A stretch of DNA of 59,805 nt from an uncultured Eggerthellaceae bacterium (GTDB taxonomy: Bacteria > Actinomycetota > Coriobacteriia > Coriobacteriales > Eggerthellaceae): the NCBI GenBank assembly GCA_947564425.1, contig CANOBU010000002.1, positions 1 to 59,805 on the forward strand, given 5' to 3'. Shown here in pieces: positions 1 to 59,805 of this stretch. Every line of letters begins with the position of its first letter. Within the stretch, counting starts at the first letter, position 1. Under the pieces are notes generated by a model that was not told the DNA's origin, did not search any database, and saw only the letters and a program-made list of their open reading frames with translations. The position numbers and the translations under genes were made by a program.

Positions 1-1
1 G

Positions 2-316
2 TCCAATGATAGAGCCATCTCCATCACTTTAGATCAGCCTTATATAATTTCGAACACTCCCGATATGGACGCCTCCGGCGTATTGGAAGCGAATGATAAT
101 TTATTCGCGCATGTAAACATCGAAGATGTAGATAACTTTCAGCGCGATTGCATTCGCATCAGCGAAGAGAGCGCAATGAACGGCGGCCTTATGGAGCAAG
201 CGCGCTCGAACGCCCAGACCAACTTATCTAACATGTTCAAAGCTGCTTTGGGCGATGACTATCAAGTAACCGTAACTTGGCGTACCGACGAAAGCGATGC
301 GGAGAACGCCGAATAG
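2..316 (+). CDS. DUF4230 family protein, C-terminal part
   Basis: The reading frame is open from base 2 without a stop, so the gene begins before the window and only about 104 C-terminal residues are present. The visible part starts with an ITLDQPYIIS stretch, followed by a DNLFAHVNIEDVDNF segment and a helical ESAMNGGLMEQARSNAQ segment, the pattern I associate with the DUF4230 family. Family members are usually membrane-anchored proteins of unknown function. An internal ATG at 65 exists but has no convincing ribosome binding site and would cut the conserved region. The gene runs towards, and ends 17 bp from, the convergent ATPase gene. Family assignment is from recall of the pattern, not a search. 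Confidence 0.6.
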   Translation, partial: SNDRAISITLDQPYIISNTPDMDASGVLEANDNLFAHVNIEDVDNFQRDCIRISEESAMNGGLMEQARSNAQTNLSNMFKAALGDDYQVTVTWRTDESDAENAE

Positions 317-332
317 CACCTTGGCATCCCCA

Positions 333-1436
333 TCACCCCAGCTCTTCGAACCGCTCTTCGAGGTATTCGCGGAAGCCGGGGAGCTCGAATGCGACGTAGG
401 ACGACCCGCGCTCGCCTATGATGCCCTGCTCTATCAGGCGGCGCTTGTAGGTGCTCGCGTAGTTGCTCGCCTCGCCCATCCGCGAGGCGATGTCGGATAG
501 CCGGCTTTCCCTGGCATCGGCGAGCATCGCCCGGAGGAATCGAAGGTCCCCATCCGAAAGATCATAGTAGGTCGCATCGAGCACCCGCTCCGCGAAATTC
601 GCCCGGGCGCTGGTTATACCCCAGCGCACATCGTCTTCAGACACTGCATCGCTATCGGGGCTCTGGGACCAACTTTGATAGCCCACAAGCTGCATGAGAT
701 AAGGAAAGCCATCGCTCGCCTCGACCGCCAGGGAAAGGGCTTCGGGTGAAATGGAACGGCCGCTCTCTTCGATGGTGGCTCTAATACCCTCGGCGATATC
801 GCTATCGGATATGCGGGATAGCTTATGCTGGTTCGCCCTTCGCAGGAATGAAACGGACTCGTTCCTCAGAAGCGAATTGACGCTACCCGGAAGGCCGGCG
901 AGCAGCAGCCCCACCTTTCGCTCTTCACCCACGAAATGCTGGTACATGGCAGCAAGGTGAACCATCTCATCGAGCTTCGAGTTCACCTCGTCAACGGTGA
1001 TCAGCAGTCCGATCCCCTGATCGTTCAAAGCGGAGATCATCTTCCCCATCCGTGTGCGCCAATTGCCCTGCTGCTGTTCCGGGTTATCCCATTCCAAACC
1101 GAACAGCTGGCCGATGGTGAGGCCTTTCAGCCTCGGGTTGTCGGAAACCTCGAGGAATTGCGCTGCCCCTTGCCGGGTCTGCTCCAGGATGTCTTCGAGC
1201 ATTCCCGAGATGGCCGCAACATTGATGGCTATCCAACCATGGGCCGAGGCGATACGTGACAGATAAAGCAAAAGCGCGGTTTTCCCCGTGCCGCGAGCGC
1301 CGGTGAAGATCGTCGAGAGGTTGGGGTCTCCCGAGCCGTTCTCGAAAGCCTGCTCCATCTCGCGGATAACGGAATCCCTCCCGGTCATCAAAAGCGGGAT
1401 TCGTCCGAATGTTGGGGTGAAGGGATTGGATGTCAT
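333..1436 (-). CDS. AAA ATPase, Orc1/Cdc6-like (archaeal-type ATPase family)
   Basis: A 367-residue P-loop ATPase. Walker A is GARGTGKT at about residues 46-53 and Walker B is LLITVDE at about 144-150, followed by a typical sensor region (LLLAGLPGSV). The C-terminal third (DLSDGDLRFLRAMLADARESRLSDIASRMG...) looks like a winged-helix module. This is the layout of small ATP-binding proteins annotated as 'ATP-binding protein/orc1-cdc6 family C-terminal domain', many of which sit in accessory DNA. The ATG at 1436 is preceded by GAAAGG. Immediately upstream lie four 19-bp tandem repeats (1461-1532), which could be its operator or binding site. The role is unknown; DNA binding is inferred only from the C-terminal fold. 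It is convergent with the DUF4230 gene. Confidence 0.8.
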   Translation of the reverse strand: MTSNPFTPTFGRIPLLMTGRDSVIREMEQAFENGSGDPNLSTIFTGARGTGKTALLLYLSRIASAHGWIAINVAAISGMLEDILEQTRQGAAQFLEVSDNPRLKGLTIGQLFGLEWDNPEQQQGNWRTRMGKMISALNDQGIGLLITVDEVNSKLDEMVHLAAMYQHFVGEERKVGLLLAGLPGSVNSLLRNESVSFLRRANQHKLSRISDSDIAEGIRATIEESGRSISPEALSLAVEASDGFPYLMQLVGYQSWSQSPDSDAVSEDDVRWGITSARANFAERVLDATYYDLSDGDLRFLRAMLADARESRLSDIASRMGEASNYASTYKRRLIEQGIIGERGSSYVAFELPGFREYLEERFEELG

Positions 1437-1460
1437 GGGCGGCCTTTCGAACGAACTGCT

Positions 1461-1532
1461 TTTGCATTTTTAGGCGATTTTTGCATTTTTAGGCGATTTT
1501 TGCAAGATTAGGCGATTTTTGCATTTTTAGGC
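1461..1532. repeat. Four tandem 19-bp repeats upstream of the AAA ATPase
   Basis: The unit is TTTTTGCATTTTTAGGCGA with a period of exactly 19 bp: the GCA triplets fall at 1464, 1483, 1502 and 1521. Copies 1, 2 and 4 are near identical; copy 3 has TGCAAGATTAGG in place of TGCATTTTTAGG. The repeat array ends 25 bp from the ATG of the ATPase gene on the minus strand and is AT-rich within GC-rich surroundings, so it may carry the promoter and act as an operator or iteron array. Confidence 0.9.
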
Positions 1533-1623
1533 AGCGGGTGAAACCGCCCTTCTAGGAAGAGGATTCCAGGGCGGCAGAAGGATTGGGGTCTCGATAAAAA
1601 CCAGCGCATCCCTCGCCTATTCC

Positions 1624-1669
1624 TCGAAAATCCGGGTTGGAATGGCTCGAAAATCCCGGTTGGAATAGC
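1624..1669. repeat. Two tandem 23-bp repeats
   Basis: The unit TCGAAAATCC(G/C)GGTTGGAAT(G/A)GC occurs twice head to tail (1624-1646 and 1647-1669) with two mismatches. It lies in a roughly 640-bp gene-free stretch between the ATPase and the CoA ligase genes. Function unknown. Confidence 0.85.
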
Positions 1670-1733
1670 CTGTCGCCTCTTGAACGCGCCCCTTTGCTAT
1701 CACCAGACTTCCGCCAAGCTTCTGTCGGGCTCC

Positions 1734-1904
1734 TGCCAGTTGAAGGGGGTATTGATTGTTTCAGCACTCTCTTGACGCGATTTCTGCCAGTTCATGGGAG
1801 TATTGATTGCCCTAGAGCCGTATTTCGCACAGCAAAGCCAATGTTTCCCCAGGTCGCAATCAATGAGTTACCTCCCGAAACATCCAATACCCCCGCAAAC
1901 TGGC
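1734..1904. repeat. Inverted-repeat element with three TGCCAGTT...GTATTG boxes
   Basis: Two direct copies of TGCCAGTTnnnnGGGnGTATTGATTG-type boxes (1734-1758 and 1785-1809, 51 bp apart) are followed by a third copy in inverse orientation (1884-1904, reading CCAATACCCCCGCAAACTGGCA backwards). Copies 2 and 3 form the arms of a 120-bp inverted repeat. A secondary inverted ATTGATTGC/GCAATCAAT pair (around 1802-1810 and 1856-1864) lies inside. No coding potential is evident; 1905-2078 holds nothing I recognise. Confidence 0.75.
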
Positions 1905-2078
1905 AAAAGCAGCGAACGCCGCACAGCACGAGGGGATGGACGCCTGGTCGATGGCGAGCGGAGCACAAAAAGCCAGGTGACCGTCCAGCAGCGACCGGGG
2001 CCGAGCAACAGGAGCCGTACGCTAAGCGGGCGCCAACTGCGAGATGCCAGATACCAGGTGGCAGATGAAGCGATAGGC

Positions 2079-3314
2079 CTAGTACCGGCTGTCGAAGATG
2101 CGCTTGGTCTTCTTCTCGCTTCGGGGCAGCTCGCCCATGGGCACGCCCTTAGCATCGGGGGTGCAGCCCAGCTTCGCCTTGAAGATGGTGGCCAGCTCCT
2201 CTTCGCAGCGGGCTTTCTCCTCGCCCTCCAGAGGCGTCTCGAACAGTACGGTGAGCACGTCCTTGCCGCTTATGTTCTCTATCATCACCTGGTACTCGCT
2301 GCTGGTGCCGTTGGTGATCTGGATGACTTCCTCCACCTGGGCGGGGAACATATTGCAGCCCTTCACCTTGAACATATCGTCGGTGCGACCCGTCAGCGTG
2401 GCGATGCGCGGATGCTTGCTGCCGCAGGCGCAGTCGCCGGGGACGATGCGCGTCAGGTCGTGGGTGCGGTAGCGGATCAGCGGCGCGCCCTCCTTCTGCA
2501 GGGTGGTCAGCACCAGCTCGCCCTCTTCGCCGTCGGGCAGCGTCTCGCCCGTGGCGGGATCCACCACCTCGATGTACACGTAGTCGCTCCAGATGTGCAT
2601 GCCGGCGTGCTCGTCGCACGAGATGCCGATGCCGGGACCGTAGATCTCGGTCAGGCCGTAGATGTCGTAGATCTGTATGCCCAGCTCGTTCTGTATGCGG
2701 TTGCGCATCTTCTCGCCCCAGCGCTCGCTGCCGATCACGCCTTTGCGCAGCTTCAGCCGGTCGCGGATACCCCGCTTCTCGATCTCTTCCGCCAGCAACA
2801 GCGCATAGCTCGAGGTGGCGCCCAGCACCGTGGAGCCCAGGTCCTCCATCATCTGCAGCTGCTTGTCGGTGTTGCCGGGCCCCATGGGGATGGCCATGGC
2901 CCCCAGCCGCTCGGCCCCCAGCTGGAAACCGATGCCGGCCGTCCACAGCCCGTAGCCCGGCGTGATGTGGATGCGGTCGAAGCTGGTGATGCCCGCCATC
3001 TCGTAGCAGCGGGCGAACTGGATGGCCCAGTCGTCCACGTCCTTCTGGGTATAGGGGATAATCACCGGCGTGCCGGTGGTGCCGCTGGAGCTGTGGATGC
3101 GCACCACGGCAGAGTCGGGCACCGCCTGCAACCCCAGGGGATAGGCGGCGCGAAGGTCATCCTTTTCGCTGAAGGGCAGCTGCTCGAAATCGGCCTGGGT
3201 GCGCACATCGGCCATGTCGATGTCCTCGAACTTCTTCGCGTAGAACGGCGAGCGGTCCTTCAACGTGGAAAGCTGGTTCACCAGGGCGCTCAGTTGCTGG
3301 TCGGTCATCTGCAT
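2079..3314 (-). CDS. paaK: Phenylacetate--CoA ligase (adenylate-forming)
   Basis: A 411-residue adenylate-forming enzyme of the PaaK family, which activates phenylacetate or another aryl acid to the CoA thioester with ATP. The AMP-binding loop SSSGTTGTP is at about residues 75-83, the YGLTEIYGPG motif is mid-protein, and the C-terminal GRTDDMFKVKGCNMFP segment leads into the small lid domain. The start is the ATG at 3314, preceded by GAGGAG; longer versions of the frame run into the divergent PIN remnant and lack homology. In anaerobes such ligases are often coupled to indolepyruvate ferredoxin oxidoreductase (iorAB lies 1.1 kb downstream on the same strand), where they can recover ATP from aryl-CoA made by aromatic amino acid oxidation. 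That coupling is inference. Confidence 0.93.
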   Translation of the reverse strand: MQMTDQQLSALVNQLSTLKDRSPFYAKKFEDIDMADVRTQADFEQLPFSEKDDLRAAYPLGLQAVPDSAVVRIHSSSGTTGTPVIIPYTQKDVDDWAIQFARCYEMAGITSFDRIHITPGYGLWTAGIGFQLGAERLGAMAIPMGPGNTDKQLQMMEDLGSTVLGATSSYALLLAEEIEKRGIRDRLKLRKGVIGSERWGEKMRNRIQNELGIQIYDIYGLTEIYGPGIGISCDEHAGMHIWSDYVYIEVVDPATGETLPDGEEGELVLTTLQKEGAPLIRYRTHDLTRIVPGDCACGSKHPRIATLTGRTDDMFKVKGCNMFPAQVEEVIQITNGTSSEYQVMIENISGKDVLTVLFETPLEGEEKARCEEELATIFKAKLGCTPDAKGVPMGELPRSEKKTKRIFDSRY

Positions 3315-3353
3315 GGCGGTGTGCTCCTCGGGCTTGGTCGGACTTTCCCTCCC

Positions 3354-3758
3354 ATGATAGCGCAGTTCGGCAAAACGTTCTTGATGGTGGGCTCCCATAT
3401 CCTCGGCGATACGGTCCTGTGGGCATCGGCGAAATCCTTCACCGATATCTTCTACGTGCTGATGCGCTGCGATGCCGACCCGAGCGCCCTGCAGAAGGCC
3501 TTCATAGCCAGCCTGGACTTCCTGAATGTCTGCGCTCTCGACCAAGACGATATCGCCGATGCCGCTGTCCAAGACTGGCCCGACTTCGAGGATTGCCTCA
3601 TCGCCGCGGGCGCCGCAAAGGTCGAGGCCGACTTCATCATCGCCCGCGACGAAGCAGGATTCGCCTGCTCCCCCATTCCCGCCCTCTCACCCGACGCCTT
3701 CTTCCAACACCCGCAGGAAACCCGCAACATCACCTACAACTTCGAGCCGCTCCTGTAA
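3354..3758 (+). pseudogene. PIN-domain (VapC-like) remnant lacking its N-terminal half
   Basis: From about base 3421 the frame reads as the second part of a PIN-domain nuclease: a SAKSFTDIFYVLMR segment, an ALQKAFIASLDFLNV segment and the acidic DFEDCLIAAGA helix that carries conserved Asp/Glu residues, ending with SPDAFFQ. The expected N-terminal strand with the first catalytic Asp (LLDTNVxLD type) is absent; the 22 residues that precede it here do not resemble PIN. No antitoxin gene lies upstream, where the divergent paaK gene begins 40 bp away. I read it as a decayed toxin gene whose front half was lost, though a short expressed protein from the ATG at 3354 cannot be excluded. Confidence 0.6.
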
Positions 3759-4093
3759 CGGATACCCACAGTACAGCAGCAAAAGAAACGGCATCCCTTC
3801 CCCGGAATCCGCGCCTATAGGATGCAAAGGCGGCCGGCGAACCGATTGCCAGCCCTCCTTATTGGCAATCCGGCAAACGATACCGGACGAGCTGCCTAAT
3901 GCGGGGCTTCTTCCTTACTGCAGCACCAGAAACCCCATATTCGGTACATGGAGGAAAGAGAACCTGCAGCGATACGAACCGGAACGTTGAAAGAGGATGC
4001 CGGAATGAAACAAGCGAGAGCACTAGAGAAAATCTAAATTGCGAATAGCATGAATCGAATTATCGGAAAAAGAGGAGGCTTGGCGGGAAATGA

Positions 4094-4209
4094 GGTGTTT
4101 TGTGTATTTCGGCAGGCGTCATCGACTCCTTGCATTTTGCAACCTGGGGGAATGCCAATCGCTATCCAGCAAACCCAGCGCCAGAGCAAATCGAAATACA
4201 TAAAACACC
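4094..4209. repeat. 116-bp inverted-repeat element
   Basis: Arms of 18 bp, GGTGTTTTGTGTATTTCG at 4094-4111 and its reverse complement with one mismatch at 4192-4209, enclose about 80 bp. The element sits in the AT-richer part of a gene-free region (3759-4266) between the PIN remnant and iorB. No ORF of note lies inside. It may be a small non-autonomous element or a structured RNA. Confidence 0.7.
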
Positions 4210-4266
4210 CCTTTTCATGCCCAAATGCGCAAGTCGACGAACCAGCAGAATCAGCCAGAACCGCCA

Positions 4267-4367
4267 GGCGCCCTGCAGTGCGTGCCACGGGGCCGCCGGG
4301 GAGGGACAGCGCGCCTGATTGTGCGGCTGTTCCCCCGGCGGCCCCGCGGTGCGTGCTGCAGGGCGCC
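4267..4367 (-). terminator. Long GC-rich hairpin touching the iorB stop codon
   Basis: A 35-bp left arm (4267-4301) and right arm (4333-4367) both read GGCGCCCTGCAG at the outside and CGGGGCCGCCGGGG at the inside, with a block of mismatches between and a 31-nt loop. The outer end overlaps the iorB stop codon (TAG, 4369-4367). There is no clear U-tract, so termination of the iorAB transcript is likely but not certain; mRNA 3'-end protection is an alternative. Confidence 0.6.
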
Positions 4368-4960
4368 TAGCCCAGGGTCAGGTCGATGGCTTGCAGGTTC
4401 ATGTCGATGTAGGCCGGCTTCACGCATACCTCCACGGCGCCGTACAGGTCATCCAGGGTGATGGGCAGGAAGTCCACCGCAATGGCGCTGGCCAGCAGCA
4501 CGGTGTTCAGCACGCGGCTGTTGCCCACGCGCTTCAGTATGGCGGCATCGGGCACGATGACCAGCCGCTCCGGCGCATCGGCGAAGGCATCGGCCAAGGC
4601 GGCAATCACCTGGGCGCCCCGATAGGGGTTCTGCCCCAGGGCGGAACTCACCGACGGGATGCCCGTGGTGGCGCTGACCAGCATGCCGTGGGGCGCCAGA
4701 TACGGCAGCATGCGGGCCCCCTCGGCCGGCTCGAAGGCTATGATCATGTCGGCGCTTCCCTTGGGGATCAGCGGCGAGAACACCTCTTCGCCCCGGTCGC
4801 CCATGCGCACATGCGACACGACCGAGCCGCCGCGCTGGGCCATGCCGATGGTCTCGGCAGTGCGCACGTGCCAGCCCTTGTCTTGGGCCGCCTGGGCCAG
4901 GATCTTCGAGGCAAGCACCGTGCCCTGGCCGCCCACGCCGGTGAGCATCACGTTAATCAT
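4367..4960 (-). CDS. iorB: Indolepyruvate ferredoxin oxidoreductase, beta subunit
   Basis: A 197-residue gamma-type 2-oxoacid:ferredoxin oxidoreductase domain, starting MINVMLTGVGGQG, followed by GMAQRGGSVVSHVR and ending AYIDMNLQAIDLTLG. With IorA it oxidatively decarboxylates aryl pyruvates (from Trp, Phe, Tyr transamination) to aryl-acyl-CoA, reducing ferredoxin, in the cytoplasm. The start is the ATG at 4960, overlapping the iorA stop by 8 bp, a normal arrangement for translational coupling; longer frames only read through the iorA tail in another frame. Length fits the family (about 190-200). Confidence 0.93.
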   Translation of the reverse strand: MINVMLTGVGGQGTVLASKILAQAAQDKGWHVRTAETIGMAQRGGSVVSHVRMGDRGEEVFSPLIPKGSADMIIAFEPAEGARMLPYLAPHGMLVSATTGIPSVSSALGQNPYRGAQVIAALADAFADAPERLVIVPDAAILKRVGNSRVLNTVLLASAIAVDFLPITLDDLYGAVEVCVKPAYIDMNLQAIDLTLG

Positions 4961-7364
4961 TGCGCCCCCCTTCCCCATCGGTGGCATCGAAGGCGCTGAA
5001 CAGGGTCGGCGGCCCATCGTCATCCCCGTCGTAGATCCAGGCCTGCTGCTCTTCCGCGGCCAGGGCCTGCTGCTGCTCTTCAGCCCGCTCCCCGACTTCC
5101 TCCAGGGTGCCGCCGGGCTCCAGCGTTTCCTCCAGCACTTCCTCGGCATCCTCTGCGGCAACCTCGCCCACGGCCACGGCTTCCTCCGAAGCCGGCGCCG
5201 CCGAGGCGTAGGCCTGCATGCGGGCGGCGTCGTCCTCCAGGGCCTCGCGAGACACATGGGCGCCGGCGCGGGCCTTGCTCTCGGCCCGGGCATCCACCAC
5301 GGTCTCGGCCAGGCGGCCGGGCTCCCGCTGGGCCGCCAGCTCCTGGTCGGCCAGGGCCTCGTCCACCGTTTGGCTGGCCGCCGTCACGAACATCGGCGCC
5401 CCGCGGTACACCGCCGAGTCCATATGGATAGCATGGAAGGGGCACACCTGGGTGCACAGGCCGCAGCCGGTGCACAGGGCCTTATCGATGGTGGCCTGGC
5501 CGCGGTCGCGGCTGCGCGGCCCGGTCAGGTTGGGGTTGAAGCTGATGGCCGGACAGCCGATGGCCGTGATGCAGCGCTTGCAGCCCGTGCATATCTCGTT
5601 GTTGATGATAACCGGCTCCTTGGGCTTCACCAGCTGGATGCAGGCGCCCTCGAAGATCACCGCCGAGGGCCCTTCGAAATCCAGGGCCTTGCCCACCGCC
5701 GCCACCGAGGCGTCGCGGTCGAAGGCGTTGGTGCGCTCTATCAGGGTGAAGCCGTTGGCCCGCAGGCAGGCCTCTATGCTGAGGGGCTTGTTGTCGGCCC
5801 CCATCAGGGTATGGCCCGTGCCCGGATGGGGCTGGTCGCCGGTCATGGCGGTGGTGGCGTTATCCAGCACCATCACCGTGATATCGTGGCCGTTATAGGC
5901 CGCGTTGGAAAGCCCTGTCTCGCCGCTGGCGAAGAACGTTGAGTCGCCCACATAGGCGATGGCCTTCTTCTCGGGATTGGCCACTGCGATGCCCTGGGCC
6001 ATGGTGATGCCGCCGCCCATGCACAGGCAGGTATCCAGCGCATCCAGCGGGTGGGCATTGCCCAGCGTATAGCATCCGATATCGCCGCACAGCACCGCCT
6101 GCCGGCCGCCCAGGGCCTGCTTGACCGCATAGAAAGCGCCCCGGTGGGGGCAACCGGCGCACAGCACCGGCGGCCGGTCGGGAAGGTCGGTCTCGGCCCG
6201 GGCGCTCAAATGGATGGACCGGGCGCCGTAATCGGAGTTGCCGCGGAACCGGTAGAGGGAGAGCCGGCCGGTCAAGCCCAGGAATCGCTCGATCCGCGCC
6301 AGGATGTCATCCACATCGTTCTCGCCGCGGTCGCGGGCGGCCCCGGTTTCCTTCCCGTGGATATTGAAGGCCCCGTGCATGCGGCCGCAGAATGCCGCCA
6401 GCTGGTCCTCCAGCACGCTATCGAGCTCTTCCAGCACCAGCACATCGGCCAGCCCCGTGGTAAAGGCGTCGATGGCCCGCTCGGGGAACGGATAGGGCGT
6501 ACCCACCTGCATGAAGCGGTAAGCCGGGACCCCGATGTTGGCCTGGGCGGCCCGTTCGTTTATCATGCGCAGAGCCTCGCGCACGTAGGCCGCCGTGATA
6601 CCGCCGGCCAAGATGCCGAAGGTAGGTTGCCCGGTGAAGCTCTCCCCTGCCTCCTCCATGGCATTGAAGGCGGAGAAGGGCAGTTCGCTGGAGAACGTCT
6701 CGGCGATCAGCGGCAGGCGCTCGTTGATCTCGCCGTGGGCCTCGTAGGCCCGCCGCGGGAAGATGACCCAGCGGGACGGATCGTATTGGAAGCCGCCATC
6801 CAGGGGCGGCAGCGCGTGGGTTTCCTCTTGCACGTCGAAGAACGCCGAAGCGTGGTCGATGCGGGTGGTGGGCCGCACGATGACCGGCGTCTCGTAGCGC
6901 TCGGACAGGTCGAAGGCCGCCTTCACCATCTCGTAGGCCTGCTCCGGCGTGGAGGGATCCAGCACCGGCACCTTGGCGAAGGAGGCGAACCGCCGGGTGT
7001 CCTGCTCGGTTTGGGAGGATATGGGGCCCGGATCGTCGGCAACCACCAGCACCAGGCCGCCGCGCACGCCCACGTAGTTCAAGCTCATCAGAGCGTCGCT
7101 GGCTACGTTCAAGCCCATCTGCTTGCAGGTGAACAGCCCCCGCACGCCAGCCAGGGAGGCGCCGAACAGCATCTCCAGCGCCACCTTCTCGTTGGTGGAC
7201 CACTCCACATGCACGCCATGGGCGGCACCCCGGGCGTACTGCCGCGCCACGGTTTCCACGATCTCCGAAGACGGGGTTCCCGGATAGCCCGCCACCACGG
7301 CAACGCCGGCCTCCAGCGCCCCGTGGGCTATGGCCTCGTTTCCCATAAGGAGTTTCTTCGTCAT
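4953..7364 (-). CDS. iorA: Indolepyruvate ferredoxin oxidoreductase, alpha subunit, with a long C-terminal tail
   Basis: An 803-residue protein. The N-terminal pyrimidine domain starts MTKKLLMGNEAIAHGALEAG with GYPGTPSSEI; the TPP-binding domain has CAGCPHRG (about 402-409), GDIGCYTLG and GDSTFFASG; two [4Fe-4S] motifs follow, CTGCKRCxxxxGCP at about 592-604 and CTGCGLCTQVCP at about 631-641. IorA normally ends near here (roughly 580-640 residues). This one carries about 150 further residues rich in Ala, Glu and Gln (AAEEQQ, EVLEETLE) with no recognisable domain. The start is the ATG at 7364 with GGGGA upstream; a GTG at 7403 would add 13 non-conserved residues. It is co-transcribed with iorB; a paaK homologue lies further downstream on the same strand. 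Confidence 0.93.
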   Translation of the reverse strand: MTKKLLMGNEAIAHGALEAGVAVVAGYPGTPSSEIVETVARQYARGAAHGVHVEWSTNEKVALEMLFGASLAGVRGLFTCKQMGLNVASDALMSLNYVGVRGGLVLVVADDPGPISSQTEQDTRRFASFAKVPVLDPSTPEQAYEMVKAAFDLSERYETPVIVRPTTRIDHASAFFDVQEETHALPPLDGGFQYDPSRWVIFPRRAYEAHGEINERLPLIAETFSSELPFSAFNAMEEAGESFTGQPTFGILAGGITAAYVREALRMINERAAQANIGVPAYRFMQVGTPYPFPERAIDAFTTGLADVLVLEELDSVLEDQLAAFCGRMHGAFNIHGKETGAARDRGENDVDDILARIERFLGLTGRLSLYRFRGNSDYGARSIHLSARAETDLPDRPPVLCAGCPHRGAFYAVKQALGGRQAVLCGDIGCYTLGNAHPLDALDTCLCMGGGITMAQGIAVANPEKKAIAYVGDSTFFASGETGLSNAAYNGHDITVMVLDNATTAMTGDQPHPGTGHTLMGADNKPLSIEACLRANGFTLIERTNAFDRDASVAAVGKALDFEGPSAVIFEGACIQLVKPKEPVIINNEICTGCKRCITAIGCPAISFNPNLTGPRSRDRGQATIDKALCTGCGLCTQVCPFHAIHMDSAVYRGAPMFVTAASQTVDEALADQELAAQREPGRLAETVVDARAESKARAGAHVSREALEDDAARMQAYASAAPASEEAVAVGEVAAEDAEEVLEETLEPGGTLEEVGERAEEQQQALAAEEQQAWIYDGDDDGPPTLFSAFDATDGEGGRND

Positions 7365-7480
7365 AGGTCCCCGCTCTATCCCGTAAGCATCAGGCTGTTT
7401 CACAGCCTTTCATTGTAGCGCACTGCGGGGGCTTTGCCGGTTTCCCAGCGGAATCGCCATGGGCGTACGAAGGTGACAAG

Positions 7481-7547
7481 ATGACAGGGGTCGTTTCATT
7501 TGTCATACCCGATTCCCGGGCATGACAAATGAAACGACCCCTGTCAT
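7481..7547. repeat. REP-like element, inverted pair (ATGACAGGGGTCGTTTC type)
   Basis: A 26-bp sequence at 7481-7506 is repeated as a perfect reverse complement at 7522-7547, separated by 15 bp. Each half has short palindromic ends, ATGACA and TGTCAT. The core RTGACAGGGG(T/A)CGTT is shared with the elements at 48724 and 52747, so all appear to be one REP-like family of the kind associated with IS200-like (RAYT) transposases. No such transposase is in the window. The element lies between iorA and the foldase gene and may fold into a hairpin at their transcript ends. Confidence 0.85.
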
Positions 7548-7655
7548 CCGATGGAACGACTCCTGCCATCCGTCGCTCTGTCACTTCGGCGGGGCGACGG
7601 GCTGCAAGGCCCGCCGCCCCATCCGTCTCAGTCTATACCCGGTGCCCCCGGATAT

Positions 7656-7681
7656 ATGACAAATGAAACGACCTCTGTCAT
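7656..7681. repeat. REP-like element, single copy
   Basis: ATGACAAATGAAACGACC...TGTCAT, the same 26-bp sequence as the right half at 7522-7547 with one mismatch. It ends 4 bp from the stop codon of the foldase lipoprotein gene. Confidence 0.85.
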
Positions 7682-7684
7682 GCC

Positions 7685-8875
7685 CTAGGCAGCCGTATCC
7701 TCTTCGACTTCCTCGTCGAGGAGCTCGTCATCCAGGGGCTCTTCATCAAGAAGGCTCTCATCATCGAGCAGCAGCTCGTCGTCTTCCATGAGCTCATCCA
7801 GATTCGGGTCGCCTTCCAGAAGCTCTTCATCATCGGCAGAGACGGCATACTCGGCATACTTGTCCATATCCACGAAGTAATCGAGGCCCGCGGGCACCTC
7901 GGCATACTCAATGGTGATGCCCTTCTTGTAATTCTCCAGCCACTCATCATAGGCGCTGTAGCCTTCGGACATGGCCACCGATTCGCGCATCTCCTCAAGC
8001 AGCGCCGCCGGGAAGACCTCCACAGAGGTCACCTCGCCTTCAGGGGCAGTGAATTCCTCGGTGCACAAGATGATCTGCGGGCCCTCATCGGTATCCACCA
8101 CGTTGCTCATCTGGCCCGGGGCCAAGGCAGCCAGGGCGTCCTGGTAATCATCGGAGAATCCGATCAGCACGTCCCAGCCCATATCGCCGCCGTTGGCAGA
8201 GCTCTCCCCATCGACGGAGTACTCCTTGGCGGCGTCGGCGAAGGATATCTCGTTGGCCATGATGCGCTGCAGCACCTCCTGGGCCAGCTCGCCATCGCCC
8301 TCGTCGAACACGATGGCCGAGGAGCGCTTGGCATCATCGTAGTAGTCGCTGTTCTCGGTGTAGTACTCGATCACCTCTGCATCGCTCACGTCCCCGGCGG
8401 GGGCGGCCACCTTCTGCTGCAATGCATCCTGCAGCATGGAGGCCTCCACCTCGGAGCGGTACTGGTCCTCGGTCATGCCCGTCTCCGCCAGCATGTCGTT
8501 CCACTCCTCGTCGGAGTCGTACATGGACTTCATGCTTTCCAGGTACTCGTCCACCTCGGATTGGTCCACGGACACGCCCTCGCTGGCGGCGGCTTGGCGT
8601 ACCACCTCGTCATCGACCAGCTGCTCCAGGGTTTCCTCGCGGAAGCTCTCGGGCGTATAGCCGGACTCCGCCAACCACTGGCCCCAGGAATCGTCATCAG
8701 TCAGCTCCATGCTGGTGCGGAAGGCCTGGACATCGGCTGTAACGGTGCTCTCGGGGATAACGGTGCCGTTCACCGTGGCCGCCGCCTGGGTGCTTCCATT
8801 GCCCGAGCAGCCCGCCAGGGCCAGAACGCCGATGACAGCCGTTGCGATTAACGTTGTGAGTTTGCGCTTGATCAA
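7685..8875 (-). CDS. Parvulin-type peptidyl-prolyl isomerase lipoprotein (PrsA/SurA-like)
   Basis: A 396-residue lipoprotein. Residues 1-23 are a lipoprotein signal with the lipobox LALAGC; a SurA-N-like segment with ATVNGTVIPESTV follows, and the PpiC domain is at about 165-280 (SSAIVFDEGDGELAQEVLQR, FADAAKEYS, GGDMGW). Such proteins fold secreted proteins outside the membrane. The start is the TTG at 8875, with AAGGAAAGGAA just upstream; no ATG gives a proper signal peptide. The last 50 residues are almost only Asp, Glu and Leu (DDELLLDDESLLDEEP), an unusual acidic tail. It follows purE by 28 bp and is probably co-transcribed. It ends beside a REP-like element. Confidence 0.88.
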   Translation of the reverse strand: MIKRKLTTLIATAVIGVLALAGCSGNGSTQAAATVNGTVIPESTVTADVQAFRTSMELTDDDSWGQWLAESGYTPESFREETLEQLVDDEVVRQAAASEGVSVDQSEVDEYLESMKSMYDSDEEWNDMLAETGMTEDQYRSEVEASMLQDALQQKVAAPAGDVSDAEVIEYYTENSDYYDDAKRSSAIVFDEGDGELAQEVLQRIMANEISFADAAKEYSVDGESSANGGDMGWDVLIGFSDDYQDALAALAPGQMSNVVDTDEGPQIILCTEEFTAPEGEVTSVEVFPAALLEEMRESVAMSEGYSAYDEWLENYKKGITIEYAEVPAGLDYFVDMDKYAEYAVSADDEELLEGDPNLDELMEDDELLLDDESLLDEEPLDDELLDEEVEEDTAA

Positions 8876-8903
8876 TGCAGTTCCTTTCCTTGGGAGGCGG
8901 GGC

Positions 8904-9368
8904 CTAAGCCTCGGCCATGGCCTTCTTGAAATCCACGATGGTGTTGTAGCAGGCGGCATCGCCGGTACCCAGCATCTGCACAGCCAGGATAGCGGCGTTC
9001 TTCGCGCCGTTGATGGCCACGCAAGCCACCGGCACGCCGCTGGGCATCTGGACCATGGACAGCAGCGAGTCCAGGCCGCCCAAGTCGCTCGTCTTCATGG
9101 GCACGCAGATCACCGGGCAGGCGGTGTAGGCGGCCACGACGCCGCCCAGATGCGCAGCCTTGCCGGCGGCGGCGATGATCACGCGGATCCCACGGTCATG
9201 GGCCGATTGCGCCCAATCATGGACCTCGGCCGGCTTGCGGTGGGCGCTGGCCACCTTCACCTCGTAGGGGATGCCGAACTCATCCAGCTGGGCCATGCAG
9301 GGCTCCATGGCCCCCATATCCGATGTCGATCCCATGATTATGCCCACCAGGGGCGCTTTCTGTGCCAC
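8904..9368 (-). CDS. purE: N5-carboxyaminoimidazole ribonucleotide mutase
   Basis: A 154-residue class I PurE that converts N5-CAIR to CAIR in purine synthesis. The signature GIIMGSTSD lies near the N-terminus, then SAHRKPAEV and [14 protein letters not shown], and the protein ends at the normal length. I choose the GTG at 9368, which has a strong AGGAGG four bases upstream and gives the usual (M)[12 protein letters not shown] start; ATGs at 9387 and further upstream add residues not found in the family. It heads a likely two-gene unit with the foldase gene. purD and purA are in this window but 43 kb away, and purK was not found. Confidence 0.95.
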
Positions 9369-9625
9369 GGTACCTCCTGTCGTCATTGCAATCGCCCTCA
9401 TTCTAGAACACCCCGTTGAAAGACACCTGAAAGACTCACAATAAAAGCGCCGGACGTAGGAAGAACGTTCCGAGCGCAGCACCGGTTCCCCACAGAAGCC
9501 CCTCTCCACTCACTCGGCCCTTTCGTTCGAGCCTTTTCATTTGGGCCTTTTCGATTACGTCTTTTCGCTCGAACCTTTTCGATTTGCCCCTTCTTAGCCG
9601 ATTCCCCTCAGCTTGACCTTTTTTG

Positions 9626-9762
9626 GGGAGTTGCATCGACTTCGGGGCAGTTATGCATGATTCCAGAATGCAAAACCATGCATAACTGCCTCGAAATGAC
9701 GGCAAAACCCTCCGGATCAGGAAATGGGCATACATAAGTGCCCCGAAGTCGATGCAACTCCC
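9626..9762. repeat. 137-bp nested inverted-repeat element
   Basis: Outer arms of about 33 bp (9626-9658 and 9730-9762, two mismatches) begin GGGAGTTGCATCGACTTC and are flanked by T-rich (left) and A-rich (right) runs. The inner GCAGTTATGCATG box recurs inverted at about 9672-9687, so a box is present once forward and twice reversed. The architecture, and the TTTT-n2-GGGAGTT...TTATG pattern, resemble the elements around 25.6-25.9 and 27.5-27.8 kb. Confidence 0.8.
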
Positions 9763-9851
9763 GAAAAAACCCAACTCCCCCAGCCGATGCCGCCAGACCC
9801 CGATCGGTTGGGCGCCCCCGCAAGAGTTCGGCGAAACAACCCCGATAGGCG

Positions 9852-9878
9852 CATCGGGTACATCGGGTACATCGGGGC
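9852..9878. repeat. Three 9-bp tandem repeats
   Basis: CATCGGGTA occurs at 9852, 9861 and (as CATCGGGGC) 9870, in gene-free DNA. Function unknown. Confidence 0.8.
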
Positions 9879-9943
9879 CGCTCCATAGTGCGCCCAGCAA
9901 ACAAAGCCCCAACACCGAGGCCCTTGGAAACGTCATAGCCGCA

Positions 9944-10232
9944 GACGCCCCTCTCCGCGCCCCCGAGCCCCACCAAAGCAGCACCGGAAGAAAGCCCGCA
10001 CCCTTCACCCCCCCCCGAAACGAGGGAACCGAAAACGAAACGCATCCCTCGCCGCCCGCGAGCCCCGCCAGGGCAGCACCGGAAGGAAGAGCCCGCAGTC
10101 TTCAACCCCAAAGCGAAGCGAGGGGCCGGAGACGATGTACGCCCCTCGCCGCCCGCGAGCCCCATCGGAGGAGCGCCGGGAGGGAGGGGCCGTAGTTTTC
10201 AACCCCCGCAGCGAAGCGAGGAGTGAAAACGA
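9944..10232. repeat. Three degenerate tandem repeats of about 97 bp
   Basis: Units start near 9944, 10040 and 10139. Shared stretches are CCCTCGCCGCCCGCGAGCCCC (units 2 and 3), GCAGCACCGGAAG (9978 and 10073) and the AAGCGAAGCGAGG...GAnAACGA end. Spacing between equivalent points is 95-99 bp. All frames are open over parts of this GC-rich region but none shows a start with a ribosome binding site or a familiar domain. I regard it as non-coding repeat DNA. Confidence 0.7.
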
Positions 10233-10251
10233 AGGCCCCTCCCTCCCGGCG
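10174..10251. repeat. Perfect 18-bp inverted repeat inside the tandem array
   Basis: CGCCGGGAGGGAGGGGCC at 10174-10191 pairs with 10234-10251. Just inside, TTTTCA and TGAAAA extend the stem. It is the third ~97-bp unit that carries it. Confidence 0.85.
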
Positions 10252-10332
10252 CGGACAGGTAGCCCAACGCGGACAGGTGGCCCGGCGCTGCGTTGCGGGG
10301 ACCCAACGCGGACAGGCAGCCCAGCGCCGCCC
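10249..10332. repeat. Three 17-bp direct repeats (CGGACAGG core)
   Basis: (A/G)CGCGGACAGGYRGCCC occurs at 10249, 10267 and 10316. The remaining DNA up to the nrfD-like stop codon at 10423 shows nothing else. Confidence 0.8.
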
Positions 10333-10422
10333 AAGCGCAACCCGGCCGCCGCATCCCCTGACGCGGCGGCCAGTCTAAACAAAGCCCCTGCCCTGCACAG
10401 CCATCTGCACCGGGCGCAGCTA

Positions 10423-11634
10423 TCAGCTCTCAGCAGCCTCGGATCCCCGAGCCCCCTCGGCAGCCCCGGCATCGGCAGCCATGCCGCCCTTGGCAGGCGC
10501 CATCTTCCCCATCAGCCAAAGCAGCACGAAGGTACCTATGATGGCCACCCCGATGGGCAGCAATGCCGCCAGCCATTCAGGGAAAGCCGGCACGTAGTTG
10601 GTGGCCAGGGCGAATGTCTGGTCCCAGTCGAGATAGCGTCCCGTGGAGACAGGATAGGGCCCCGTGGTGGCACCCCCCAGCTGCAGATACAGCGACGGGG
10701 CGTTATAGGCCGGGTACAGCAGCATCAGCCGGTGGCAGAAGATGCCGATGATGGCCAGGATGGAAGCCCACAGCCCCCAGGACGCCTTCCCAGAGCGGCC
10801 CATGGCGAACAGGATCACCATAGCCGCCGCCGGCAGCAGCAGCTCGCACAGGTACAGCGGCAGCTGGGTCCCGATGGCCGCCAGCACGCCGCCCGACACC
10901 GGGCTGTTCTCCAAGGCCACCAAGCCCAGGTCGCACAGCGCCAGCACCAGGTGCACGGCGATGGCCCAAGCGCATAGGCGCCCGAGCCATGCCACGGCCG
11001 TCTGGGGCGCCCCCTTCACACAGGCTATCAGCAGCATCAACGCCGAGCCGCTGACGAAGGCCACCACCAGGAAGTCGATGGGCATGATGGGCGTCGCCCA
11101 CCAGGCATGGGCCGACTGCATCGAGAACAGCAAGCCCTCCACGATCTGCAGCACCACGGCGCACAGGCCGGCCAGGATAACCCAAACCTTGGTCGAGCGG
11201 GCATCCCGGGCGATCATCACCAGCTGCACCACGGATACCACGATGAACGCCGTCAGGGCCAGCATGTCCCAGGCCAGGGGCGAGCGCAGATTCAGCCCCA
11301 CTATCATGGCCAGGATGTTGCGGATGGCCCCCAAGTCGGCCAGGATGGCCACTCCGGCGGCCGCCACGCAGGCCAGCCCCACGGCGGCAGCGGTACGGGC
11401 CAGGGGTTTCAGCTCGTCCTTGCCGAACAGGTAGATGGCGCTGGCCACCAGCTGGGCGCCGGCGCCGAAGCCAACCATGAACGCGAACATGGCGATCACG
11501 AGGCCCCATAGGAATATGTCGGTCATACCGGTGGTCGTGAACAAGCCGCCGGCCAGCTGCATGGCCCAGCCGGCCAAGCCGACCACAAGGAGCACGATGC
11601 CGATATAGCCGATGAAACGCGTCGACTTAACCAT
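10423..11634 (-). CDS. nrfD: NrfD/PsrC-family membrane anchor subunit
   Basis: A 403-residue protein with about ten hydrophobic helices and a short Ala/Gly-rich tail. NrfD-type subunits anchor a periplasmic-facing (here extracytoplasmic) molybdoenzyme and its Fe-S subunit and exchange electrons with menaquinone. It is the third gene of a minus-strand operon: catalytic subunit, Fe-S subunit (its stop lies 8 bp inside the start of this gene), then this anchor. The ATG at 11634 is the only sensible start. Quinone specificity and direction of electron flow cannot be read from the sequence. Confidence 0.88.
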   Translation of the reverse strand: MVKSTRFIGYIGIVLLVVGLAGWAMQLAGGLFTTTGMTDIFLWGLVIAMFAFMVGFGAGAQLVASAIYLFGKDELKPLARTAAAVGLACVAAAGVAILADLGAIRNILAMIVGLNLRSPLAWDMLALTAFIVVSVVQLVMIARDARSTKVWVILAGLCAVVLQIVEGLLFSMQSAHAWWATPIMPIDFLVVAFVSGSALMLLIACVKGAPQTAVAWLGRLCAWAIAVHLVLALCDLGLVALENSPVSGGVLAAIGTQLPLYLCELLLPAAAMVILFAMGRSGKASWGLWASILAIIGIFCHRLMLLYPAYNAPSLYLQLGGATTGPYPVSTGRYLDWDQTFALATNYVPAFPEWLAALLPIGVAIIGTFVLLWLMGKMAPAKGGMAADAGAAEGARGSEAAES

Positions 11635-12355
11635 GGTTGGCCTCCTCCCCCTCAGCGCCGGTGCTCAGGAGATTCACCTGCGAGACCCCATGGGCTGCAA
11701 TGTAGTACACATTGGGCTCGGTGCGGTACTCCTCCCCCAGCGTGTAGGTTTCCTTCCCTTCCAGATACCGGCGGATGGGCGAATCGGCATCGTCCATGTC
11801 ACCGAAGATGCGGGCATTGCCCGGGCACGCCGTGCAGCAGGCCGGGTCCTGGCCCTGGGATGTCAGCTGGGCGCAGAAGGTGCATTTCTCCATCACGCCC
11901 TCGGGGCGCTCCGGCGTGTACACCAGGTGGTCGCCATCGCGGTACTCGTGGGGCCAGCCGTAGCGGTACACCGAGCCGTCCAACCCCACCATCTTCGCCG
12001 GCGCCCCCCAGTTGTACTGGCGCACCCCGTAGGGGCAGGCGCTGGCGCACATGCGGCAGCCGATGCAGCGGTCGTAGTCCACCAGCACGGTGCCGGTGTC
12101 CTTATCGGTGTAGGTGGCCTGAGTGGGGCAGGCCGTCTCGCAGGGGGCATCGGTGCAATGCTGGCAGCTGATGGGCACGAACTCCATGCGCAGCTGATCG
12201 TTCACCTTCACCGCCACATCGTATTCGGGCGTGCCGCTGGTGAACACGCGGTTCCACCAGATCCCCTGGGGTTGGGCGTTGAAATCCTTGCACACCACCG
12301 CACAGGTTCTGCAGCCGATGCAGCGGCCCAGGTCTATGGCCATCGCGTATCTCAT
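11627..12355 (-). CDS. Four-cluster [4Fe-4S] electron-transfer subunit (DmsB/NrfC-like)
   Basis: A 242-residue ferredoxin-type subunit. It has four cysteine groups: CIGCRTCAVVCK near the N-terminus, CQHCTDAPCETACP, CIGCRMCASACP, and CTFCAQ followed by CCTACP. This is the standard arrangement of subunits that carry electrons between a DMSO-reductase-family catalytic subunit and an NrfD anchor. It begins 3 bp after the stop codon of the catalytic gene and overlaps the anchor gene by 8 bp. It has no signal peptide, so it would be carried out with the Tat-exported partner. Confidence 0.92.
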   Translation of the reverse strand: MRYAMAIDLGRCIGCRTCAVVCKDFNAQPQGIWWNRVFTSGTPEYDVAVKVNDQLRMEFVPISCQHCTDAPCETACPTQATYTDKDTGTVLVDYDRCIGCRMCASACPYGVRQYNWGAPAKMVGLDGSVYRYGWPHEYRDGDHLVYTPERPEGVMEKCTFCAQLTSQGQDPACCTACPGNARIFGDMDDADSPIRRYLEGKETYTLGEEYRTEPNVYYIAAHGVSQVNLLSTGAEGEEANHG

Positions 12356-12358
12356 GGC

Positions 12359-15046
12359 TTACACCCTCTCTCCGTATTCGATGGGGGACACGCCGCTGGG
12401 GCCGCCCTCATAGGTGCTCTTGCCGGTATCGTCGATCACCTGCGGCCGGCCGCCATTGCACAGGCGCACGTTGCAGGCGGTTTCGTTCCACGCCATGTTG
12501 GGCGACCACACGCTCACGATGTAGTACACCTCGTTGGTGGGGTTGATCCACGGCCAGATGAGCGAGTTGTAGCTGGTGCCGTTGTCGTAATGGGACCACC
12601 AGCCCTGGTCGAAGATGCACTGGGTGGGATACACGCCCGGATCCTCGATCAGCTGCCCCTGCACGGTGCCGCGGCTGTTGTACACCTCCACCCAGTCGCC
12701 GTTCTTCAGCCCGCGCTCGGCGGCGGTATCGGGGTTCAGCCACACCTTCGGCGTATTGTCCTGGAGCTCCAGCATGAACGGGTTGTTCACGTAGGTGGCA
12801 TGCACGCGGAAGGCGCTGTTGCGGGTGGTATAGCCCAGGGGGTACAGCTCGCGGGCGGCGGGGTCGTCCTTGTATTCGGTGTCCTCGAAGGGCGGCTTGT
12901 AGCAGGGCAGCTGCTCGTCGAGCTGCAGGAAGATGTCCTCGTCGCGGTAGAACTCGATGCGCCCGCTGCGCACGAACTTCGCCGTGGCGTCGATGGGATT
13001 GGGGCGCGATACCGTGGGGAACGGCACCCGCTCGTGCACCTGCTCCCAGAAGGGGATGCGCTTCTCGCCGGGGTTGGCGTGGGCCAGCTTGCCGGGGCCG
13101 CGGCGCAGCTCCTCGGGGGTCAGGTGATCGATGGTGGGGCCGCCCTTCTCCAGCAGCAGCGCCAGCACCTCGTCGGAGCGCTTCTCGGAGTCCTCGGGGG
13201 CGAAGCGGGGCCACAGGTCGGCCTTGGACGGGTCGATGCGGTTGGCCAGCTCGGTGAAGATCCAGATCTCCTCGCGAGCCTGGCCCGGCGGATCCACGAT
13301 GCGCTGCTGCAGCTGCACGTAGGGATGCAGCGGCGTGGTGGTGAGCTCGGTTTTCTCGTACCAGCTGGCGCAAGGGAAGGTCACGGTAGCCGAGGTGGCC
13401 GTCAGCGTGCGCTGGAAGTCCAGGCACACCACGCATTCCAGGTCGCCGGTTTCCACGGCGGTGCGCAGCCAGTCGGCCACGTTATGCTGCTCCAGCGGAT
13501 TGCCCCAACCCACCACCAGGGCCTTGAAGCCATCCTTGGGATAGACCGCCTTCATGTCGGCCGTGGGGCCGTTCACCCAATAATGGAAGGGGCAGGATGC
13601 CTTGATGGCTCCTTCCGGCACCATCCAGCTGGCGGTGTTGAAGCGGGTCTTGTACTGGCCCACGTACGTGGAAATGCCGCCGCCCAGCTGGCCGATGTTG
13701 CCGGTGAGGCAGGCCACCAGGGCGCAGGCGCGGCCCTTCAGGTCGCCATGGTACCACTGCTGGGTGCCGCCGCCGAAGATGATATGCATGGGCTTCACCG
13801 TGGCCGCCTCCCGGGCGATGCGCACGATGGTATCGGCGTCGATGCCGCAGATCTCCGCGGCGAAGGCGGGGGTGTACTCCTCCAGGCGCTCCACCAGCAG
13901 TTGGAAGCCCGGCTTGGCCTGCGCAGTGCCGCCATCCTTCAGGGGCACCTCGTAGGTGCCGGTCAGGGCAAAGGCGTTGTCGGCCAGCTCCAGCGGCGAG
14001 GTGGCCGCCAAGGTGCCGGCGGCTTCGTCGTAGGCCACGAAGCTGGATTGGTAGTCGGGCACGCCGGCCACGGGCTCCAGGCCCTGCACCTCGCTGGCCA
14101 GGATGCGCTTGCCCGTTTCCACATTGATCAGCAGGGGCGAGTCCGTATAGGTTTGCATGAAGTGCTTGTCGTAGAGGTCCTCGTCGATGATGGTCTTGGC
14201 CATGGCCAGGGCGAAAGCGCCATCGGAGTCGGGGGCGATGCGCACCCACTCGTCGGCCCGCTCCGCCGAAGCCGAGTAGTTGGGGTCGAAGTAGATCACC
14301 TTCCCGCCCGCTTCCTGGGAATAGGTGAGGAAGTGGGCATCGGGCATGCGGGTGACCATGATGTTGGACCCGAAGATGAGCGTGAGCTTCGAATCCTCCC
14401 AACAGTAGGATTCGAGCTCCTCGCTTTGGCAGCCGAAGGTCTCGGGCCAGAACATGGGCAGGTCGCCGTTCAGCTCGTAGCCGCCGATGACGGACCATCC
14501 GAAGGTGTTGGCGATGCGCACCAGGGCGCCCTTCTGGATGTGGCCGGTGCCCTGCACCTGGTAGATGACGCCGATGGAGTTGGGGCCGTATTTCTCTGCG
14601 ATCTCCCGCAGCTTGTCCGCCGCGGTGTCCAGGGCGGTGTCCCAGTCGGTTTCCACCTGCTCGCCCTTGTCGTTGCGTATGAGCGGCATGGTAAGGCGGT
14701 CGGGCCCGTGCAGCATGGTGTTTATGGAGAGCCCCTTCAGGCAGCCGCGCGGATTGTAGTGCTCGTAAGGATAGTCGGCTGCTTGGCGCACCAGGCGCAC
14801 CTCGCCGTCCTCGACCCAGGCTTCCATGCCGCAGGCGCCGGTGCAATTGGGCGAGCAGGTAGTGCGCACCCACTGGCCGCCCAGTGGGGCCCCTTCCGTA
14901 AGGGCTGCCGCCGCCTTCACCCCCGTGGTGGCGTTGAGCGCCGCAGCGCCGCCCAGCGCCGCCGCCGACGTGGCAGCGACGAAAGCGCGGCGGCTGATGC
15001 CCTTGGGGGCAGCGTTGGCGACAGGTGTATCGTTGGCTGATGTCAT
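12359..15046 (-). CDS. Tat-exported molybdopterin oxidoreductase, Asp-ligated (type II DMSO reductase-like)
   Basis: An 895-residue catalytic subunit. A twin-arginine signal is at about residues 18-45 (SRRAFVAATSAAALGG). The FS0 cluster motif is C64-x3-C68-x3-C72-x29-C102. The segment GDLPMFWPETFG (about 194-205) followed by GSNIMVTRMPDAHF aligns by eye with the NarG/EbdA region CDLP..SPQTWG / GSNxxxTRxPDAHF, in which the Asp of DLP binds molybdenum; Asp195 is the equivalent. I therefore place it with the Asp-ligated (type II-like) enzymes, such as nitrate, selenate, chlorate reductases and hydrocarbon dehydrogenases, rather than DMSO reductase proper. The substrate is unknown. The start ATG at 15046 has GAGGGGAGGGG upstream. 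It heads the operon with the Fe-S and NrfD subunits. No NarJ-type chaperone gene is adjacent. Confidence 0.85.
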   Translation of the reverse strand: MTSANDTPVANAAPKGISRRAFVAATSAAALGGAAALNATTGVKAAAALTEGAPLGGQWVRTTCSPNCTGACGMEAWVEDGEVRLVRQAADYPYEHYNPRGCLKGLSINTMLHGPDRLTMPLIRNDKGEQVETDWDTALDTAADKLREIAEKYGPNSIGVIYQVQGTGHIQKGALVRIANTFGWSVIGGYELNGDLPMFWPETFGCQSEELESYCWEDSKLTLIFGSNIMVTRMPDAHFLTYSQEAGGKVIYFDPNYSASAERADEWVRIAPDSDGAFALAMAKTIIDEDLYDKHFMQTYTDSPLLINVETGKRILASEVQGLEPVAGVPDYQSSFVAYDEAAGTLAATSPLELADNAFALTGTYEVPLKDGGTAQAKPGFQLLVERLEEYTPAFAAEICGIDADTIVRIAREAATVKPMHIIFGGGTQQWYHGDLKGRACALVACLTGNIGQLGGGISTYVGQYKTRFNTASWMVPEGAIKASCPFHYWVNGPTADMKAVYPKDGFKALVVGWGNPLEQHNVADWLRTAVETGDLECVVCLDFQRTLTATSATVTFPCASWYEKTELTTTPLHPYVQLQQRIVDPPGQAREEIWIFTELANRIDPSKADLWPRFAPEDSEKRSDEVLALLLEKGGPTIDHLTPEELRRGPGKLAHANPGEKRIPFWEQVHERVPFPTVSRPNPIDATAKFVRSGRIEFYRDEDIFLQLDEQLPCYKPPFEDTEYKDDPAARELYPLGYTTRNSAFRVHATYVNNPFMLELQDNTPKVWLNPDTAAERGLKNGDWVEVYNSRGTVQGQLIEDPGVYPTQCIFDQGWWSHYDNGTSYNSLIWPWINPTNEVYYIVSVWSPNMAWNETACNVRLCNGGRPQVIDDTGKSTYEGGPSGVSPIEYGERV

Positions 15047-15448
15047 AACCCCTCCCCTCTTCGGAGTTCATTGCGTTCTTTCCCCTAGGCTGCGTTATAG
15101 CAAACGGGTGGCGGGCGGCCGGACGCGTTTCCCATCTGTAATGGAAATGTGGCCCTCCGTAAGATTCCGTGAAACCAAAAGCGCCCCCGGCCGGCCTGCC
15201 GCTCCCTCGGGCCGCTTCTCCGACTGGCCCATCCCCCCTGATGCGGCCCGTTGCCCTCGGGGCGGGTGACACTTGATGCGACCCTATGCCACTCCCTCCT
15301 TCACGCCGAGCGAAGGCGGCGAACAGCTTGGACAGAATCGCCCCTTACCACCTGCTGGAGGATGGCAAATGAAACGACCTTTGTCATGCATGCTCTATAA
15401 TCCTGGGAAACGATAGGGGCGAGACCCCGCAACCCGAAGGGAGCTGCC
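15047..15448. other. Divergent intergenic region, molybdoenzyme operon / coaBC
   Basis: A 402-bp gap between two divergent starts, so it must hold both promoters; I could not assign -35/-10 boxes with confidence. It includes one REP-like copy (15362-15387). Confidence 0.6.
15362..15387. repeat. REP-like element, single copy
   Basis: ATGGCAAATGAAACGACCTT...GTCAT: the same 26-bp family as at 7522-7547 and 7656-7681, with two or three mismatches. It lies 61 bp before the coaBC start. Confidence 0.75.
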
Positions 15449-16666
15449 ATGAAGACCGTGCTTCTGGGCGTAACCGGCTGCATCGCCGCCTATAAGGCTT
15501 GCGAGGTGGTGCGGGGCCTGCAGAAAGCGGGAGTGCAGGTGAAGGTGGTCATGACCGGGAATGCCACGGCCTTCGTGGGTCCCCTCACCTTCCATGCCCT
15601 CACGGGCCAGCCGGTGGCGACGGGTTTCGACTGGGAGGGCCCGGCAGCCCGCGTCCCCGATGGCAGCGGCGGCGCCGGCGACCCCATCCCCCACATCACG
15701 CTGGGGCAGTCGGCGGACCTCTTCCTTATCGCCCCCTGTACCGCCGACGTGATGGCGAAGATAGCCGGGGGCATCGCCGACGACCTGCTGACCAGCACAG
15801 CCCTGGCCGCCACGGCTCCGCTGATGATAGCTCCGGCCATGAACGTGCACATGTACGAGAACGCCGCCACCCAGGAGAACATGGCGAAGCTGCGCCAGCG
15901 GGGCGTCGCCTTCATCGAGGCCGATGACGGATACCTGGCCTGCGGCGATGTCGGTCGCGGGCGCCTGGCCGACCCCGATGCCATCGTGGCCGCCGCCCTG
16001 GAGGCCCTGGCCGCGAAGCAGGACCTGGCAGGCAAGCGGGTGCTCATAACCGCCGGGCCCACCATCGAGCCCATCGATCCGGCCCGCTATATCTCCAACC
16101 GCTCCTCGGGCAAGACGGGCTTCGCCCTGGCGGCGGAAGCGGCCGAGCGGGGGGGCCAGGTAACCCTGGTCACGGGCCCGGTGGCTCTGGGCGACCCCGA
16201 TGACGTGGAAACGGTGCATGTGGAAACCGCCCGGGAGATGCTGCAGGCCGTGGAAGAGCGCTTCGACGGCGCCGACATCGCCATCTTCACCGCCGCTGTA
16301 TGCGACGGCCGACCCGAAGCCTTCAGCCCGCGCAAATTGAAGAAGGGGGCCGATGACGAGGCCCTGGGCCGCATAGAGCTGGTATCCAACCCGGACATCC
16401 TGGCCACCATGGGCGCCCGCAAGCGTCCCGGCCAGGTGGTGGTTGGCTTCGCCGCCGAAACCGAGGACCTGGAAGCCAATGCCGCCAAGAAGCTCTCCGC
16501 CAAGGGAGCCGACCTCATCGTGGCGAATCTGGTAGGGGAAGGCCGCGCCTTCGGCACCGACACCAACGAGGTGCTGCTGGTGAGCTCCGAAGGTGCTGAG
16601 GCCCTGCCTCTGATGGAGAAGACCCGGCTGGCCGCCGTCCTGCTGGACCGCCTGGCCGTGCTGTAG
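15449..16666 (+). CDS. coaBC: Bifunctional phosphopantothenoylcysteine decarboxylase / phosphopantothenate--cysteine ligase
   Basis: A 405-residue coenzyme A biosynthesis enzyme. The N-terminal flavoprotein decarboxylase domain (about 1-180) begins KTVLLGVTGCIAAYKA, has the catalytic HITLGQSADLFLIAPC region and the PAMNVHMY motif, and ends in the flexible CGDVGRGRL flap. The C-terminal ligase domain (about 190-405) has RVLITAGPTIEPIDPARYISNRSSG and the LELVSNPDIL-like and GFAAET motifs. Length is normal. Start ATG at 15449, preceded by GAAGGGAG. It stands alone, divergent from the molybdoenzyme operon. Confidence 0.96.
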   Translation: MKTVLLGVTGCIAAYKACEVVRGLQKAGVQVKVVMTGNATAFVGPLTFHALTGQPVATGFDWEGPAARVPDGSGGAGDPIPHITLGQSADLFLIAPCTADVMAKIAGGIADDLLTSTALAATAPLMIAPAMNVHMYENAATQENMAKLRQRGVAFIEADDGYLACGDVGRGRLADPDAIVAAALEALAAKQDLAGKRVLITAGPTIEPIDPARYISNRSSGKTGFALAAEAAERGGQVTLVTGPVALGDPDDVETVHVETAREMLQAVEERFDGADIAIFTAAVCDGRPEAFSPRKLKKGADDEALGRIELVSNPDILATMGARKRPGQVVVGFAAETEDLEANAAKKLSAKGADLIVANLVGEGRAFGTDTNEVLLVSSEGAEALPLMEKTRLAAVLLDRLAVL

Positions 16667-16926
16667 GGAAAGACCGCGATAGGATGGCGGCACCCAAAGG
16701 GCCCGCAACGACCACCCATGCCCGCAGGGGCTCAGCGCAATAGCCTCGAAAACCGCCTCGGATTCATGCCCGCAACCCGCAAGCAGGAGCTGGGGCGGAC
16801 GGCCGTGCCCGCAGGGGTTCGGCGAAGCAAACCCCCGAAGGGCATCCCGGATGCCCCTTGCAACCTCCAACCAGGGGCTAAGCAAAACACCAGGGACCAC
16901 CCGCCCCAACCCCGTCCCCAGGCAGC

Positions 16927-16960
16927 AAAAAGCCCCCGTCTGCCGAAGCATCCGGGGGCT
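16927..16960 (-). terminator. Rho-independent terminator of the hydrogenase operon
   Basis: On the minus strand, AGCCCCCG...CGGGGGCT with a 14-nt loop is followed by TTTTTGC. It lies 20 bp after the hydA stop codon. The DNA between coaBC and this hairpin (16667-16926) holds no gene; two GCCCGCAGGGG(C/T)TC copies (about 16721 and 16808) are its only visible structure. Confidence 0.85.
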
Positions 16961-16980
16961 CCACCCAAGCCGCGCCTCGG

Positions 16981-18849
16981 TTACCACTGGCTCTGATCGG
17001 TATGCAGCAGCTCCTCGGCCCGGTGCGAAAGGGGCTTGTCCAGGAAGTCCTCGTAGCAAGCCCCCACCGAGGGATTCTCGTGGCTGAAGCGAGTAGCCCG
17101 CTTCTTGTCCAGCCCGTACAGCACGGTGCCCCGCTGCCCCGCCAGCTCGCAAGCCTCGTGGATGGGCTGGCCGCCGCCGCCCGTACAGCCGCCCGGGCAG
17201 GCCATGACCTCCACGAAGTCGTAGCTCACCTCGCCGGCATCCAGGGCATCCAGCAGCTTGGCCGCATTCTCCAGGCCGCTCACCACGGCTGTGCGCACCG
17301 GCGTGCCGGCCATGTCGAACACCTGCTCCTTCCAGCCCTCGGTGCCGCGCACGGCGCTGAAAGCCTCGGGGTCAGGGTTCTCGCCGGTGACCAGGTAGTA
17401 GGCGCTGCGCAGGGCCGCCTCCATCACACCGCCGGTGGTGCCGAAGATCACAGCGGCACCGGACCCCTCGTCCATGGGGCTGTCGAAGGCCGCATCCTCC
17501 AGCAGGGCAGGGTTCGTATGGGTCATGCGCACCATGCGCTGCAGCTCGCGCACGGTGATCACGGCGTCCACATCCGGCTCGCCCTCGCGCACCATGGCCT
17601 CCACGGCTGCCTCGTACTTCTTCGCCACGCAGGGCATGAAGGACACGCAGAAGATGCGTTGCGGCGAGGCCGGCTGCCCGGCAGCGGCGCCGTTCTCCGC
17701 CCGGGCCGCCAAAGCCGCCAGGTCGTTGGCGCCCTCGCCCTGGGGATGGGTATCCAGCCCGATGCCGATGCCGGCGCCCTCGCGCACGGCCCCCAGGTAA
17801 TCCTCGGCGCTGCGGGGCTCGCGCATACCCAGCTTCGGCGCCACGTAGGATTTCAGCAGGGCCCCGAAGATTTGCTGCGGCGACTTCGCCGAAGACAGGC
17901 GGCCCAGCTTATCGGGCCGATGCTCCCGCACGAAGCGCACCCAACCGGGGCAGCAGGAGGTGAACATGGGGCCGTTATCCCCCACGTCGCCCTCCTTCAG
18001 GCGCTCCAGGAACTCGCTACCCTCCTCCATGATGGTCATGTCGGCGGCGAAGTTGGTATCGAACACGTAGTCGAAGCCCAGGGCCTTCAGCGTGGCCACC
18101 ATGCGGCCCTCGCTGGCGGAGTCCTCCCAGGCCATGCCTTCGCCCCAGGAGGTGCGCACCGCCGGTGCCACCTGGGCGACGCACAGGACCTCGGGGTCGG
18201 CCAGAGCCTCCAGCACCGTATCGGTATCATCCCGGGCCCGCAGGGCGCCGGTGGGGCAATGGGTGATGCACTGGCCGCACAGCACGCAGCCGGCCTCCGC
18301 GATGGAAAGGCCGTCGCGCACCGCCACGTCCAGGCGCGTGGCGCGGTTCTTGATATCCCACACGTTGCAGCCCTGCACCTTGGCGCACACCTGCACGCAA
18401 CGCAGGCAGCGCACGCATTTCGAGCTGTCGCGGATCAGTGGGAAGCCGGCATCCCACGGCTCGCGGGTTATATTCGGGCGATAGGGCTCCTCCAGCACAT
18501 TGAGCTCCTGGGCCAGGAACTGCAGCACGCAATTGCCGTTGCGCACGCAGGTGGGGCACCGGGAGTCATGCTGCGAGAGCAGCAGCTGCACGTTCACGCG
18601 GCGGGCCTCCAGCACCCGGGGCGTATCCGTGCGCACCGCCATGCCCTCCTCCAGCGGCGAGTTGCAGGCGGGCACCAGGCGGTCTACGCCCTCCACCTCC
18701 ACCATGCACACGCGGCAGGCGCCGATCTCGCTTACCTCCCGCAGGCCGCAAAGGGTGGGTACGTGATTGCCCGTGGCGAATACGGCTTCCAGGATGGAAG
18801 ACCCCTCCGGCATGGATACAGACTGGCCGTTTATCGTGGCGTTTACCAT
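16981..18849 (-). CDS. hydA: [FeFe]-hydrogenase catalytic subunit
   Basis: A 622-residue modular [FeFe]-hydrogenase that interconverts H2 and protons plus reduced ferredoxin in the cytoplasm. Domains in order: [2Fe-2S] ferredoxin (CGLREVSEIGACRVC, Cys62), the HxxxCxxCxxNGNC His-Cys cluster at about 94-107, a 2x[4Fe-4S] domain (CVRCLRCVQVC and CVLCGQCITHCP, 145-198), then the H-cluster domain with all three signatures intact: TSCCPGW (297-303), MPCVAKKYE and EVMACPGGCTGGGGQP. The H-cluster domain contains an insert after ARAEN. Start ATG at 18849, overlapping the upstream partner gene by 7 bp. Maturases HydEFG are not in the window. Confidence 0.94.
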   Translation of the reverse strand: MVNATINGQSVSMPEGSSILEAVFATGNHVPTLCGLREVSEIGACRVCMVEVEGVDRLVPACNSPLEEGMAVRTDTPRVLEARRVNVQLLLSQHDSRCPTCVRNGNCVLQFLAQELNVLEEPYRPNITREPWDAGFPLIRDSSKCVRCLRCVQVCAKVQGCNVWDIKNRATRLDVAVRDGLSIAEAGCVLCGQCITHCPTGALRARDDTDTVLEALADPEVLCVAQVAPAVRTSWGEGMAWEDSASEGRMVATLKALGFDYVFDTNFAADMTIMEEGSEFLERLKEGDVGDNGPMFTSCCPGWVRFVREHRPDKLGRLSSAKSPQQIFGALLKSYVAPKLGMREPRSAEDYLGAVREGAGIGIGLDTHPQGEGANDLAALAARAENGAAAGQPASPQRIFCVSFMPCVAKKYEAAVEAMVREGEPDVDAVITVRELQRMVRMTHTNPALLEDAAFDSPMDEGSGAAVIFGTTGGVMEAALRSAYYLVTGENPDPEAFSAVRGTEGWKEQVFDMAGTPVRTAVVSGLENAAKLLDALDAGEVSYDFVEVMACPGGCTGGGGQPIHEACELAGQRGTVLYGLDKKRATRFSHENPSVGACYEDFLDKPLSHRAEELLHTDQSQW

Positions 18850-20708
18850 GATTGCAGCCTCCCTTCGCGAAACGCGCCTAAGCCGAACCGGTCGCAGCGC
18901 AGACAGCGGCTGGACTCCTGAAGGGCCTCTTGGTCGCTGAGCCCCTTCTCCATGATGTTGAAATCGTGCTTGCGCAAGGCGGCCATGCGCTCGGTGGTAT
19001 TGGAGCGCCCGCAGGGCATGCGGTCGGAGGCCTGGGCTGCGGGCACCTCCACATCCACGGAGATGCTATGGGAGAACCCGAGGTGCGCATCGATATTGCG
19101 GGCCGCCGCCTTGCCGGCGGCGATGGCCCGGATAACCGTGGCCGGACCGCTCTCGCAGTCGCCGCCGCAGAACACGCCCGGCATGCCCTCCACCTCGCCG
19201 AAGGGGCTCGCGACGATCTGGCCCCACCTCACCGGTATGCCGTCGGCGGCGAAGGGACCCGACCCCACGGCCTGGCCCACGGCCATCAGCACGCGGTCGC
19301 AGGGGATGACCTCCGTCGGGGCATCGGCTTTCACGGGCTTGGGGCGGCCGCGGTCGAAGGCGCCGATCATCTGCGGCTGCACTTCCAGGCCGCACACCTT
19401 GTCGCCCTCGGTGATGATGCGGGCCGGCGCAGTGAGCTCGCGGATGTCGCAGCCCTCGGCCACGGCGCCCTCTATCTCCTCATCCTGGGCGGTCATATCC
19501 TCCACCCGGCGCCGGTACACCACCGTGACGGAAGCGGCCCCCAGGCGCATGGAGGTGCGGGCCACATCCATGGCCACGTTGCCGCCGCCCACCACCACGA
19601 TGGACTGCCCGGTGAAATCATGCATGAAGCCATCACCGATGGCCCGCAGCATCTCCACGGCCGACAGCACGCCCTCGGCGTTCTCGCCCTCCAGCCCCAG
19701 GGATTTCTCCTGATGGGCGCCGATGGCCACATAGACCGCATCGCAGTCCTGCCGCAGCTGGTCCAGCGTGATGTCCTGGGGCACGGAGACGCCGCAATGC
19801 ACCTCGACGCCCTGGGATACGATCCAATCCACCTCGCGGTCGAGCTCTTCGCGGGGGAAGCGGTAGGCGGGAATGCCGTAGCGCATCATGCCGCCCAAAT
19901 GCTCGCGCTGCTCGTACACCACGGGGCTGTGCCCCATAAGGGCCAGGTAGTAGGCGGCCGTGAGGCCGGCCGGGCCGCCGCCGATAATGGCGATGCGCTT
20001 GCCGGTGGGCTCGTAATGGAAGGGGGCGGCCTCCGGCGCCGGCGAGCCGTCCGGCTGCACGGCGAACATGGCCTCGGCGTGATCCACCGCATAGCGCTTC
20101 AGGGCGCGGATGTTCACCGCATCGTCCACCACGCCGCGGCGGCAGGCGGACTCGCAGGGGTGCTCGCAGATCAAGCCGCAGGCCAGGGGGAACGGGTTGT
20201 CCTTGCGGATGAGCCGCACGGCATCATCGTAACGGCCCGCATGGACCAGGGCCACATAGCCGGGGATATCCACCTGGGCCGGGCAGCCCATGCGACAGGG
20301 GACGGCATCGCGGGAGCCGCCGGTGCAGCGCCCGTCTTGGCTATGGGAGAGGAAATCGCCGCGGAACCCTTCCACAGCCCGCAGCACCATGGCGCCGGTC
20401 TCGTAGCCTATGGCGCAATCGGCGCTGGCGTAGGTCACCCGGGCCGTGCGCTCCAAGGTCTCCAGGTCCTCCGGGCAACCCTGCCCATCCAGTATGCCCG
20501 CTATGATGCCATGCATCTTCGCCAACCCGATGCGGCAGGGAACGCATTTGCCACAGGATTGCGCGGCGCAAAGCGAGACGAACGCATCGGTCAACTCCAC
20601 CGGGCAGATGCCCACGGAACCGGCCTGCGCCCGCCGTGCAAGCGTGTCGCAAACATCGTTTACCACAGCTTCGGCCGCAGTGGGCTTCAACACCTCTATC
20701 AAGTCCAC
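18843..20708 (-). CDS. NuoF-C-terminal / GltD-like NAD(P)H oxidoreductase fusion, hydrogenase partner
   Basis: A 621-residue Fe-S flavoprotein. Residues 1-130 match only the C-terminal 4Fe-4S domain of NuoF/HydB (CGKCVPCRIG at 52-61, then DCAIGYETGA); the FMN/NADH-binding Rossmann domain and SLBB region are absent. Residues ~150-590 are a GltD/NfnB-type unit: CRMGCPAQVDIPGY and CGLICEHPCESACRRG for Fe-S, an FAD site GGGPAGLTAAYYL, and a second dinucleotide site GGGNVAMDVA. A SRCLRCDRFG motif closes the protein. I choose the GTG at 20708, preceded by AAGGAGGAG; upstream in-frame residues are unlike the family. The overlap with hydA suggests the two form one complex passing electrons between NAD(P)H, possibly ferredoxin, and H2. 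Bifurcation is possible but not shown. Confidence 0.88.
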   Translation of the reverse strand: MDLIEVLKPTAAEAVVNDVCDTLARRAQAGSVGICPVELTDAFVSLCAAQSCGKCVPCRIGLAKMHGIIAGILDGQGCPEDLETLERTARVTYASADCAIGYETGAMVLRAVEGFRGDFLSHSQDGRCTGGSRDAVPCRMGCPAQVDIPGYVALVHAGRYDDAVRLIRKDNPFPLACGLICEHPCESACRRGVVDDAVNIRALKRYAVDHAEAMFAVQPDGSPAPEAAPFHYEPTGKRIAIIGGGPAGLTAAYYLALMGHSPVVYEQREHLGGMMRYGIPAYRFPREELDREVDWIVSQGVEVHCGVSVPQDITLDQLRQDCDAVYVAIGAHQEKSLGLEGENAEGVLSAVEMLRAIGDGFMHDFTGQSIVVVGGGNVAMDVARTSMRLGAASVTVVYRRRVEDMTAQDEEIEGAVAEGCDIRELTAPARIITEGDKVCGLEVQPQMIGAFDRGRPKPVKADAPTEVIPCDRVLMAVGQAVGSGPFAADGIPVRWGQIVASPFGEVEGMPGVFCGGDCESGPATVIRAIAAGKAAARNIDAHLGFSHSISVDVEVPAAQASDRMPCGRSNTTERMAALRKHDFNIMEKGLSDQEALQESSRCLRCDRFGLGAFREGRLQSW

Positions 20709-21017
20709 GGCGCTCCTCCTTCTGATCCAAGAGAGAAATGTCCAGGGCCGGCCCATGCATCGCTCCCATCCTCTCGCACGCCCCCGAAGGAGGCGTCCTC
20801 TGCATGCCGGCTCCGATCGCCCCGCAGGGCGATGCAATCCCTATTCTTATATCATGACTGCAGCCGCACAAGGACAAAGAGCCCCTGATTGGCCGCCCCG
20901 CCGGTGCGATGTGCCCAATACCGGGCGCTGCGCTTCCCATCCCCCTGCCGCTGTGCCATGATGGAGGCCCGGATGAATCCGTCCGGTCCGAAAACCGCGA
21001 ATGAAAGATGGTGACCC
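20709..21017. other. Divergent intergenic region, hydrogenase operon / ABC transporter
   Basis: About 310 bp between divergent starts. It must hold two promoters. Frames here are open but lack start signals and familiar domains; I see no riboswitch consensus. Confidence 0.5.
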
Positions 21018-22100
21018 ATGGCCCGTTCCAACCCGATCCCCGCCGTTCCCGTAGCCCGGCTCCTGGCCGCCGCAGCCCTTCTGCTGGCCTGCGTGGCCCT
21101 GGCCGTGGGATGTACCGCCCAAACGGCCCAGAGCAGCTCGGCGACAAGCTCCCCCTCCTCCGAGGCCGCAACCGCCGCAACCGCCGCCCCCTTGTCCGTC
21201 TGCTCCCTGAAAGGCCCCACCACCATCGGCCTGGCCGCCATGATCGCCGACCAGGAAGGCTCCGATGAGCCCTACGCCTTCGAGATGGCCGCCACCGCCG
21301 ACGAGATCGCCCCCAAGCTGTCCTCCGGCGAGTGCGACATCGCCCTGATCCCCGCCAATCTGGCCGCCACCTTGTACCAGCGCACCGACGGGGCCATCCG
21401 CGTCATCGACGTGAACACCCTGGGCGTTCTCTACGGCCTCACCGCCGATGAAGCCCTGAAGGCGAACCCGGCCCCCACCCTGGCGGACCTCGCCGGCCGC
21501 ACGGTGTATCTCACCGGCAAGGGCACGGTGCCCCAGTACACCGTGGAATGCCTGCTGCAGGCCGCCGGCGTGAGCGACCAGGTAACCCTGGAATTCCGCA
21601 CGGAGCCCTCGGAGGTGGTGGCGCTGATCCAGAACGACCCCGCGGCCGTGGGCATCGTGCCCCAGCCCTTCGCCACGGCGGCCCTGGCCCAGGATGACAG
21701 TCTGGCCTCGGTGTTCGACCTGACCGCCCTGTGGGATGACACCTTCGCCCAAGCCGCCGACGGGCAGCAGGCCGGGCGCCTCATCACCGGCGTCACCGTG
21801 GCCCGCACCGAGGTGATCGAGCAGCAGCCCGAGGCCATCGCCCGCTTCCTGGCCGCCCACGCCGCCTCGGCCGCCGAGGCTGCCGACGACCCGGCCGCCG
21901 TGGCGCCCGAAGTGGTGGACCTGGGCATCATGGCCAACGCCTCCCTGGCCGAGCAGGCCATCCCTCTGTGCAACATCGTGTGCCTGACCGGCAGCGATAT
22001 GGAATCGGCCCTCTCCGGCTACCTGAGCCGCCTCTTCGACCTGGCTCCGGAGGCCCTGGGCGGGGCCCTTCCCGGCGATGACTTCTATTACCTGGGTTAA
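21018..22100 (+). CDS. ABC transporter substrate-binding lipoprotein (NitT/TauT/THI5 type)
   Basis: A 360-residue lipoprotein: a signal with a twin of hydrophobic Ala/Leu stretches ends in the lipobox LAVGC (Cys32), a Ser/Ala/Thr-rich linker follows, then a periplasmic-binding-protein type 2 fold beginning with LKGPTTIGLAAM and SGECDIALIPANLAATLY. This resembles binding proteins of the NMT1/THI5 or nitrate-sulfonate-taurine class. The ligand is not identifiable. Its last 23 bp overlap the start of the permease-ATPase gene, so the two are co-translated. Start ATG at 21018 has AAAGATGG upstream, a weak site. Confidence 0.85.
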   Translation: MARSNPIPAVPVARLLAAAALLLACVALAVGCTAQTAQSSSATSSPSSEAATAATAAPLSVCSLKGPTTIGLAAMIADQEGSDEPYAFEMAATADEIAPKLSSGECDIALIPANLAATLYQRTDGAIRVIDVNTLGVLYGLTADEALKANPAPTLADLAGRTVYLTGKGTVPQYTVECLLQAAGVSDQVTLEFRTEPSEVVALIQNDPAAVGIVPQPFATAALAQDDSLASVFDLTALWDDTFAQAADGQQAGRLITGVTVARTEVIEQQPEAIARFLAAHAASAAEAADDPAAVAPEVVDLGIMANASLAEQAIPLCNIVCLTGSDMESALSGYLSRLFDLAPEALGGALPGDDFYYLG

Positions 22101-23475
22101 ACGCCTGGCCATCGCCCTCTTCTGGCTGGCCCTCTGGCAGCTGGCCGCCTGGGCCACCGGCAACGGGCTGCTGCTCTGCGGCCCCGTGGAGGCCTTGGAA
22201 GCCCTGGGACGCCTGCTGCCCCTGCCGGCATTCTGGGAGAGCCTGGGATGTTCCCTGGGGCGCATCGCCGCCGGCTTCGCCATCGCCGCCGTGCTGGGGG
22301 CCCTCCTGGGCACCGCCGCCCGCACCTGGCCCCTGCTGAGCGAGGTGCTCTCGCCGCTGATGTCGGTGGTGAAGGGGGCGCCGGTGGTGTGCATCATCGT
22401 GCTGCTGCTGGTGCTGCTGGGGTCCTCCCAAACCACCATCGTGGTGGTGGCCCTGGTGGTGGCGCCCCCCTTCTACGTTGCCGTGCGGGAGGCGGCCGCA
22501 GCCCGCGACCCGGGCCTCGACGAGATGCTGAAGGTGTTCTCCGTAGGGCGCTGGCGCCGGCTGGCCGCCGTCCGCTGGCCCCAGACCGCCCCGTTCCTGC
22601 GGGCGGCGGCGGGAAGCGCGGCGGCCATGGCCTGGAAGGCCGGCGTGGCTGCCGAGCTGCTGGGGCTTCCGGCCTTCTCCATCGGCGAGCAGGTGTATCT
22701 AGCCAAACTCACGCTGGACACCCCGGGCATCGTCGCCTGGACCGCCGTGGCCGTGGCCATGGGCTGGCTCTCGGAGAAACTGGCCGTGGCCCTGATCGAT
22801 GCCTTGGGGAAGCTGCCCGGCTGGTGGCTGGACCGGCGCGTGTGCCGGGCCGGGGCCCTGGGGCCGGATGCCGTCCCTTCCCGCCCCGGCCCCATCGCCG
22901 TAGACTTCGAGGGCGTATCGAAGGGCTTCGGCGACCGCGAGGTGCTGCAGCGCTTCTCGGTGGCCATCGCCGCCGGACGGCGCGTGGCGCTGATGGCGCC
23001 CTCGGGGGCCGGCAAGACCACCTTCCTGCGATTGGCCCTGGGCCTCGAGGCCCCCGATGGGGGCATCGTGGAGCGCACCCCGGGACCCCTTTCCGCCGTA
23101 TTCCAGGAAGCGCGGCTGATGGAAGGCCTCACCGCAGCTCAGAACCTGGCCCTGGTGGCGGCCGATGCCCGGGAGCTTCGCCGGAGCCTGGGCATCCTAG
23201 GGGAATTGCTCCAGGGTGCGGAAGCGGACAAGCCCGTCTCCCAGCTGTCGGGGGGCATGCGGCGCCGAGTGGAGCTGGCCCGGGCCCTGGCCCATCCATC
23301 CGGGCTGCTGGCATTGGATGAGCCCTTCACCGGCCTGGATGACGAGACCCGTGACCGCGCGGCCGCCATCGCCGCCGAATACCTGGACGGCCGCACCCTG
23401 CTGCTGGCCACCCATAGGGCGCGGGATACCGAGGTCCTAGGAGCCGCCCCGCTGGCCGTCCCCTTCGGCACCTAG
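22078..23475 (+). CDS. ABC transporter permease-ATPase fusion
   Basis: A 465-residue single chain. Residues 1-265 are a BPD_transp_1 permease with about six helices (LWQLAAWATGNGLLLCGP... , the EAAAARDPGLDEMLKVFSV coupling helix with the family's EAA-like motif). Residues ~280-465 are the ATPase: Walker A APSGAGKTT, signature LSGGMRRRVELARAL, Walker B LLALDEPF and a TLLLATHR switch histidine. Importers of the SsuBC/TauBC class have these as two genes; here they are joined by a short linker (VCRAGALGPDAVPSRPGP). The ATPase half is short (about 185 residues) but retains all motifs except an easily seen Q-loop, for which VFQEARLMEG is the match. Partner of the upstream binding lipoprotein. Confidence 0.9.
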   Translation: MTSITWVKRLAIALFWLALWQLAAWATGNGLLLCGPVEALEALGRLLPLPAFWESLGCSLGRIAAGFAIAAVLGALLGTAARTWPLLSEVLSPLMSVVKGAPVVCIIVLLLVLLGSSQTTIVVVALVVAPPFYVAVREAAAARDPGLDEMLKVFSVGRWRRLAAVRWPQTAPFLRAAAGSAAAMAWKAGVAAELLGLPAFSIGEQVYLAKLTLDTPGIVAWTAVAVAMGWLSEKLAVALIDALGKLPGWWLDRRVCRAGALGPDAVPSRPGPIAVDFEGVSKGFGDREVLQRFSVAIAAGRRVALMAPSGAGKTTFLRLALGLEAPDGGIVERTPGPLSAVFQEARLMEGLTAAQNLALVAADARELRRSLGILGELLQGAEADKPVSQLSGGMRRRVELARALAHPSGLLALDEPFTGLDDETRDRAAAIAAEYLDGRTLLLATHRARDTEVLGAAPLAVPFGT

Positions 23476-23595
23476 GGGCTCCAGCTTCACCTCGACCAGG
23501 CGATAGCCGTCTTCTGTCTCCTCGGCCATGGCGTAGCTGATGCCGATGGCAACCTGGGGCAGCAGGTCGGCCAGCGCCCCGAAAGCCCCGGGTGC
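23437..23595 (-). pseudogene. Possible 3' gene remnant
   Basis: On the minus strand, between two in-frame stops (TAG at 23596-23598 and 23437-23439), 52 codons read ...FGALADLLPQVAIGISYAM, then AEETEDGYRLVEVKLEPL and a short poor tail. The composition resembles real protein, yet there is no start codon at the front and it overlaps the ATPase gene end by 39 bp. It could be the tail of a lost gene or chance. Confidence 0.2.
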
Positions 23596-23623
23596 CTAGG
23601 CGGTAACCGCCGGCATGGCATCG

Positions 23624-23661
23624 ACCGCGAAGGCCGCCTCCATCGGGGCGGCCTTCGCGGT
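23624..23661 (+). terminator. Hairpin downstream of the ABC transporter genes
   Basis: ACCGCGAAGGCCGCC (23624-23638) pairs perfectly with 23647-23661 over an 8-nt loop. Only TTT follows, so it is a terminator candidate lacking a full U-tract. Confidence 0.5.
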
Positions 23662-23820
23662 TTCCAGGGCCCGGACCGCTACCCGGGTACTGTTTGCAGC
23701 TCCGTCCACCGTTGGGTTATGGGAGCGAAACGGCCTCGCTACAGTTGGGCACCCTTCCCCACCTTCGCTGTGCCGCCCTTTAGCATAGGTTGCATAACCA
23801 GCCTAGAGAAAGGGCTTATC

Positions 23821-25248
23821 ATGACCAGCTTGATGAAACGGGCTTCAGTGGCGCTCCTGGCCATCGTCGTGGCCTTCTCGCTCTGCCTACCCGCCTTGTC
23901 CTTCGCCGACTCCAGCGGGCAATCCGCCGCCGCAGACTCCTCTTCGGCCGCCGCTGCTTCGAGCGGTTCGGCTGCATCGGGCAGCAGCGCTGCGGCAACG
24001 GACGGCAACGGCGATGGATCCGATGCCGCTGCGACCACTCCTGCCGACGATTGCATCGTCACCTTGGAGTACTACGAGAACGTTATCTCCGAGGAGCCGG
24101 GCATCCCGCCCGACGAGAACGGCCGCTACCTCCTGGGCACCCGGCAGCTCACCGGCCTGCAGGAGGGCACCCAACTGGACACGTGGGATTACGTGCTGGA
24201 CCTCACCGGCTACTTCTTCTTCGATGCATGGCCGGCGAAGCTCACCGTCAGCACCGACCCCGCCGACAATGTGATCCAGCTGTTCTACTTCCGCTACAGC
24301 AACTACTCCTATACGGTCAACTACTACCTGATGACCGGTGCCGATCTCGCAGCTGACAGCTGGAGCGAGGCCCTGGCCCCCGACAAGGTGGAATTCCACA
24401 AGCTGGGAAGCGAAGTGGTCGAGAACCAGCCCTACGGCGAACTGGTAGAAGGCGATGCCTACGAGTACAAACTGGATGGCGCCTATGTGGTGGACACCTA
24501 CCCGCCCGACATCCGCGTAGGTGTAACGCCGGACAACAATACTTTGAATGTATTGTATGTCCCGCAAACCACCACGCTTCCAGATGACATCGAAATCCCC
24601 GATGAGGTGATCGATCCCGGCACCGTGGATACCCCCAATGCGAAGCCGCCTGCGATGCCCAACGACGAGACCTTCGACAAGGATGGCATAACGGCCGTGC
24701 TGCCCAACAAGAAACCTGTTTCCAACGAAGTGGGCACGGACAGCGGCTCCAGCGCCGCGAAGCCCGCCGGTACCGCAACGCCGTCCGGCAGCGATACCTC
24801 CGATCAAGGGGATGCTACCGTGGAGGTGCCCGGCGTGGGCGCTATGACCGAGGAGCAGATCGATGAGCTGTTCCGAGACTTCGTGGGCGCCGAATCCGAT
24901 GAGGGCGTCATGGAGATCACCGACGAGATGCTGGCGAATCCCGTGGATCCGGCTGTGGCAAAGCGCATAGCCGACGCCTACATCACCGGTTACGACAACG
25001 GCACCGCTGCGGCCGAGGCCCGATGCGCCCCCAGCATCACCGACCACATCATCTGCATCATCATAATGATCATCCTGGCTTTGCTGGCGCTTATCGGGTT
25101 CATCCTGTACGGCCGCGAACATGGGAAGCTGAAGCGCCTGCAGGAAGCCCAGGACCAGGCCGCCGCCGGGGCCGGCGCCACCGCGGCAGCCGCCCGGGCC
25201 GAAGCGCCGAGCGAGCAGCCCGCTCCGCCCATCGATCCCTTGGAGTAG
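23821..25248 (+). CDS. Surface protein with two MucBP-like repeats and a C-terminal membrane helix
   Basis: A 475-residue predicted surface protein. A Sec signal (LLAIVVAFSLCLPALSFADS) is followed by a Ser/Ala-rich low-complexity stalk (about 30-75), then two related ~90-residue units beginning VTLEYYENVISEEPG and YTVNYYLMTGADLAADSW, each ending with a DNxxxLFY / NTLNVLYV strand, a pattern like MucBP/Listeria-Bacteroides-type repeats. A Pro/Thr/Asp-rich linker follows, and a single helix (IICIIIMIILALLALIGFIL) near residue 430 with a basic, then Ala-rich cytoplasmic tail anchors it. No LPXTG. The ATG at 23821 has AGAAAGG upstream; earlier in-frame codons lack these signals. The last 54 bp of the gene recur at 28001-28057. 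Confidence 0.8.
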   Translation: MTSLMKRASVALLAIVVAFSLCLPALSFADSSGQSAAADSSSAAAASSGSAASGSSAAATDGNGDGSDAAATTPADDCIVTLEYYENVISEEPGIPPDENGRYLLGTRQLTGLQEGTQLDTWDYVLDLTGYFFFDAWPAKLTVSTDPADNVIQLFYFRYSNYSYTVNYYLMTGADLAADSWSEALAPDKVEFHKLGSEVVENQPYGELVEGDAYEYKLDGAYVVDTYPPDIRVGVTPDNNTLNVLYVPQTTTLPDDIEIPDEVIDPGTVDTPNAKPPAMPNDETFDKDGITAVLPNKKPVSNEVGTDSGSSAAKPAGTATPSGSDTSDQGDATVEVPGVGAMTEEQIDELFRDFVGAESDEGVMEITDEMLANPVDPAVAKRIADAYITGYDNGTAAAEARCAPSITDHIICIIIMIILALLALIGFILYGREHGKLKRLQEAQDQAAAGAGATAAAARAEAPSEQPAPPIDPLE

Positions 25249-25251
25249 CAA
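25195..25251. repeat. 57-bp direct repeat, copy 1 (3' end of the surface protein gene)
   Basis: CGGGCCGAAGCGCCGAGCGA... to GGAGTAGCAA, including the stop codon, is repeated at 28001-28057 with two mismatches (55/57). The two copies enclose 2.75 kb carrying a nuclease gene and nested inverted repeats. Confidence 0.95.
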
Positions 25252-25280
25252 CGCGCAAACCATTGGGATAGCATGGGCGT

Positions 25281-25312
25281 AAAAGGGGGCGAAGATGACA
25301 TCGCCCCCTTTT
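25281..25312 (+). terminator. Rho-independent terminator of the surface protein gene
   Basis: AAAAGGGGGCGA (25281-25292) pairs with TCGCCCCCTTTT (25301-25312), giving a perfect stem with a run of T at the 3' side. It works on paper in both directions. Confidence 0.85.
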
Positions 25313-25603
25313 AGTCGCATATCAGGGAACGCGCCCCGATCAAGGGGCAATGGCGGCCGGGGTCGAGAGAGGGGCGGCCCCCGGCCGTCATTGCCCCGCT
25401 CATCTGGCCCACTGCACCTCCCTACCGCTTGCAACCCCGACCGCAGCTCCTCCCTCCCCCTACCGCACCTCTTCCCTTGCACGCTCGCCGAAGCCCCGCA
25501 CCGTCCCCGCGTCCTGTGGGTTTTATCCCCGATGCGCTTCCCCGTCGCTCGCACCCGGCCGCACCCCATCCTTCCGCCCCGGCCGCACTCTATAGGTTCG
25601 GCG

Positions 25604-25852
25604 GTCCATTATGTGTTTTATCTACTTCTTGCTCCCAAACGATCCGGTTTTAAGGAGTTCAGACGCCCATTATGTGCTTGCCGCAACCCCCTTCGCCTCC
25701 ATGGCTGAAACCCGAGCCGTTAACCAGGGGATTTAGATAACTGTCCCGGAAACACCCATGGAAGCCATGCTGCAAAACACATAATGGGCATCTGAACTCC
25801 TGAAAACACCCTTCCCAGCCTGCCGTCTCGCATCTCGAAACGCATAGTGGCG
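25604..25852. repeat. Inverted-repeat block with four CCCATTATGYGTTT boxes (left of the nuclease gene)
   Basis: Boxes are forward at 25605-25619 and 25665-25679, and inverted at 25775-25789 and 25836-25850. The inner pair is embedded in longer arms (TTTT-n2-GGAGTTCAGA-n-GCCCATTATGTG, about 33 bp, few mismatches). Arm-to-arm spacing is alike on both sides (about 60 bp between boxes). A block of the same design lies on the other side of the nuclease gene at 27551-27815. 25313-25603 holds no gene that I can support. Confidence 0.85.
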
Positions 25853-26215
25853 GCCAAACCTCCAGATCGCCGAGCCCTCAAACAGCAGGATCCCGAGATG
25901 CGATCCGCCGCCGATTGCAAGCCATGCGCTCGAAACCCAGGGCCGGATCCGCAGCCGGCCATCAGGCTGGGTCCCAGCAAACCGATCCGGCGTCTCGCGC
26001 CAGGGTTCCTTCGGCCACCCTATCGGCTCCCTTCCTCGCTCTGCAGCTGCAGCACCCGATTGCTCCCGCACCGGTTGCTGCAGCTGCAACCCTTCCTGCG
26101 GGCGATCATGCGAGAATCCTGCCATTTCCAAAGAAACCTCTGTCAACTGCGCAAGAATCCTATGGCGGCTTATGCAGGGAATCCGTTGGAGCCATGCTGC
26201 ACAACGGAGGTCCGA

Positions 26216-27400
26216 ATGGTGAAACGCCCCCTGTATGCTTCATCCATGGATCTTTTCATCGGCAACATATCCGCTATGGCCTATTGGTGCAAAACTCCCG
26301 TGGGAATAGATAGATCGACGACGCGGACATCGCTGCACTACCTCAAAAACCCCATCACAACCCTGAAGGCTTTGAAAAAAGCGGCCATCGATGCAGATTC
26401 GCTGGGGACAGCTCCACTCCATATCTACGCAACACCATCCTCCCTACGCCGCCCGTCACAGCAGCTGATCTGCCATCTTGCCACCCAGCCTTTTCCGGTA
26501 AGCGCATTCCGCCGGCTCACGCGGCACGTCCTCATAGCCTCACCGGAATTGAGCTTCCTCGAGATGGCCGCCTCGCTGCCACTGCCGAAGCTCATCGAGT
26601 ACGGCTACCTCCTCTGCGGCACCTACTGCCTCGACCCCTCGACGACGTCGGGCAACAACCGGCCGCCGCTCACGACGGTAGCGAAATTGAAAAGCTTCCT
26701 TGAAGCCGCCGGAACTCGCCGAGGCTGCGCCCTTGCACGACGCGCCTTGGGACTGATTCAGGAAGGATCAGCGTCGCCCCGCGAGACGAAAACAGCCCTG
26801 CTGCTATGTCTTCCCATGAAAATGGGTGGTTACGGCCTACCGCGGGCCCAGTTGAATCGCACCATCGAATTCACCGACCGCGAACGGTTGCTATTCGGCA
26901 GAAACGCCACCGTACCGGATCTATACTGGCCCCAGCAGAAGGTCGCCCTCGAATACGACGGCGAAAAGCATCACTCGGAAAGCCGCGCCCTTTCGCACGA
27001 CCGCCAGAAGGAGAGTAATCTGGCCTATCGGGGCATTACCGTCTTACGTCTTGACAAGCACCAGATGAGCAACGCCTATCAGGTTTACGTGGTGGCCCGC
27101 AAGGTTGCGCGGTCTTTAGGTCGTCGGCTAGCCGAACCGACGGCGAACCAATGGGAAAACCATCGCAGGCTATTCGCCATCATCATGAGAACCCGTACCC
27201 TCCCTAACCCGATGCGCCGACGCCCGCCCCCTGGTACCGGGATTCACCGCGACAAGCCCCGCCACCCATCACCGCCGCGCCGCACAACCGAGCATTCGGT
27301 GCGTTCCAAACCCTTCGATGCCGGTCGATACCGCACAAGACACTCCAATGCCAGCCATCTCGGCAAACATGAGCTCTGCTGCCGGACGCCACCAGGATGA
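26216..27400 (+). CDS. DUF559/Vsr-like endonuclease-domain protein
   Basis: A 394-residue protein. The N-terminal part (MDLFIGNISAMAYWCKTP..., LASPELSFLEMA-like ASPELSFLEMAASL) resembles the AbiEi-type/'DUF559' proteins of actinobacteria; the C-terminal part has a PD-(D/E)XK-type core, VPDLYWPQQKVALEYDG followed by EKHHSESRALSHDRQ and ITVLRLDK, with the D-x(n)-E-x-D spacing of Vsr-like nucleases. I choose the ATG at 26216 because CGGAGG stands 5 bp before it; the frame is open from 25847 but the leading 120 codons cover repeat DNA. The last ~60 residues (from about GTGIHRD) look like read-through into non-coding sequence. The gene lies alone between two blocks of CCCATTATGYGTTT boxes and within a 57-bp direct repeat. 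The biological role is unknown. Confidence 0.7.
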   Translation: MVKRPLYASSMDLFIGNISAMAYWCKTPVGIDRSTTRTSLHYLKNPITTLKALKKAAIDADSLGTAPLHIYATPSSLRRPSQQLICHLATQPFPVSAFRRLTRHVLIASPELSFLEMAASLPLPKLIEYGYLLCGTYCLDPSTTSGNNRPPLTTVAKLKSFLEAAGTRRGCALARRALGLIQEGSASPRETKTALLLCLPMKMGGYGLPRAQLNRTIEFTDRERLLFGRNATVPDLYWPQQKVALEYDGEKHHSESRALSHDRQKESNLAYRGITVLRLDKHQMSNAYQVYVVARKVARSLGRRLAEPTANQWENHRRLFAIIMRTRTLPNPMRRRPPPGTGIHRDKPRHPSPPRRTTEHSVRSKPFDAGRYRTRHSNASHLGKHELCCRTPPG

Positions 27401-27550
27401 ACGATCCCGCCGCCCCGTATCGGACAGCGAGCCATTCCAGAAATGGTTGCGGGACGCTCAGCTGCGACCCGCATTCAACCTCGCGCCTATTACTGGGTTG
27501 CCAGGTTGTCAGGCTTCCGCCATCAAAAGAGCACTGTTTCCCGGCTGATG

Positions 27551-27815
27551 GGTTGATTGGCCCATTATGCGTTTCCCATCGAAATCTGCGGAAATCGAGG
27601 ATGCTTTCTGAGGTTCGGCTGCCCATTATGCGTTTTTGGAGCGCATTGATTCAAACGCGGAGGAAAGGGCGCCCGCTTCCCCAGGTGAGGCTTCCGACCG
27701 ACGGCCAGAAAGCGCCAACGGAAAACGCGAAACACATAATGGGCAGCCGAACTCCCGAAATGCCCTCTCTAGAACGCAAGGGAGCACTCGAAACGCATAA
27801 TGGGCGCCCTAACAA
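27551..27815. repeat. Inverted-repeat block with four CCCATTATGYGTTT boxes (right of the nuclease gene)
   Basis: Boxes are forward at 27561-27575 and 27621-27637, and inverted at 27729-27744 and 27789-27805. The inner pair lies in GTTCGGCTGCCCATTATG arms. The outer pair shares GGTTG-n-CCCATTATGCGTTTC. The same two-box half-element thus occurs twice here and twice in the left block. 27401-27550 has no gene. Confidence 0.85.
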
Positions 27816-27884
27816 CCGAGATAGGGTGACGGAGCGAAGCCAGGTAAAGGGTTGCCAAGCCTACGCCCCCGCAGCCGAGCACGC

Positions 27885-27978
27885 CGCCCGATGGTCGGCA
27901 TACCCCCGCAACCCTGGAGGAGCCCCTCAGGCAGCGGGCGATCAGCACACCGCCGATGGTCGGCACATCCCCGCAACC
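27885..27978. repeat. Two 28-bp direct repeats
   Basis: CGCC(C)GATGGTCGGCA..CCCCGCAACC at 27885-27913 and 27951-27978, 66 bp apart, between the right block and the second 57-bp copy. Function unknown. Confidence 0.7.
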
Positions 27979-28000
27979 GGATGCAGTCGCGGAACTCCGA

Positions 28001-28057
28001 CGGGCCGAAGCGCCGAGCGAGCAGCCCGCCCCGCCCATCGATTCCTTGGAGTAGCAA
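28001..28057. repeat. 57-bp direct repeat, copy 2
   Basis: Identical to 25195-25251 except two positions. It even keeps the frame, ending APPIDSLE and a TAG stop, so it is either the tail of a lost paralogue of the surface gene or an attachment-like duplication. Confidence 0.95.
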
Positions 28058-28119
28058 GACAGCCGGAAAATCGGAACGGCGGCATCCGCAGCTCCGCCCC
28101 ATCAGGTCCTGAGAAACGG

Positions 28120-28143
28120 TGGCCCCGGGATATCCCGGGGCCA
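28120..28143 (-). terminator. Perfect 24-bp palindrome after korC
   Basis: TGGCCCCGGGAT/ATCCCGGGGCCA lies 28 bp after the korC stop on the minus strand. It is a strong hairpin candidate for the end of the kor transcript but has no U-tract. Confidence 0.5.
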
Positions 28144-28171
28144 ACGCACATAAATGCAGCACTTTGCTGCC

Positions 28172-28705
28172 TTACAGGTTGAAGCCGAGCTCTAGGGCCT
28201 GCAGGTTGTTCTCGACCATCTGGGCTTTGCGGGCGGGAACCGCTTTGCGGATGGCGGCCTCCATGGTCTCCCGCGAGCACAGGGCCGTCTCCTTCAGCAC
28301 CTTGCCCACCAGCACTATATTCGCCAGGCCCTTCAAGCCGGCGTCCTCGGCCAGCTCGGTGGCGGGATGGGCGAACACCTCGATATCCTCCCGCTGCGGC
28401 AGGCGGTTCACCAGCGAAGTGTCGGCGAACACCTTGGCGCCGGGCACCACCGCCTCCTCGAATTTCACCAAAGAGGGCTGATTCATGGCCACCAGCACAT
28501 TGGGGTTCATGATAAGGGGGCTTCCGATGGGCTCGTCGCTCAGCGTGACCGAGCAGTTGGCCGTGCCGCCGCGCATCTCGGGCCCGTAAGAGGGCAGCCA
28601 CGACACCTCGCGGCCATCGATCAGACCGGCGTTTGCCACCACTTTGCCGGCGAACAGCAGCCCCTGGCCGCCGAAGCCGGCGAATACCACACGCAGCTCT
28701 TCCAT
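28172..28705 (-). CDS. korC: 2-oxoacid:ferredoxin oxidoreductase, gamma subunit
   Basis: A 177-residue gamma-type domain (MEELRVVFAGFGGQGLLFAG, YGPEMRGGTANCSV, IMNPNVLVAMNQPSL). It is the last of four subunits that oxidise a 2-oxoacid to acyl-CoA and reduce ferredoxin. The ATG at 28705 overlaps the korB stop by one base (TAATG). The 'kor' (2-oxoglutarate) name follows the four-subunit gene layout and sequence style; branched-chain 2-oxoacids (vor) cannot be ruled out. Confidence 0.9.
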   Translation of the reverse strand: MEELRVVFAGFGGQGLLFAGKVVANAGLIDGREVSWLPSYGPEMRGGTANCSVTLSDEPIGSPLIMNPNVLVAMNQPSLVKFEEAVVPGAKVFADTSLVNRLPQREDIEVFAHPATELAEDAGLKGLANIVLVGKVLKETALCSRETMEAAIRKAVPARKAQMVENNLQALELGFNL

Positions 28706-29538
28706 TAGCGGGCACCTCCCTGGGATGCGATGGGGCAATCGGCCGCCCGGGCCGCCGCTGCTTCCGCCGCATCGGCGAAGCCCTCGGCCACCACATCGCG
28801 GTAGACGCCCAGCGGGTAATAGGGCAGCATGTTCTCGCGCATCCACTCGAAGGAGTCCTGCGGCGTCATGCCCCAGTTGGTGGGGCAGGTGGCCACCACC
28901 TCTACCAGCGAGTAGCCGATGCCGTCCACTTGGTTCTGGAAGGCCTTGCGGATGGCTTTCTTGGCCTGCCGGATATGGGCCGGCGTATCCACGGTGACGC
29001 GCTCCAGATATGCCACGCCATCCAGAGAGCTCAGCAGTTCGCACACGCGCACCGGGTATCCAGCCGTAGCCACATCGCGCCCATAGGGCGAGGTCTGGGT
29101 CACTTGGTTGGGCAGGCTGGTGGGAGCCATCTGGCCGCCGGTCATGCCGTAGATGGCATTGTTGATGAAGATGACGGTGATTTGCTCGCCGCGGGTGGCC
29201 GCATGGATGGTTTCGGCCATGCCGATGGAGGCCAGGTCGCCATCGCCCTGGTAGGCGAATACGATGTTATCCGGGTTCACGCGCTTAAGGCCCGTCGCCA
29301 CCGCCGGGGCCCGGCCGTGGGCCGCCTCTACGAAATCGCAGCCGAAGAACTGGTACATCATGACCGAGCAGCCCACCGGCGATACGCCGATGGTGGTGCC
29401 CTCGATGCCCAGCTCGTCGATCACTTCCGCCACCAGGCGGTTCACCGTGCCGTGGGCGCAGCCCGGGCAGTAGTTGGTAACCACCGGCAGCAGGGATTTC
29501 GGTCGCTCGTATTTCAGCGTTTCCGTTTGCTCCGCCAT
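28705..29538 (-). CDS. korB: 2-oxoacid:ferredoxin oxidoreductase, beta (TPP-binding) subunit
   Basis: A 277-residue subunit with the TPP-binding features NYCPGCAHG, GVSPVGCSV and GDGDLASIG, followed by NNAIYGMTGGQMAPTS. This is the catalytic carbanion-forming subunit with one [4Fe-4S] cluster. I choose the ATG at 29538, 1 bp past the korA stop; a GTG three codons earlier is possible. The kor genes are tightly packed in the order D-A-B-C. Confidence 0.93.
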   Translation of the reverse strand: MAEQTETLKYERPKSLLPVVTNYCPGCAHGTVNRLVAEVIDELGIEGTTIGVSPVGCSVMMYQFFGCDFVEAAHGRAPAVATGLKRVNPDNIVFAYQGDGDLASIGMAETIHAATRGEQITVIFINNAIYGMTGGQMAPTSLPNQVTQTSPYGRDVATAGYPVRVCELLSSLDGVAYLERVTVDTPAHIRQAKKAIRKAFQNQVDGIGYSLVEVVATCPTNWGMTPQDSFEWMRENMLPYYPLGVYRDVVAEGFADAAEAAAARAADCPIASQGGAR

Positions 29539-29539
29539 G

Positions 29540-30610
29540 CTATTCACCCAGCCTCTCGTCGATGGCGCGAATCTGCTCCAGCACCTCGTCCGGCGTGGGG
29601 ATCACGCCGCCGGTACGGCCGTAGAACTCCACCGGTGCGCGGCCTTCCACGACCAGGCGCACGTCCTCCACCATCTGGCCCATGTTCATCTCCACCGTGA
29701 GGTACGCCTTGGCATGGCCCACGGTGGCCGCCAGGGCCTCCACCGGGAAGGGCCATAGCGTGATGGGGCGGAACAAACCCGCCTTGATGCCCTGCTTGCG
29801 GGCCTCCTTCACGGCGCTGCGGGCGATGCGCGAGCTGGCGCCGAAAGCCACTACGATGATGTCGGCATCGTCGCAATCGACCTCTTCGCTCAGGGCCTCC
29901 TCGCGCTTGATGATGTCGTAGCGCTCGAAGCGCTCGAAATTGGTGCGCTCCAACTCCTCGGCCGACAAGTACAGCGAGTTAGCCACGTTGTGCTCGCGCT
30001 GACCCCGGTGGCCCGTGGTGGCCCACGGCTTCTCGGGCAGCTCGGTACGCGGCTCCGGCAGGCTCACCGGCTCCATCATCTGGCCCAGCATGCCGTCGCC
30101 CAGGATCATAACCGGCGTGCGGTACTTATCGGCCACATCGAAGGCCTTATAGGAGAGGTCGGCCATCTCCTGCACCGTGGCCGGGGCGTACACCACCATG
30201 TGGTAGTCGCCGTGGCCCAAGGCCCGCGTGGCCTGCCAGTAGTCCGACTGGGACGGCTGGATGGAGCCCAAGCCGGGGCCGCCGCGCTCGATGTTCACGA
30301 TGAGGCACGGCAGGTCGGCGCCGGCGATATAGGACACGCCCTCGCTCTTCAGGGAGATCCCCGGCGAGGAGGACGAGGTCATAACCCGCGCACCGGCGGC
30401 GGCGGCGCCGTACACCATGTTGATGGCGGCCACCTCGCTTTCCGCCTGCAGGTATGTGCCCTCCACCTTCGGCATGCGCTTCGACATATAGGCCGCCAGC
30501 TCCGTCTGGGGCGTGATGGGGTACCCGAAGAAGAAGCGGCATCCGGCGCGGATGGCGCTCTCGGCGATGGCCTCGTTGCCTTTCATGAGCACTTTCTCGT
30601 TCTGCGCCAT
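29540..30610 (-). CDS. korA: 2-oxoacid:ferredoxin oxidoreductase, alpha subunit
   Basis: A 356-residue subunit: [63 protein letters not shown] and the domain that binds CoA ([12 protein letters not shown]). Start ATG at 30610, preceded by AAAGGGGGT. It forms the active site with KorB. Reduced ferredoxin made here could feed the hydrogenase encoded 10 kb away. Length is normal for the short-form alpha subunit. Confidence 0.93.
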
Positions 30611-30623
30611 GGCAACCCCCTTT

Positions 30624-30830
30624 CTATTTCCAAACCGTGATGGCCACATCGGGGCACACCACCGCGCAGGTGGCGCATCCGATGCATTGGCTCTGATCGA
30701 TGCAATGGGCCGGATGATAGCCCTTGTCGGTGATAGCGCTGTTGTCGAGCTCCAGGATGTGCTTCGGGCACACATCGGTGCACAGGCCGCAGCCCTTGCA
30801 GAAGAACTCGTCGATCTCTACTCGTGCCAT
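30624..30830 (-). CDS. korD: 2-oxoacid:ferredoxin oxidoreductase, delta (2x[4Fe-4S] ferredoxin) subunit
   Basis: A 68-residue ferredoxin with [12 protein letters not shown] and [12 protein letters not shown], the usual two motifs of KorD. I choose the ATG at 30830, preceded by GAGGGAGAC; a longer frame from 30899 lacks homology. It is the first gene of the kor operon, 13 bp before korA. Confidence 0.93.
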
Positions 30831-31265
30831 AGTCTCCCTCTCAGATTCCTCCGGGATGCCCCGCGCCCATCCGCCCCGATGCCGCAAGCCGGCAGGCATA
30901 TCAGGCGCTCCGGCGGCGGATGCTGCATTGCGGGTTTGCAGACGCCCATTTTCACACAGCTGCGCGGATTCGGGGGAAATCCCTCGGTGAACGCCACAAG
31001 CTCTGCGAAAACCCCATGTAAACGGCAGCTTTCAGGGGGCCGGGGGCTATGGGCGGCGGTACGAGTTTCCAGGCGCTCCCCCGGCGCCGCAGGCCGAGGC
31101 CGCTAGCACCGGCGATGCCGGAATTCCGAACGGCTTTCGGAGGCGAGGGCCGAAAGCTGTCGGCGGCGCCGCAGGGGCGGTGCGACCGCAAGGCATCCCG
31201 GCATCCCATCGCCCCCTCCCGCGACGGCTCCCTGTGGTATAAACAAGGAGCATCCGAGGAGGACC
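30831..31265. other. Divergent intergenic region, korDABC / ribF-like
   Basis: 435 bp between divergent starts. At about 30936-30958 it reads GTTTGCAGACGCCCATT, close to the GGAGTTCAGACGCCCATT arm of the 25.6-kb block, suggesting a degenerate half-element. Nothing else is recognised. Confidence 0.45.
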
Positions 31266-31823
31266 ATGACCCGCTACAGCATCGATACCGGCTTCGACCC
31301 CGCCTTATTCGCGGGATCATCCTGCGCCTTCGGGGTATTCGACGGGCTGCATAGGGGCCACCGGTTCCTCATCGACCAGGCGTGCGCTACGGCCGGCGAC
31401 GGCCGCAGCATGGCGATCACCTTCGACCGCGACCCCGACGAGCTGTTCCATCCGGGGCGCTTGCAAAAGCTCATGACCAACGAGGACCGCTTGGCGGCGC
31501 TGGAGGCCAGCGGCGTTGACGACCTGGTGATATTGCCCTCTACCCCCGAGTTCTTCTCCCTCGAACCGCTTGCCTTCCTGAAGGAGGTATTCGACCCGGC
31601 GCCCCCCGCCCATCTGCACGTGGGCGAGAACTTCCGCTTCGGCGCCAAAGCAGCGGGCACCGTAGACACATTGCGGCGCTGGGGTGCGGTATCGGGCACG
31701 AGGATTCACAGCCACCCGTTGGTCAACGCCGACGGCACGCCCATCAGCTCCACGCGCATCCGGTTGCTGCTGCAAGAGAGCAACGACCGAGAAGCCCGCA
31801 AGCTCCTCGGCCACGACCTATAG
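31266..31823 (+). CDS. FAD synthetase-type adenylyltransferase (RibF N-terminal domain only)
   Basis: A 185-residue protein matching only the N-terminal nucleotidyltransferase half of RibF: GVFDGLHRGHRFLI carries the GxHxGH motif, then FDRDPDELFHP, VGENFRFGAKAAG and the ISSTRIR motif. The riboflavin kinase domain that normally follows (about 120 residues) is missing; the frame ends cleanly with a stop. It would attach AMP to FMN, if active, but a separate kinase would be needed. Start ATG at 31266 after GAGGAGG. It stands alone. Confidence 0.85.
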   Translation: MTRYSIDTGFDPALFAGSSCAFGVFDGLHRGHRFLIDQACATAGDGRSMAITFDRDPDELFHPGRLQKLMTNEDRLAALEASGVDDLVILPSTPEFFSLEPLAFLKEVFDPAPPAHLHVGENFRFGAKAAGTVDTLRRWGAVSGTRIHSHPLVNADGTPISSTRIRLLLQESNDREARKLLGHDL

Positions 31824-32136
31824 CAGCCCCGGAGCACTGGCGCCATCGCAGGGAACCGGGCCATCCCGCCCTATGGGGTATTTCGGGTAGGCGGCCCCAT
31901 GGGGCATTTCGGGCGAGCCATCCCCGCCGAGCACACCCCGGATTGCCTTTTCGCGGGCATCCACCAACGGTTAGGCCCTGGATGCAATACGCGGATGGGG
32001 GCAGGCGCGTCCAGGGGGCAGAGGCCCGGAGCCTCGGCGGCGGTGGGTGCCGCGATGGTGTCGGGGGTTGCACCCAGGAGCCCGAAGCTGCAGGGCTGGC
32101 CCAAAGCGGCACGGCGCTCCCGGAAAGCAAGCGCCC
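31824..32136. other. Gene-free region
   Basis: Some 310 bp between convergent genes. The only structure seen is a pair of YATGGGGYATTTCGGG repeats at 31872-31887 and 31898-31913. Confidence 0.5.
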
Positions 32137-33288
32137 CTACCAGCACAGCTGGCACAGGGTGCAGCCCTCAAGGAGCAGGTCATCCACTAAGCCGGTGAAA
32201 TCCTGCTTGTTCGAATCCTTCATACGCGACACCGCCGTGCAACCGGGCTGGTGAACCTTCCCGGTGTTGGTGTTGAGGATGCAATGGTGCTCACCCACGG
32301 CCGCAGAGGCCCCGTCCGCCGCGACGGCGCATCCGTGGTGGCCCTGCCCGTGATGGCCTCCGGCGATGCAGCCGGCACCCGCTGCCGCGCCGGGAACGGT
32401 GACAGCCGCATCGGCCTGGGCGTCGGTTACGAGATCCCCCGCCGCCATCGGCTCCGCACCCTCAACGGAGCCCGTCGCCGCCGGCTCCTCCGCCGCAGCC
32501 CGCTGGTTCACGCCCGTGGCGTAATCCAGCTGGATTCCCGGCTGCACGTTGAACATGAACTCGTTCACGCATATCGTCCGGCCGCCGTCCTCGATGGAGA
32601 ACGCCTCGTATTGCACGCCGCGGGCCAAAAGCTCGTTGCCGGCGAAAACAGGGGTCACCCGCACCAGCACGTGGTTGCCCGTATTGCGGATATAGGCCAG
32701 GATGCGGTTCTCCACGCTCTGCATAGCCCCCTGGTTCATGGAGGCGGTGCCGGTTATGAGGTTGCGCGGATTGTCGTTTTCGGCGCCCAGGCTCCAGGCG
32801 ATCAAGTGGCTGCGGTTGTACAAGCTGCTATCGGGCAGGTCCTCGTAGCGCCCCTGCACCCAACCCGTGGGCTTGATGGCCGAGATATTCCCGCGCTTCT
32901 CGCCATTGGCCGGGCGCGTATCATCGCTGACCAGGGCGAAAGCCGTTCCGCATCGCCCCAGCGCATCCAGGGGCGCGTAGTCCTCGAAGGTCGGCCGGTC
33001 CAGATCCTCCTCGGTGAAGGCGGGCACGCCGCCGTTGACCTCGACCGAGGGCTCCCCCTCGTAGGCGGGGATGCTATCGGCGGTTATGCGCCCCGCGGAC
33101 TCTTCGGAAAAGGGAAGGGAAGGTGCCGCAACGCCGGCGCTCCGGGCCGACGCCTCGGCAGCGGGCGCCTCCCCGAGAGCCGCCTGGACCCCGCCGCAGC
33201 CCGAGATCCCCAGGCAGGTGAGGACCAGCAGCAACGCCGCCGCAAACCGCACCGCCGCGCCGCTCTCCCATCGCAGTACCTTATTCAT
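32137..33288 (-). CDS. DNA/RNA non-specific endonuclease lipoprotein (EndA-like)
   Basis: A 383-residue lipoprotein (signal to the lipobox ISGC, Cys31). The nuclease core contains NRSHLIAWSLGAENDNPRN (the DRGH-type motif with Asn-Arg-Ser-His), NLITGTASMNQGAMQSVENR and VRVTPVFAGNELLARGVQYEA, typical of the EndA/NucA family that degrades extracellular DNA. A low-complexity His/Ala/Gly stretch follows, and the last 50 residues (CILNTNTGKVHQPGC, then KxDF and GCTLCQLCW) form the small Ada-like zinc-binding tail common in secreted nucleases. I choose the ATG at 33288, preceded by GGGAGGTG. It probably works at the cell surface for nutrient uptake from DNA. Confidence 0.85.
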   Translation of the reverse strand: MNKVLRWESGAAVRFAAALLLVLTCLGISGCGGVQAALGEAPAAEASARSAGVAAPSLPFSEESAGRITADSIPAYEGEPSVEVNGGVPAFTEEDLDRPTFEDYAPLDALGRCGTAFALVSDDTRPANGEKRGNISAIKPTGWVQGRYEDLPDSSLYNRSHLIAWSLGAENDNPRNLITGTASMNQGAMQSVENRILAYIRNTGNHVLVRVTPVFAGNELLARGVQYEAFSIEDGGRTICVNEFMFNVQPGIQLDYATGVNQRAAAEEPAATGSVEGAEPMAAGDLVTDAQADAAVTVPGAAAGAGCIAGGHHGQGHHGCAVAADGASAAVGEHHCILNTNTGKVHQPGCTAVSRMKDSNKQDFTGLVDDLLLEGCTLCQLCW

Positions 33289-33348
33289 GAGCACCTCCCA
33301 AGAAAAGCAACGGCCGCCGACCCGGCTCGCCGCAGCGGGCAAGCGGAC

Positions 33349-33888
33349 CTAGGCCAGGGCCGCCAGAAAGACATCCATCTGCTGCTGCAGCGCCCGGGTG
33401 ATATCGATGGGCACGCGCCAGCTCTGCTTCACCGCGTTCTCGTCATGCAAGGTGAAACCCTCATCGCATACCAGCTGCGCTCCCATCACCGGCAATGCCT
33501 GGGCCAGGGCCGCCCGCACATGGGCTCCCGCCGAGCTGCCGGCCACCGTGGTCACCGCCACCATCTTCCCCCGGGAAGCGGCCGTGGCGCGGTCGCCGCC
33601 GCGGGTGGGACGGCTCATCCAGTCCAGGTAGTTCTTCAGGCCACCGGGGATGCTGTGGTTGTATTCCGGGCAGAAGAGCCACAGGCCGCGGGCCTCCTGC
33701 AGCTTCTGGCGTTCGCGCACCACGGCGATAGGCGGCAGAGACTCCTCATCCTCGTTGAGGAAGGGCAGGTCGGCGTATTGGGCGTAGGTAACCTGCACAG
33801 AAGGCGGCAGAAGCCCCGCTGCCTTCTCCATGGCTTTGCGGTTGAAGGAATTCTGGCGCAGCGAACCCGCCGCGAACACGAGCTTCAT
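33349..33888 (-). CDS. NADPH-dependent FMN reductase family protein
   Basis: A 179-residue flavodoxin-like protein with GSLRQNSFNRK for the FMN phosphate, LFCPEYNHSIPGGLKNYLDW, and TTVAGSSAGAH. Members reduce FMN, quinones or azo dyes with NAD(P)H. The physiological substrate is unknown. Start ATG at 33888, preceded by AAAGGGG. Confidence 0.92.
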   Translation of the reverse strand: MKLVFAAGSLRQNSFNRKAMEKAAGLLPPSVQVTYAQYADLPFLNEDEESLPPIAVVRERQKLQEARGLWLFCPEYNHSIPGGLKNYLDWMSRPTRGGDRATAASRGKMVAVTTVAGSSAGAHVRAALAQALPVMGAQLVCDEGFTLHDENAVKQSWRVPIDITRALQQQMDVFLAALA

Positions 33889-33967
33889 CGTCGATGCCCC
33901 TTTCTTCCGTCCCCGATCGATTCGGTCATCCCCTATCTTATCCCATGGAGGGGGGCCGTTTCATCCC

Positions 33968-35452
33968 CTAGGACTCGAACTCCTCGATCTTCTCGATGAG
34001 CTCCTGGCGCGAATGGACATCGGTCTTCTGGTAGATGCTGTATATGTGGGCCTTCACCGTGTGGATGGATACTACCAGCTCCTTTTCGATCATGCTCATG
34101 GAATAGCGCCGCGACAGCAGGAACAGCACCTCGGTCTGGCGCGGTGTGAGCCCATGGCAATCGGCGAAGCGGATGATCTTCTGGCGCCAGGCCCCCTGGG
34201 GCGGTTGGCCGTCCTGAGGCGGCCCGTCCTGGGCCTCGATGTCGGCGTCCATGGCGAAATGCTCCACGAAGGGGGTGTAGTTGTCCTTGAACACGAACGC
34301 CTGCAGCCCCACGAAGGCTATGGCGATCAAGCTGATGAATATGCTGGGGGCGATAGGCGAGTCGATGGAGGGGCTCAGGATGATGGAGGCCGCGAAGAAC
34401 CCCAGGCCCAGACCGATGATCTCGCCGAAGCGCCCGAAGGCCATGTTGGCGAAGGGCTGCACCTGATGGATGCGCATGTACTCGGCCACGGCGGTCCAGC
34501 AGATTATCTCGTCGATCATGGCCACCAGTACCATGGCGAACAGCAGGGCGATCCTTCCCTCCAGCGGCACGTAGGGCAGAAGCAGTAGGCAGGTGACCAC
34601 CACCGGAGCGATGATCTTAATGATGAGGCTCACCTGATAGCGGGGTCCGAAACGCACATCGACTACCTTGAATACCGCAGCGGCCACCAGAGCGCTCAGG
34701 ATTATCGCCTGCACCGCCATGCTGGAGGTCATGGCCAGGGCGTAGAAGCCGAACCCGATAAGGAAGTTGTTGGCCACCATGGCCACGGCCGAATGGAAGA
34801 GCGAGCGGAAATCGGGCGGCCGGGAATTCTCAGGCACGGCGTATTCCCCCGAAGCTGCAACCCTCCGCCGCCACAGCACGAAGAGTCCCACCGAGAGGGC
34901 CGCGACGAAGAAGCAGGCCACCGGCGCCGCCTGGTCCTTCAGCCCTATCATGACGATGAACAGCACCGCCGCCGCTATCAGCGTGGAAAGAGCCGGGTAC
35001 ATGCAGGCTTGGGGATGGGCGAGGTCAGCCAAGAAGAAGCCCCAAAGCGCCATGAGGACCACGGTGCCCGCGCCGGCCAGAAGCCAGGCGGCGAACAGCA
35101 GCACCTCCCCGAACCGGACGACCTCCGCCACGGCTGGAAAAGCCAGCAGCACCAACACCGCCCCCGAAAGGATATCCACGGCCCGAGACCGCACGAGATG
35201 CTGGGCTGTGGGCGCGATGATCAGCGCCGCGAGTATCTCACCCAGCAAGAACGCCAGGACCAGCAGGGACTTCGTCGCCTGGACTGTTTCCGGGCCCGCC
35301 CCCGCGCATCCCAGCATAAGGTACAGCCATGCCAGATACAGCCCGAAACCGAAAATTCCCAGGACGTCAGTGGGACGTATGGCTAGCTTTGACGCCCCCC
35401 CCCCGAATCGCAAAGCGAATGGGAGATCCTCATCTTTGGATCCTGCACTCAA
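33968..35452 (-). CDS. LuxR-family regulator with a 12-helix membrane sensor
   Basis: A 494-residue protein with about twelve hydrophobic segments (about 35-395) followed by a cytosolic LuxR-type helix-turn-helix (LTPRQTEVLFLLSRRYSMSMIEKELVVSIHTVKAHIYSIYQK). This design, an MFS-like membrane domain with a C-terminal DNA-binding domain, is typical of Eggerthellaceae, where such genes often lie next to molybdoenzyme genes and regulate them in response to a substrate (established for some catechol dehydroxylases; inferred here). It is encoded last in the block and may control the operon from 41.5 to 35.5 kb. Start ATG at 35452 follows AAGGAAGGGGG. Confidence 0.9.
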   Translation of the reverse strand: MSAGSKDEDLPFALRFGGGASKLAIRPTDVLGIFGFGLYLAWLYLMLGCAGAGPETVQATKSLLVLAFLLGEILAALIIAPTAQHLVRSRAVDILSGAVLVLLAFPAVAEVVRFGEVLLFAAWLLAGAGTVVLMALWGFFLADLAHPQACMYPALSTLIAAAVLFIVMIGLKDQAAPVACFFVAALSVGLFVLWRRRVAASGEYAVPENSRPPDFRSLFHSAVAMVANNFLIGFGFYALAMTSSMAVQAIILSALVAAAVFKVVDVRFGPRYQVSLIIKIIAPVVVTCLLLLPYVPLEGRIALLFAMVLVAMIDEIICWTAVAEYMRIHQVQPFANMAFGRFGEIIGLGLGFFAASIILSPSIDSPIAPSIFISLIAIAFVGLQAFVFKDNYTPFVEHFAMDADIEAQDGPPQDGQPPQGAWRQKIIRFADCHGLTPRQTEVLFLLSRRYSMSMIEKELVVSIHTVKAHIYSIYQKTDVHSRQELIEKIEEFES

Positions 35453-35513
35453 AAGGCCCCCTTCCTTTTGTTCGATTCTATTGTACTCCAGCAGGCGCTT
35501 CGACCACCGAGGG

Positions 35514-35768
35514 CTAGTCCGCGGCCCCTCCCCGCCGCTCAGGCATCACCCGTTTCATGATGAGCGCGAACACCACCCAGGGCGCCGCCACCAGATTCGC
35601 AATGAAGAAGGGGATGGCAAGGCCGCTGCCGCCGCACAGGATGATCACGACGAAAGAGGCGATTATATCGAGGCTCAAGACCCCCAGCATAAGCGGAAGC
35701 GAGGTCGTCTTCGAGCCGATGAGCACCGCGCAGCAAGCCGCCATGGCGACAAGTATGAGCAATTCCAT
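35514..35768 (-). CDS. Small membrane protein
   Basis: An 84-residue protein with two or three hydrophobic helices (MELLILVAMAACCAVLIG, GVLSLDIIASFVVIILCG, FFIANLVAAPWVVFALI). It begins 42 bp after the symporter gene stop, with GGAAGGAGCG before the ATG at 35768, and is likely a companion of that transporter. Function not recognised. Confidence 0.7.
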   Translation of the reverse strand: MELLILVAMAACCAVLIGSKTTSLPLMLGVLSLDIIASFVVIILCGGSGLAIPFFIANLVAAPWVVFALIMKRVMPERRGGAAD

Positions 35769-35810
35769 AGACGCTCCTTCCAGGCGACCTGCAGCCGCCT
35801 TGCCGATTTC

Positions 35811-37364
35811 CTACCGGTCCGCCGTCGTCGGAAGCCCCGCAGCCGCGCCGTCGGACCCATCCCCCAGGGCCGCATCGCCGGCCGCCTCGCCCTCCAACCG
35901 GACCCCTTGGTCGTAGCCGCGGTCGGCCGCGAAGGCCCGCTTGCCGGCTGCCAGGCGCTCGCGGTAGGCCGCATAGTCCCTCAGCCCCCGGTCGCCCGCC
36001 AGCAGGCTACCCAGAACAATGATGGTTATGGACGACACCATCCCCGGCCAGAACGGCTGCACACCGAAGGGGCTTCCCAGCACATACCACAAGGTGGAAA
36101 GCGTGCCCCCCACCAGCAACCCGGCAAAGCCCGCCGCATTCGAAGTGCGCTTCCAGTAGATGCCGAACAGCAGCAAGATAACCGCAATGGCCTTGATTTG
36201 CGAAGCGCTCATGAGCGAATTCAGAAACGACGCATTGGTGCCGCTTATAGCCATGGCCACGACCAGCGCCGCCACGATGACGCCACGGGTTACCATGAGC
36301 GCCTGGCGGTCGGTCACATCCCGGCGCCGAGCCTTCTGAATGGGCATGAACAGCTCCTGCAGCGTCAGTTTCGCGATGGCAACCGTGAACCAGGGTGCCG
36401 TGGAGAAGATGGCGGCGAACACCCCCATAACCGTGAGCCCCGCCAGCTCCGGCGATATGGCATTGGTCATGAGATATAGCGAGTTATCGGGACGGATGCC
36501 CTCCAGGGAAACCGCCGCGCAGAGCCCCACCGTGGCCGGCGCGAAGGCGAACAGCGCACTGACTCCCGCCACAATGAAATGGCTGCGTTCCGCCGTTTTC
36601 ATATCCTTGGCGCAATAGCCGATATTCACCGATGTGGTGGAGATGGCAAACCCCAGCGCTCCGCCTACGAACTGGGCCACCACCGTGGGAATGCCCGGGG
36701 TGAAGGGATTGAAATAGCTCTCGGGCAGCTTCTGCGCCAACGCTCCGGGGCCGCCCACGTGGTTCAGACACACCAACGCCGCGAAGCTGATGCCGAAGAA
36801 GATGACGAAAGCATGCATCTTGTTCATCTCGGCTATGCCGTTGATTCCCGGCAGTGCCATAGCCAGGAACAGCGCGAACACGATCACCGTGGCCAAGGTC
36901 TCATTGAGCCCCAACATGCTGGCCATGTACATGCTGGCCGCCGACACCTGGGTGGACAAGATGATGAACAGCGGGATGATGGTGAACGCGAACACCAGGT
37001 AGCGTATCTTCTGGTTGAAGCGTATGCCGAAAGCCTCCGGCTCGGTGATGGCGCCGGTATCGCGCATCTCGAAGAAGAACCGGCAGAAGCATTTGCTGAA
37101 CACGATGCAGCCCATGCTGGAACCCCAGATGCCCCACAGGGCAGCGTACCCGGTGGTATAGCCGGTCCCGGCCGTACCGGTGGTGGTGGAGGCCGCGATG
37201 AGATCGGCGAACAGCATGGTGGTCACGGCGAAGAGGGGCATCTTGCCGTTGGCCACGAAGAAGCTGCGGACGGTCCTCACATGGCCCAGCTCCCGGCGCC
37301 GCGCAATGAAGGCCAGGAGCAGCGTAAGCAGGAGATATACAACTACCATCGAAAAGGCGATCAT
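35811..37364 (-). CDS. Sodium:solute symporter (SSS family)
   Basis: A 517-residue transporter with about thirteen helices. Typical SSS features: AVTTMLFADLIAASTTTGTAGTGYTTG near the first helices and MNKMHAFVIFFG mid-protein. The C-terminal tail is hydrophilic (Glu/Gly/Ala). The substrate is unknown; its place between the MFS transporter and the LuxR gene suggests uptake of the substrate, or a product, of the molybdoenzyme downstream in the same block. Start ATG at 37364. Confidence 0.9.
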   Translation of the reverse strand: MIAFSMVVVYLLLTLLLAFIARRRELGHVRTVRSFFVANGKMPLFAVTTMLFADLIAASTTTGTAGTGYTTGYAALWGIWGSSMGCIVFSKCFCRFFFEMRDTGAITEPEAFGIRFNQKIRYLVFAFTIIPLFIILSTQVSAASMYMASMLGLNETLATVIVFALFLAMALPGINGIAEMNKMHAFVIFFGISFAALVCLNHVGGPGALAQKLPESYFNPFTPGIPTVVAQFVGGALGFAISTTSVNIGYCAKDMKTAERSHFIVAGVSALFAFAPATVGLCAAVSLEGIRPDNSLYLMTNAISPELAGLTVMGVFAAIFSTAPWFTVAIAKLTLQELFMPIQKARRRDVTDRQALMVTRGVIVAALVVAMAISGTNASFLNSLMSASQIKAIAVILLLFGIYWKRTSNAAGFAGLLVGGTLSTLWYVLGSPFGVQPFWPGMVSSITIIVLGSLLAGDRGLRDYAAYRERLAAGKRAFAADRGYDQGVRLEGEAAGDAALGDGSDGAAAGLPTTADR

Positions 37365-37470
37365 GGAAATGGCCTTTCTTTACGAATCGGGCCGGGCGGA
37401 GCGGACGCTGCCCGGCATTCCGCGCGGTTCGCTGAAAGTTCGACGATAGACCGGTCTCATCAATGGGCGG

Positions 37471-37519
37471 GATGCAGGAAGGGTGTCTGCCGGAAATCCT
37501 GCAGCATACTTCCTGCATC
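37471..37519. other. Inverted repeat in the gap between MFS and symporter genes
   Basis: GATGCAGGAAG (37471-37481) and CTTCCTGCATC (37509-37519) are perfect reverse complements separated by 27 nt. In the 213-bp gap it could be the MFS transcript terminator or an operator for the symporter gene. Confidence 0.45.
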
Positions 37520-37577
37520 CGCATCCCATCGACTGCAGATGAATCGGAACCGGCCGTTTCCCACAGGGAAGCGGATT

Positions 37578-38888
37578 CTATTCCGCCGGTTTCACCTCAG
37601 GCTCGATATCCTCCCATTTGTATTTTCCGACAAACGTGGAGGCGATGCAGCCCAGTATGGCAATAACCACAACCACTACCATGCCGATAATAAGCGTGGG
37701 CATGTAAGAGCCCAGGTAGTCATAGCACCATCCCATGAGCGACGAGGAGATGCCGCCGATGATGGAAGAGCCGGTGGCCACATAGCCCCAGATCTTGGAG
37801 TAGTCCGCATTGCCGAAGACGCGGCGCACGGCCACGGCCCAGCCCACGCGGGAGGGGGCGTTGCAGAAGCCCAAGCAGAAGCCACCGGCTACCAGGACGC
37901 CCGCAGAGGTGCCGGCGAAGTACCACAGCAGGAAGGCCGCCAGCCAAACGCACTGGAACACCACGAAGGTAATGCCCAGCTTGAAGCGGTCGATCATGGC
38001 GCCCATGGCCAGCTTGGAGATGAGGTTGCCCAGGGCGGCGGCAGACACCATGGTCGCGCCCACCACAGCGGCATTGGCCTCGTCGGGCGTACCCGTCAGC
38101 AGCTCCTTGGCGATGCCGGACTGGCTGTTGTTCCAGCCCATGCCCAGGGCTGTAAGCATGACGCCGATGATGATCACCCAGAACGCCGGGGTCTTCAGGG
38201 CGTTCTTGGCCCGTACGCCCATGTTCAGGTTGGACTCGGCGCTTTCCTCGGTCTTCTCGTTGGGATCATAGCCGAACGGCTCCAGGCCCTTGTCGGCCGG
38301 ACTGCGCTTGATCACGAACAGCGTCCAAGGCAAAATGAGCACCGCCATCAGGATGGCGTTGATCAAGTAGGACGTCTGCCAGCCCTGCTCGGCGATGATC
38401 CAACGGAACAGCGGCGCCCAGAAGATGGTGGACACGCCGGCGAAAGCCGAGGCGATGCCGATCATCTTGCCGCGGTACTTCTTGGCGAACCAGTTGCCGC
38501 ACAGCACCGGGGTGGCCATGGTGAAGCAGGCCGAGATGCCGAAGCCGCCGATGAAGCCCGCGATGTAGAACATGATCAGGTTGTTGGCGAAAGAGCACAG
38601 AAGCGGGCAGGCGATCATGCATATCGCGCCGGCGGTCATCGCCAGGTTGATGTTGACCTTCTCGTTGTTGAAGATGCTGCCCCAAACCGGCATCGATATG
38701 ACGATGGAGATGGCCTGGGTGGTAAGCATGAACATGAAGTCGCCGCGCTTGATCTGCAGAGCTTCCGTAACGGGCAGCGCATACACGCTGATGATGGAAT
38801 TGATCAGCGCCATGGAGCCCGCGAACATGAAGCAGCAGCTGATCAGGATAAGCCATGCGTAGTGGAACTTCTTAGTTTCGCTCGCCAT
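37578..38888 (-). CDS. MFS transporter (OFA, oxalate/formate antiporter-like)
   Basis: A 436-residue, 12-helix major facilitator. It starts FHYAWLILISCCFMF and carries GGFGISACFTMATPVLCGNWFAKKYRGKMIG, typical of the OFA subfamily, which exchanges organic anions. It follows the molybdoenzyme and Fe-S genes (78 bp after) and so probably imports the substrate or exports the product of that enzyme. This arrangement (molybdoenzyme, ferredoxin subunit, MFS transporter) matches what I recall of Gordonibacter catechol dehydroxylase loci. Start ATG at 38888, with GGAGGGATAT upstream. Confidence 0.88.
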   Translation of the reverse strand: MASETKKFHYAWLILISCCFMFAGSMALINSIISVYALPVTEALQIKRGDFMFMLTTQAISIVISMPVWGSIFNNEKVNINLAMTAGAICMIACPLLCSFANNLIMFYIAGFIGGFGISACFTMATPVLCGNWFAKKYRGKMIGIASAFAGVSTIFWAPLFRWIIAEQGWQTSYLINAILMAVLILPWTLFVIKRSPADKGLEPFGYDPNEKTEESAESNLNMGVRAKNALKTPAFWVIIIGVMLTALGMGWNNSQSGIAKELLTGTPDEANAAVVGATMVSAAALGNLISKLAMGAMIDRFKLGITFVVFQCVWLAAFLLWYFAGTSAGVLVAGGFCLGFCNAPSRVGWAVAVRRVFGNADYSKIWGYVATGSSIIGGISSSLMGWCYDYLGSYMPTLIIGMVVVVVIAILGCIASTFVGKYKWEDIEPEVKPAE

Positions 38889-38967
38889 TTATATCCCTCC
38901 TTGATTGATAGAAACCCCTAGGGGCTGCCGACCGCCTTTCCGGCAGCCGGCAGCCCGATGCCCTCCC

Positions 38968-39312
38968 CTAGTCTTGCAGGGGGACGAAGATCGTCTGGCG
39001 GGTCTTTGCCTCCAGCTTGGGAGCCAGCTCCTCCACAGTGCCGTACTCCATGCAGCCGGTATAGCAGCTGTGCACGCAGGCCGGCAGCTTGCCCTTGGCC
39101 GTACGGTCGGCGCACAGGTCGCACATGTCCGTGGGGACGGGCATGTATACCAGCTGCCACTTATCGCCTTCGATCTGCCACGGGCCTACCTCGTACACCT
39201 TGATGCCGTTGGCATCGCCCTCGGGGTACCCGTGTTCCATCTTGCAGGCCACCTCGCAAGTGTGGCAGTTAGAGCAGAACTCGTAATCAATGAGCAGTGC
39301 TTGCTTTGACAT
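38968..39312 (-). CDS. 4Fe-4S ferredoxin subunit of the molybdoenzyme
   Basis: A 114-residue Fe-S protein with CSNCHTCEVACKMEH and a second set MCDLCADRTAKGKLPACVHSCYTGC. It is the electron-transfer partner of the catalytic subunit, with fewer Fe-S motifs than DmsB. I choose the ATG at 39312 because GAGGAGG lies 6 bp before it; this start lies 26 bp inside the catalytic gene end. No signal peptide: the enzyme is probably cytoplasmic. Confidence 0.88.
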   Translation of the reverse strand: MSKQALLIDYEFCSNCHTCEVACKMEHGYPEGDANGIKVYEVGPWQIEGDKWQLVYMPVPTDMCDLCADRTAKGKLPACVHSCYTGCMEYGTVEELAPKLEAKTRQTIFVPLQD

Positions 39313-41551
39313 TTGCATCCTCCTCGTCACACTTGTAGATCTTGCAAAGGAGCGCCTTCACATCGGCGCCGAAGCCCGTGGGACCCTGCTGGCCCAACTC
39401 GCTCAGCACGTTGGGGTTCACATCCCAGCAGCCGTACATGGGATCCTCGTGGGGATCGGTCTCGGGGAACCACCAGCCGGAATTCACATTGGCCATGCCG
39501 TACTTCACGATGGGGGTCAGCTTGGCGCGGTGCTTGATGCGGCCGATCTTGTCCTCGACCCACAGCCAGTCGCCGTCCTGGAAGCCCTGCTCCTTGGCCC
39601 ACTTGTCGTTGATCTCCACCAAGGGATCGGGCTGGATCTCGCGCAGCTTCTTCACGTCGCGGTGCTCGCTGTGGAAGAACTGGATCATGCGGGAGCCGGT
39701 CATGGTGATCACCGGGTACTCCTCGTAGAGCTCCGGCGTGGTGTAGGGGCCGTAGTAGGGTTCGTCGTAATAGGGCAGCACGTTCTCGCCGATGCTGGCG
39801 GCGAACGGCGAGTACAGCTCGATGCGGCCGGTAGAGGTGTTGAAGCCCAGGCCGCCGTCGCGGCGCAGCAGGCCCTTCTCGTAGCGGCGGTACTCCTGGC
39901 CGGGCCAGGCCCAGTTCATATCGCGGATATCCTGCCACTTCCAACCGGAGTCCTTCACCAGCTCGTCGTAGATCTCCTCCACGTTGTTCCAGGGGAACAT
40001 CTCGGGGTTGAAGCGACGCCCCAGCTCGAGGACTATCTCGGCGTCGGACTTCGGCTCGCCCTCGATCTTCAGGCCAGCCAGGGGCGACATGGCGCAAGCG
40101 CCCGTGCGCTTGGCGATCATGCCCTTCTTCTCGACGCACATGGCCACCGGCAGGGCCACATCGGCCAGAGCTTGGATGGTGGGGGTGATGCGCCAATCGC
40201 ACACGCAGATGAACTTGAGCTTCTGCAGCACGGGATAGACGCGGTTCAGGTCGGCGTTGCTCATGCAGCACAGGGGGTTCGTGCCCATCATGATGGCGCC
40301 TGTGAAGCCGTAGGGCTCCTCCTTCTCAGCCTGAACCACAGCCAAGTCGGGCTGGTCGAGCACCATGCCCATGCGAATGAACGGGTACTCCTCATAGCCC
40401 ACGACCATCTTCTGCACATCTTCGGGCAGCTCGTCGAAGCCCCAGCTGAAGTAATGGAAGTCGTAGGGCTCAGGGGTGAATATCTGCCCACCGGGCTGGT
40501 CGATGTCGCCGCAGATGGCCAGCATGGCGATGATCGAGCGCACGGCGCCGATGCCGTTGCGCTGCATGTCGAGGGCCAGACCCAGCTGCACAGCGGTGTA
40601 GCGGCCAGCTGCTATCATGCGAGCCGCCTCTTTGATCTTCTCAGGCTCGACCCAAGCCCGCTCGCACAGCTCATCGAAGTCGTATTCGCGAGAGCGCTCC
40701 ACCAGCTCGTCGAAGCCATAGGTCCAGCGGTCGACGAAATCGTGATCGTAGAGGTCCTCCTCGATTATCACCTTCAGCATGGCCATGGCGACAGCGGAAT
40801 CGACAGCCGGGCGAGGCTGGATCCACAGGTCGGCGCGAGCAGCCATCCAGGTAAGGCGCGGATCGATGACGATCATCTTGCTGCCGCGCTTCACGCACTC
40901 GATGACCCACTGGCCGAAGAAGCCGTCGGAGTTGGAAGACACGCAGTTGTTGCCCCAGACGACTAGGACCTCGGGGTCTTTGTACTCGGGGTTGTCGTAG
41001 CGGTCCTCATGGCACTCGGAGCAGTCGGGCATCATGTACCCGCCGGTGCTCACGTTGTACGACATCAGACGGGGCATCCAACAGGCAAGGCCCGACGAGT
41101 AGCTTTCCACGTGAGGCGTGCCCATGGAGTAGGCGAGGCGCTGGGACTGCCACAGGATGTCTCGACCGGTGCCGCAGAACGTCTGCAGCGTGTATTTGCC
41201 ATACTTCTCGCCGAGCTCGGTCATGGTGTTGTACACCAGATCCAGAGCCTCGTCCCAGCTGATGCGCTCCCAAGCGTCAGGGTCGCCCCTCTTCTCGGGG
41301 TCGCGCTTCATGGGGTACAGCAAGCGCTCCTCGCTGTTCACCACATCAGGAAGCGCCGCGCAACGAGGACAGATGTGCCCTTGGTTATAGGGGTGCTCTC
41401 GGTCGCCCTCGACCTTCTCGAGCTTGCCTGTCTCCTTGTTGACGTAGCAAACGATGCCACATCCAGAATGACAGCCTGGCGCCGACCATGCGGTCGTGCG
41501 CGTGACGATGTAATCGTCTTCTTCCCAAGTAGTTGGCAAGTCCTTGTGCAT
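39287..41551 (-). CDS. Molybdopterin oxidoreductase, acetylene hydratase/catechol dehydroxylase type
   Basis: A 754-residue cytoplasmic enzyme: no Tat signal. The 4Fe-4S motif is C27-x3-C31-x3-C35-x25-C61 (CHSGCGIVCYV...HICPRC). GLACWMPRLMSYN (about 154-166) is where a Mo-ligand Cys (Cys157) is expected by position. GNNCVSSNSDGFFGQWV and VIDPRLTWMAARAD follow. The overall pattern resembles the acetylene hydratase/pyrogallol transhydroxylase/catechol dehydroxylase group of the DMSO reductase superfamily. In this family such enzymes act on small aromatic or unsaturated substrates in place of a general electron acceptor. The substrate is unknown. It is followed by its ferredoxin subunit, an MFS transporter, a symporter and a LuxR regulator. 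The start ATG at 41551 has a GGAGAGAGG site. Confidence 0.85.
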   Translation of the reverse strand: MHKDLPTTWEEDDYIVTRTTAWSAPGCHSGCGIVCYVNKETGKLEKVEGDREHPYNQGHICPRCAALPDVVNSEERLLYPMKRDPEKRGDPDAWERISWDEALDLVYNTMTELGEKYGKYTLQTFCGTGRDILWQSQRLAYSMGTPHVESYSSGLACWMPRLMSYNVSTGGYMMPDCSECHEDRYDNPEYKDPEVLVVWGNNCVSSNSDGFFGQWVIECVKRGSKMIVIDPRLTWMAARADLWIQPRPAVDSAVAMAMLKVIIEEDLYDHDFVDRWTYGFDELVERSREYDFDELCERAWVEPEKIKEAARMIAAGRYTAVQLGLALDMQRNGIGAVRSIIAMLAICGDIDQPGGQIFTPEPYDFHYFSWGFDELPEDVQKMVVGYEEYPFIRMGMVLDQPDLAVVQAEKEEPYGFTGAIMMGTNPLCCMSNADLNRVYPVLQKLKFICVCDWRITPTIQALADVALPVAMCVEKKGMIAKRTGACAMSPLAGLKIEGEPKSDAEIVLELGRRFNPEMFPWNNVEEIYDELVKDSGWKWQDIRDMNWAWPGQEYRRYEKGLLRRDGGLGFNTSTGRIELYSPFAASIGENVLPYYDEPYYGPYTTPELYEEYPVITMTGSRMIQFFHSEHRDVKKLREIQPDPLVEINDKWAKEQGFQDGDWLWVEDKIGRIKHRAKLTPIVKYGMANVNSGWWFPETDPHEDPMYGCWDVNPNVLSELGQQGPTGFGADVKALLCKIYKCDEEDANVKASTAH

Positions 41552-42298
41552 ACCTCTCTCCTCTCTCTCCTCTGCTCACTTTTACCCTTGGATTGCACTC
41601 GGGGAGCAAGTTGGACGAAATGGGGATCGGCACAACCTGCAGCCCCGAGCAACCCCAACCTACCGCGTTCCAGGCACCCTGTCCTCGGCATTACTTGCTT
41701 ATTCCCGGGCTCATGAGTACTTAGATTCTCTAAGGAGGAAGCATTGGGAGAAAAGTATTAGGAGCTATAGAATTGCCTGTTCAAACCTTCAATAGGAACG
41801 AGAATAACAAACGGATGCACCGATAGGGCAGGGTCGGAGGTGTAAAGGGCCGCAGCGCCATCTTTCGCGCGACGCTTCCAAGCCTCACTCCGGATTATCA
41901 GGCGGTATCGCCGGCCTTTACCCCCCCAACTTCCCGAAATGGGCTCCAGCGTGGTCACAATCCCGACTTTTTAGAGCCGAACCGGCCCGTTCGCCCGCGC
42001 GCCTGCAGGCGCCCTCGGCAAAAGCCCAGGTGGGAGTTCGCCAGCAGCGCGCCAGCGAGGCGGCCGGTGCGAAATGGCATCGTTTTCGGGCCCCGAAGCT
42101 CTAAAAAGTCGGGTTTGTGACCACCGAAGGCGGTAAAACGAGCAGTAACCGATGCCGGCAAGGAGAATACGCCGGGCCGGAAGTTGGGGGTGGGGGTTAT
42201 CCAGCCATCGGCGCCGTGGCGTGAAATGCCATGAGCGAAGCGAGAGATGGCGCTGCCTGCGTTGCCGCCTCCCGCACGGCCCCTCGACTGCCTGGAAG
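41552..42298. other. Long intergenic region upstream of the molybdoenzyme operon
   Basis: Some 750 bp. It begins with the promoter side of the molybdoenzyme operon (41552-41950; a purine-rich AGAGGAG tract by the start, no certain promoter) and contains one 170-bp inverted-repeat element. No gene is visible. Confidence 0.6.
41953..42122. mobile_element. 170-bp element with 25-bp terminal inverted repeats (MITE-like)
   Basis: GGTCACAATCCCGACTTTTT...AGAGC (41953-41977) matches the reverse complement of 42098-42122 at 24 of 25 bases; weaker pairing continues for about 11 further bases. There is no ORF of use inside and no obvious target-site duplication. Size and ends fit a miniature inverted-repeat element, but a structured RNA is also possible. 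Confidence 0.6.
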
Positions 42299-44083
42299 CT
42301 ATCCGGCGAACAGGACCACCAAGGCGCAGATGACACCCACGATCGATTCGCCGCCCAGCAGACCCGAGGCCACCACGAGGCCCGTTTGCTGCCGCGATTC
42401 CATGAACGCCGCCCGTTGGCCCTGGGGCAGCCGGGCAGCACGACGGCGCTCCACGGCATCGTAGGCCATTTTGACCAGACAGCCGATGAATGCGGTGAAT
42501 GTCATGTAGAACGGGAGGTAGATGCCCAGACCCACCATCATGGCCGGCGCACCTACCAAGTAGAGCGCGATACCGGCCCCAACCCCCAGCACGAAGGCCG
42601 GCATATGGGGTATGCCCTGCACCAGGGTTGCAACCACATTGGCTTGGGCCGAAACGAACTCATGGCCCACACCGAACGCCTCGGGGCCATAGGCGCCCAC
42701 CAGGACGAATAGCACGATAGCGGCCACAACGGCCCCGATGATGCCCCCGATGGCCTGGCCGGCCACCTGGGCCCGGGGGTCGGTGCCCAGGATGGCTCCG
42801 GCTTTGAAATCGTTCATCACATCACCGCCCAACCCGCAGGCAACGGCAATGACAGCAGCCACGAAGAAGAGCTGCACCTGGGGAAGGTCGTTTACCAGGG
42901 CGACCAGAAGAAGCACGATCAGCCCGAATATCTCCATGGGGTCGATGCCGGTCTGCCCTGCCGACTGGGCCGCCATAGCCACCGTGACGAATGAGAACAG
43001 CACTACCAACACGCTGGCCAGCGGCCCCATGCCCAGCACCAAGCACCCTGCCAGCCCCAGCGCAGCTGCCAAAAGCCCCCAAATCCGGACCTTCTTCTTC
43101 CCCGTTCGCTGAGCAAAGCCATCCCGGCCGGAGGCTGGTGCCGAGTCCGGGGCCGGGATCTGCGAGGCCGATTCTGCAGGATGGCGAAGCCCAAGGGCTT
43201 CGCCATTCGAAGCCAAGGCCGAACTGACCCCGGCCCCGGGCTCCGGCCGGAACGCCCGTCTCCTCAATCCCTTCCAGAGGATATCCTTCACCACCACGGC
43301 AACGCCGCACCCGATCATAACGCCCATGCCCAGCGAGCTGTTGAAGGCGCCGGCTACTGCGGCGTCCCAAAGACCCAGACCCGGCGCACCGGCAACCAGC
43401 ACCAGCTGTATCATTCCTCCGCAGAACCACGAAACCATGGCCGCCGTACCCACCAGGAACCCGACCGACATCATCATGGGGCTCATGTACACGCCGAAGA
43501 CCACACCGCCCAAAGGCACATTGCCGAACAGCAGGGCCGGGAAGGCATGCAGCGCATCGCGCAGGAAGGCGATAACACCCGAGATGCCCATAGCGCCGAA
43601 CAGCTGCAACCCCACACGGCCGCCGGCATCGCCCGCCTTCAGCGTTTCGGCCGCCGCACGGCCGATGGGGAACTCCAGGCCCCCCTCGCCCACGAAGCGG
43701 TGGCGCAGCAGGGCGCTGGCCACAAGGCCCAGCACCGATCCCGCCAAGGCAACCAGCAGCATCTGGAGGAACGAGACCTCGCCGGCGCCGAGGATCCATA
43801 TGCCTGGGATAGTGAAGGCCAGACCGCCGGCCACCATGGCTCCAGCCGACATGATGGTATGGGTCACATTAGCCTCGTTGAGGGAGCGCGAACCCAGGGC
43901 ACGCAGGAAGAACAGCGATATGAGCGCTGCGAACACGATGGGCCACGGCAAAGCGCCCATCTTCAACGCCGTGTAGATGGAAGCAGCGGTTATGACCACG
44001 CAGCCTATGCCGCCGATGACTATGCCTCGTGCCGTCAATTGCCCGCTGCGGCTGCCGGAGCTGCATTTCCCTGTTTCCTTCAT
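42299..44083 (-). CDS. OPT-family oligopeptide transporter
   Basis: A 594-residue membrane protein with about fifteen helices. TARGIVIGGIGCVVITAASIYTALKMG near the N-terminus and GLEFPIGRAAAETLKAG are typical OPT-family features, and GGDVMNDFKAGAILGTDPRAQ is a conserved loop. Members move small peptides or metal chelates with a proton. A hydrophilic, low-complexity loop (about 285-330) splits the two halves. I choose the ATG at 44083, with AGGGGAA just upstream; the frame upstream to 44260 lacks homology. It follows the P1 peptidase gene, suggesting peptide uptake with intracellular cleavage. Confidence 0.88.
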   Translation of the reverse strand: MKETGKCSSGSRSGQLTARGIVIGGIGCVVITAASIYTALKMGALPWPIVFAALISLFFLRALGSRSLNEANVTHTIMSAGAMVAGGLAFTIPGIWILGAGEVSFLQMLLVALAGSVLGLVASALLRHRFVGEGGLEFPIGRAAAETLKAGDAGGRVGLQLFGAMGISGVIAFLRDALHAFPALLFGNVPLGGVVFGVYMSPMMMSVGFLVGTAAMVSWFCGGMIQLVLVAGAPGLGLWDAAVAGAFNSSLGMGVMIGCGVAVVVKDILWKGLRRRAFRPEPGAGVSSALASNGEALGLRHPAESASQIPAPDSAPASGRDGFAQRTGKKKVRIWGLLAAALGLAGCLVLGMGPLASVLVVLFSFVTVAMAAQSAGQTGIDPMEIFGLIVLLLVALVNDLPQVQLFFVAAVIAVACGLGGDVMNDFKAGAILGTDPRAQVAGQAIGGIIGAVVAAIVLFVLVGAYGPEAFGVGHEFVSAQANVVATLVQGIPHMPAFVLGVGAGIALYLVGAPAMMVGLGIYLPFYMTFTAFIGCLVKMAYDAVERRRAARLPQGQRAAFMESRQQTGLVVASGLLGGESIVGVICALVVLFAG

Positions 44084-44213
44084 CGATATTCCCCTGCCGA
44101 TTCCAACAAAGCATGAGCGACCATTGTGAGCCAAAACGGCATCGATTCGGGAAGAATCTTCCCTGCGGTTCGGCTGAGCCAGCGATTGGGAGCCAGGGAA
44201 CGGTAAACGGAAT

Positions 44214-45203
44214 CTAGCGAAGGCTGCGGCAGCTGGGCAGCCCATAGGCCGAATCGGCACTCTCCGCGGCCTTCAGGATGGCCCGGGAGACCGCCTCGGC
44301 AGCCAAGGTGCCCACCAGGTCCATCGGCGCAGGCACCTCGCCCACCGACAGCGCATACAGGCTGTCGCCATCCATAGACGTATGCACCGGGCAGATAGCG
44401 CGGGCCATGCCATCGTGGCCCATGCCCGCCACCTTGCACAGCTGGGCCTTCGATAGGGCCGCATTGGTGATGATGGCGCCTATGGTGGTGTTGGCGGTGC
44501 AAGGGGGCTCGGCGCAGGGGCCGGCGGCTTGTTGCTCGTACAGGGCGCACATGACCTCGTCGGTACGGCGCAGGCCGCGCTTGTCCTGGCTCAGCAGGCC
44601 GGCAATCTGGCGCCCATCGGCAGGGTCGAACACATCGCCGGCGGCGTTCACCACCACCACGGCGGCCACCTGCAGCGGCCCCAGCTGCATAGCGCAGCTG
44701 CCGATGCCGCTCTTCATGGCGAATTCCGGCCCCAGAACCTTCCCCACCGTAGCCCCGCAGCCGGCGCCGTAGTTGCCGTCGCGGTAGTTGCCCGCAGCAC
44801 CCTGCTCGGCTGCCTGGCAGGCCGCATAGCCCATGGCGGCATCGGGCCGCACCGAGCTTTCGCCTACGCCCAAATCGAAGATATCCGACTGGCACACCAG
44901 CGGCACCCTGGCTATACCCATATCCAAGCCGAAACCATGCTTTTCCAGATAGCGCTGAACCCCGCCGGCGGCATCGAGGCCGAAAGCGCTGCCTCCCGCC
45001 AGCACCACGGCATGGATGCGGTCGGCGGTGGCCAAAGGATCGAGGATACGGGAATCGCGGGAAGCGGGGCCCCCGCCGCGCACGTCCACAGAAGCGGCCA
45101 TGCCGTCGGGGCACAGGATGACCGTAACGCCGGTAGCCGCGTCCTCGTCCTGCACCTGGCCGATACGAATGCCCGAAATGGCGGAAAGGGGTATCTGCTG
45201 CAT
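44214..45203 (-). CDS. P1 family peptidase (DmpA/S58 aminopeptidase)
   Basis: A 329-residue autoprocessing N-terminal nucleophile hydrolase. GVTVILCPDGMAASVDVRGGGPASR and LAGGSAFGLDAAGGVQRYLE precede the expected self-cleavage region ANTTIGAIITNAALSKAQ, where a Thr would become the nucleophile, followed by MGHDGMARAICPVHTSMDGD. Such enzymes cleave small peptides or amides. Upstream gene of the OPT transporter (130-bp gap). The substrate is not identifiable. Confidence 0.93.
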   Translation of the reverse strand: MQQIPLSAISGIRIGQVQDEDAATGVTVILCPDGMAASVDVRGGGPASRDSRILDPLATADRIHAVVLAGGSAFGLDAAGGVQRYLEKHGFGLDMGIARVPLVCQSDIFDLGVGESSVRPDAAMGYAACQAAEQGAAGNYRDGNYGAGCGATVGKVLGPEFAMKSGIGSCAMQLGPLQVAAVVVVNAAGDVFDPADGRQIAGLLSQDKRGLRRTDEVMCALYEQQAAGPCAEPPCTANTTIGAIITNAALSKAQLCKVAGMGHDGMARAICPVHTSMDGDSLYALSVGEVPAPMDLVGTLAAEAVSRAILKAAESADSAYGLPSCRSLR

Positions 45204-45279
45204 AGGGGAACCTCCCAGTCGGGTTGTCTGCGATACCCGCTATTCTACCCGCATCGGTGCCAGCTGGGCACGGTGAAGA

Positions 45280-46236
45280 CTATGCTTTGCTGGCCCGGAA
45301 CACCCTTACGTGCCCGGCACCGTGGTAGCGACCCTTCAGCGTCTGCTCGTAGGCAGCGGCCTGCTGACGGGCGTCCTCGGCCGAGACGGTGCTCCAAAAC
45401 TGCTTGTCGTCGCAGCTGAGCGCATACCATTGGGGCCATGGCTCGCCCGCGCTGACACCTATGCCGGATCCCACGATCCTCCATGAGTTTATGCTGAACT
45501 TCTTCGATACCTTACCGGAGTAGTTGCCTTTCCCGGCAATGGTGATCACGCCATACCCCACCATGGTGTTCTTGCGGTAGGTCACCGTGTAATCGGTTCC
45601 CTTCTTCAACTTCTTGCCCGCCAGCGACACGCTTGCCGCCGGCTCTACCGACACGCCTTTGAAAGTACTGGGGTAGGTGTACGAGCAATAGTAATGCGGG
45701 CTCTGCCAAACGATGTCTGGCACTTCCGCCTTCGTCACCTTCTTGCTGCACAGATACGTTCCGTTGATGCGGCAGGTATAGCTGCGCGAAAAGGCCAGCT
45801 TCGCTTTCGAGAGCGATTTCTTCTTGATCGTGAAGGTCTTGGTTGCAGTGCCGGTATAGGCGCCCCGGCCGGTCACGACCACCGTTGCCTTGCCCGCCTT
45901 CACGTTGTTCTTATACGTCACCTTGTAGTACTTGGCGGCAAGCTTCTTCTTGCCCAGTTTCACCGTCACTTTCGGCTTGCACTTGCTGCCGGAATACGTG
46001 TAAGTGGATTTGGAAAGCGTAACCTTGGCCTTGGCAATCGACTTCTTGGTGGATTTCGCAGCGGCCGTCGGGGCAGCTTTCTGCAGTTGGGCGGCGGTAT
46101 AGGCGGTGCCTCCCTGGCCGATGCCGCTCGCCTGGGCAGCGAAGGCCGCGCTGGGCACGAGCGCTGCAGCCAGCACGATGGCGAGAATCGACGCGACGAT
46201 AACCCGCGACCTGGATATGCGTGCATTTGCGTCCAT
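45280..46236 (-). CDS. Secreted Lys-rich protein with Ig-like repeats
   Basis: A 318-residue protein. A Sec signal (ILAIVLAAALVPSAAFAAQA) is followed by ~75-residue beta-rich units: KVTLSKSTYTYSGSKCKPKV ... YYKVTYKNNVKAGKATVVVTGRGAYTGTATKTFTI and a second, broken unit that ends GVITIAGKGNYSGKVSKKFSI. These are like the tandem cell-surface units of Gram-positive adhesins and hydrolases. It ends in a ~70-residue domain (WRIVGSGIGVSAGEPWPQWY...) that I do not recognise. No anchor is seen. The ATG at 46236 has AGAAGGG about 10 bp upstream and gives the signal peptide directly. Confidence 0.75.
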   Translation of the reverse strand: MDANARISRSRVIVASILAIVLAAALVPSAAFAAQASGIGQGGTAYTAAQLQKAAPTAAAKSTKKSIAKAKVTLSKSTYTYSGSKCKPKVTVKLGKKKLAAKYYKVTYKNNVKAGKATVVVTGRGAYTGTATKTFTIKKKSLSKAKLAFSRSYTCRINGTYLCSKKVTKAEVPDIVWQSPHYYCSYTYPSTFKGVSVEPAASVSLAGKKLKKGTDYTVTYRKNTMVGYGVITIAGKGNYSGKVSKKFSINSWRIVGSGIGVSAGEPWPQWYALSCDDKQFWSTVSAEDARQQAAAYEQTLKGRYHGAGHVRVFRASKA

Positions 46237-46290
46237 GGTTCCCATCCCTTCTTCCCGCACAAGCCATCCAACCCATGCGTCCGATACGAA

Positions 46291-46314
46291 AAACGCCCCA
46301 TTGCTGGGGCGTTT
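46291..46314 (-). terminator. Terminator downstream of tRNA-Phe
   Basis: On the minus strand AAACGCCCCA/TGGGGCGTTT with a 4-nt loop ends in a T run. It lies 9 bp beyond the tRNA 3' end. Confidence 0.85.
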
Positions 46315-46322
46315 GGTGTTCG

Positions 46323-46398
46323 TGGTGGTCAGAGAGGGACTTGAACCCCCGGCACGGGGATTTTCAGTCCCCTGCTCTACCAACTGAGCTACCTGACC
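46323..46398 (-). tRNA. tRNA-Phe (anticodon GAA), CCA encoded
   Basis: On the minus strand: acceptor stem GGTCAGG paired with TCTGACC, D-arm GCTC..GAGC, anticodon stem GGGGA/TCCCC around CTGAAAA (anticodon GAA), T-arm GGGGGTTCAAGTCCCTC, discriminator A, then genomic CCA. All stems pair, with two G-T pairs. Confidence 0.96.
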
Positions 46399-46507
46399 GG
46401 ATGCGTGTAACGCAAGAGTGTATTTTATCGGGCTGCCACCCCTCGGTCAAGGGGCATTCTTCCGGCCGATGCGCAATCCACAAACGGCTGCGCCCGACCC
46501 GGCTGGA

Positions 46508-47002
46508 TCAGGCGGCCAGCAGCACCGCGAGCTCCTCGCGATTCGCAAACGGCTGCGGATCGGCGTCGGGCGCATGGGCGGGCAGCACCTCGCCCTCCCA
46601 GACTTCCCCATCGTGCTCGAACTTCTTGCTGTGCACCACCCATTGGAACGCGGGAAGCGCCCTCTCATCCAGGCGCGCCACATGGAGCGGGTATTCCATG
46701 TCCGCCAAGATGCGCTGCACCATGGCGAGCTCGGGCTCGTCGGAATCGGAGCGCACGATGCCGCTTTCGGGGTTGTATACGATGCCGTAGCCCACGAAGG
46801 TCGTGCGCATGCGCTCGCGGCGCTTGGCCTCGACCCGCGTGATGGCGATGACCACGCCGACCACGACCGCCCACCAGATGATGGCGATTACCAAGTCGAG
46901 CGGGCTGTCGACGTTGCTGAAGCCCAAGGCGTACCATGCCCACAGAAGCGCCCCCGCCGCCAGGGCGGCGATAGCCGCGACAATCCAGTTACTTGTCCTC
47001 AT
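46508..47002 (-). CDS. Membrane protein of unknown function
   Basis: A 164-residue protein with two helices at the N-terminus (WIVAAIAALAAGALLWAWYALG and LDLVIAIIWWAVVVGVVIAI), then a basic stretch (AKRRERMRTT) and a soluble, acidic domain (FVGYGIVYNPESGIVRSDSDEPELAMVQRILAD...). I do not recognise it. The start at 47002 follows GGGGAATGGGGA; an earlier ATG gives a frame with no hydrophobic start. It stands alone upstream of tRNA-Phe. Confidence 0.65.
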   Translation of the reverse strand: MRTSNWIVAAIAALAAGALLWAWYALGFSNVDSPLDLVIAIIWWAVVVGVVIAITRVEAKRRERMRTTFVGYGIVYNPESGIVRSDSDEPELAMVQRILADMEYPLHVARLDERALPAFQWVVHSKKFEHDGEVWEGEVLPAHAPDADPQPFANREELAVLLAA

Positions 47003-47286
47003 TCCCCATTCCCCCCTCGAATGGCAGGCTGTCTGGAAGGCTGATGCAGTACCTGCCGGCTGCCTCCATAATGTGACAGTTTCATCCACGAATAGCGATT
47101 ATCTTACTCCTATTTCCATCTCCGATGTAAGAAAAACATGGGAATTGAAGTCGGAATCCTGTTATGGCGCAGAGGAAATCCCGGGCCCGAATACAACGTT
47201 CGCACCCGTCATGGGAGGATTTCGGAGAGGGTATCGACAACCCTGGATGGTTCTCAGCCACTGCCCCGCAGCGAGAGGCCGCCCTA

Positions 47287-48597
47287 TCAGAACAGCAGCG
47301 CCCGCTCTCCTTCGGGGAGGGCGGCGCGGGCCTGGTCGCGCAGGTTGTTCACGCCGATGAAGAACTGGCGCATCATGGCCACCACCAGGTAGCGGCCCTT
47401 GGGCGTCAGGGTGATCTCGTCGTCGTTGTCGGTGGCGAAAGCCCCTGCGAGCTTCATGAAGGCCATCTCCACCGGCAGCCCGTTCTCCACGCTCATGCCG
47501 AAGTCGTGCAGCCACTGGCGCTTGTCCAGGCGCAGCCCGAACAGCTGCATCAGGAAGCGGTAGCGCATGCGGTCGTGCAGGTTGAAATCCGTGCGGCCCA
47601 TGATGGACATGCGGCCCGCCTCGATATCCTGGTTGTACTGGGCCAGCGAGAACGTGTTCACGTACAGGCTGCTGCCCAGGTAGGTGATGCCGCCGGAGCC
47701 GATGGCCGGGTACTCTTCGTATTTCACCACGTATTCGTCGATCATGTCGCCGCCGCTGGTGACGCCGGCATCGTAGTCGAAGCGGTTGTAGGTCCAGGCG
47801 CTGCTGTGGGTGAACAGCGGATGGTCGCCCCCGCACATCAGCTCGTCGATGATGCCGTAGAACCGCTGCTCGCGGTCGTAGCTGACGCTGCCCACGGTGC
47901 GGGCCAGCTGGCGCTCCACCGAAGGCGAGGCCATCAGCGGGTAGAACGTGGCCTGGGTGCAGCCCGATTCCACGATGCGCTCGATATCGTGGATCAGCAT
48001 GTCCTCGGTCTGCGCCGGGAAATTGAAGATCATATCGGCGTTCATCGAGGTGAAGTAGGGCGTGGCCTGCTGGATGCGCTCGACTATCTCATCGGCGCAA
48101 CCGTACTTGTCGTAGCGGTCCATCTGCTTCAGCAGCCCGTCATCGAAGCTCTGCACGCCCACGGACAGCCGCTGCACGCGGCCCTCCAACTTCTCCAAAT
48201 ACTCCGGCACCAGGTGGTTGGGGTTGGTCTCGCTCGATACCTCGCGGATGCTGAACAGGTCGCGGGCCTGGTCCAACGTGGCGCACAGCTCGTCGATCAT
48301 GACGGTGGGAGTGCCGCCGCCCACGTACACGCTGTCGAAATCGTAGCCCATGTCGTAGAGCATGCGCATCTCGCGGCGCAGGTTCTGGAAATAGGGCACC
48401 GCGCGTTCCTCGCTGAAGGGGAAGCGGTTGAACGAGCAATAGGGGCACAGCTTGGTGCAGAAGGGCACATGCATGTACAGCATGTACTTCTGCCCCGGAA
48501 CCGGCCCGGGAATGCGGGTGTCGGCCGTGGGGTTCAGCTTCAGATAGCCCTTCGAGGTGACCTCGACGGCCAGAGAGAGAAGTCGCTCCGACAGCAT
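47287..48597 (-). CDS. Radical SAM coproporphyrinogen III oxidase-like protein (HemN/HemW/HutW type)
   Basis: A 436-residue radical SAM protein. YMHVPFCTKLCPYCSF holds the CxxxCxxC cluster; VYVGGGTPTVM and SVGVQSFDDGLLKQMDRYDKYG are hallmarks of HemN/HemW. The C-terminal IGSGGITYLGSSLYVNTFSLAQYN and the HemN_C-like end are present. Proteins of this group either transfer heme (HemW), decarboxylate coproporphyrinogen (HemN) or degrade heme anaerobically (HutW/ChuW); I cannot choose from the sequence. I select the ATG at 48597, preceded by GGAAGG. Confidence 0.82.
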   Translation of the reverse strand: MLSERLLSLAVEVTSKGYLKLNPTADTRIPGPVPGQKYMLYMHVPFCTKLCPYCSFNRFPFSEERAVPYFQNLRREMRMLYDMGYDFDSVYVGGGTPTVMIDELCATLDQARDLFSIREVSSETNPNHLVPEYLEKLEGRVQRLSVGVQSFDDGLLKQMDRYDKYGCADEIVERIQQATPYFTSMNADMIFNFPAQTEDMLIHDIERIVESGCTQATFYPLMASPSVERQLARTVGSVSYDREQRFYGIIDELMCGGDHPLFTHSSAWTYNRFDYDAGVTSGGDMIDEYVVKYEEYPAIGSGGITYLGSSLYVNTFSLAQYNQDIEAGRMSIMGRTDFNLHDRMRYRFLMQLFGLRLDKRQWLHDFGMSVENGLPVEMAFMKLAGAFATDNDDEITLTPKGRYLVVAMMRQFFIGVNNLRDQARAALPEGERALLF

Positions 48598-48723
48598 ATT
48601 CAGCCTTCCTTCCAAAAGAGGCGCAGAATGCATCCAGTATATATAAAGCAGGATACTACGCCCCACGAGCCCCGGGACTGCTCGCGCGGCGGCAACCGAA
48701 ACCCGGCCAGCGCCCCGAATCGC

Positions 48724-48790
48724 GTGACAGGGGACGTTCGCTTTCGACACATCGCTGAGCGATGTGTCGAAAGCGAACGTCCCCTGTCAC
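48724..48790. repeat. REP-like palindrome of 67 bp (33-bp perfect arms)
   Basis: GTGACAGGGGACGTTCGCTT... and its exact reverse complement flank a single central G. The same element at 52747-52813 differs at the base pair equivalent to position 17 of each arm (G-C here, A-T there) and at the centre. The paired change supports selection for, or copying of, the hairpin. It overlaps the stop codon of the MarR gene. Confidence 0.95.
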
Positions 48791-49659
48791 CATCCCGGAT
48801 GGACGCGTTGCCGCGCAATACGCTCCGCGCGCACGATGACGCCGGCCGCAACGGCATATTGGCGACGCTCCGCCTCCGCCGACGACCGTATGCTATCCAT
48901 CAGGCAATCATCCAGCGCACGGGCGGTTGCCTGCGCCAAAGCCGTTCCCTCCGGCGTAAGGGCCAGCAGCTTGCTGCGACCATCCAGCCGCTGCGAAGCA
49001 GCGGAGCCTTTGAGGCAGAGGGCCTTCACCGTATCGGCCATTGTGGCGCTGGGCATCAGGAGCATCTGCCGTAGGTCGGCGTATTCCCATCGACCATCTA
49101 CCTCCAGCAGAGCCAGGAGCACGCGGGCGCAGCCGAGGGTGAGGCCGAACCGATTTGCAGTTTCTGTAAAGGCTTGCTCGGATAGATAAAAAGCCCGCAG
49201 GTAGCTGTAAACGTAATCGGGTGCCTCGCCGAAATACGAGAACACGCCGTCTTTCACAGCTGTCACAAGGCACCCCGTCTCGAACGCCCTGGTCTGGTTC
49301 TCATCCAACGGGGCCAATAGCCGCTCGAACTCCTCCTGCACCCCATCCCGGCAGGCGGCGAAGAGGCTGCTGCCGCGTGCTGTCGCCGCAAGCTCCTTCG
49401 ACGGCCCGCGCCTTGATCGGCATTCCACGATTCCCCGGCTGCTCAGCTGGGAAATGTTCACGGATATACGAGAGATGGGCTGGCCCAGCGGCTCTGCTAA
49501 ATCGGTTACGGTGAGGGCGATTCCCTTCTCGATATAGGCTAAGGTTCTGAATTGGGCCAACGTGATGGAAAACCGACTGCGAAGCACATCCTGGGCGCAC
49601 TCCAGGAACAATCTCACCATCGTGAGGATATCGCTCGAAAGCGGGAAGCGGAACTCCAT
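48787..49659 (-). CDS. Tandem double-MarR transcriptional regulator
   Basis: A 290-residue protein that holds two MarR-like winged-helix domains in one chain: residues about 8-130 (SITLAQFRTLAYIEKGIALTVTDLAEPL, PISRISVNISQLSSRGIVE) and about 150-275 (GLTLGCARVLLALLEVDGRW, SATMADTVKALCLKG). Normal MarR proteins are single-domain dimers of about 150 residues, so this chain may bind DNA as a pseudo-dimer. The gene is divergent from a molybdoenzyme pair with a 194-bp gap and so is its likely regulator. Its TGA stop lies in the REP-like palindrome, whose insertion may have set the current C-terminus. Confidence 0.85.
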   Translation of the reverse strand: MEFRFPLSSDILTMVRLFLECAQDVLRSRFSITLAQFRTLAYIEKGIALTVTDLAEPLGQPISRISVNISQLSSRGIVECRSRRGPSKELAATARGSSLFAACRDGVQEEFERLLAPLDENQTRAFETGCLVTAVKDGVFSYFGEAPDYVYSYLRAFYLSEQAFTETANRFGLTLGCARVLLALLEVDGRWEYADLRQMLLMPSATMADTVKALCLKGSAASQRLDGRSKLLALTPEGTALAQATARALDDCLMDSIRSSAEAERRQYAVAAGVIVRAERIARQRVHPGW

Positions 49660-49853
49660 GGCATCAGCTCCTCGACGGCAAACCGGTTATCCGAAGTTTA
49701 CCATCCGAGCAATCTCCCTGGTACCTTCCCAGCAACGCAGCTGCAGTAAAACCACAGGACGCCGACAAGATCCGGCGAAGGGACCGCTCGGCGCCGTCTT
49801 CCGCACGCACCCCACGGAGGCGCCGCCTGCTGGACCCGAAGAGAGGAGTAGGC
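49660..49853. promoter_or_regulatory. Divergent promoter region, double-MarR / molybdoenzyme
   Basis: 194 bp between divergent starts must contain both promoters and likely the MarR binding site. I find no convincing palindrome or -10/-35 pair by eye. Confidence 0.5.
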
Positions 49854-52253
49854 ATGTCATCAGGCGAGTCGTTCGTTTACACAGCATGCCCGGGATGGGG
49901 CGACCACGACTACTGCGTGGTGAAGACCATCGTGGAAGACGGCAGGATAATCCGCGCCGAGAAGGCCGACTACCCGGACGAGAAGCTGGGCTGCAGCCAT
50001 ATATGCCAGAAAGGGCTGGAAGCCTGCAAGCAACCCTACAGCGATAAGCGCCTGCTGCACCCCCTGAAGCGCGTGGGAGAACGCGGGTCGGGGCAATTCC
50101 AGGAGATAAGCTGGGACCAGGCGCTCGATGAGATATCCCAGAAGATGCTGGCCATTCGCGATGAGTACGGCCCCGAGGCAATCGCCTGTTGGAACTTCCC
50201 GGCAGCGCCGCCTCCCAACAACGGCCTGGGAACCATGCTGTCATCGCGGTATTTCAGCCTATGGGGCGCCACCAGCCCCATGCTGAGCTACGGCTTGGAC
50301 AACGGGCCCCAATATGCGGGGATGTACACTTTCGGCAACCCCTTGGGGCAGCTGATGATGGACCTGCGCATCATCGAGCATGCCGACCTGGTGGTGGTTT
50401 GGGGCGGCAACCCGGTAGAGAACCAGCACCGCGTGGCGGCCAGCATAGCCGCTGCGAAGGACAACGGCGCCCGGATCATAGACGTGGGGCTGCTGTTCGA
50501 CGGCACCGCCGGCTTCGCCGACCAGTTCATCCCGGTGAAACCCGGAACCGATTGCTTCCTCACCATGGCCATGGCCAAGTATCTGATACAGAACGACCTG
50601 GCCGATAGGAAGTTCCTGATCGAGCACACCAATGCCCCGCTGCTGGTGGATGTCGCCACGGGACTGCTGCTGAAGGATGCAAACGGGGATTTCCTCGCCT
50701 GGGACACCGACGCCGGAAGCCCGTGCCCGGTGGCTGCCGGCCAGGGCAACATCCCCTGCGCGAGCCCGGCCCTTGAGGGCGAATTCGAGGCGCAGGGTAC
50801 GCGCTGCAAGCCGGCCTTCCAGATGCTCATCGACCATGTGGCCCCTTACACGCTTGAGGAATGCGAGCGCATAACCGGCGTGGCACCCCAAACCGTGCAG
50901 GGACTCTGCGACGAGCTGGCTGCCACGAAGAGCTCTTACATCCTGGCGCCCCTGGGCATCCGCTACTTCAACCAGGGCGAGATTTACCGCAGCATGTATC
51001 TGCTGGGCGCCCTGCTGGGAACCCTCGGCGGCCAGAACAGCGGCGTGCATACCAATGTAATCGCCTCATCGGCACCGGTGATGTTCAACAACCTCGCCCT
51101 CACACGGCCCTTCGGCTTGGAAGGCAGCAAGATGAAGAACATCCGCCAGGGCGATTTCTTCGAACAGGTGCAAACCCAGCAGCCCTACCCCATAAAGGCA
51201 TTCTGGAAGGCTACGGGCAACCCCGTGCACAACTGCCCCAACCGCGGACGCTGGATCGAGACGTTCAACAAGATGGATCTGGTGGTGGACGTGGATGTGT
51301 GGCTCACCGATACCGGCGAGCTGGCCGACTACGTACTGCCCGACTGCATGCCCTATGAGCGCATGGAGATCATCGATGCGGCCAACTATGGGCATGTGGT
51401 GCTGCAGGAGCCGGCCATCGAGCCCCAAGGCGAAGCACGGGAGCCGAACTTCCTCTACACCGAGCTGGCAAAGCGCACCGGCTTGGGCGAGTACTTCGAC
51501 AAAACCACCGAAGAGTGGCTCGAACTGAAGCTGCAAACCGACTTCCCACCTATCGCATCGGTGGAACCGCCCATCACCCTGGAGCGCTTGAAGCAGGAGA
51601 AGATGATTCCCATCAACTGGCCCGATCCGAACTACTGGGATCCGCTGCGGGGGCTGCAGGGGCTCATGACGCCCGATGGCCGCGTGGATATCTACGCTGA
51701 CCGGCTGGCTGACGTCGATGCCGCCATGCCCACCTTCCGCCCTTCGCTGGAGGCCCCGACCGCCGATACGGGTTCGGAAGAGTACCCTTACCATTTCTTC
51801 AGCGGTCGCCAGCGCTTCTTCATGCAATCGATGTTCACCAACGACCCGCTGATGATAGAGCTGTCGGGCAAGGAACCGAGCGCCCGTATGAATCCGGTGG
51901 ATGCCCAGCGCGAGGCCATCGACGATGGCGACCTGGTGGAAGTGTACAATCACCGCGGCCATGTGGTAGCTCCGATGCGCCTGGACGAGGCTATCCCGCC
52001 GGGAACCATCCAGGTGTGGTTCGGCTGGCGCCAGGGGCAGTTCCAGGAGGGCACCTACGCCGAACTGCTGTTCCCTCTGGGCGACAACCGCACCCACGAC
52101 CCCGTAGCCGAGCGATGGTACCAGCAGACCATCGAGATGTTCGGCATAGATGACATGGTGAACAACTATGCGGCATCCTACGCCGGCGGATGGGACACCA
52201 TTTGGGATTGCGCCTGCAATGTGCGCAAGCTGCAGGACAAGAAGGGAGCCTAA
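49854..52253 (+). CDS. Molybdopterin oxidoreductase with an unusual N-terminal Fe-S ligand set
   Basis: A 799-residue enzyme with no Tat signal. The cysteines that could bind the proximal cluster are Cys12, Cys21, Cys47 and Cys51 (ACPGWGDHDYC..., GCSHICQKG), i.e. C-x8-C-x25-C-x3-C in place of the standard C-x2/3-C-x3-C-xn-C; His18 or Asp residues of GDHDYC may replace a Cys. The rest is a normal DMSO-reductase-family body: EISWDQALDEISQKM, VVVWGGNPVENQHR, a TLGGQNSGVH segment, and the C-terminal molybdopterin-binding domain (MNPVDAQREAIDDGDLVEVYNHRG). It is followed by a small Fe-S subunit and preceded, divergently, by the double-MarR gene. Substrate unknown. The ATG at 49854 follows AGAGGAGTAGGC. 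Confidence 0.85.
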   Translation: MSSGESFVYTACPGWGDHDYCVVKTIVEDGRIIRAEKADYPDEKLGCSHICQKGLEACKQPYSDKRLLHPLKRVGERGSGQFQEISWDQALDEISQKMLAIRDEYGPEAIACWNFPAAPPPNNGLGTMLSSRYFSLWGATSPMLSYGLDNGPQYAGMYTFGNPLGQLMMDLRIIEHADLVVVWGGNPVENQHRVAASIAAAKDNGARIIDVGLLFDGTAGFADQFIPVKPGTDCFLTMAMAKYLIQNDLADRKFLIEHTNAPLLVDVATGLLLKDANGDFLAWDTDAGSPCPVAAGQGNIPCASPALEGEFEAQGTRCKPAFQMLIDHVAPYTLEECERITGVAPQTVQGLCDELAATKSSYILAPLGIRYFNQGEIYRSMYLLGALLGTLGGQNSGVHTNVIASSAPVMFNNLALTRPFGLEGSKMKNIRQGDFFEQVQTQQPYPIKAFWKATGNPVHNCPNRGRWIETFNKMDLVVDVDVWLTDTGELADYVLPDCMPYERMEIIDAANYGHVVLQEPAIEPQGEAREPNFLYTELAKRTGLGEYFDKTTEEWLELKLQTDFPPIASVEPPITLERLKQEKMIPINWPDPNYWDPLRGLQGLMTPDGRVDIYADRLADVDAAMPTFRPSLEAPTADTGSEEYPYHFFSGRQRFFMQSMFTNDPLMIELSGKEPSARMNPVDAQREAIDDGDLVEVYNHRGHVVAPMRLDEAIPPGTIQVWFGWRQGQFQEGTYAELLFPLGDNRTHDPVAERWYQQTIEMFGIDDMVNNYAASYAGGWDTIWDCACNVRKLQDKKGA

Positions 52254-52255
52254 CC

Positions 52256-52672
52256 ATGGCGGAGCAAACGATACTCGTGAACCTCAACCGTTGCACCGGA
52301 TGCTGGACGTGCTCCATGGCCTGCAAGCTGGGCAACCGGCTGGCCGATGACGAATGGTGGAACACCGTGCGCACCCTGGGCAGCGGCGAGGGCATCGACC
52401 GCCCGGGCGGCCAGTGGCCCGACCTGCGGATGTCCTGGATACCCGTATACCACCGGGATTGCATCCTGTGTGCCGGGCGCACGGCCCAAGGCGAGCTGCC
52501 CTATTGCGTGGCCGCCTGCCCCTGCGAAGCGCTGCACTGGGGCGACTTGGAAGACGAGAAGTCCGAAGTGTCAAAACAGGTAGCAGACTTGCGCGCGAGG
52601 GATTTCCGCATCTTCCGCCTGCCCAACTGGGAGAACACCCGCAAAGAGGTGGTCTACGCATCCAAGGCGTAG
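52256..52672 (+). CDS. 4Fe-4S electron-transfer subunit
   Basis: A 138-residue Fe-S protein: CTGCWTCSMACKLGN, then CILCAGRTAQGELPYCVAACPCEALHWG. It carries about two clusters and so resembles the small subunit encoded at 38968-39312. It starts 2 bp after the catalytic gene stop, with GGGAG upstream, and lacks a signal peptide. There is no membrane subunit in this unit, so electron delivery is presumably from a soluble donor. Confidence 0.88.
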   Translation: MAEQTILVNLNRCTGCWTCSMACKLGNRLADDEWWNTVRTLGSGEGIDRPGGQWPDLRMSWIPVYHRDCILCAGRTAQGELPYCVAACPCEALHWGDLEDEKSEVSKQVADLRARDFRIFRLPNWENTRKEVVYASKA

Positions 52673-52686
52673 TCCCACTGGCAAAC

Positions 52687-52728
52687 GGGGAGGGGCTGGG
52701 AACAAGGAATCGTTCCCAGCCCCTCCCC
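52687..52728 (+). terminator. Rho-independent terminator of the molybdoenzyme pair
   Basis: GGGGAGGGGCTGGGAAC (52687-52703) pairs perfectly with 52712-52728 (17 bp, 8-nt loop), followed by TTTCC. It is 15 bp beyond the Fe-S gene stop. Confidence 0.85.
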
Positions 52729-52746
52729 TTTCCGCATCTCGAAAAG

Positions 52747-52813
52747 GTGACAGGGGACGTTCACTTTCGACACATCGCTCAGCGATGTGTCGAAAGTGAA
52801 CGTCCCCTGTCAC
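52747..52813. repeat. REP-like palindrome of 67 bp (33-bp perfect arms)
   Basis: GTGACAGGGGACGTTCACTT... and its exact reverse complement around a central C; partner of the element at 48724. The two flank the MarR/molybdoenzyme block at both ends. Confidence 0.95.
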
Positions 52814-52919
52814 ATGGGCGGAAGGGCACTCGCGAAGCGAGTTCCGCAGCCGCAGGCGAGGGCTGCCTGAGCGACCTTCCGCTTTTTCGTCTCCCGAAGG
52901 CTCCCAGGTAAACCCCAGG

Positions 52920-54197
52920 TTAAAGTGCCGCTAAGGCCCGATACCCGATGTCGCTGCGATTCTGCTTCCCCTCGAAGTCGATAAGCTCGCAAGCCGCATA
53001 GGCAAGGTCGCGAGCTTCCTGGAAGGTTGACCCAAGAGCCGTCACATTCAGCACGCGGCCACCGGAAGTCACCAGATCGCCCCGGTCGTCCACTTTGGTG
53101 CCCGCATGGAACACCATGACATCGCCCAACGCCTCGGCGTCGTCGATACCCGTGATGACCTTGCCCTTCTCGTAGGACCCCGGATAACCCTGGCTGGCCA
53201 GCACCACGGTGACAGCCCATTTGTCGGCCCAATCGAGTTTCACATCGTCAGGCCGCCCTTCAGCCACGGCCAGCATCACCTGGGCGAGGTCCGACTGCAG
53301 GCGCGGAAGCACCACCTGGGTTTCGGGATCGCCGAAGCGGGCGTTGTATTCCAACAGCTTGGGACCTTGGGGGGTCAGCATGAAGCCGCCGTACAGCACG
53401 CCGCGGTAGTCGTTGTCGAACTCCGATGCTGTGGCCGCCGCGGCATCGGCCATGATGCGCTCCATGGCAGCCAGCTCGTCATCGGACACGATAGGAACCG
53501 GCGAATAAGCGCCCATGCCGCCGGTATTGGGGCCCTCATCGCCATCGTAAGCGCGCTTATGGTCCTGGGAAGGAGCCATGCAATAGGCTTTCCCAGCCGA
53601 AACGAAGGCCAGCATGGAGCATTCCGGCCCGGTCAGGCATTCCTCCACCACCACGGTACGACCGGCATCGCCGAACGCCCCTTCGAAGCACGAGGATACG
53701 GCACGATGGGCCTCTTCGACGGTGGCGGCCACCACCACGCCCTTGCCTGCGGCCAAACCGTCGGCCTTCACCACGATGGGCGCACCCTTGGCATCGATAT
53801 AGTCGTGGGCTGCCTGCTCATCATCGGTGCTCAGGTACTCCGCCGTGGGCAAGCCGTTGCGCATCATGAATTCCTTGCAGAAGGTCTTGGAACCCTCCAA
53901 CTGCGCACCTTGGGCATCGGGACCGAACACGGCTACCCCTGCAGCCCGCAGCACATCGGCGACGCCGGCAACCAGGGGCGCCTCAGGGCCGATAACCACC
54001 AGATCTACCCCATGGCTTTGAGCGAAGTCAAGCACCGCCCGCCCGTCTTCGGCATCGAGGCCGCTTGCATTCTGGGCGATCAGCGCCGTACCGCCGTTAC
54101 CCGGCGCCACATACAGCTCGTCCACCGAAGGAGACTTCTTCAGAGCCCAGGTGATGGCATGCTCACGTCCACCGCCGCCCAAAACCAAGATATTCAT
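52920..54197 (-). CDS. purD: Phosphoribosylamine--glycine ligase
   Basis: A 425-residue ATP-grasp enzyme of purine synthesis (GAR synthetase). [19 protein letters not shown] at the N-terminus, the ATP-grasp core ([42 protein letters not shown]) and the C-terminal domain with [13 protein letters not shown] are intact, and the length is normal. Start ATG at 54197 with AAAGGGTTTCCG upstream. Adjacent to purA (57-bp gap) on the same strand. Confidence 0.97.
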
Positions 54198-54254
54198 CGG
54201 AAACCCTTTCCCTAGAATGGCCTTGCCTACCTATGATTCCCGCAGGTTACGCCC

Positions 54255-55571
54255 TTAGCGGTACCAGTTGCGCACGATGGTCTGATCGCGATCGGGGCCT
54301 ACGGATACGAACGACATATTCGCCCCGGTTATCTCCTCCAGATGCTTCACGTAAGCCTGGGCATTGGCGGGCAGCTCCTCGAAGGCGCGGCATCCGGTAA
54401 TGTCCTGGCCCTTCCAGCCGGGCAGCTCCTCGTAGATGGGTTTGGCATGGAACAGCACCGACTGCTGCATGGGGAAGTAATCGTAGCGCTTACCCTCGCA
54501 CTCATAGGCTACGCATACCTTTATGGTGTCGAAGGCCGATAGCACATCCAGCTTGGTCAGGGCTACATCGGTCAGGCCGTTCACTTCCACGGCATAGCGG
54601 CCGATCACGGCATCGAACCACCCGCAGCGGCGCTTGCGGCCGGTGGTCACGCCGAACTCGTGGCCCTCCTGGCATAGCAATTCGCCGATGGCCGCCTCTT
54701 CGGGAGATCCGCCGTCTTCGGCATAGCGCTGCTCGGTAGGGAAAGGACCGGCGCCCACGCGCGTAACGTAGGCTTTCTCGATGCCCAATACGCGATCGAT
54801 GGCCTTCGGCCCCACACCCGTGCCGGTAAGGGCGCCGCCGGCGCAGCAAGAAGAAGAGGTGACGAAGGGATAGGTACCATGGTCGATATCGAGCAGCGTG
54901 CCCTGGGCTCCTTCGAACAGAATCGATTTCCCGGCCCGCAGCGCATCATCGAGCAGCTGCGAAGTCTCGGCCATGTAGGGCCGCAGGATATTGCCGTAGG
55001 GGAGATACTCGTCGCAGATCTCCTCCACCGTATAGGTATGCAGGCCGTAAACCTTCTGCAATATGGCGTTCTTCTGCGACAGGGCCGTCTCGACCTTCAG
55101 GCGGAAGATGCGCTCGTCCATGAGATCCTGCAGCCGAATGCCCTTGCGGGCCACCTTGTCCTGGTAGCAGGGCCCTATACCCCGCTTGGTGGTGCCTATC
55201 TGATTCTCGCCCAAGCGCTTCTCATCGGCACCGTCGAGATCCTTGTGATAGGGCATGATGATATGGGCATCGCAGCTTATCTTGAGTTTCTTGCAGGAGA
55301 TGCCTTCTGCCTCGAGCATGGCCATCTCCTTGATCAGCACGCCGGGGTCGACCACGACGCCGTTGCCTATGACCGGAGTCGACTGCTCGTACATCACACC
55401 GGAGGGCATGAGGTGCAGCGCCAGCTTCCTATCGCCATGGATCACCGTGTGACCGGCATTGTTGCCCCCCTGGAAACGGACGACGAAATCGTAATCGTGG
55501 GCGATGAGGTCGGTTACCTTGCCCTTGCCCTCGTCGCCCCATTGGGCCCCTACCAGCACCGTGTTGGTCAT
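54255..55571 (-). CDS. purA: Adenylosuccinate synthase
   Basis: A 438-residue GTPase-fold enzyme that makes adenylosuccinate from IMP, GTP and aspartate. [38 protein letters not shown] and [11 protein letters not shown] are all present. Start ATG at 55571, preceded by AAGGAGGATCC. It is upstream of purD and probably co-transcribed. Length is normal. Confidence 0.97.
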
Positions 55572-55657
55572 TGCGGATCCTCCTTGTTCGCCTGCGCAGA
55601 ATTATAGTATAAGGCCCGCGGCGCATATCACCCACAGCGGATGCCCGCGCATCGCAG

Positions 55658-57874
55658 TCACCGGGTGTCTCGAAGGTCGACCACAGGCAAACCCGGCCAC
55701 ACGCGGCCCAGAGCCGCCGCCGTCTCCCTATGGCAGGTGAATACGATAACCTGCCGCTTCTGCGCCAGCCGGGCAAGGGCCTCGGCAGCACCCTTGCGCC
55801 GCTCGCCATCGAAGTTCACCAGAATATCATCGGCCAGCACCGGAATATTGCGCCCCACCTCTCCGGCATTCATCAGCAGGGCTATCCTCAATGCCAGGTA
55901 CAGCTGCTGGCAGGTACCCAGCGAGAGATGCCGCGGCTTCGCCTCGTTGCCATCGGCGTCACGGACCACGATGCTGCCCGTAGCCGCCAGCGATACCTCG
56001 ACCCAGCGTCCCCCGGTTATAAGGGAGAGCAGCTGCCCGGCCTCGTGATACACCTGGGGCTTTCCCGTGCTTTCCCAAAGCGCCATGCTGCGCTCCAGCA
56101 TGCGTTTAGCCAGCAGCAGCTCTACCAGATCGTGCTTGCTCTCCCGCAGCCGCGTACGGACCTGCTGGTACTCAAGCTTCAATGCATCAAGCTGCCGATC
56201 GGAGGCAGCGTGCTGCAGTCGCTCGCCCAACTCGCCGATACGCCGGTCGAAATCGGAGGCAAGGCCCTGCAGGGCCCCGCGCTGCCCCTCCTTCGCCTGC
56301 AGAGCCGCCTCGATGGCCTGCAAGGGATCATCGAGCCGGGGAAGGTCGCGCAGCGAATCCAAGGCCTCTGCGCGCTGGGCTGCAACATCCTGCGCTTCTT
56401 GCCGATTGGCGCGGATGCGCACCGCCAGGGCCGAAAGGCGCTGGTCAGCCGCCGCCCGCTGGGCACGCACCTGGGCCGCTTCCTCCATCAGCAGCCGCGC
56501 TTGGCGCAGCGACCCGGCCGCCGTGCCCAACCCCGCATCCTCCATATAGGCGCTTATCTCCCGCTTGAGCCGCTCAGCGTCAGCCAGGGTTCCGTCCAGC
56601 TTCTTCCTGTCTTGCAGCATCACCCATTGGGCATCTTGACGACGGGAATCGAGACTTTGGCTATGGCGATCGGGGCGCAGGAGCAATACGGCGCCGGCGG
56701 CAGCCAACAGGAATGCCAGCACGATGAGTGCGGCACCGAAAGCCGTGAACGAAAGGCTGCCGATATGACGGCCGTGAATGAACAGCAGGATCCCCGCTAC
56801 GATGAAGGCCAGGGTCGGAACGACCGAAACGATTGCCTGGGACCCCTTCAGGGCAAGGCGGCGCTTTCGGGAGGGATCGCTATCATCCATCTCGAGAAAC
56901 GCTTCATAGGAGGCTCGGGATGAAGCGCTGTTCTGCTCGGCTGTTTCCACGATGCGCTGCATCTTATCCCAAGATTCCTCGTATTCATCGAGCCGGCTGC
57001 GCACCGCACGTTCCCGAACGGCATCCAAGGCCAGGAGGCGCGGATTGATGGAGCCGGCCTCGGAGGCCTGGGCCTCGAAAGCCCGTTGCTCATCCTCTAA
57101 CCGGGCCGATTCCTCCTCAAGGGCCCCCGAACGGGCATCATACCGCCCGATACGGTCGCGCGCTGCCGCAAGCTCCCCTATTTCCCGATTCAAAGCATCC
57201 AGATGCTCGGCAGCTTCGCTGCGGTTCTGCCGCAGCTCCCGCAGCTCGCGGCACTCCTGCCTTGCCAACTCAGCTTCCCTCGATGCCGACTGGACCTGAT
57301 CCCGCAGATCGTCCAACCGACGCTCGAGATACGGTATAGCACCGGCATCATCGCCCTCGGGTGCTGTAAGGGCGGCGATCCGCTGCTCTATACCGATGAA
57401 TGCCCCGGACGGGCTGCCGGAGGTGCCGGACCCGGCCGCCAATAGCCGCGCCGTCACATCGGAGCTATCGCGCAACGAGAGCAACTCATCGGATGTCAGG
57501 GAGAACAGCGTGCGGTACGTAACCTGATCGATGTCGCGCACCAGCGAGGTATCGCCCTCTAACGGAGCCGTCCCCGTCCGCTCCAGCACCGAATACGCAG
57601 ATGGGTTCTGAAGGGCGACCGGCCCGGACCCACCGCCATCCGAACAGAAAAGGAGCGCACCGCTGCGTTCACCCGATGCGGGCTGATAGGTGTTGGTCAC
57701 ACCATGGCCATCATTCCAACCGAAAAGGATACCGCCCACCAGCGAGGCCAAGGTGGTTTTCCCCGCCTCGTTCGGACCATAGACCACATTGAGCCCCGGA
57801 CCGAACGGACCCGCCCTCCGACCCGTCAACGCGCCATAGCGATGCGCCTCTATCCAGCGGAGGAAGGCCGTCAT
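55658..57874 (-). CDS. ATP-binding SMC-like protein (YhaN/AAA_27 type) with internal membrane segments
   Basis: A 738-residue protein. Walker A GPNEAGKTT is near residue 35 and Walker B is PVLADDILVNFDGERR near the C-terminus (~675), with a LSLGTCQQLYLALR signature just before. Long coiled coils fill about 170-330 and 420-600. Between them two hydrophobic segments (VVPTLAFIVAGILLFIHG and FGAALIVLAFLLAAAGAVLLL) are separated by a short loop. This is the YhaN-type layout, an SbcC-like ATPase that pairs with a YhaO nuclease. Its start (ATG 57874) overlaps the YhaO-like gene by 4 bp. Confidence 0.88.
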   Translation of the reverse strand: MTAFLRWIEAHRYGALTGRRAGPFGPGLNVVYGPNEAGKTTLASLVGGILFGWNDGHGVTNTYQPASGERSGALLFCSDGGGSGPVALQNPSAYSVLERTGTAPLEGDTSLVRDIDQVTYRTLFSLTSDELLSLRDSSDVTARLLAAGSGTSGSPSGAFIGIEQRIAALTAPEGDDAGAIPYLERRLDDLRDQVQSASREAELARQECRELRELRQNRSEAAEHLDALNREIGELAAARDRIGRYDARSGALEEESARLEDEQRAFEAQASEAGSINPRLLALDAVRERAVRSRLDEYEESWDKMQRIVETAEQNSASSRASYEAFLEMDDSDPSRKRRLALKGSQAIVSVVPTLAFIVAGILLFIHGRHIGSLSFTAFGAALIVLAFLLAAAGAVLLLRPDRHSQSLDSRRQDAQWVMLQDRKKLDGTLADAERLKREISAYMEDAGLGTAAGSLRQARLLMEEAAQVRAQRAAADQRLSALAVRIRANRQEAQDVAAQRAEALDSLRDLPRLDDPLQAIEAALQAKEGQRGALQGLASDFDRRIGELGERLQHAASDRQLDALKLEYQQVRTRLRESKHDLVELLLAKRMLERSMALWESTGKPQVYHEAGQLLSLITGGRWVEVSLAATGSIVVRDADGNEAKPRHLSLGTCQQLYLALRIALLMNAGEVGRNIPVLADDILVNFDGERRKGAAEALARLAQKRQVIVFTCHRETAAALGRVWPGLPVVDLRDTR

Positions 57875-59160
57875 GGCTCCTCCCTATCCAGCAAGTCGAG
57901 CACACGGCGCTCGGCCGCATCCTCGAAGTCGCCTATACGGCGCGAAAGGGATTCGGGAACCGTGATGCCCCGCTTTACGAATTCGCTCTGTACGTAATTC
58001 ACCATCTCCTCGTCCCGGGCCCGCTGCTCATCGGCCATCTGCATCACGAGAGCCGGGAACAATCCCTCCCGGCGCCGCAATCCGATATCGGCACCGGGGT
58101 GCGCCCGGTTAACTATCGAATCGCAGAGGAAATTCGGGTATGCATCGTTCAGCCGCTTGCGCATCCTCTCCAACACCGCCGCATCCGACAGGTACCCGTA
58201 AAGATCCGTCGCGCCGACGAGGGTAACGCGCACCACCATATCCTCGCAATGGGCTTCGCCGTTGCGGCTGAACATCTCCGTCTGTATATGCTGCTCCAAG
58301 TCGGTAAGGGTGCGGAATGGCCCGCAATCCACCGTCAGCCTCTCGAAGACGACGCTCGCCAACGGGATGAACTCCAAGGATCCGCGGGGGCTGGCAGGGG
58401 TTTCCTCCAATGTTGCGAGAAAGCAGCCGCGACTCCCCGTTTCTTTGGCAGCACAGCCCTGTATGCAGCCGGGAAACACGATGCGCGGATTATGGAAGCT
58501 GGGACGCACCAGCCTCTTATGGAGATGTCCGCAAGCCCAGTAATCGATTCCGCGGGCCAGCAGATCGGCTTCGCTGGCCGGGGCCTTTCCCTTATCTATA
58601 TCGAGACCGGTATGTATGACGCCAAGGGAGAACGGAGCCTCGGCAGCATCGGGATCGCCATCGGCCAAGGCAGCGATAGCCGCTTCACGGGATATCCCCT
58701 CGGCTATATCCCTGTCACGCGGCCAGGTTTGGTTGTAATAGCTGCGAGCCCCGATCAGGCAAAGCGGCTCTCCTTCTCGACGGTACAGCTCGAATGCAGG
58801 CTCCCCCACCCCCATAAGATGAGCCGATGGGGGAAGAAGGGCAGCATCGGCTGACCACGAAGTGAACGGATCATGATTGCCGCCGACGATGAAGGAGGGG
58901 ATACCCGCATCGTCGAGCTTCGCCAAGCCCTCGAAGAAGAGCCGGAAATCCCCATAAGAAGCCTTGCTCGTATCAAATGCGTCGCCCGCGAACACAACGA
59001 AATCGACTGCATGGTCGATCGCCGTGCGCACCAGACGGCCGAACGCTTCGGGGATAGCCCGCTGAAGCCTCTGTGACCAATCCGCATCGAGACTTCGTAA
59101 TCCTCTGACAGGGGCTCCCAGATGGATATCACCCGTATGGAGAAATGTTAGCTTCCGCAT
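57871..59160 (-). CDS. Metallophosphoesterase/DNA exonuclease (YhaO, SbcD-like)
   Basis: A 429-residue protein with the phosphoesterase motifs in order: TGDIHLG (D, H), FAGDAFD, GGNHDP and GVIHTGLD / CGHLHKR. It matches the DNA repair exonuclease class (YhaO/SbcD/Mre11), which pairs with the ATPase encoded by the next gene (4-bp overlap). A C-terminal cap domain (from about 270) follows. Start ATG at 59160, preceded by GGGGATTCCG. The pair probably processes DNA ends or acts at the membrane, given the helices of its partner. Confidence 0.9.
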   Translation of the reverse strand: MRKLTFLHTGDIHLGAPVRGLRSLDADWSQRLQRAIPEAFGRLVRTAIDHAVDFVVFAGDAFDTSKASYGDFRLFFEGLAKLDDAGIPSFIVGGNHDPFTSWSADAALLPPSAHLMGVGEPAFELYRREGEPLCLIGARSYYNQTWPRDRDIAEGISREAAIAALADGDPDAAEAPFSLGVIHTGLDIDKGKAPASEADLLARGIDYWACGHLHKRLVRPSFHNPRIVFPGCIQGCAAKETGSRGCFLATLEETPASPRGSLEFIPLASVVFERLTVDCGPFRTLTDLEQHIQTEMFSRNGEAHCEDMVVRVTLVGATDLYGYLSDAAVLERMRKRLNDAYPNFLCDSIVNRAHPGADIGLRRREGLFPALVMQMADEQRARDEEMVNYVQSEFVKRGITVPESLSRRIGDFEDAAERRVLDLLDREEP

Positions 59161-59227
59161 CGGAATCCCCGAACCGCAACGTTAGGAAATCCGACAGAGA
59201 GCATACCGCCTGATGAATCCATAAGGG

Positions 59228-59805
59228 CTAGATTCCGTATTCAGCATACAGCTGCGCGGCGTAACCGGGATCGGACCCCGCCCGCAACGCATCATCCTGC
59301 CGGCCCTCTGCGAGCAGATGCTCGAACAGCAATCCCAAGCGCTGCTCGGCTTCTCGCGCACCGGCTGCACGCCCCTCTTCCATACCTTTGGCGCGACCTT
59401 CCTCCAGGCCCTTCTTCAGGCTTTGGCGTTCCAGGATGCGGGCACGACGGCGGATGTTCTCCTCAACCGTGCTCACCGACCAGTAGTTATCCATCCAACG
59501 CGGGTCGCCATTGGCTTCATCGACAGCGCTGTCAATCTCTTTTGCCAACTCACTACCCCCTATCTCGCCGGTTTTGACATAGTTTAACAGGTCGCGCAGC
59601 GATTCCTGCTTCTCATCCTGCCATGCATCGGCATTCAGGACAACCCAATGGGCACCGCAATCGATATCGCATTCGGGCACCTCGAGGCAGGAGCGCTCAA
59701 AAGAATATACAGGCACCCCATAGCCCAATGGGTCGTCGGTGCACAGGAAGATGATGTAGCTATCGCACAGGGTATCGTATTCATCGCTCTTCCCCAAAAC
59801 GGATC
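59228..59805 (-). CDS. Rpn family recombination-promoting nuclease/putative transposase, C-terminal part
   Basis: The frame is open to the window end, so the N-terminus with most of the PD-(D/E)XK core lies outside. The visible ~190 residues include DSYIIFLCTDDPLGYGVPVYSFE, HWVVLNADA, LRDLLNYVKTGEI and a charged C-terminal region (KGLEEGRAKGMEEGRAAGAREAE) typical of Rpn/PDDEXK transposase-like proteins. A TTG near 59797 is an in-frame start candidate but leaves the protein without its core, so I read this as a partial gene. Confidence 0.8.
   Translation of the reverse strand, partial: SVLGKSDEYDTLCDSYIIFLCTDDPLGYGVPVYSFERSCLEVPECDIDCGAHWVVLNADAWQDEKQESLRDLLNYVKTGEIGGSELAKEIDSAVDEANGDPRWMDNYWSVSTVEENIRRRARILERQSLKKGLEEGRAKGMEEGRAAGAREAEQRLGLLFEHLLAEGRQDDALRAGSDPGYAAQLYAEYGI

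What the first reader, a model, noticed from the sequence alone, without database searches (positions are those of the whole stretch)
25604..27815. Nuclease gene bracketed by two matching inverted-repeat blocks of a four-box design
Eight copies of a CCCATTATGYGTTT box flank the DUF559-like nuclease gene (26216-27400): four in 25604-25852 and four in 27551-27815. In each block the order is forward, forward, inverted, inverted, with similar spacing (60 and ~63 bp between like boxes). The half-element (box, ~40 bp, GGAGTTC-type arm, box) is therefore present four times. The arms differ in detail (GGAGTTCAGACGCCC versus GTTCGGCTGCCC), so they were not just copied recently. This looks like an undescribed repeat family associated with, and perhaps acted on by, the enclosed nuclease.
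Basis: partly seen in the sequence, partly recalled or inferred. Interest (0 to 1): 0.75.

Follow-up and report, generated by a model that had tools for sequence, protein, structure and literature searches.

The report
Nucleases with private scattered palindromes
In relatives of the gut bacterium Eggerthella, genes for predicted DNA-cutting enzymes are often flanked by their own private type of large mirror-image DNA block, copies of which in several genomes lie scattered between other genes, and each enzyme likely recognises its own blocks and may maintain or spread them.

Summary
Eight boxes form two "++--" blocks around the DUF559-like gene (8 found, 0.42 expected). Around 80 such genes in named genomes, long-loop inverted repeats are 13 times denser within 500 bp than beyond 1.5 kb. 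Arm sequences differ from gene to gene, but loops share a core near CCCAGGTCA (39 of 70 loops; 7.5% of controls; supported on 56 further loci). Arms recur at dispersed places: in the window's own genome, arms of a second nuclease gene lie at 17 other places, one inside the window at 41952-42123. In 400 kb of Slackia equolifaciens, 12 of 17 dispersed palindromes (five arm types) have three or more arm matches at nuclease genes elsewhere. Same-strand boxes are spaced near whole DNA turns. The protein model matches homing endonuclease I-Bth0305I and Vsr, and weakly AbiEi. I read it as paired nuclease-repeat families working like RAYT and REPINs, with unrelated parts. Binding, cutting and spreading are inferred. 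The window's own arm type is not dispersed, the strict four-box form is rare, and no clean empty site was found.

The parts
25594..25862 (.). Block 1 (269 bp), four boxes: 25605-25618 (+), 25666-25679 (+), 25775-25788 (-), 25838-25851 (-); inner arms 25647-25679 / 25775-25807
   Evidence: folding z -6.7 as RNA
25720..25733 (-). Core motif in the loop of block 1, AATCCCCTGGTTAA on the minus strand, 14.3 bits; the final matrix was built from other loci, but this site was among the starting seeds
26216..27400 (+). DUF559/Vsr-like predicted nuclease, 394 aa: AbiEi-like N-terminal half, nuclease domain about 187-303, last ~65 residues beyond the family's usual end and mostly of low confidence in the model; D235, E246, H253, D262 invariant in the alignment of 23 members
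27550..27815 (.). Block 2 (266 bp), four boxes: 27561-27574 (+), 27622-27635 (+), 27730-27743 (-), 27791-27804 (-); inner arms 27605-27635 / 27730-27760
   Evidence: folding z -4.7 as DNA
27676..27689 (+). Core motif in the loop of block 2, CTTCCCCAGGTGAG, 9.0 bits (also among the starting seeds of the matrix)
41952..42123 (.). Dispersed block of a sister family between two ORFs: arms near TGGTCACTATCGCAACTTTTTAGAG, the arm type that flanks the second nuclease gene of this genome (G000:C43:9898-10644)
42021..42034 (+). Core motif in the loop of that block, AAAGCCCAGGTGGG, 13.7 bits

Best explanation
Gene 26216-27400 encodes a predicted Vsr-fold nuclease of a family many of whose members are flanked by large inverted-repeat blocks with gene-specific arms and a common CCCAGGTCA-like core; the enzyme likely binds its own arms as double-stranded DNA, would cut at or near the core, and so likely maintains and spreads its private set of blocks, much as RAYT transposases are thought to do for REPINs. 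SHOWN: the enrichment of inverted repeats at these genes, the core in most loops, arms that differ between nuclease genes of one genome, dispersed copies whose arms match particular nuclease genes, arms about 90% alike between copies while the rest of the loop is near shuffle level, and box spacings near whole helical turns. INFERRED: that the protein binds the arms, that it cuts, that the core is the cut site, that breaks are repaired by copying from another block (arm homogenisation and spread), and that the gene bracketed by two blocks can move as a unit.
Against: The window's own arm type has no dispersed copy. In S. equolifaciens the N-type nuclease locus is 97-100% identical over most of 3.5 kb to that of G102, yet N-type arms were found only at that locus, against 16 other places in G102. 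Only 50 of 80 loci have a strict palindrome within 1 kb; a similar rule gives 92 of 155 loci, some of them duplicates. The strict four-box form is not denser near the gene than far from it. Over 4063 protein pairs arm similarity does not follow protein identity (Spearman -0.006); arms are shared in 6 of 11 distinct pairs above 70% identity and in 118 of 4025 pairs below 55%. The core is weak (<9 bits) in 5 of the 10 dispersed G102 blocks measured, of 16 places. No target-site duplication or clean empty site was found. I have no expression, binding or cutting data.
Confidence: 0.55

Rival explanations
1. The protein is a DNA-binding regulator that keeps a nuclease fold: each paralogue binds its own dispersed operators (the blocks), bridges inverted boxes on one face of the helix and controls neighbouring genes and itself, as AbiEi autoregulates through inverted repeats.
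Against: Catalytic-type residues D235, E246, H253 and D262 are invariant in the 23 aligned members; blocks lie on either side of the gene and with the core in either orientation; ~200-bp symmetric palindromes with a core are not needed for an operator; arms differ even between fairly close proteins.
Confidence: 0.22
2. The blocks are ordinary MITE-like leftovers of an insertion sequence whose transposase is not this protein; the nuclease gene merely sits in repeat-rich stretches.
For: Palindromes dispersed at about 10-20 places per genome are what MITEs look like; no partner nuclease was found for arm types C, D, G and I.
Against: Enrichment is tied to this gene family over 80 loci from about 59 record prefixes, nuclease paralogues of one genome have different arm types, and most dispersed palindromes tested match nuclease loci; loops are not alike between copies, as young MITEs would be; no obvious target duplications in the 7 copies looked at.
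Confidence: 0.1
3. The blocks act as RNA: long hairpin transcripts with a core loop that the protein binds or processes.
For: Strong folding of the window blocks and a conserved loop motif.
Against: No strand bias of the core relative to the gene (12+/13- downstream, 8+/11- upstream); same-strand spacing fits duplex DNA turns; no Rfam family reached its gathering score.
Confidence: 0.08

Closest known systems
REPINs and RAYT transposases (REPtrons)
   Same: Inverted pairs of conserved ends around a spacer, in extragenic places, near a cognate gene; several parallel families in one genome; a fixed motif plus variable palindrome (REPIN paper PMC3116915: abstract read; GTAG/CGTC paper PMC3733652: passages).
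   Different: The enzyme is a Vsr/DUF559-fold protein, not a tyrosine transposase (no such Pfam hit); blocks are about 160-280 bp, boxes can be repeated at helical spacing, and the shared motif is a CCCAGGTCA-like core inside the loop rather than a GTAG tag at the end.
EDxHD homing endonucleases (I-Bth0305I)
   Different: In the window no intron, intein or interrupted coding target was noticed, and dozens of non-coding cognate sites exist in some genomes.
AbiEi antitoxins and AbiEi-DUF559 proteins
Vsr mismatch endonuclease
   Different: No sequence match to Vsr chains at E up to 10 in the PDB sequence search; the CCWGG link is a lead only.

Membership tests
REPIN/RAYT | Dispersed inverted doublets of a conserved end around a variable spacer | tested here: met
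   (not for the window's own arm type)
REPIN/RAYT | Cognate gene flanked by the same ends | tested here: met
REPIN/RAYT | Gene product is a Y1/HUH tyrosine transposase | tested here: not met
   Pfam scans give DUF559, MTES_1575, DUF2726 and a few single weak hits, no transposase family; fold is Vsr-like
REPIN/RAYT | GTAG (or CGTC) tag at the palindrome foot | not tested
   no systematic tag search; the shared motif found is CCCAGGTCA-like
EDxHD homing endonuclease | I-Bth0305I-like catalytic fold with conserved acidic/His residues | tested here: met
EDxHD homing endonuclease | Cuts an allele lacking the element so that the gene is copied into it | not testable with these tools
   needs biochemistry or strain pairs
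AbiE type IV toxin-antitoxin | AbiEi antitoxin with an AbiEii nucleotidyltransferase partner | tested here: inconclusive
MITE of an insertion sequence | Target-site duplications at the ends | tested here: inconclusive
   flanks of 7 copies in the own genome show no obvious duplication by eye, ends not sharply defined

The most novel reading that the evidence does not exclude
Genomes of this bacterial order host several mutually private nuclease-palindrome pairs (nine or ten nuclease genes in each of two Slackia genomes): many of these homing-type nucleases own roughly 7 to 17 non-coding sites that share their arms and a universal core, and by cutting and copying at the core each rewrites its sites in concert, so that old sites are converted in place to new arm types. 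At three orthologous places two Slackia species hold a block at the same spot with different but related arms.
Probability: 0.4. Interest if true: 0.92.

Novelty: categorically new. Interest (0 to 1): 0.8.

Why it matters
It would be a second, unrelated solution to what REPINs and RAYTs do: long-lived intergenic repeats that answer to a single gene, built here around a homing-endonuclease fold. Because one genome holds several parallel pairs with different arms and one core, the specificity question (which part of the protein reads which arm) becomes directly testable, and the fast turnover of arms gives a natural series of recognition switches. It would also give a role to a multi-copy class of DUF559-like proteins without assigned function in gut Coriobacteriia.

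Full report
OBSERVATION. The eight boxes are real and at the stated places (8 matches, 0.42 expected, 0 of 100 shuffles reach 8). The two blocks are 25594-25862 and 27550-27815. Box and 'arm' are one longer repeat unit, 31-33 nt and 87-91% complementary between the two inner arms of each block. The blocks fold better than 200 shuffles (block 1 as RNA; block 2 as DNA). In the window's genome the box is confined to this locus at up to one mismatch.

FAMILY-WIDE BLOCKS. In 80 loci of named records (the best 80 of 101; about 59 record prefixes) long-loop inverted repeats (18-nt arms, 16 or more matched, loop 15-260) number 58 in 77 kb within 500 bp of the gene and 30 in 530 kb beyond 1.5 kb. With a stricter rule 70 blocks, some overlapping, lie within 1 kb in 50 of 80 loci. 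Several loci carry the same arms on both sides with equal or nearly equal distance between boxes (L048, L072, L084, L091, L102, L122), others with unequal distance (L058, L088, L094). The strict four-box form was found near the gene in 7 of 80 loci; its density near (7 in 285 kb) and far (12 in 529 kb) is the same, against 10 in 2.44 Mb of shuffles. So the window's four-box form is a special case of the inverted pair.

THE CORE. Loops share a motif, consensus aAacCCCAGGTCAg: 39 of 70 loops score 10 bits or more against 7.5% of 345 length-matched far segments, 53 of 70 against 36% at 5 bits. That matrix was fitted to the same loops, started from seeds that included the window, L021 and L043 sites. 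I repeated the test on 56 loci whose gene does not overlap the fitted set (60 taken from the listed matches, 4 dropped): core plus inverted arms 0.287 per kb within 500 bp (16 in 55.8 kb) and 0.029 beyond 1 kb (12 in 410 kb); 17 of 56 loci have one within 1 kb; the two loci that repeat L021 and L043 gave no hit. The core's strand shows no bias relative to the gene in 44 blocks. Both window blocks have it, 40 nt into the inner loop.

DISPERSAL. Arms beside the nuclease gene of Adlercreutzia sp. ZJ141 (one match, as G058) recur at 9 further places, 6 of them with matches on both strands. In the Atopobiaceae genome of L122 there are 3 further full-length places besides the two gene flanks, plus 11 partial matches at E up to 1. 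In the window's own genome the second nuclease gene (C43:9898-10644) has a different arm, TGGTCACTATCGCAACTTTTTAGAG, present at 17 other places (E up to 1) and at one more 2 kb from the gene; 7 blocks that I could extract are 163-172 bp long; one is in the window at 41952-42123, between two ORFs, with a core. Four of the 17 lie within about 200 bp of a contig start. The one-contig genome G017 has the L131 arm at 7 further places. The window's own arm is not dispersed.

PAIRING. In 400 kb of S. equolifaciens 18 palindromes, about eleven arm types by my grouping, were found without reference to any nuclease gene. Of 17 outside the local nuclease locus, 14 have a 13-of-16 match in eight nuclease loci elsewhere in the genome (gene plus about 1.5 kb each side), against a mean of 22% in 20 control sets of equal length; 12 of 17 have three or more matches, 9 of these with a single locus; controls reach three now and then. 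The 12 are not independent: five from type A, four from B, one each from D2, E and F. Box searches assign A to L345, B to L352, E to L343, F to L356 and H to L353, and D2 to L348 by eye. Types C, D, G and I had no convincing partner in this genome; one nuclease locus is cut by a contig end. 14 of 18 palindromes are clear of ORFs of 200 aa or more.

TURNOVER. Uncultured Slackia G102 has the N-type arm at 16 places away from its nuclease. S. equolifaciens, whose N-type nuclease segment is 97-100% identical in most 60-bp steps over 3.5 kb while the rest of the two loci runs from 70 to 98%, has it only at the nuclease. The segment spans both blocks, a hydrolase-like ORF (named by eye) and the nuclease, with a dip to 83-93% over the nuclease's N-terminal part. 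Thirteen of the 16 G102 block loci were compared with the 400 kb. In three both flanks align well (L285, L291, L292; L301 is the same site as L291), and in all three S. equolifaciens has C-type boxes between the same flanks; the G102 copy in L285 has only one clear box. A fourth (L293) has distant matches on both sides (69-71%) and no listed palindrome between them; two have a match on one side only; seven have none. C and N arms agree at 21 of 31 positions by my count from these outputs. Across all loci there is no overall correlation of arms with protein identity; arms are shared in 6 of 11 distinct pairs above 70% identity. Between copies within a genome the arms are 0.89-0.92 alike while loops without the core are near shuffle level (0.52 against 0.49-0.50); the core scores above 12 bits in 7 of 7 own-genome copies measured but below 9 bits in 5 of 10 dispersed G102 copies measured.

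SPACING. Same-strand box spacings of 17 loci with two or more inverted copies fall near 30, 40-41, 50-51, 61-62 and 72 (exceptions 56 and 64), close to multiples of 10.2 bp. Over periods 10.0-10.8 the best R is 0.78 (at 10.6, with an offset), 0 of 20,000 random sets; with all 34 rows, junk included, R is 0.55, 0 of 5,000. Some of the 17 are orthologous pairs. This points to a protein reading duplex DNA from one face.

READING. The parts fit a cognate nuclease and its private palindromes. I commit to a REPIN-RAYT-like logic carried by a homing-endonuclease fold: bind own arms, cut near the core, repair by copying, so that arms stay alike and sites are rewritten in concert. Binding, cutting and copying are inferred. 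The strongest counter-facts are the undispersed window arm and the undispersed N type in S. equolifaciens. A regulator with dispersed operators is the main rival. I mark it categorically new because the enzyme is unrelated to RAYTs and the papers found in the searches made do not describe it, although the logic is similar.

Noticed in passing
window 25190-25254 and 27997-28060: A 64-bp direct repeat (89%) of the 3' end of the upstream ORF brackets the whole block-gene-block element.
   Followed up: partly
window 41952-42123: Dispersed block of the sister nuclease family between two ORFs, with core.
   Followed up: yes
window 9626-9762: Another large palindrome (arms GGGAGTTGCATCGACTTCGGGGCA) without a core by the matrix; possibly a third block family.
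   Followed up: no
window 7480-7700: Long hairpin with ATGACAAATGAAACGACC-type arms and a third copy about 110 bp on.
   Followed up: no
window 27205-27400: The nuclease runs ~65 residues beyond the usual family end, mostly low confidence in the model; possibly a read-through tail.
   Followed up: no
L077 about 4070-7560: 3.5-kb segment of 97-100% identity (with a dip) between two Slackia species, including a hydrolase-like ORF between the blocks: possible cargo.
   Followed up: partly
L077 5870-6230: The N-terminal part of this nuclease is the one diverged stretch (83-93%) inside that segment, perhaps a specificity region.
   Followed up: no
L048 5130-5400 and 6550-6830: Boxes are bracketed by TTCCAA/TTGGAA, an extra small inverted repeat.
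   Followed up: no
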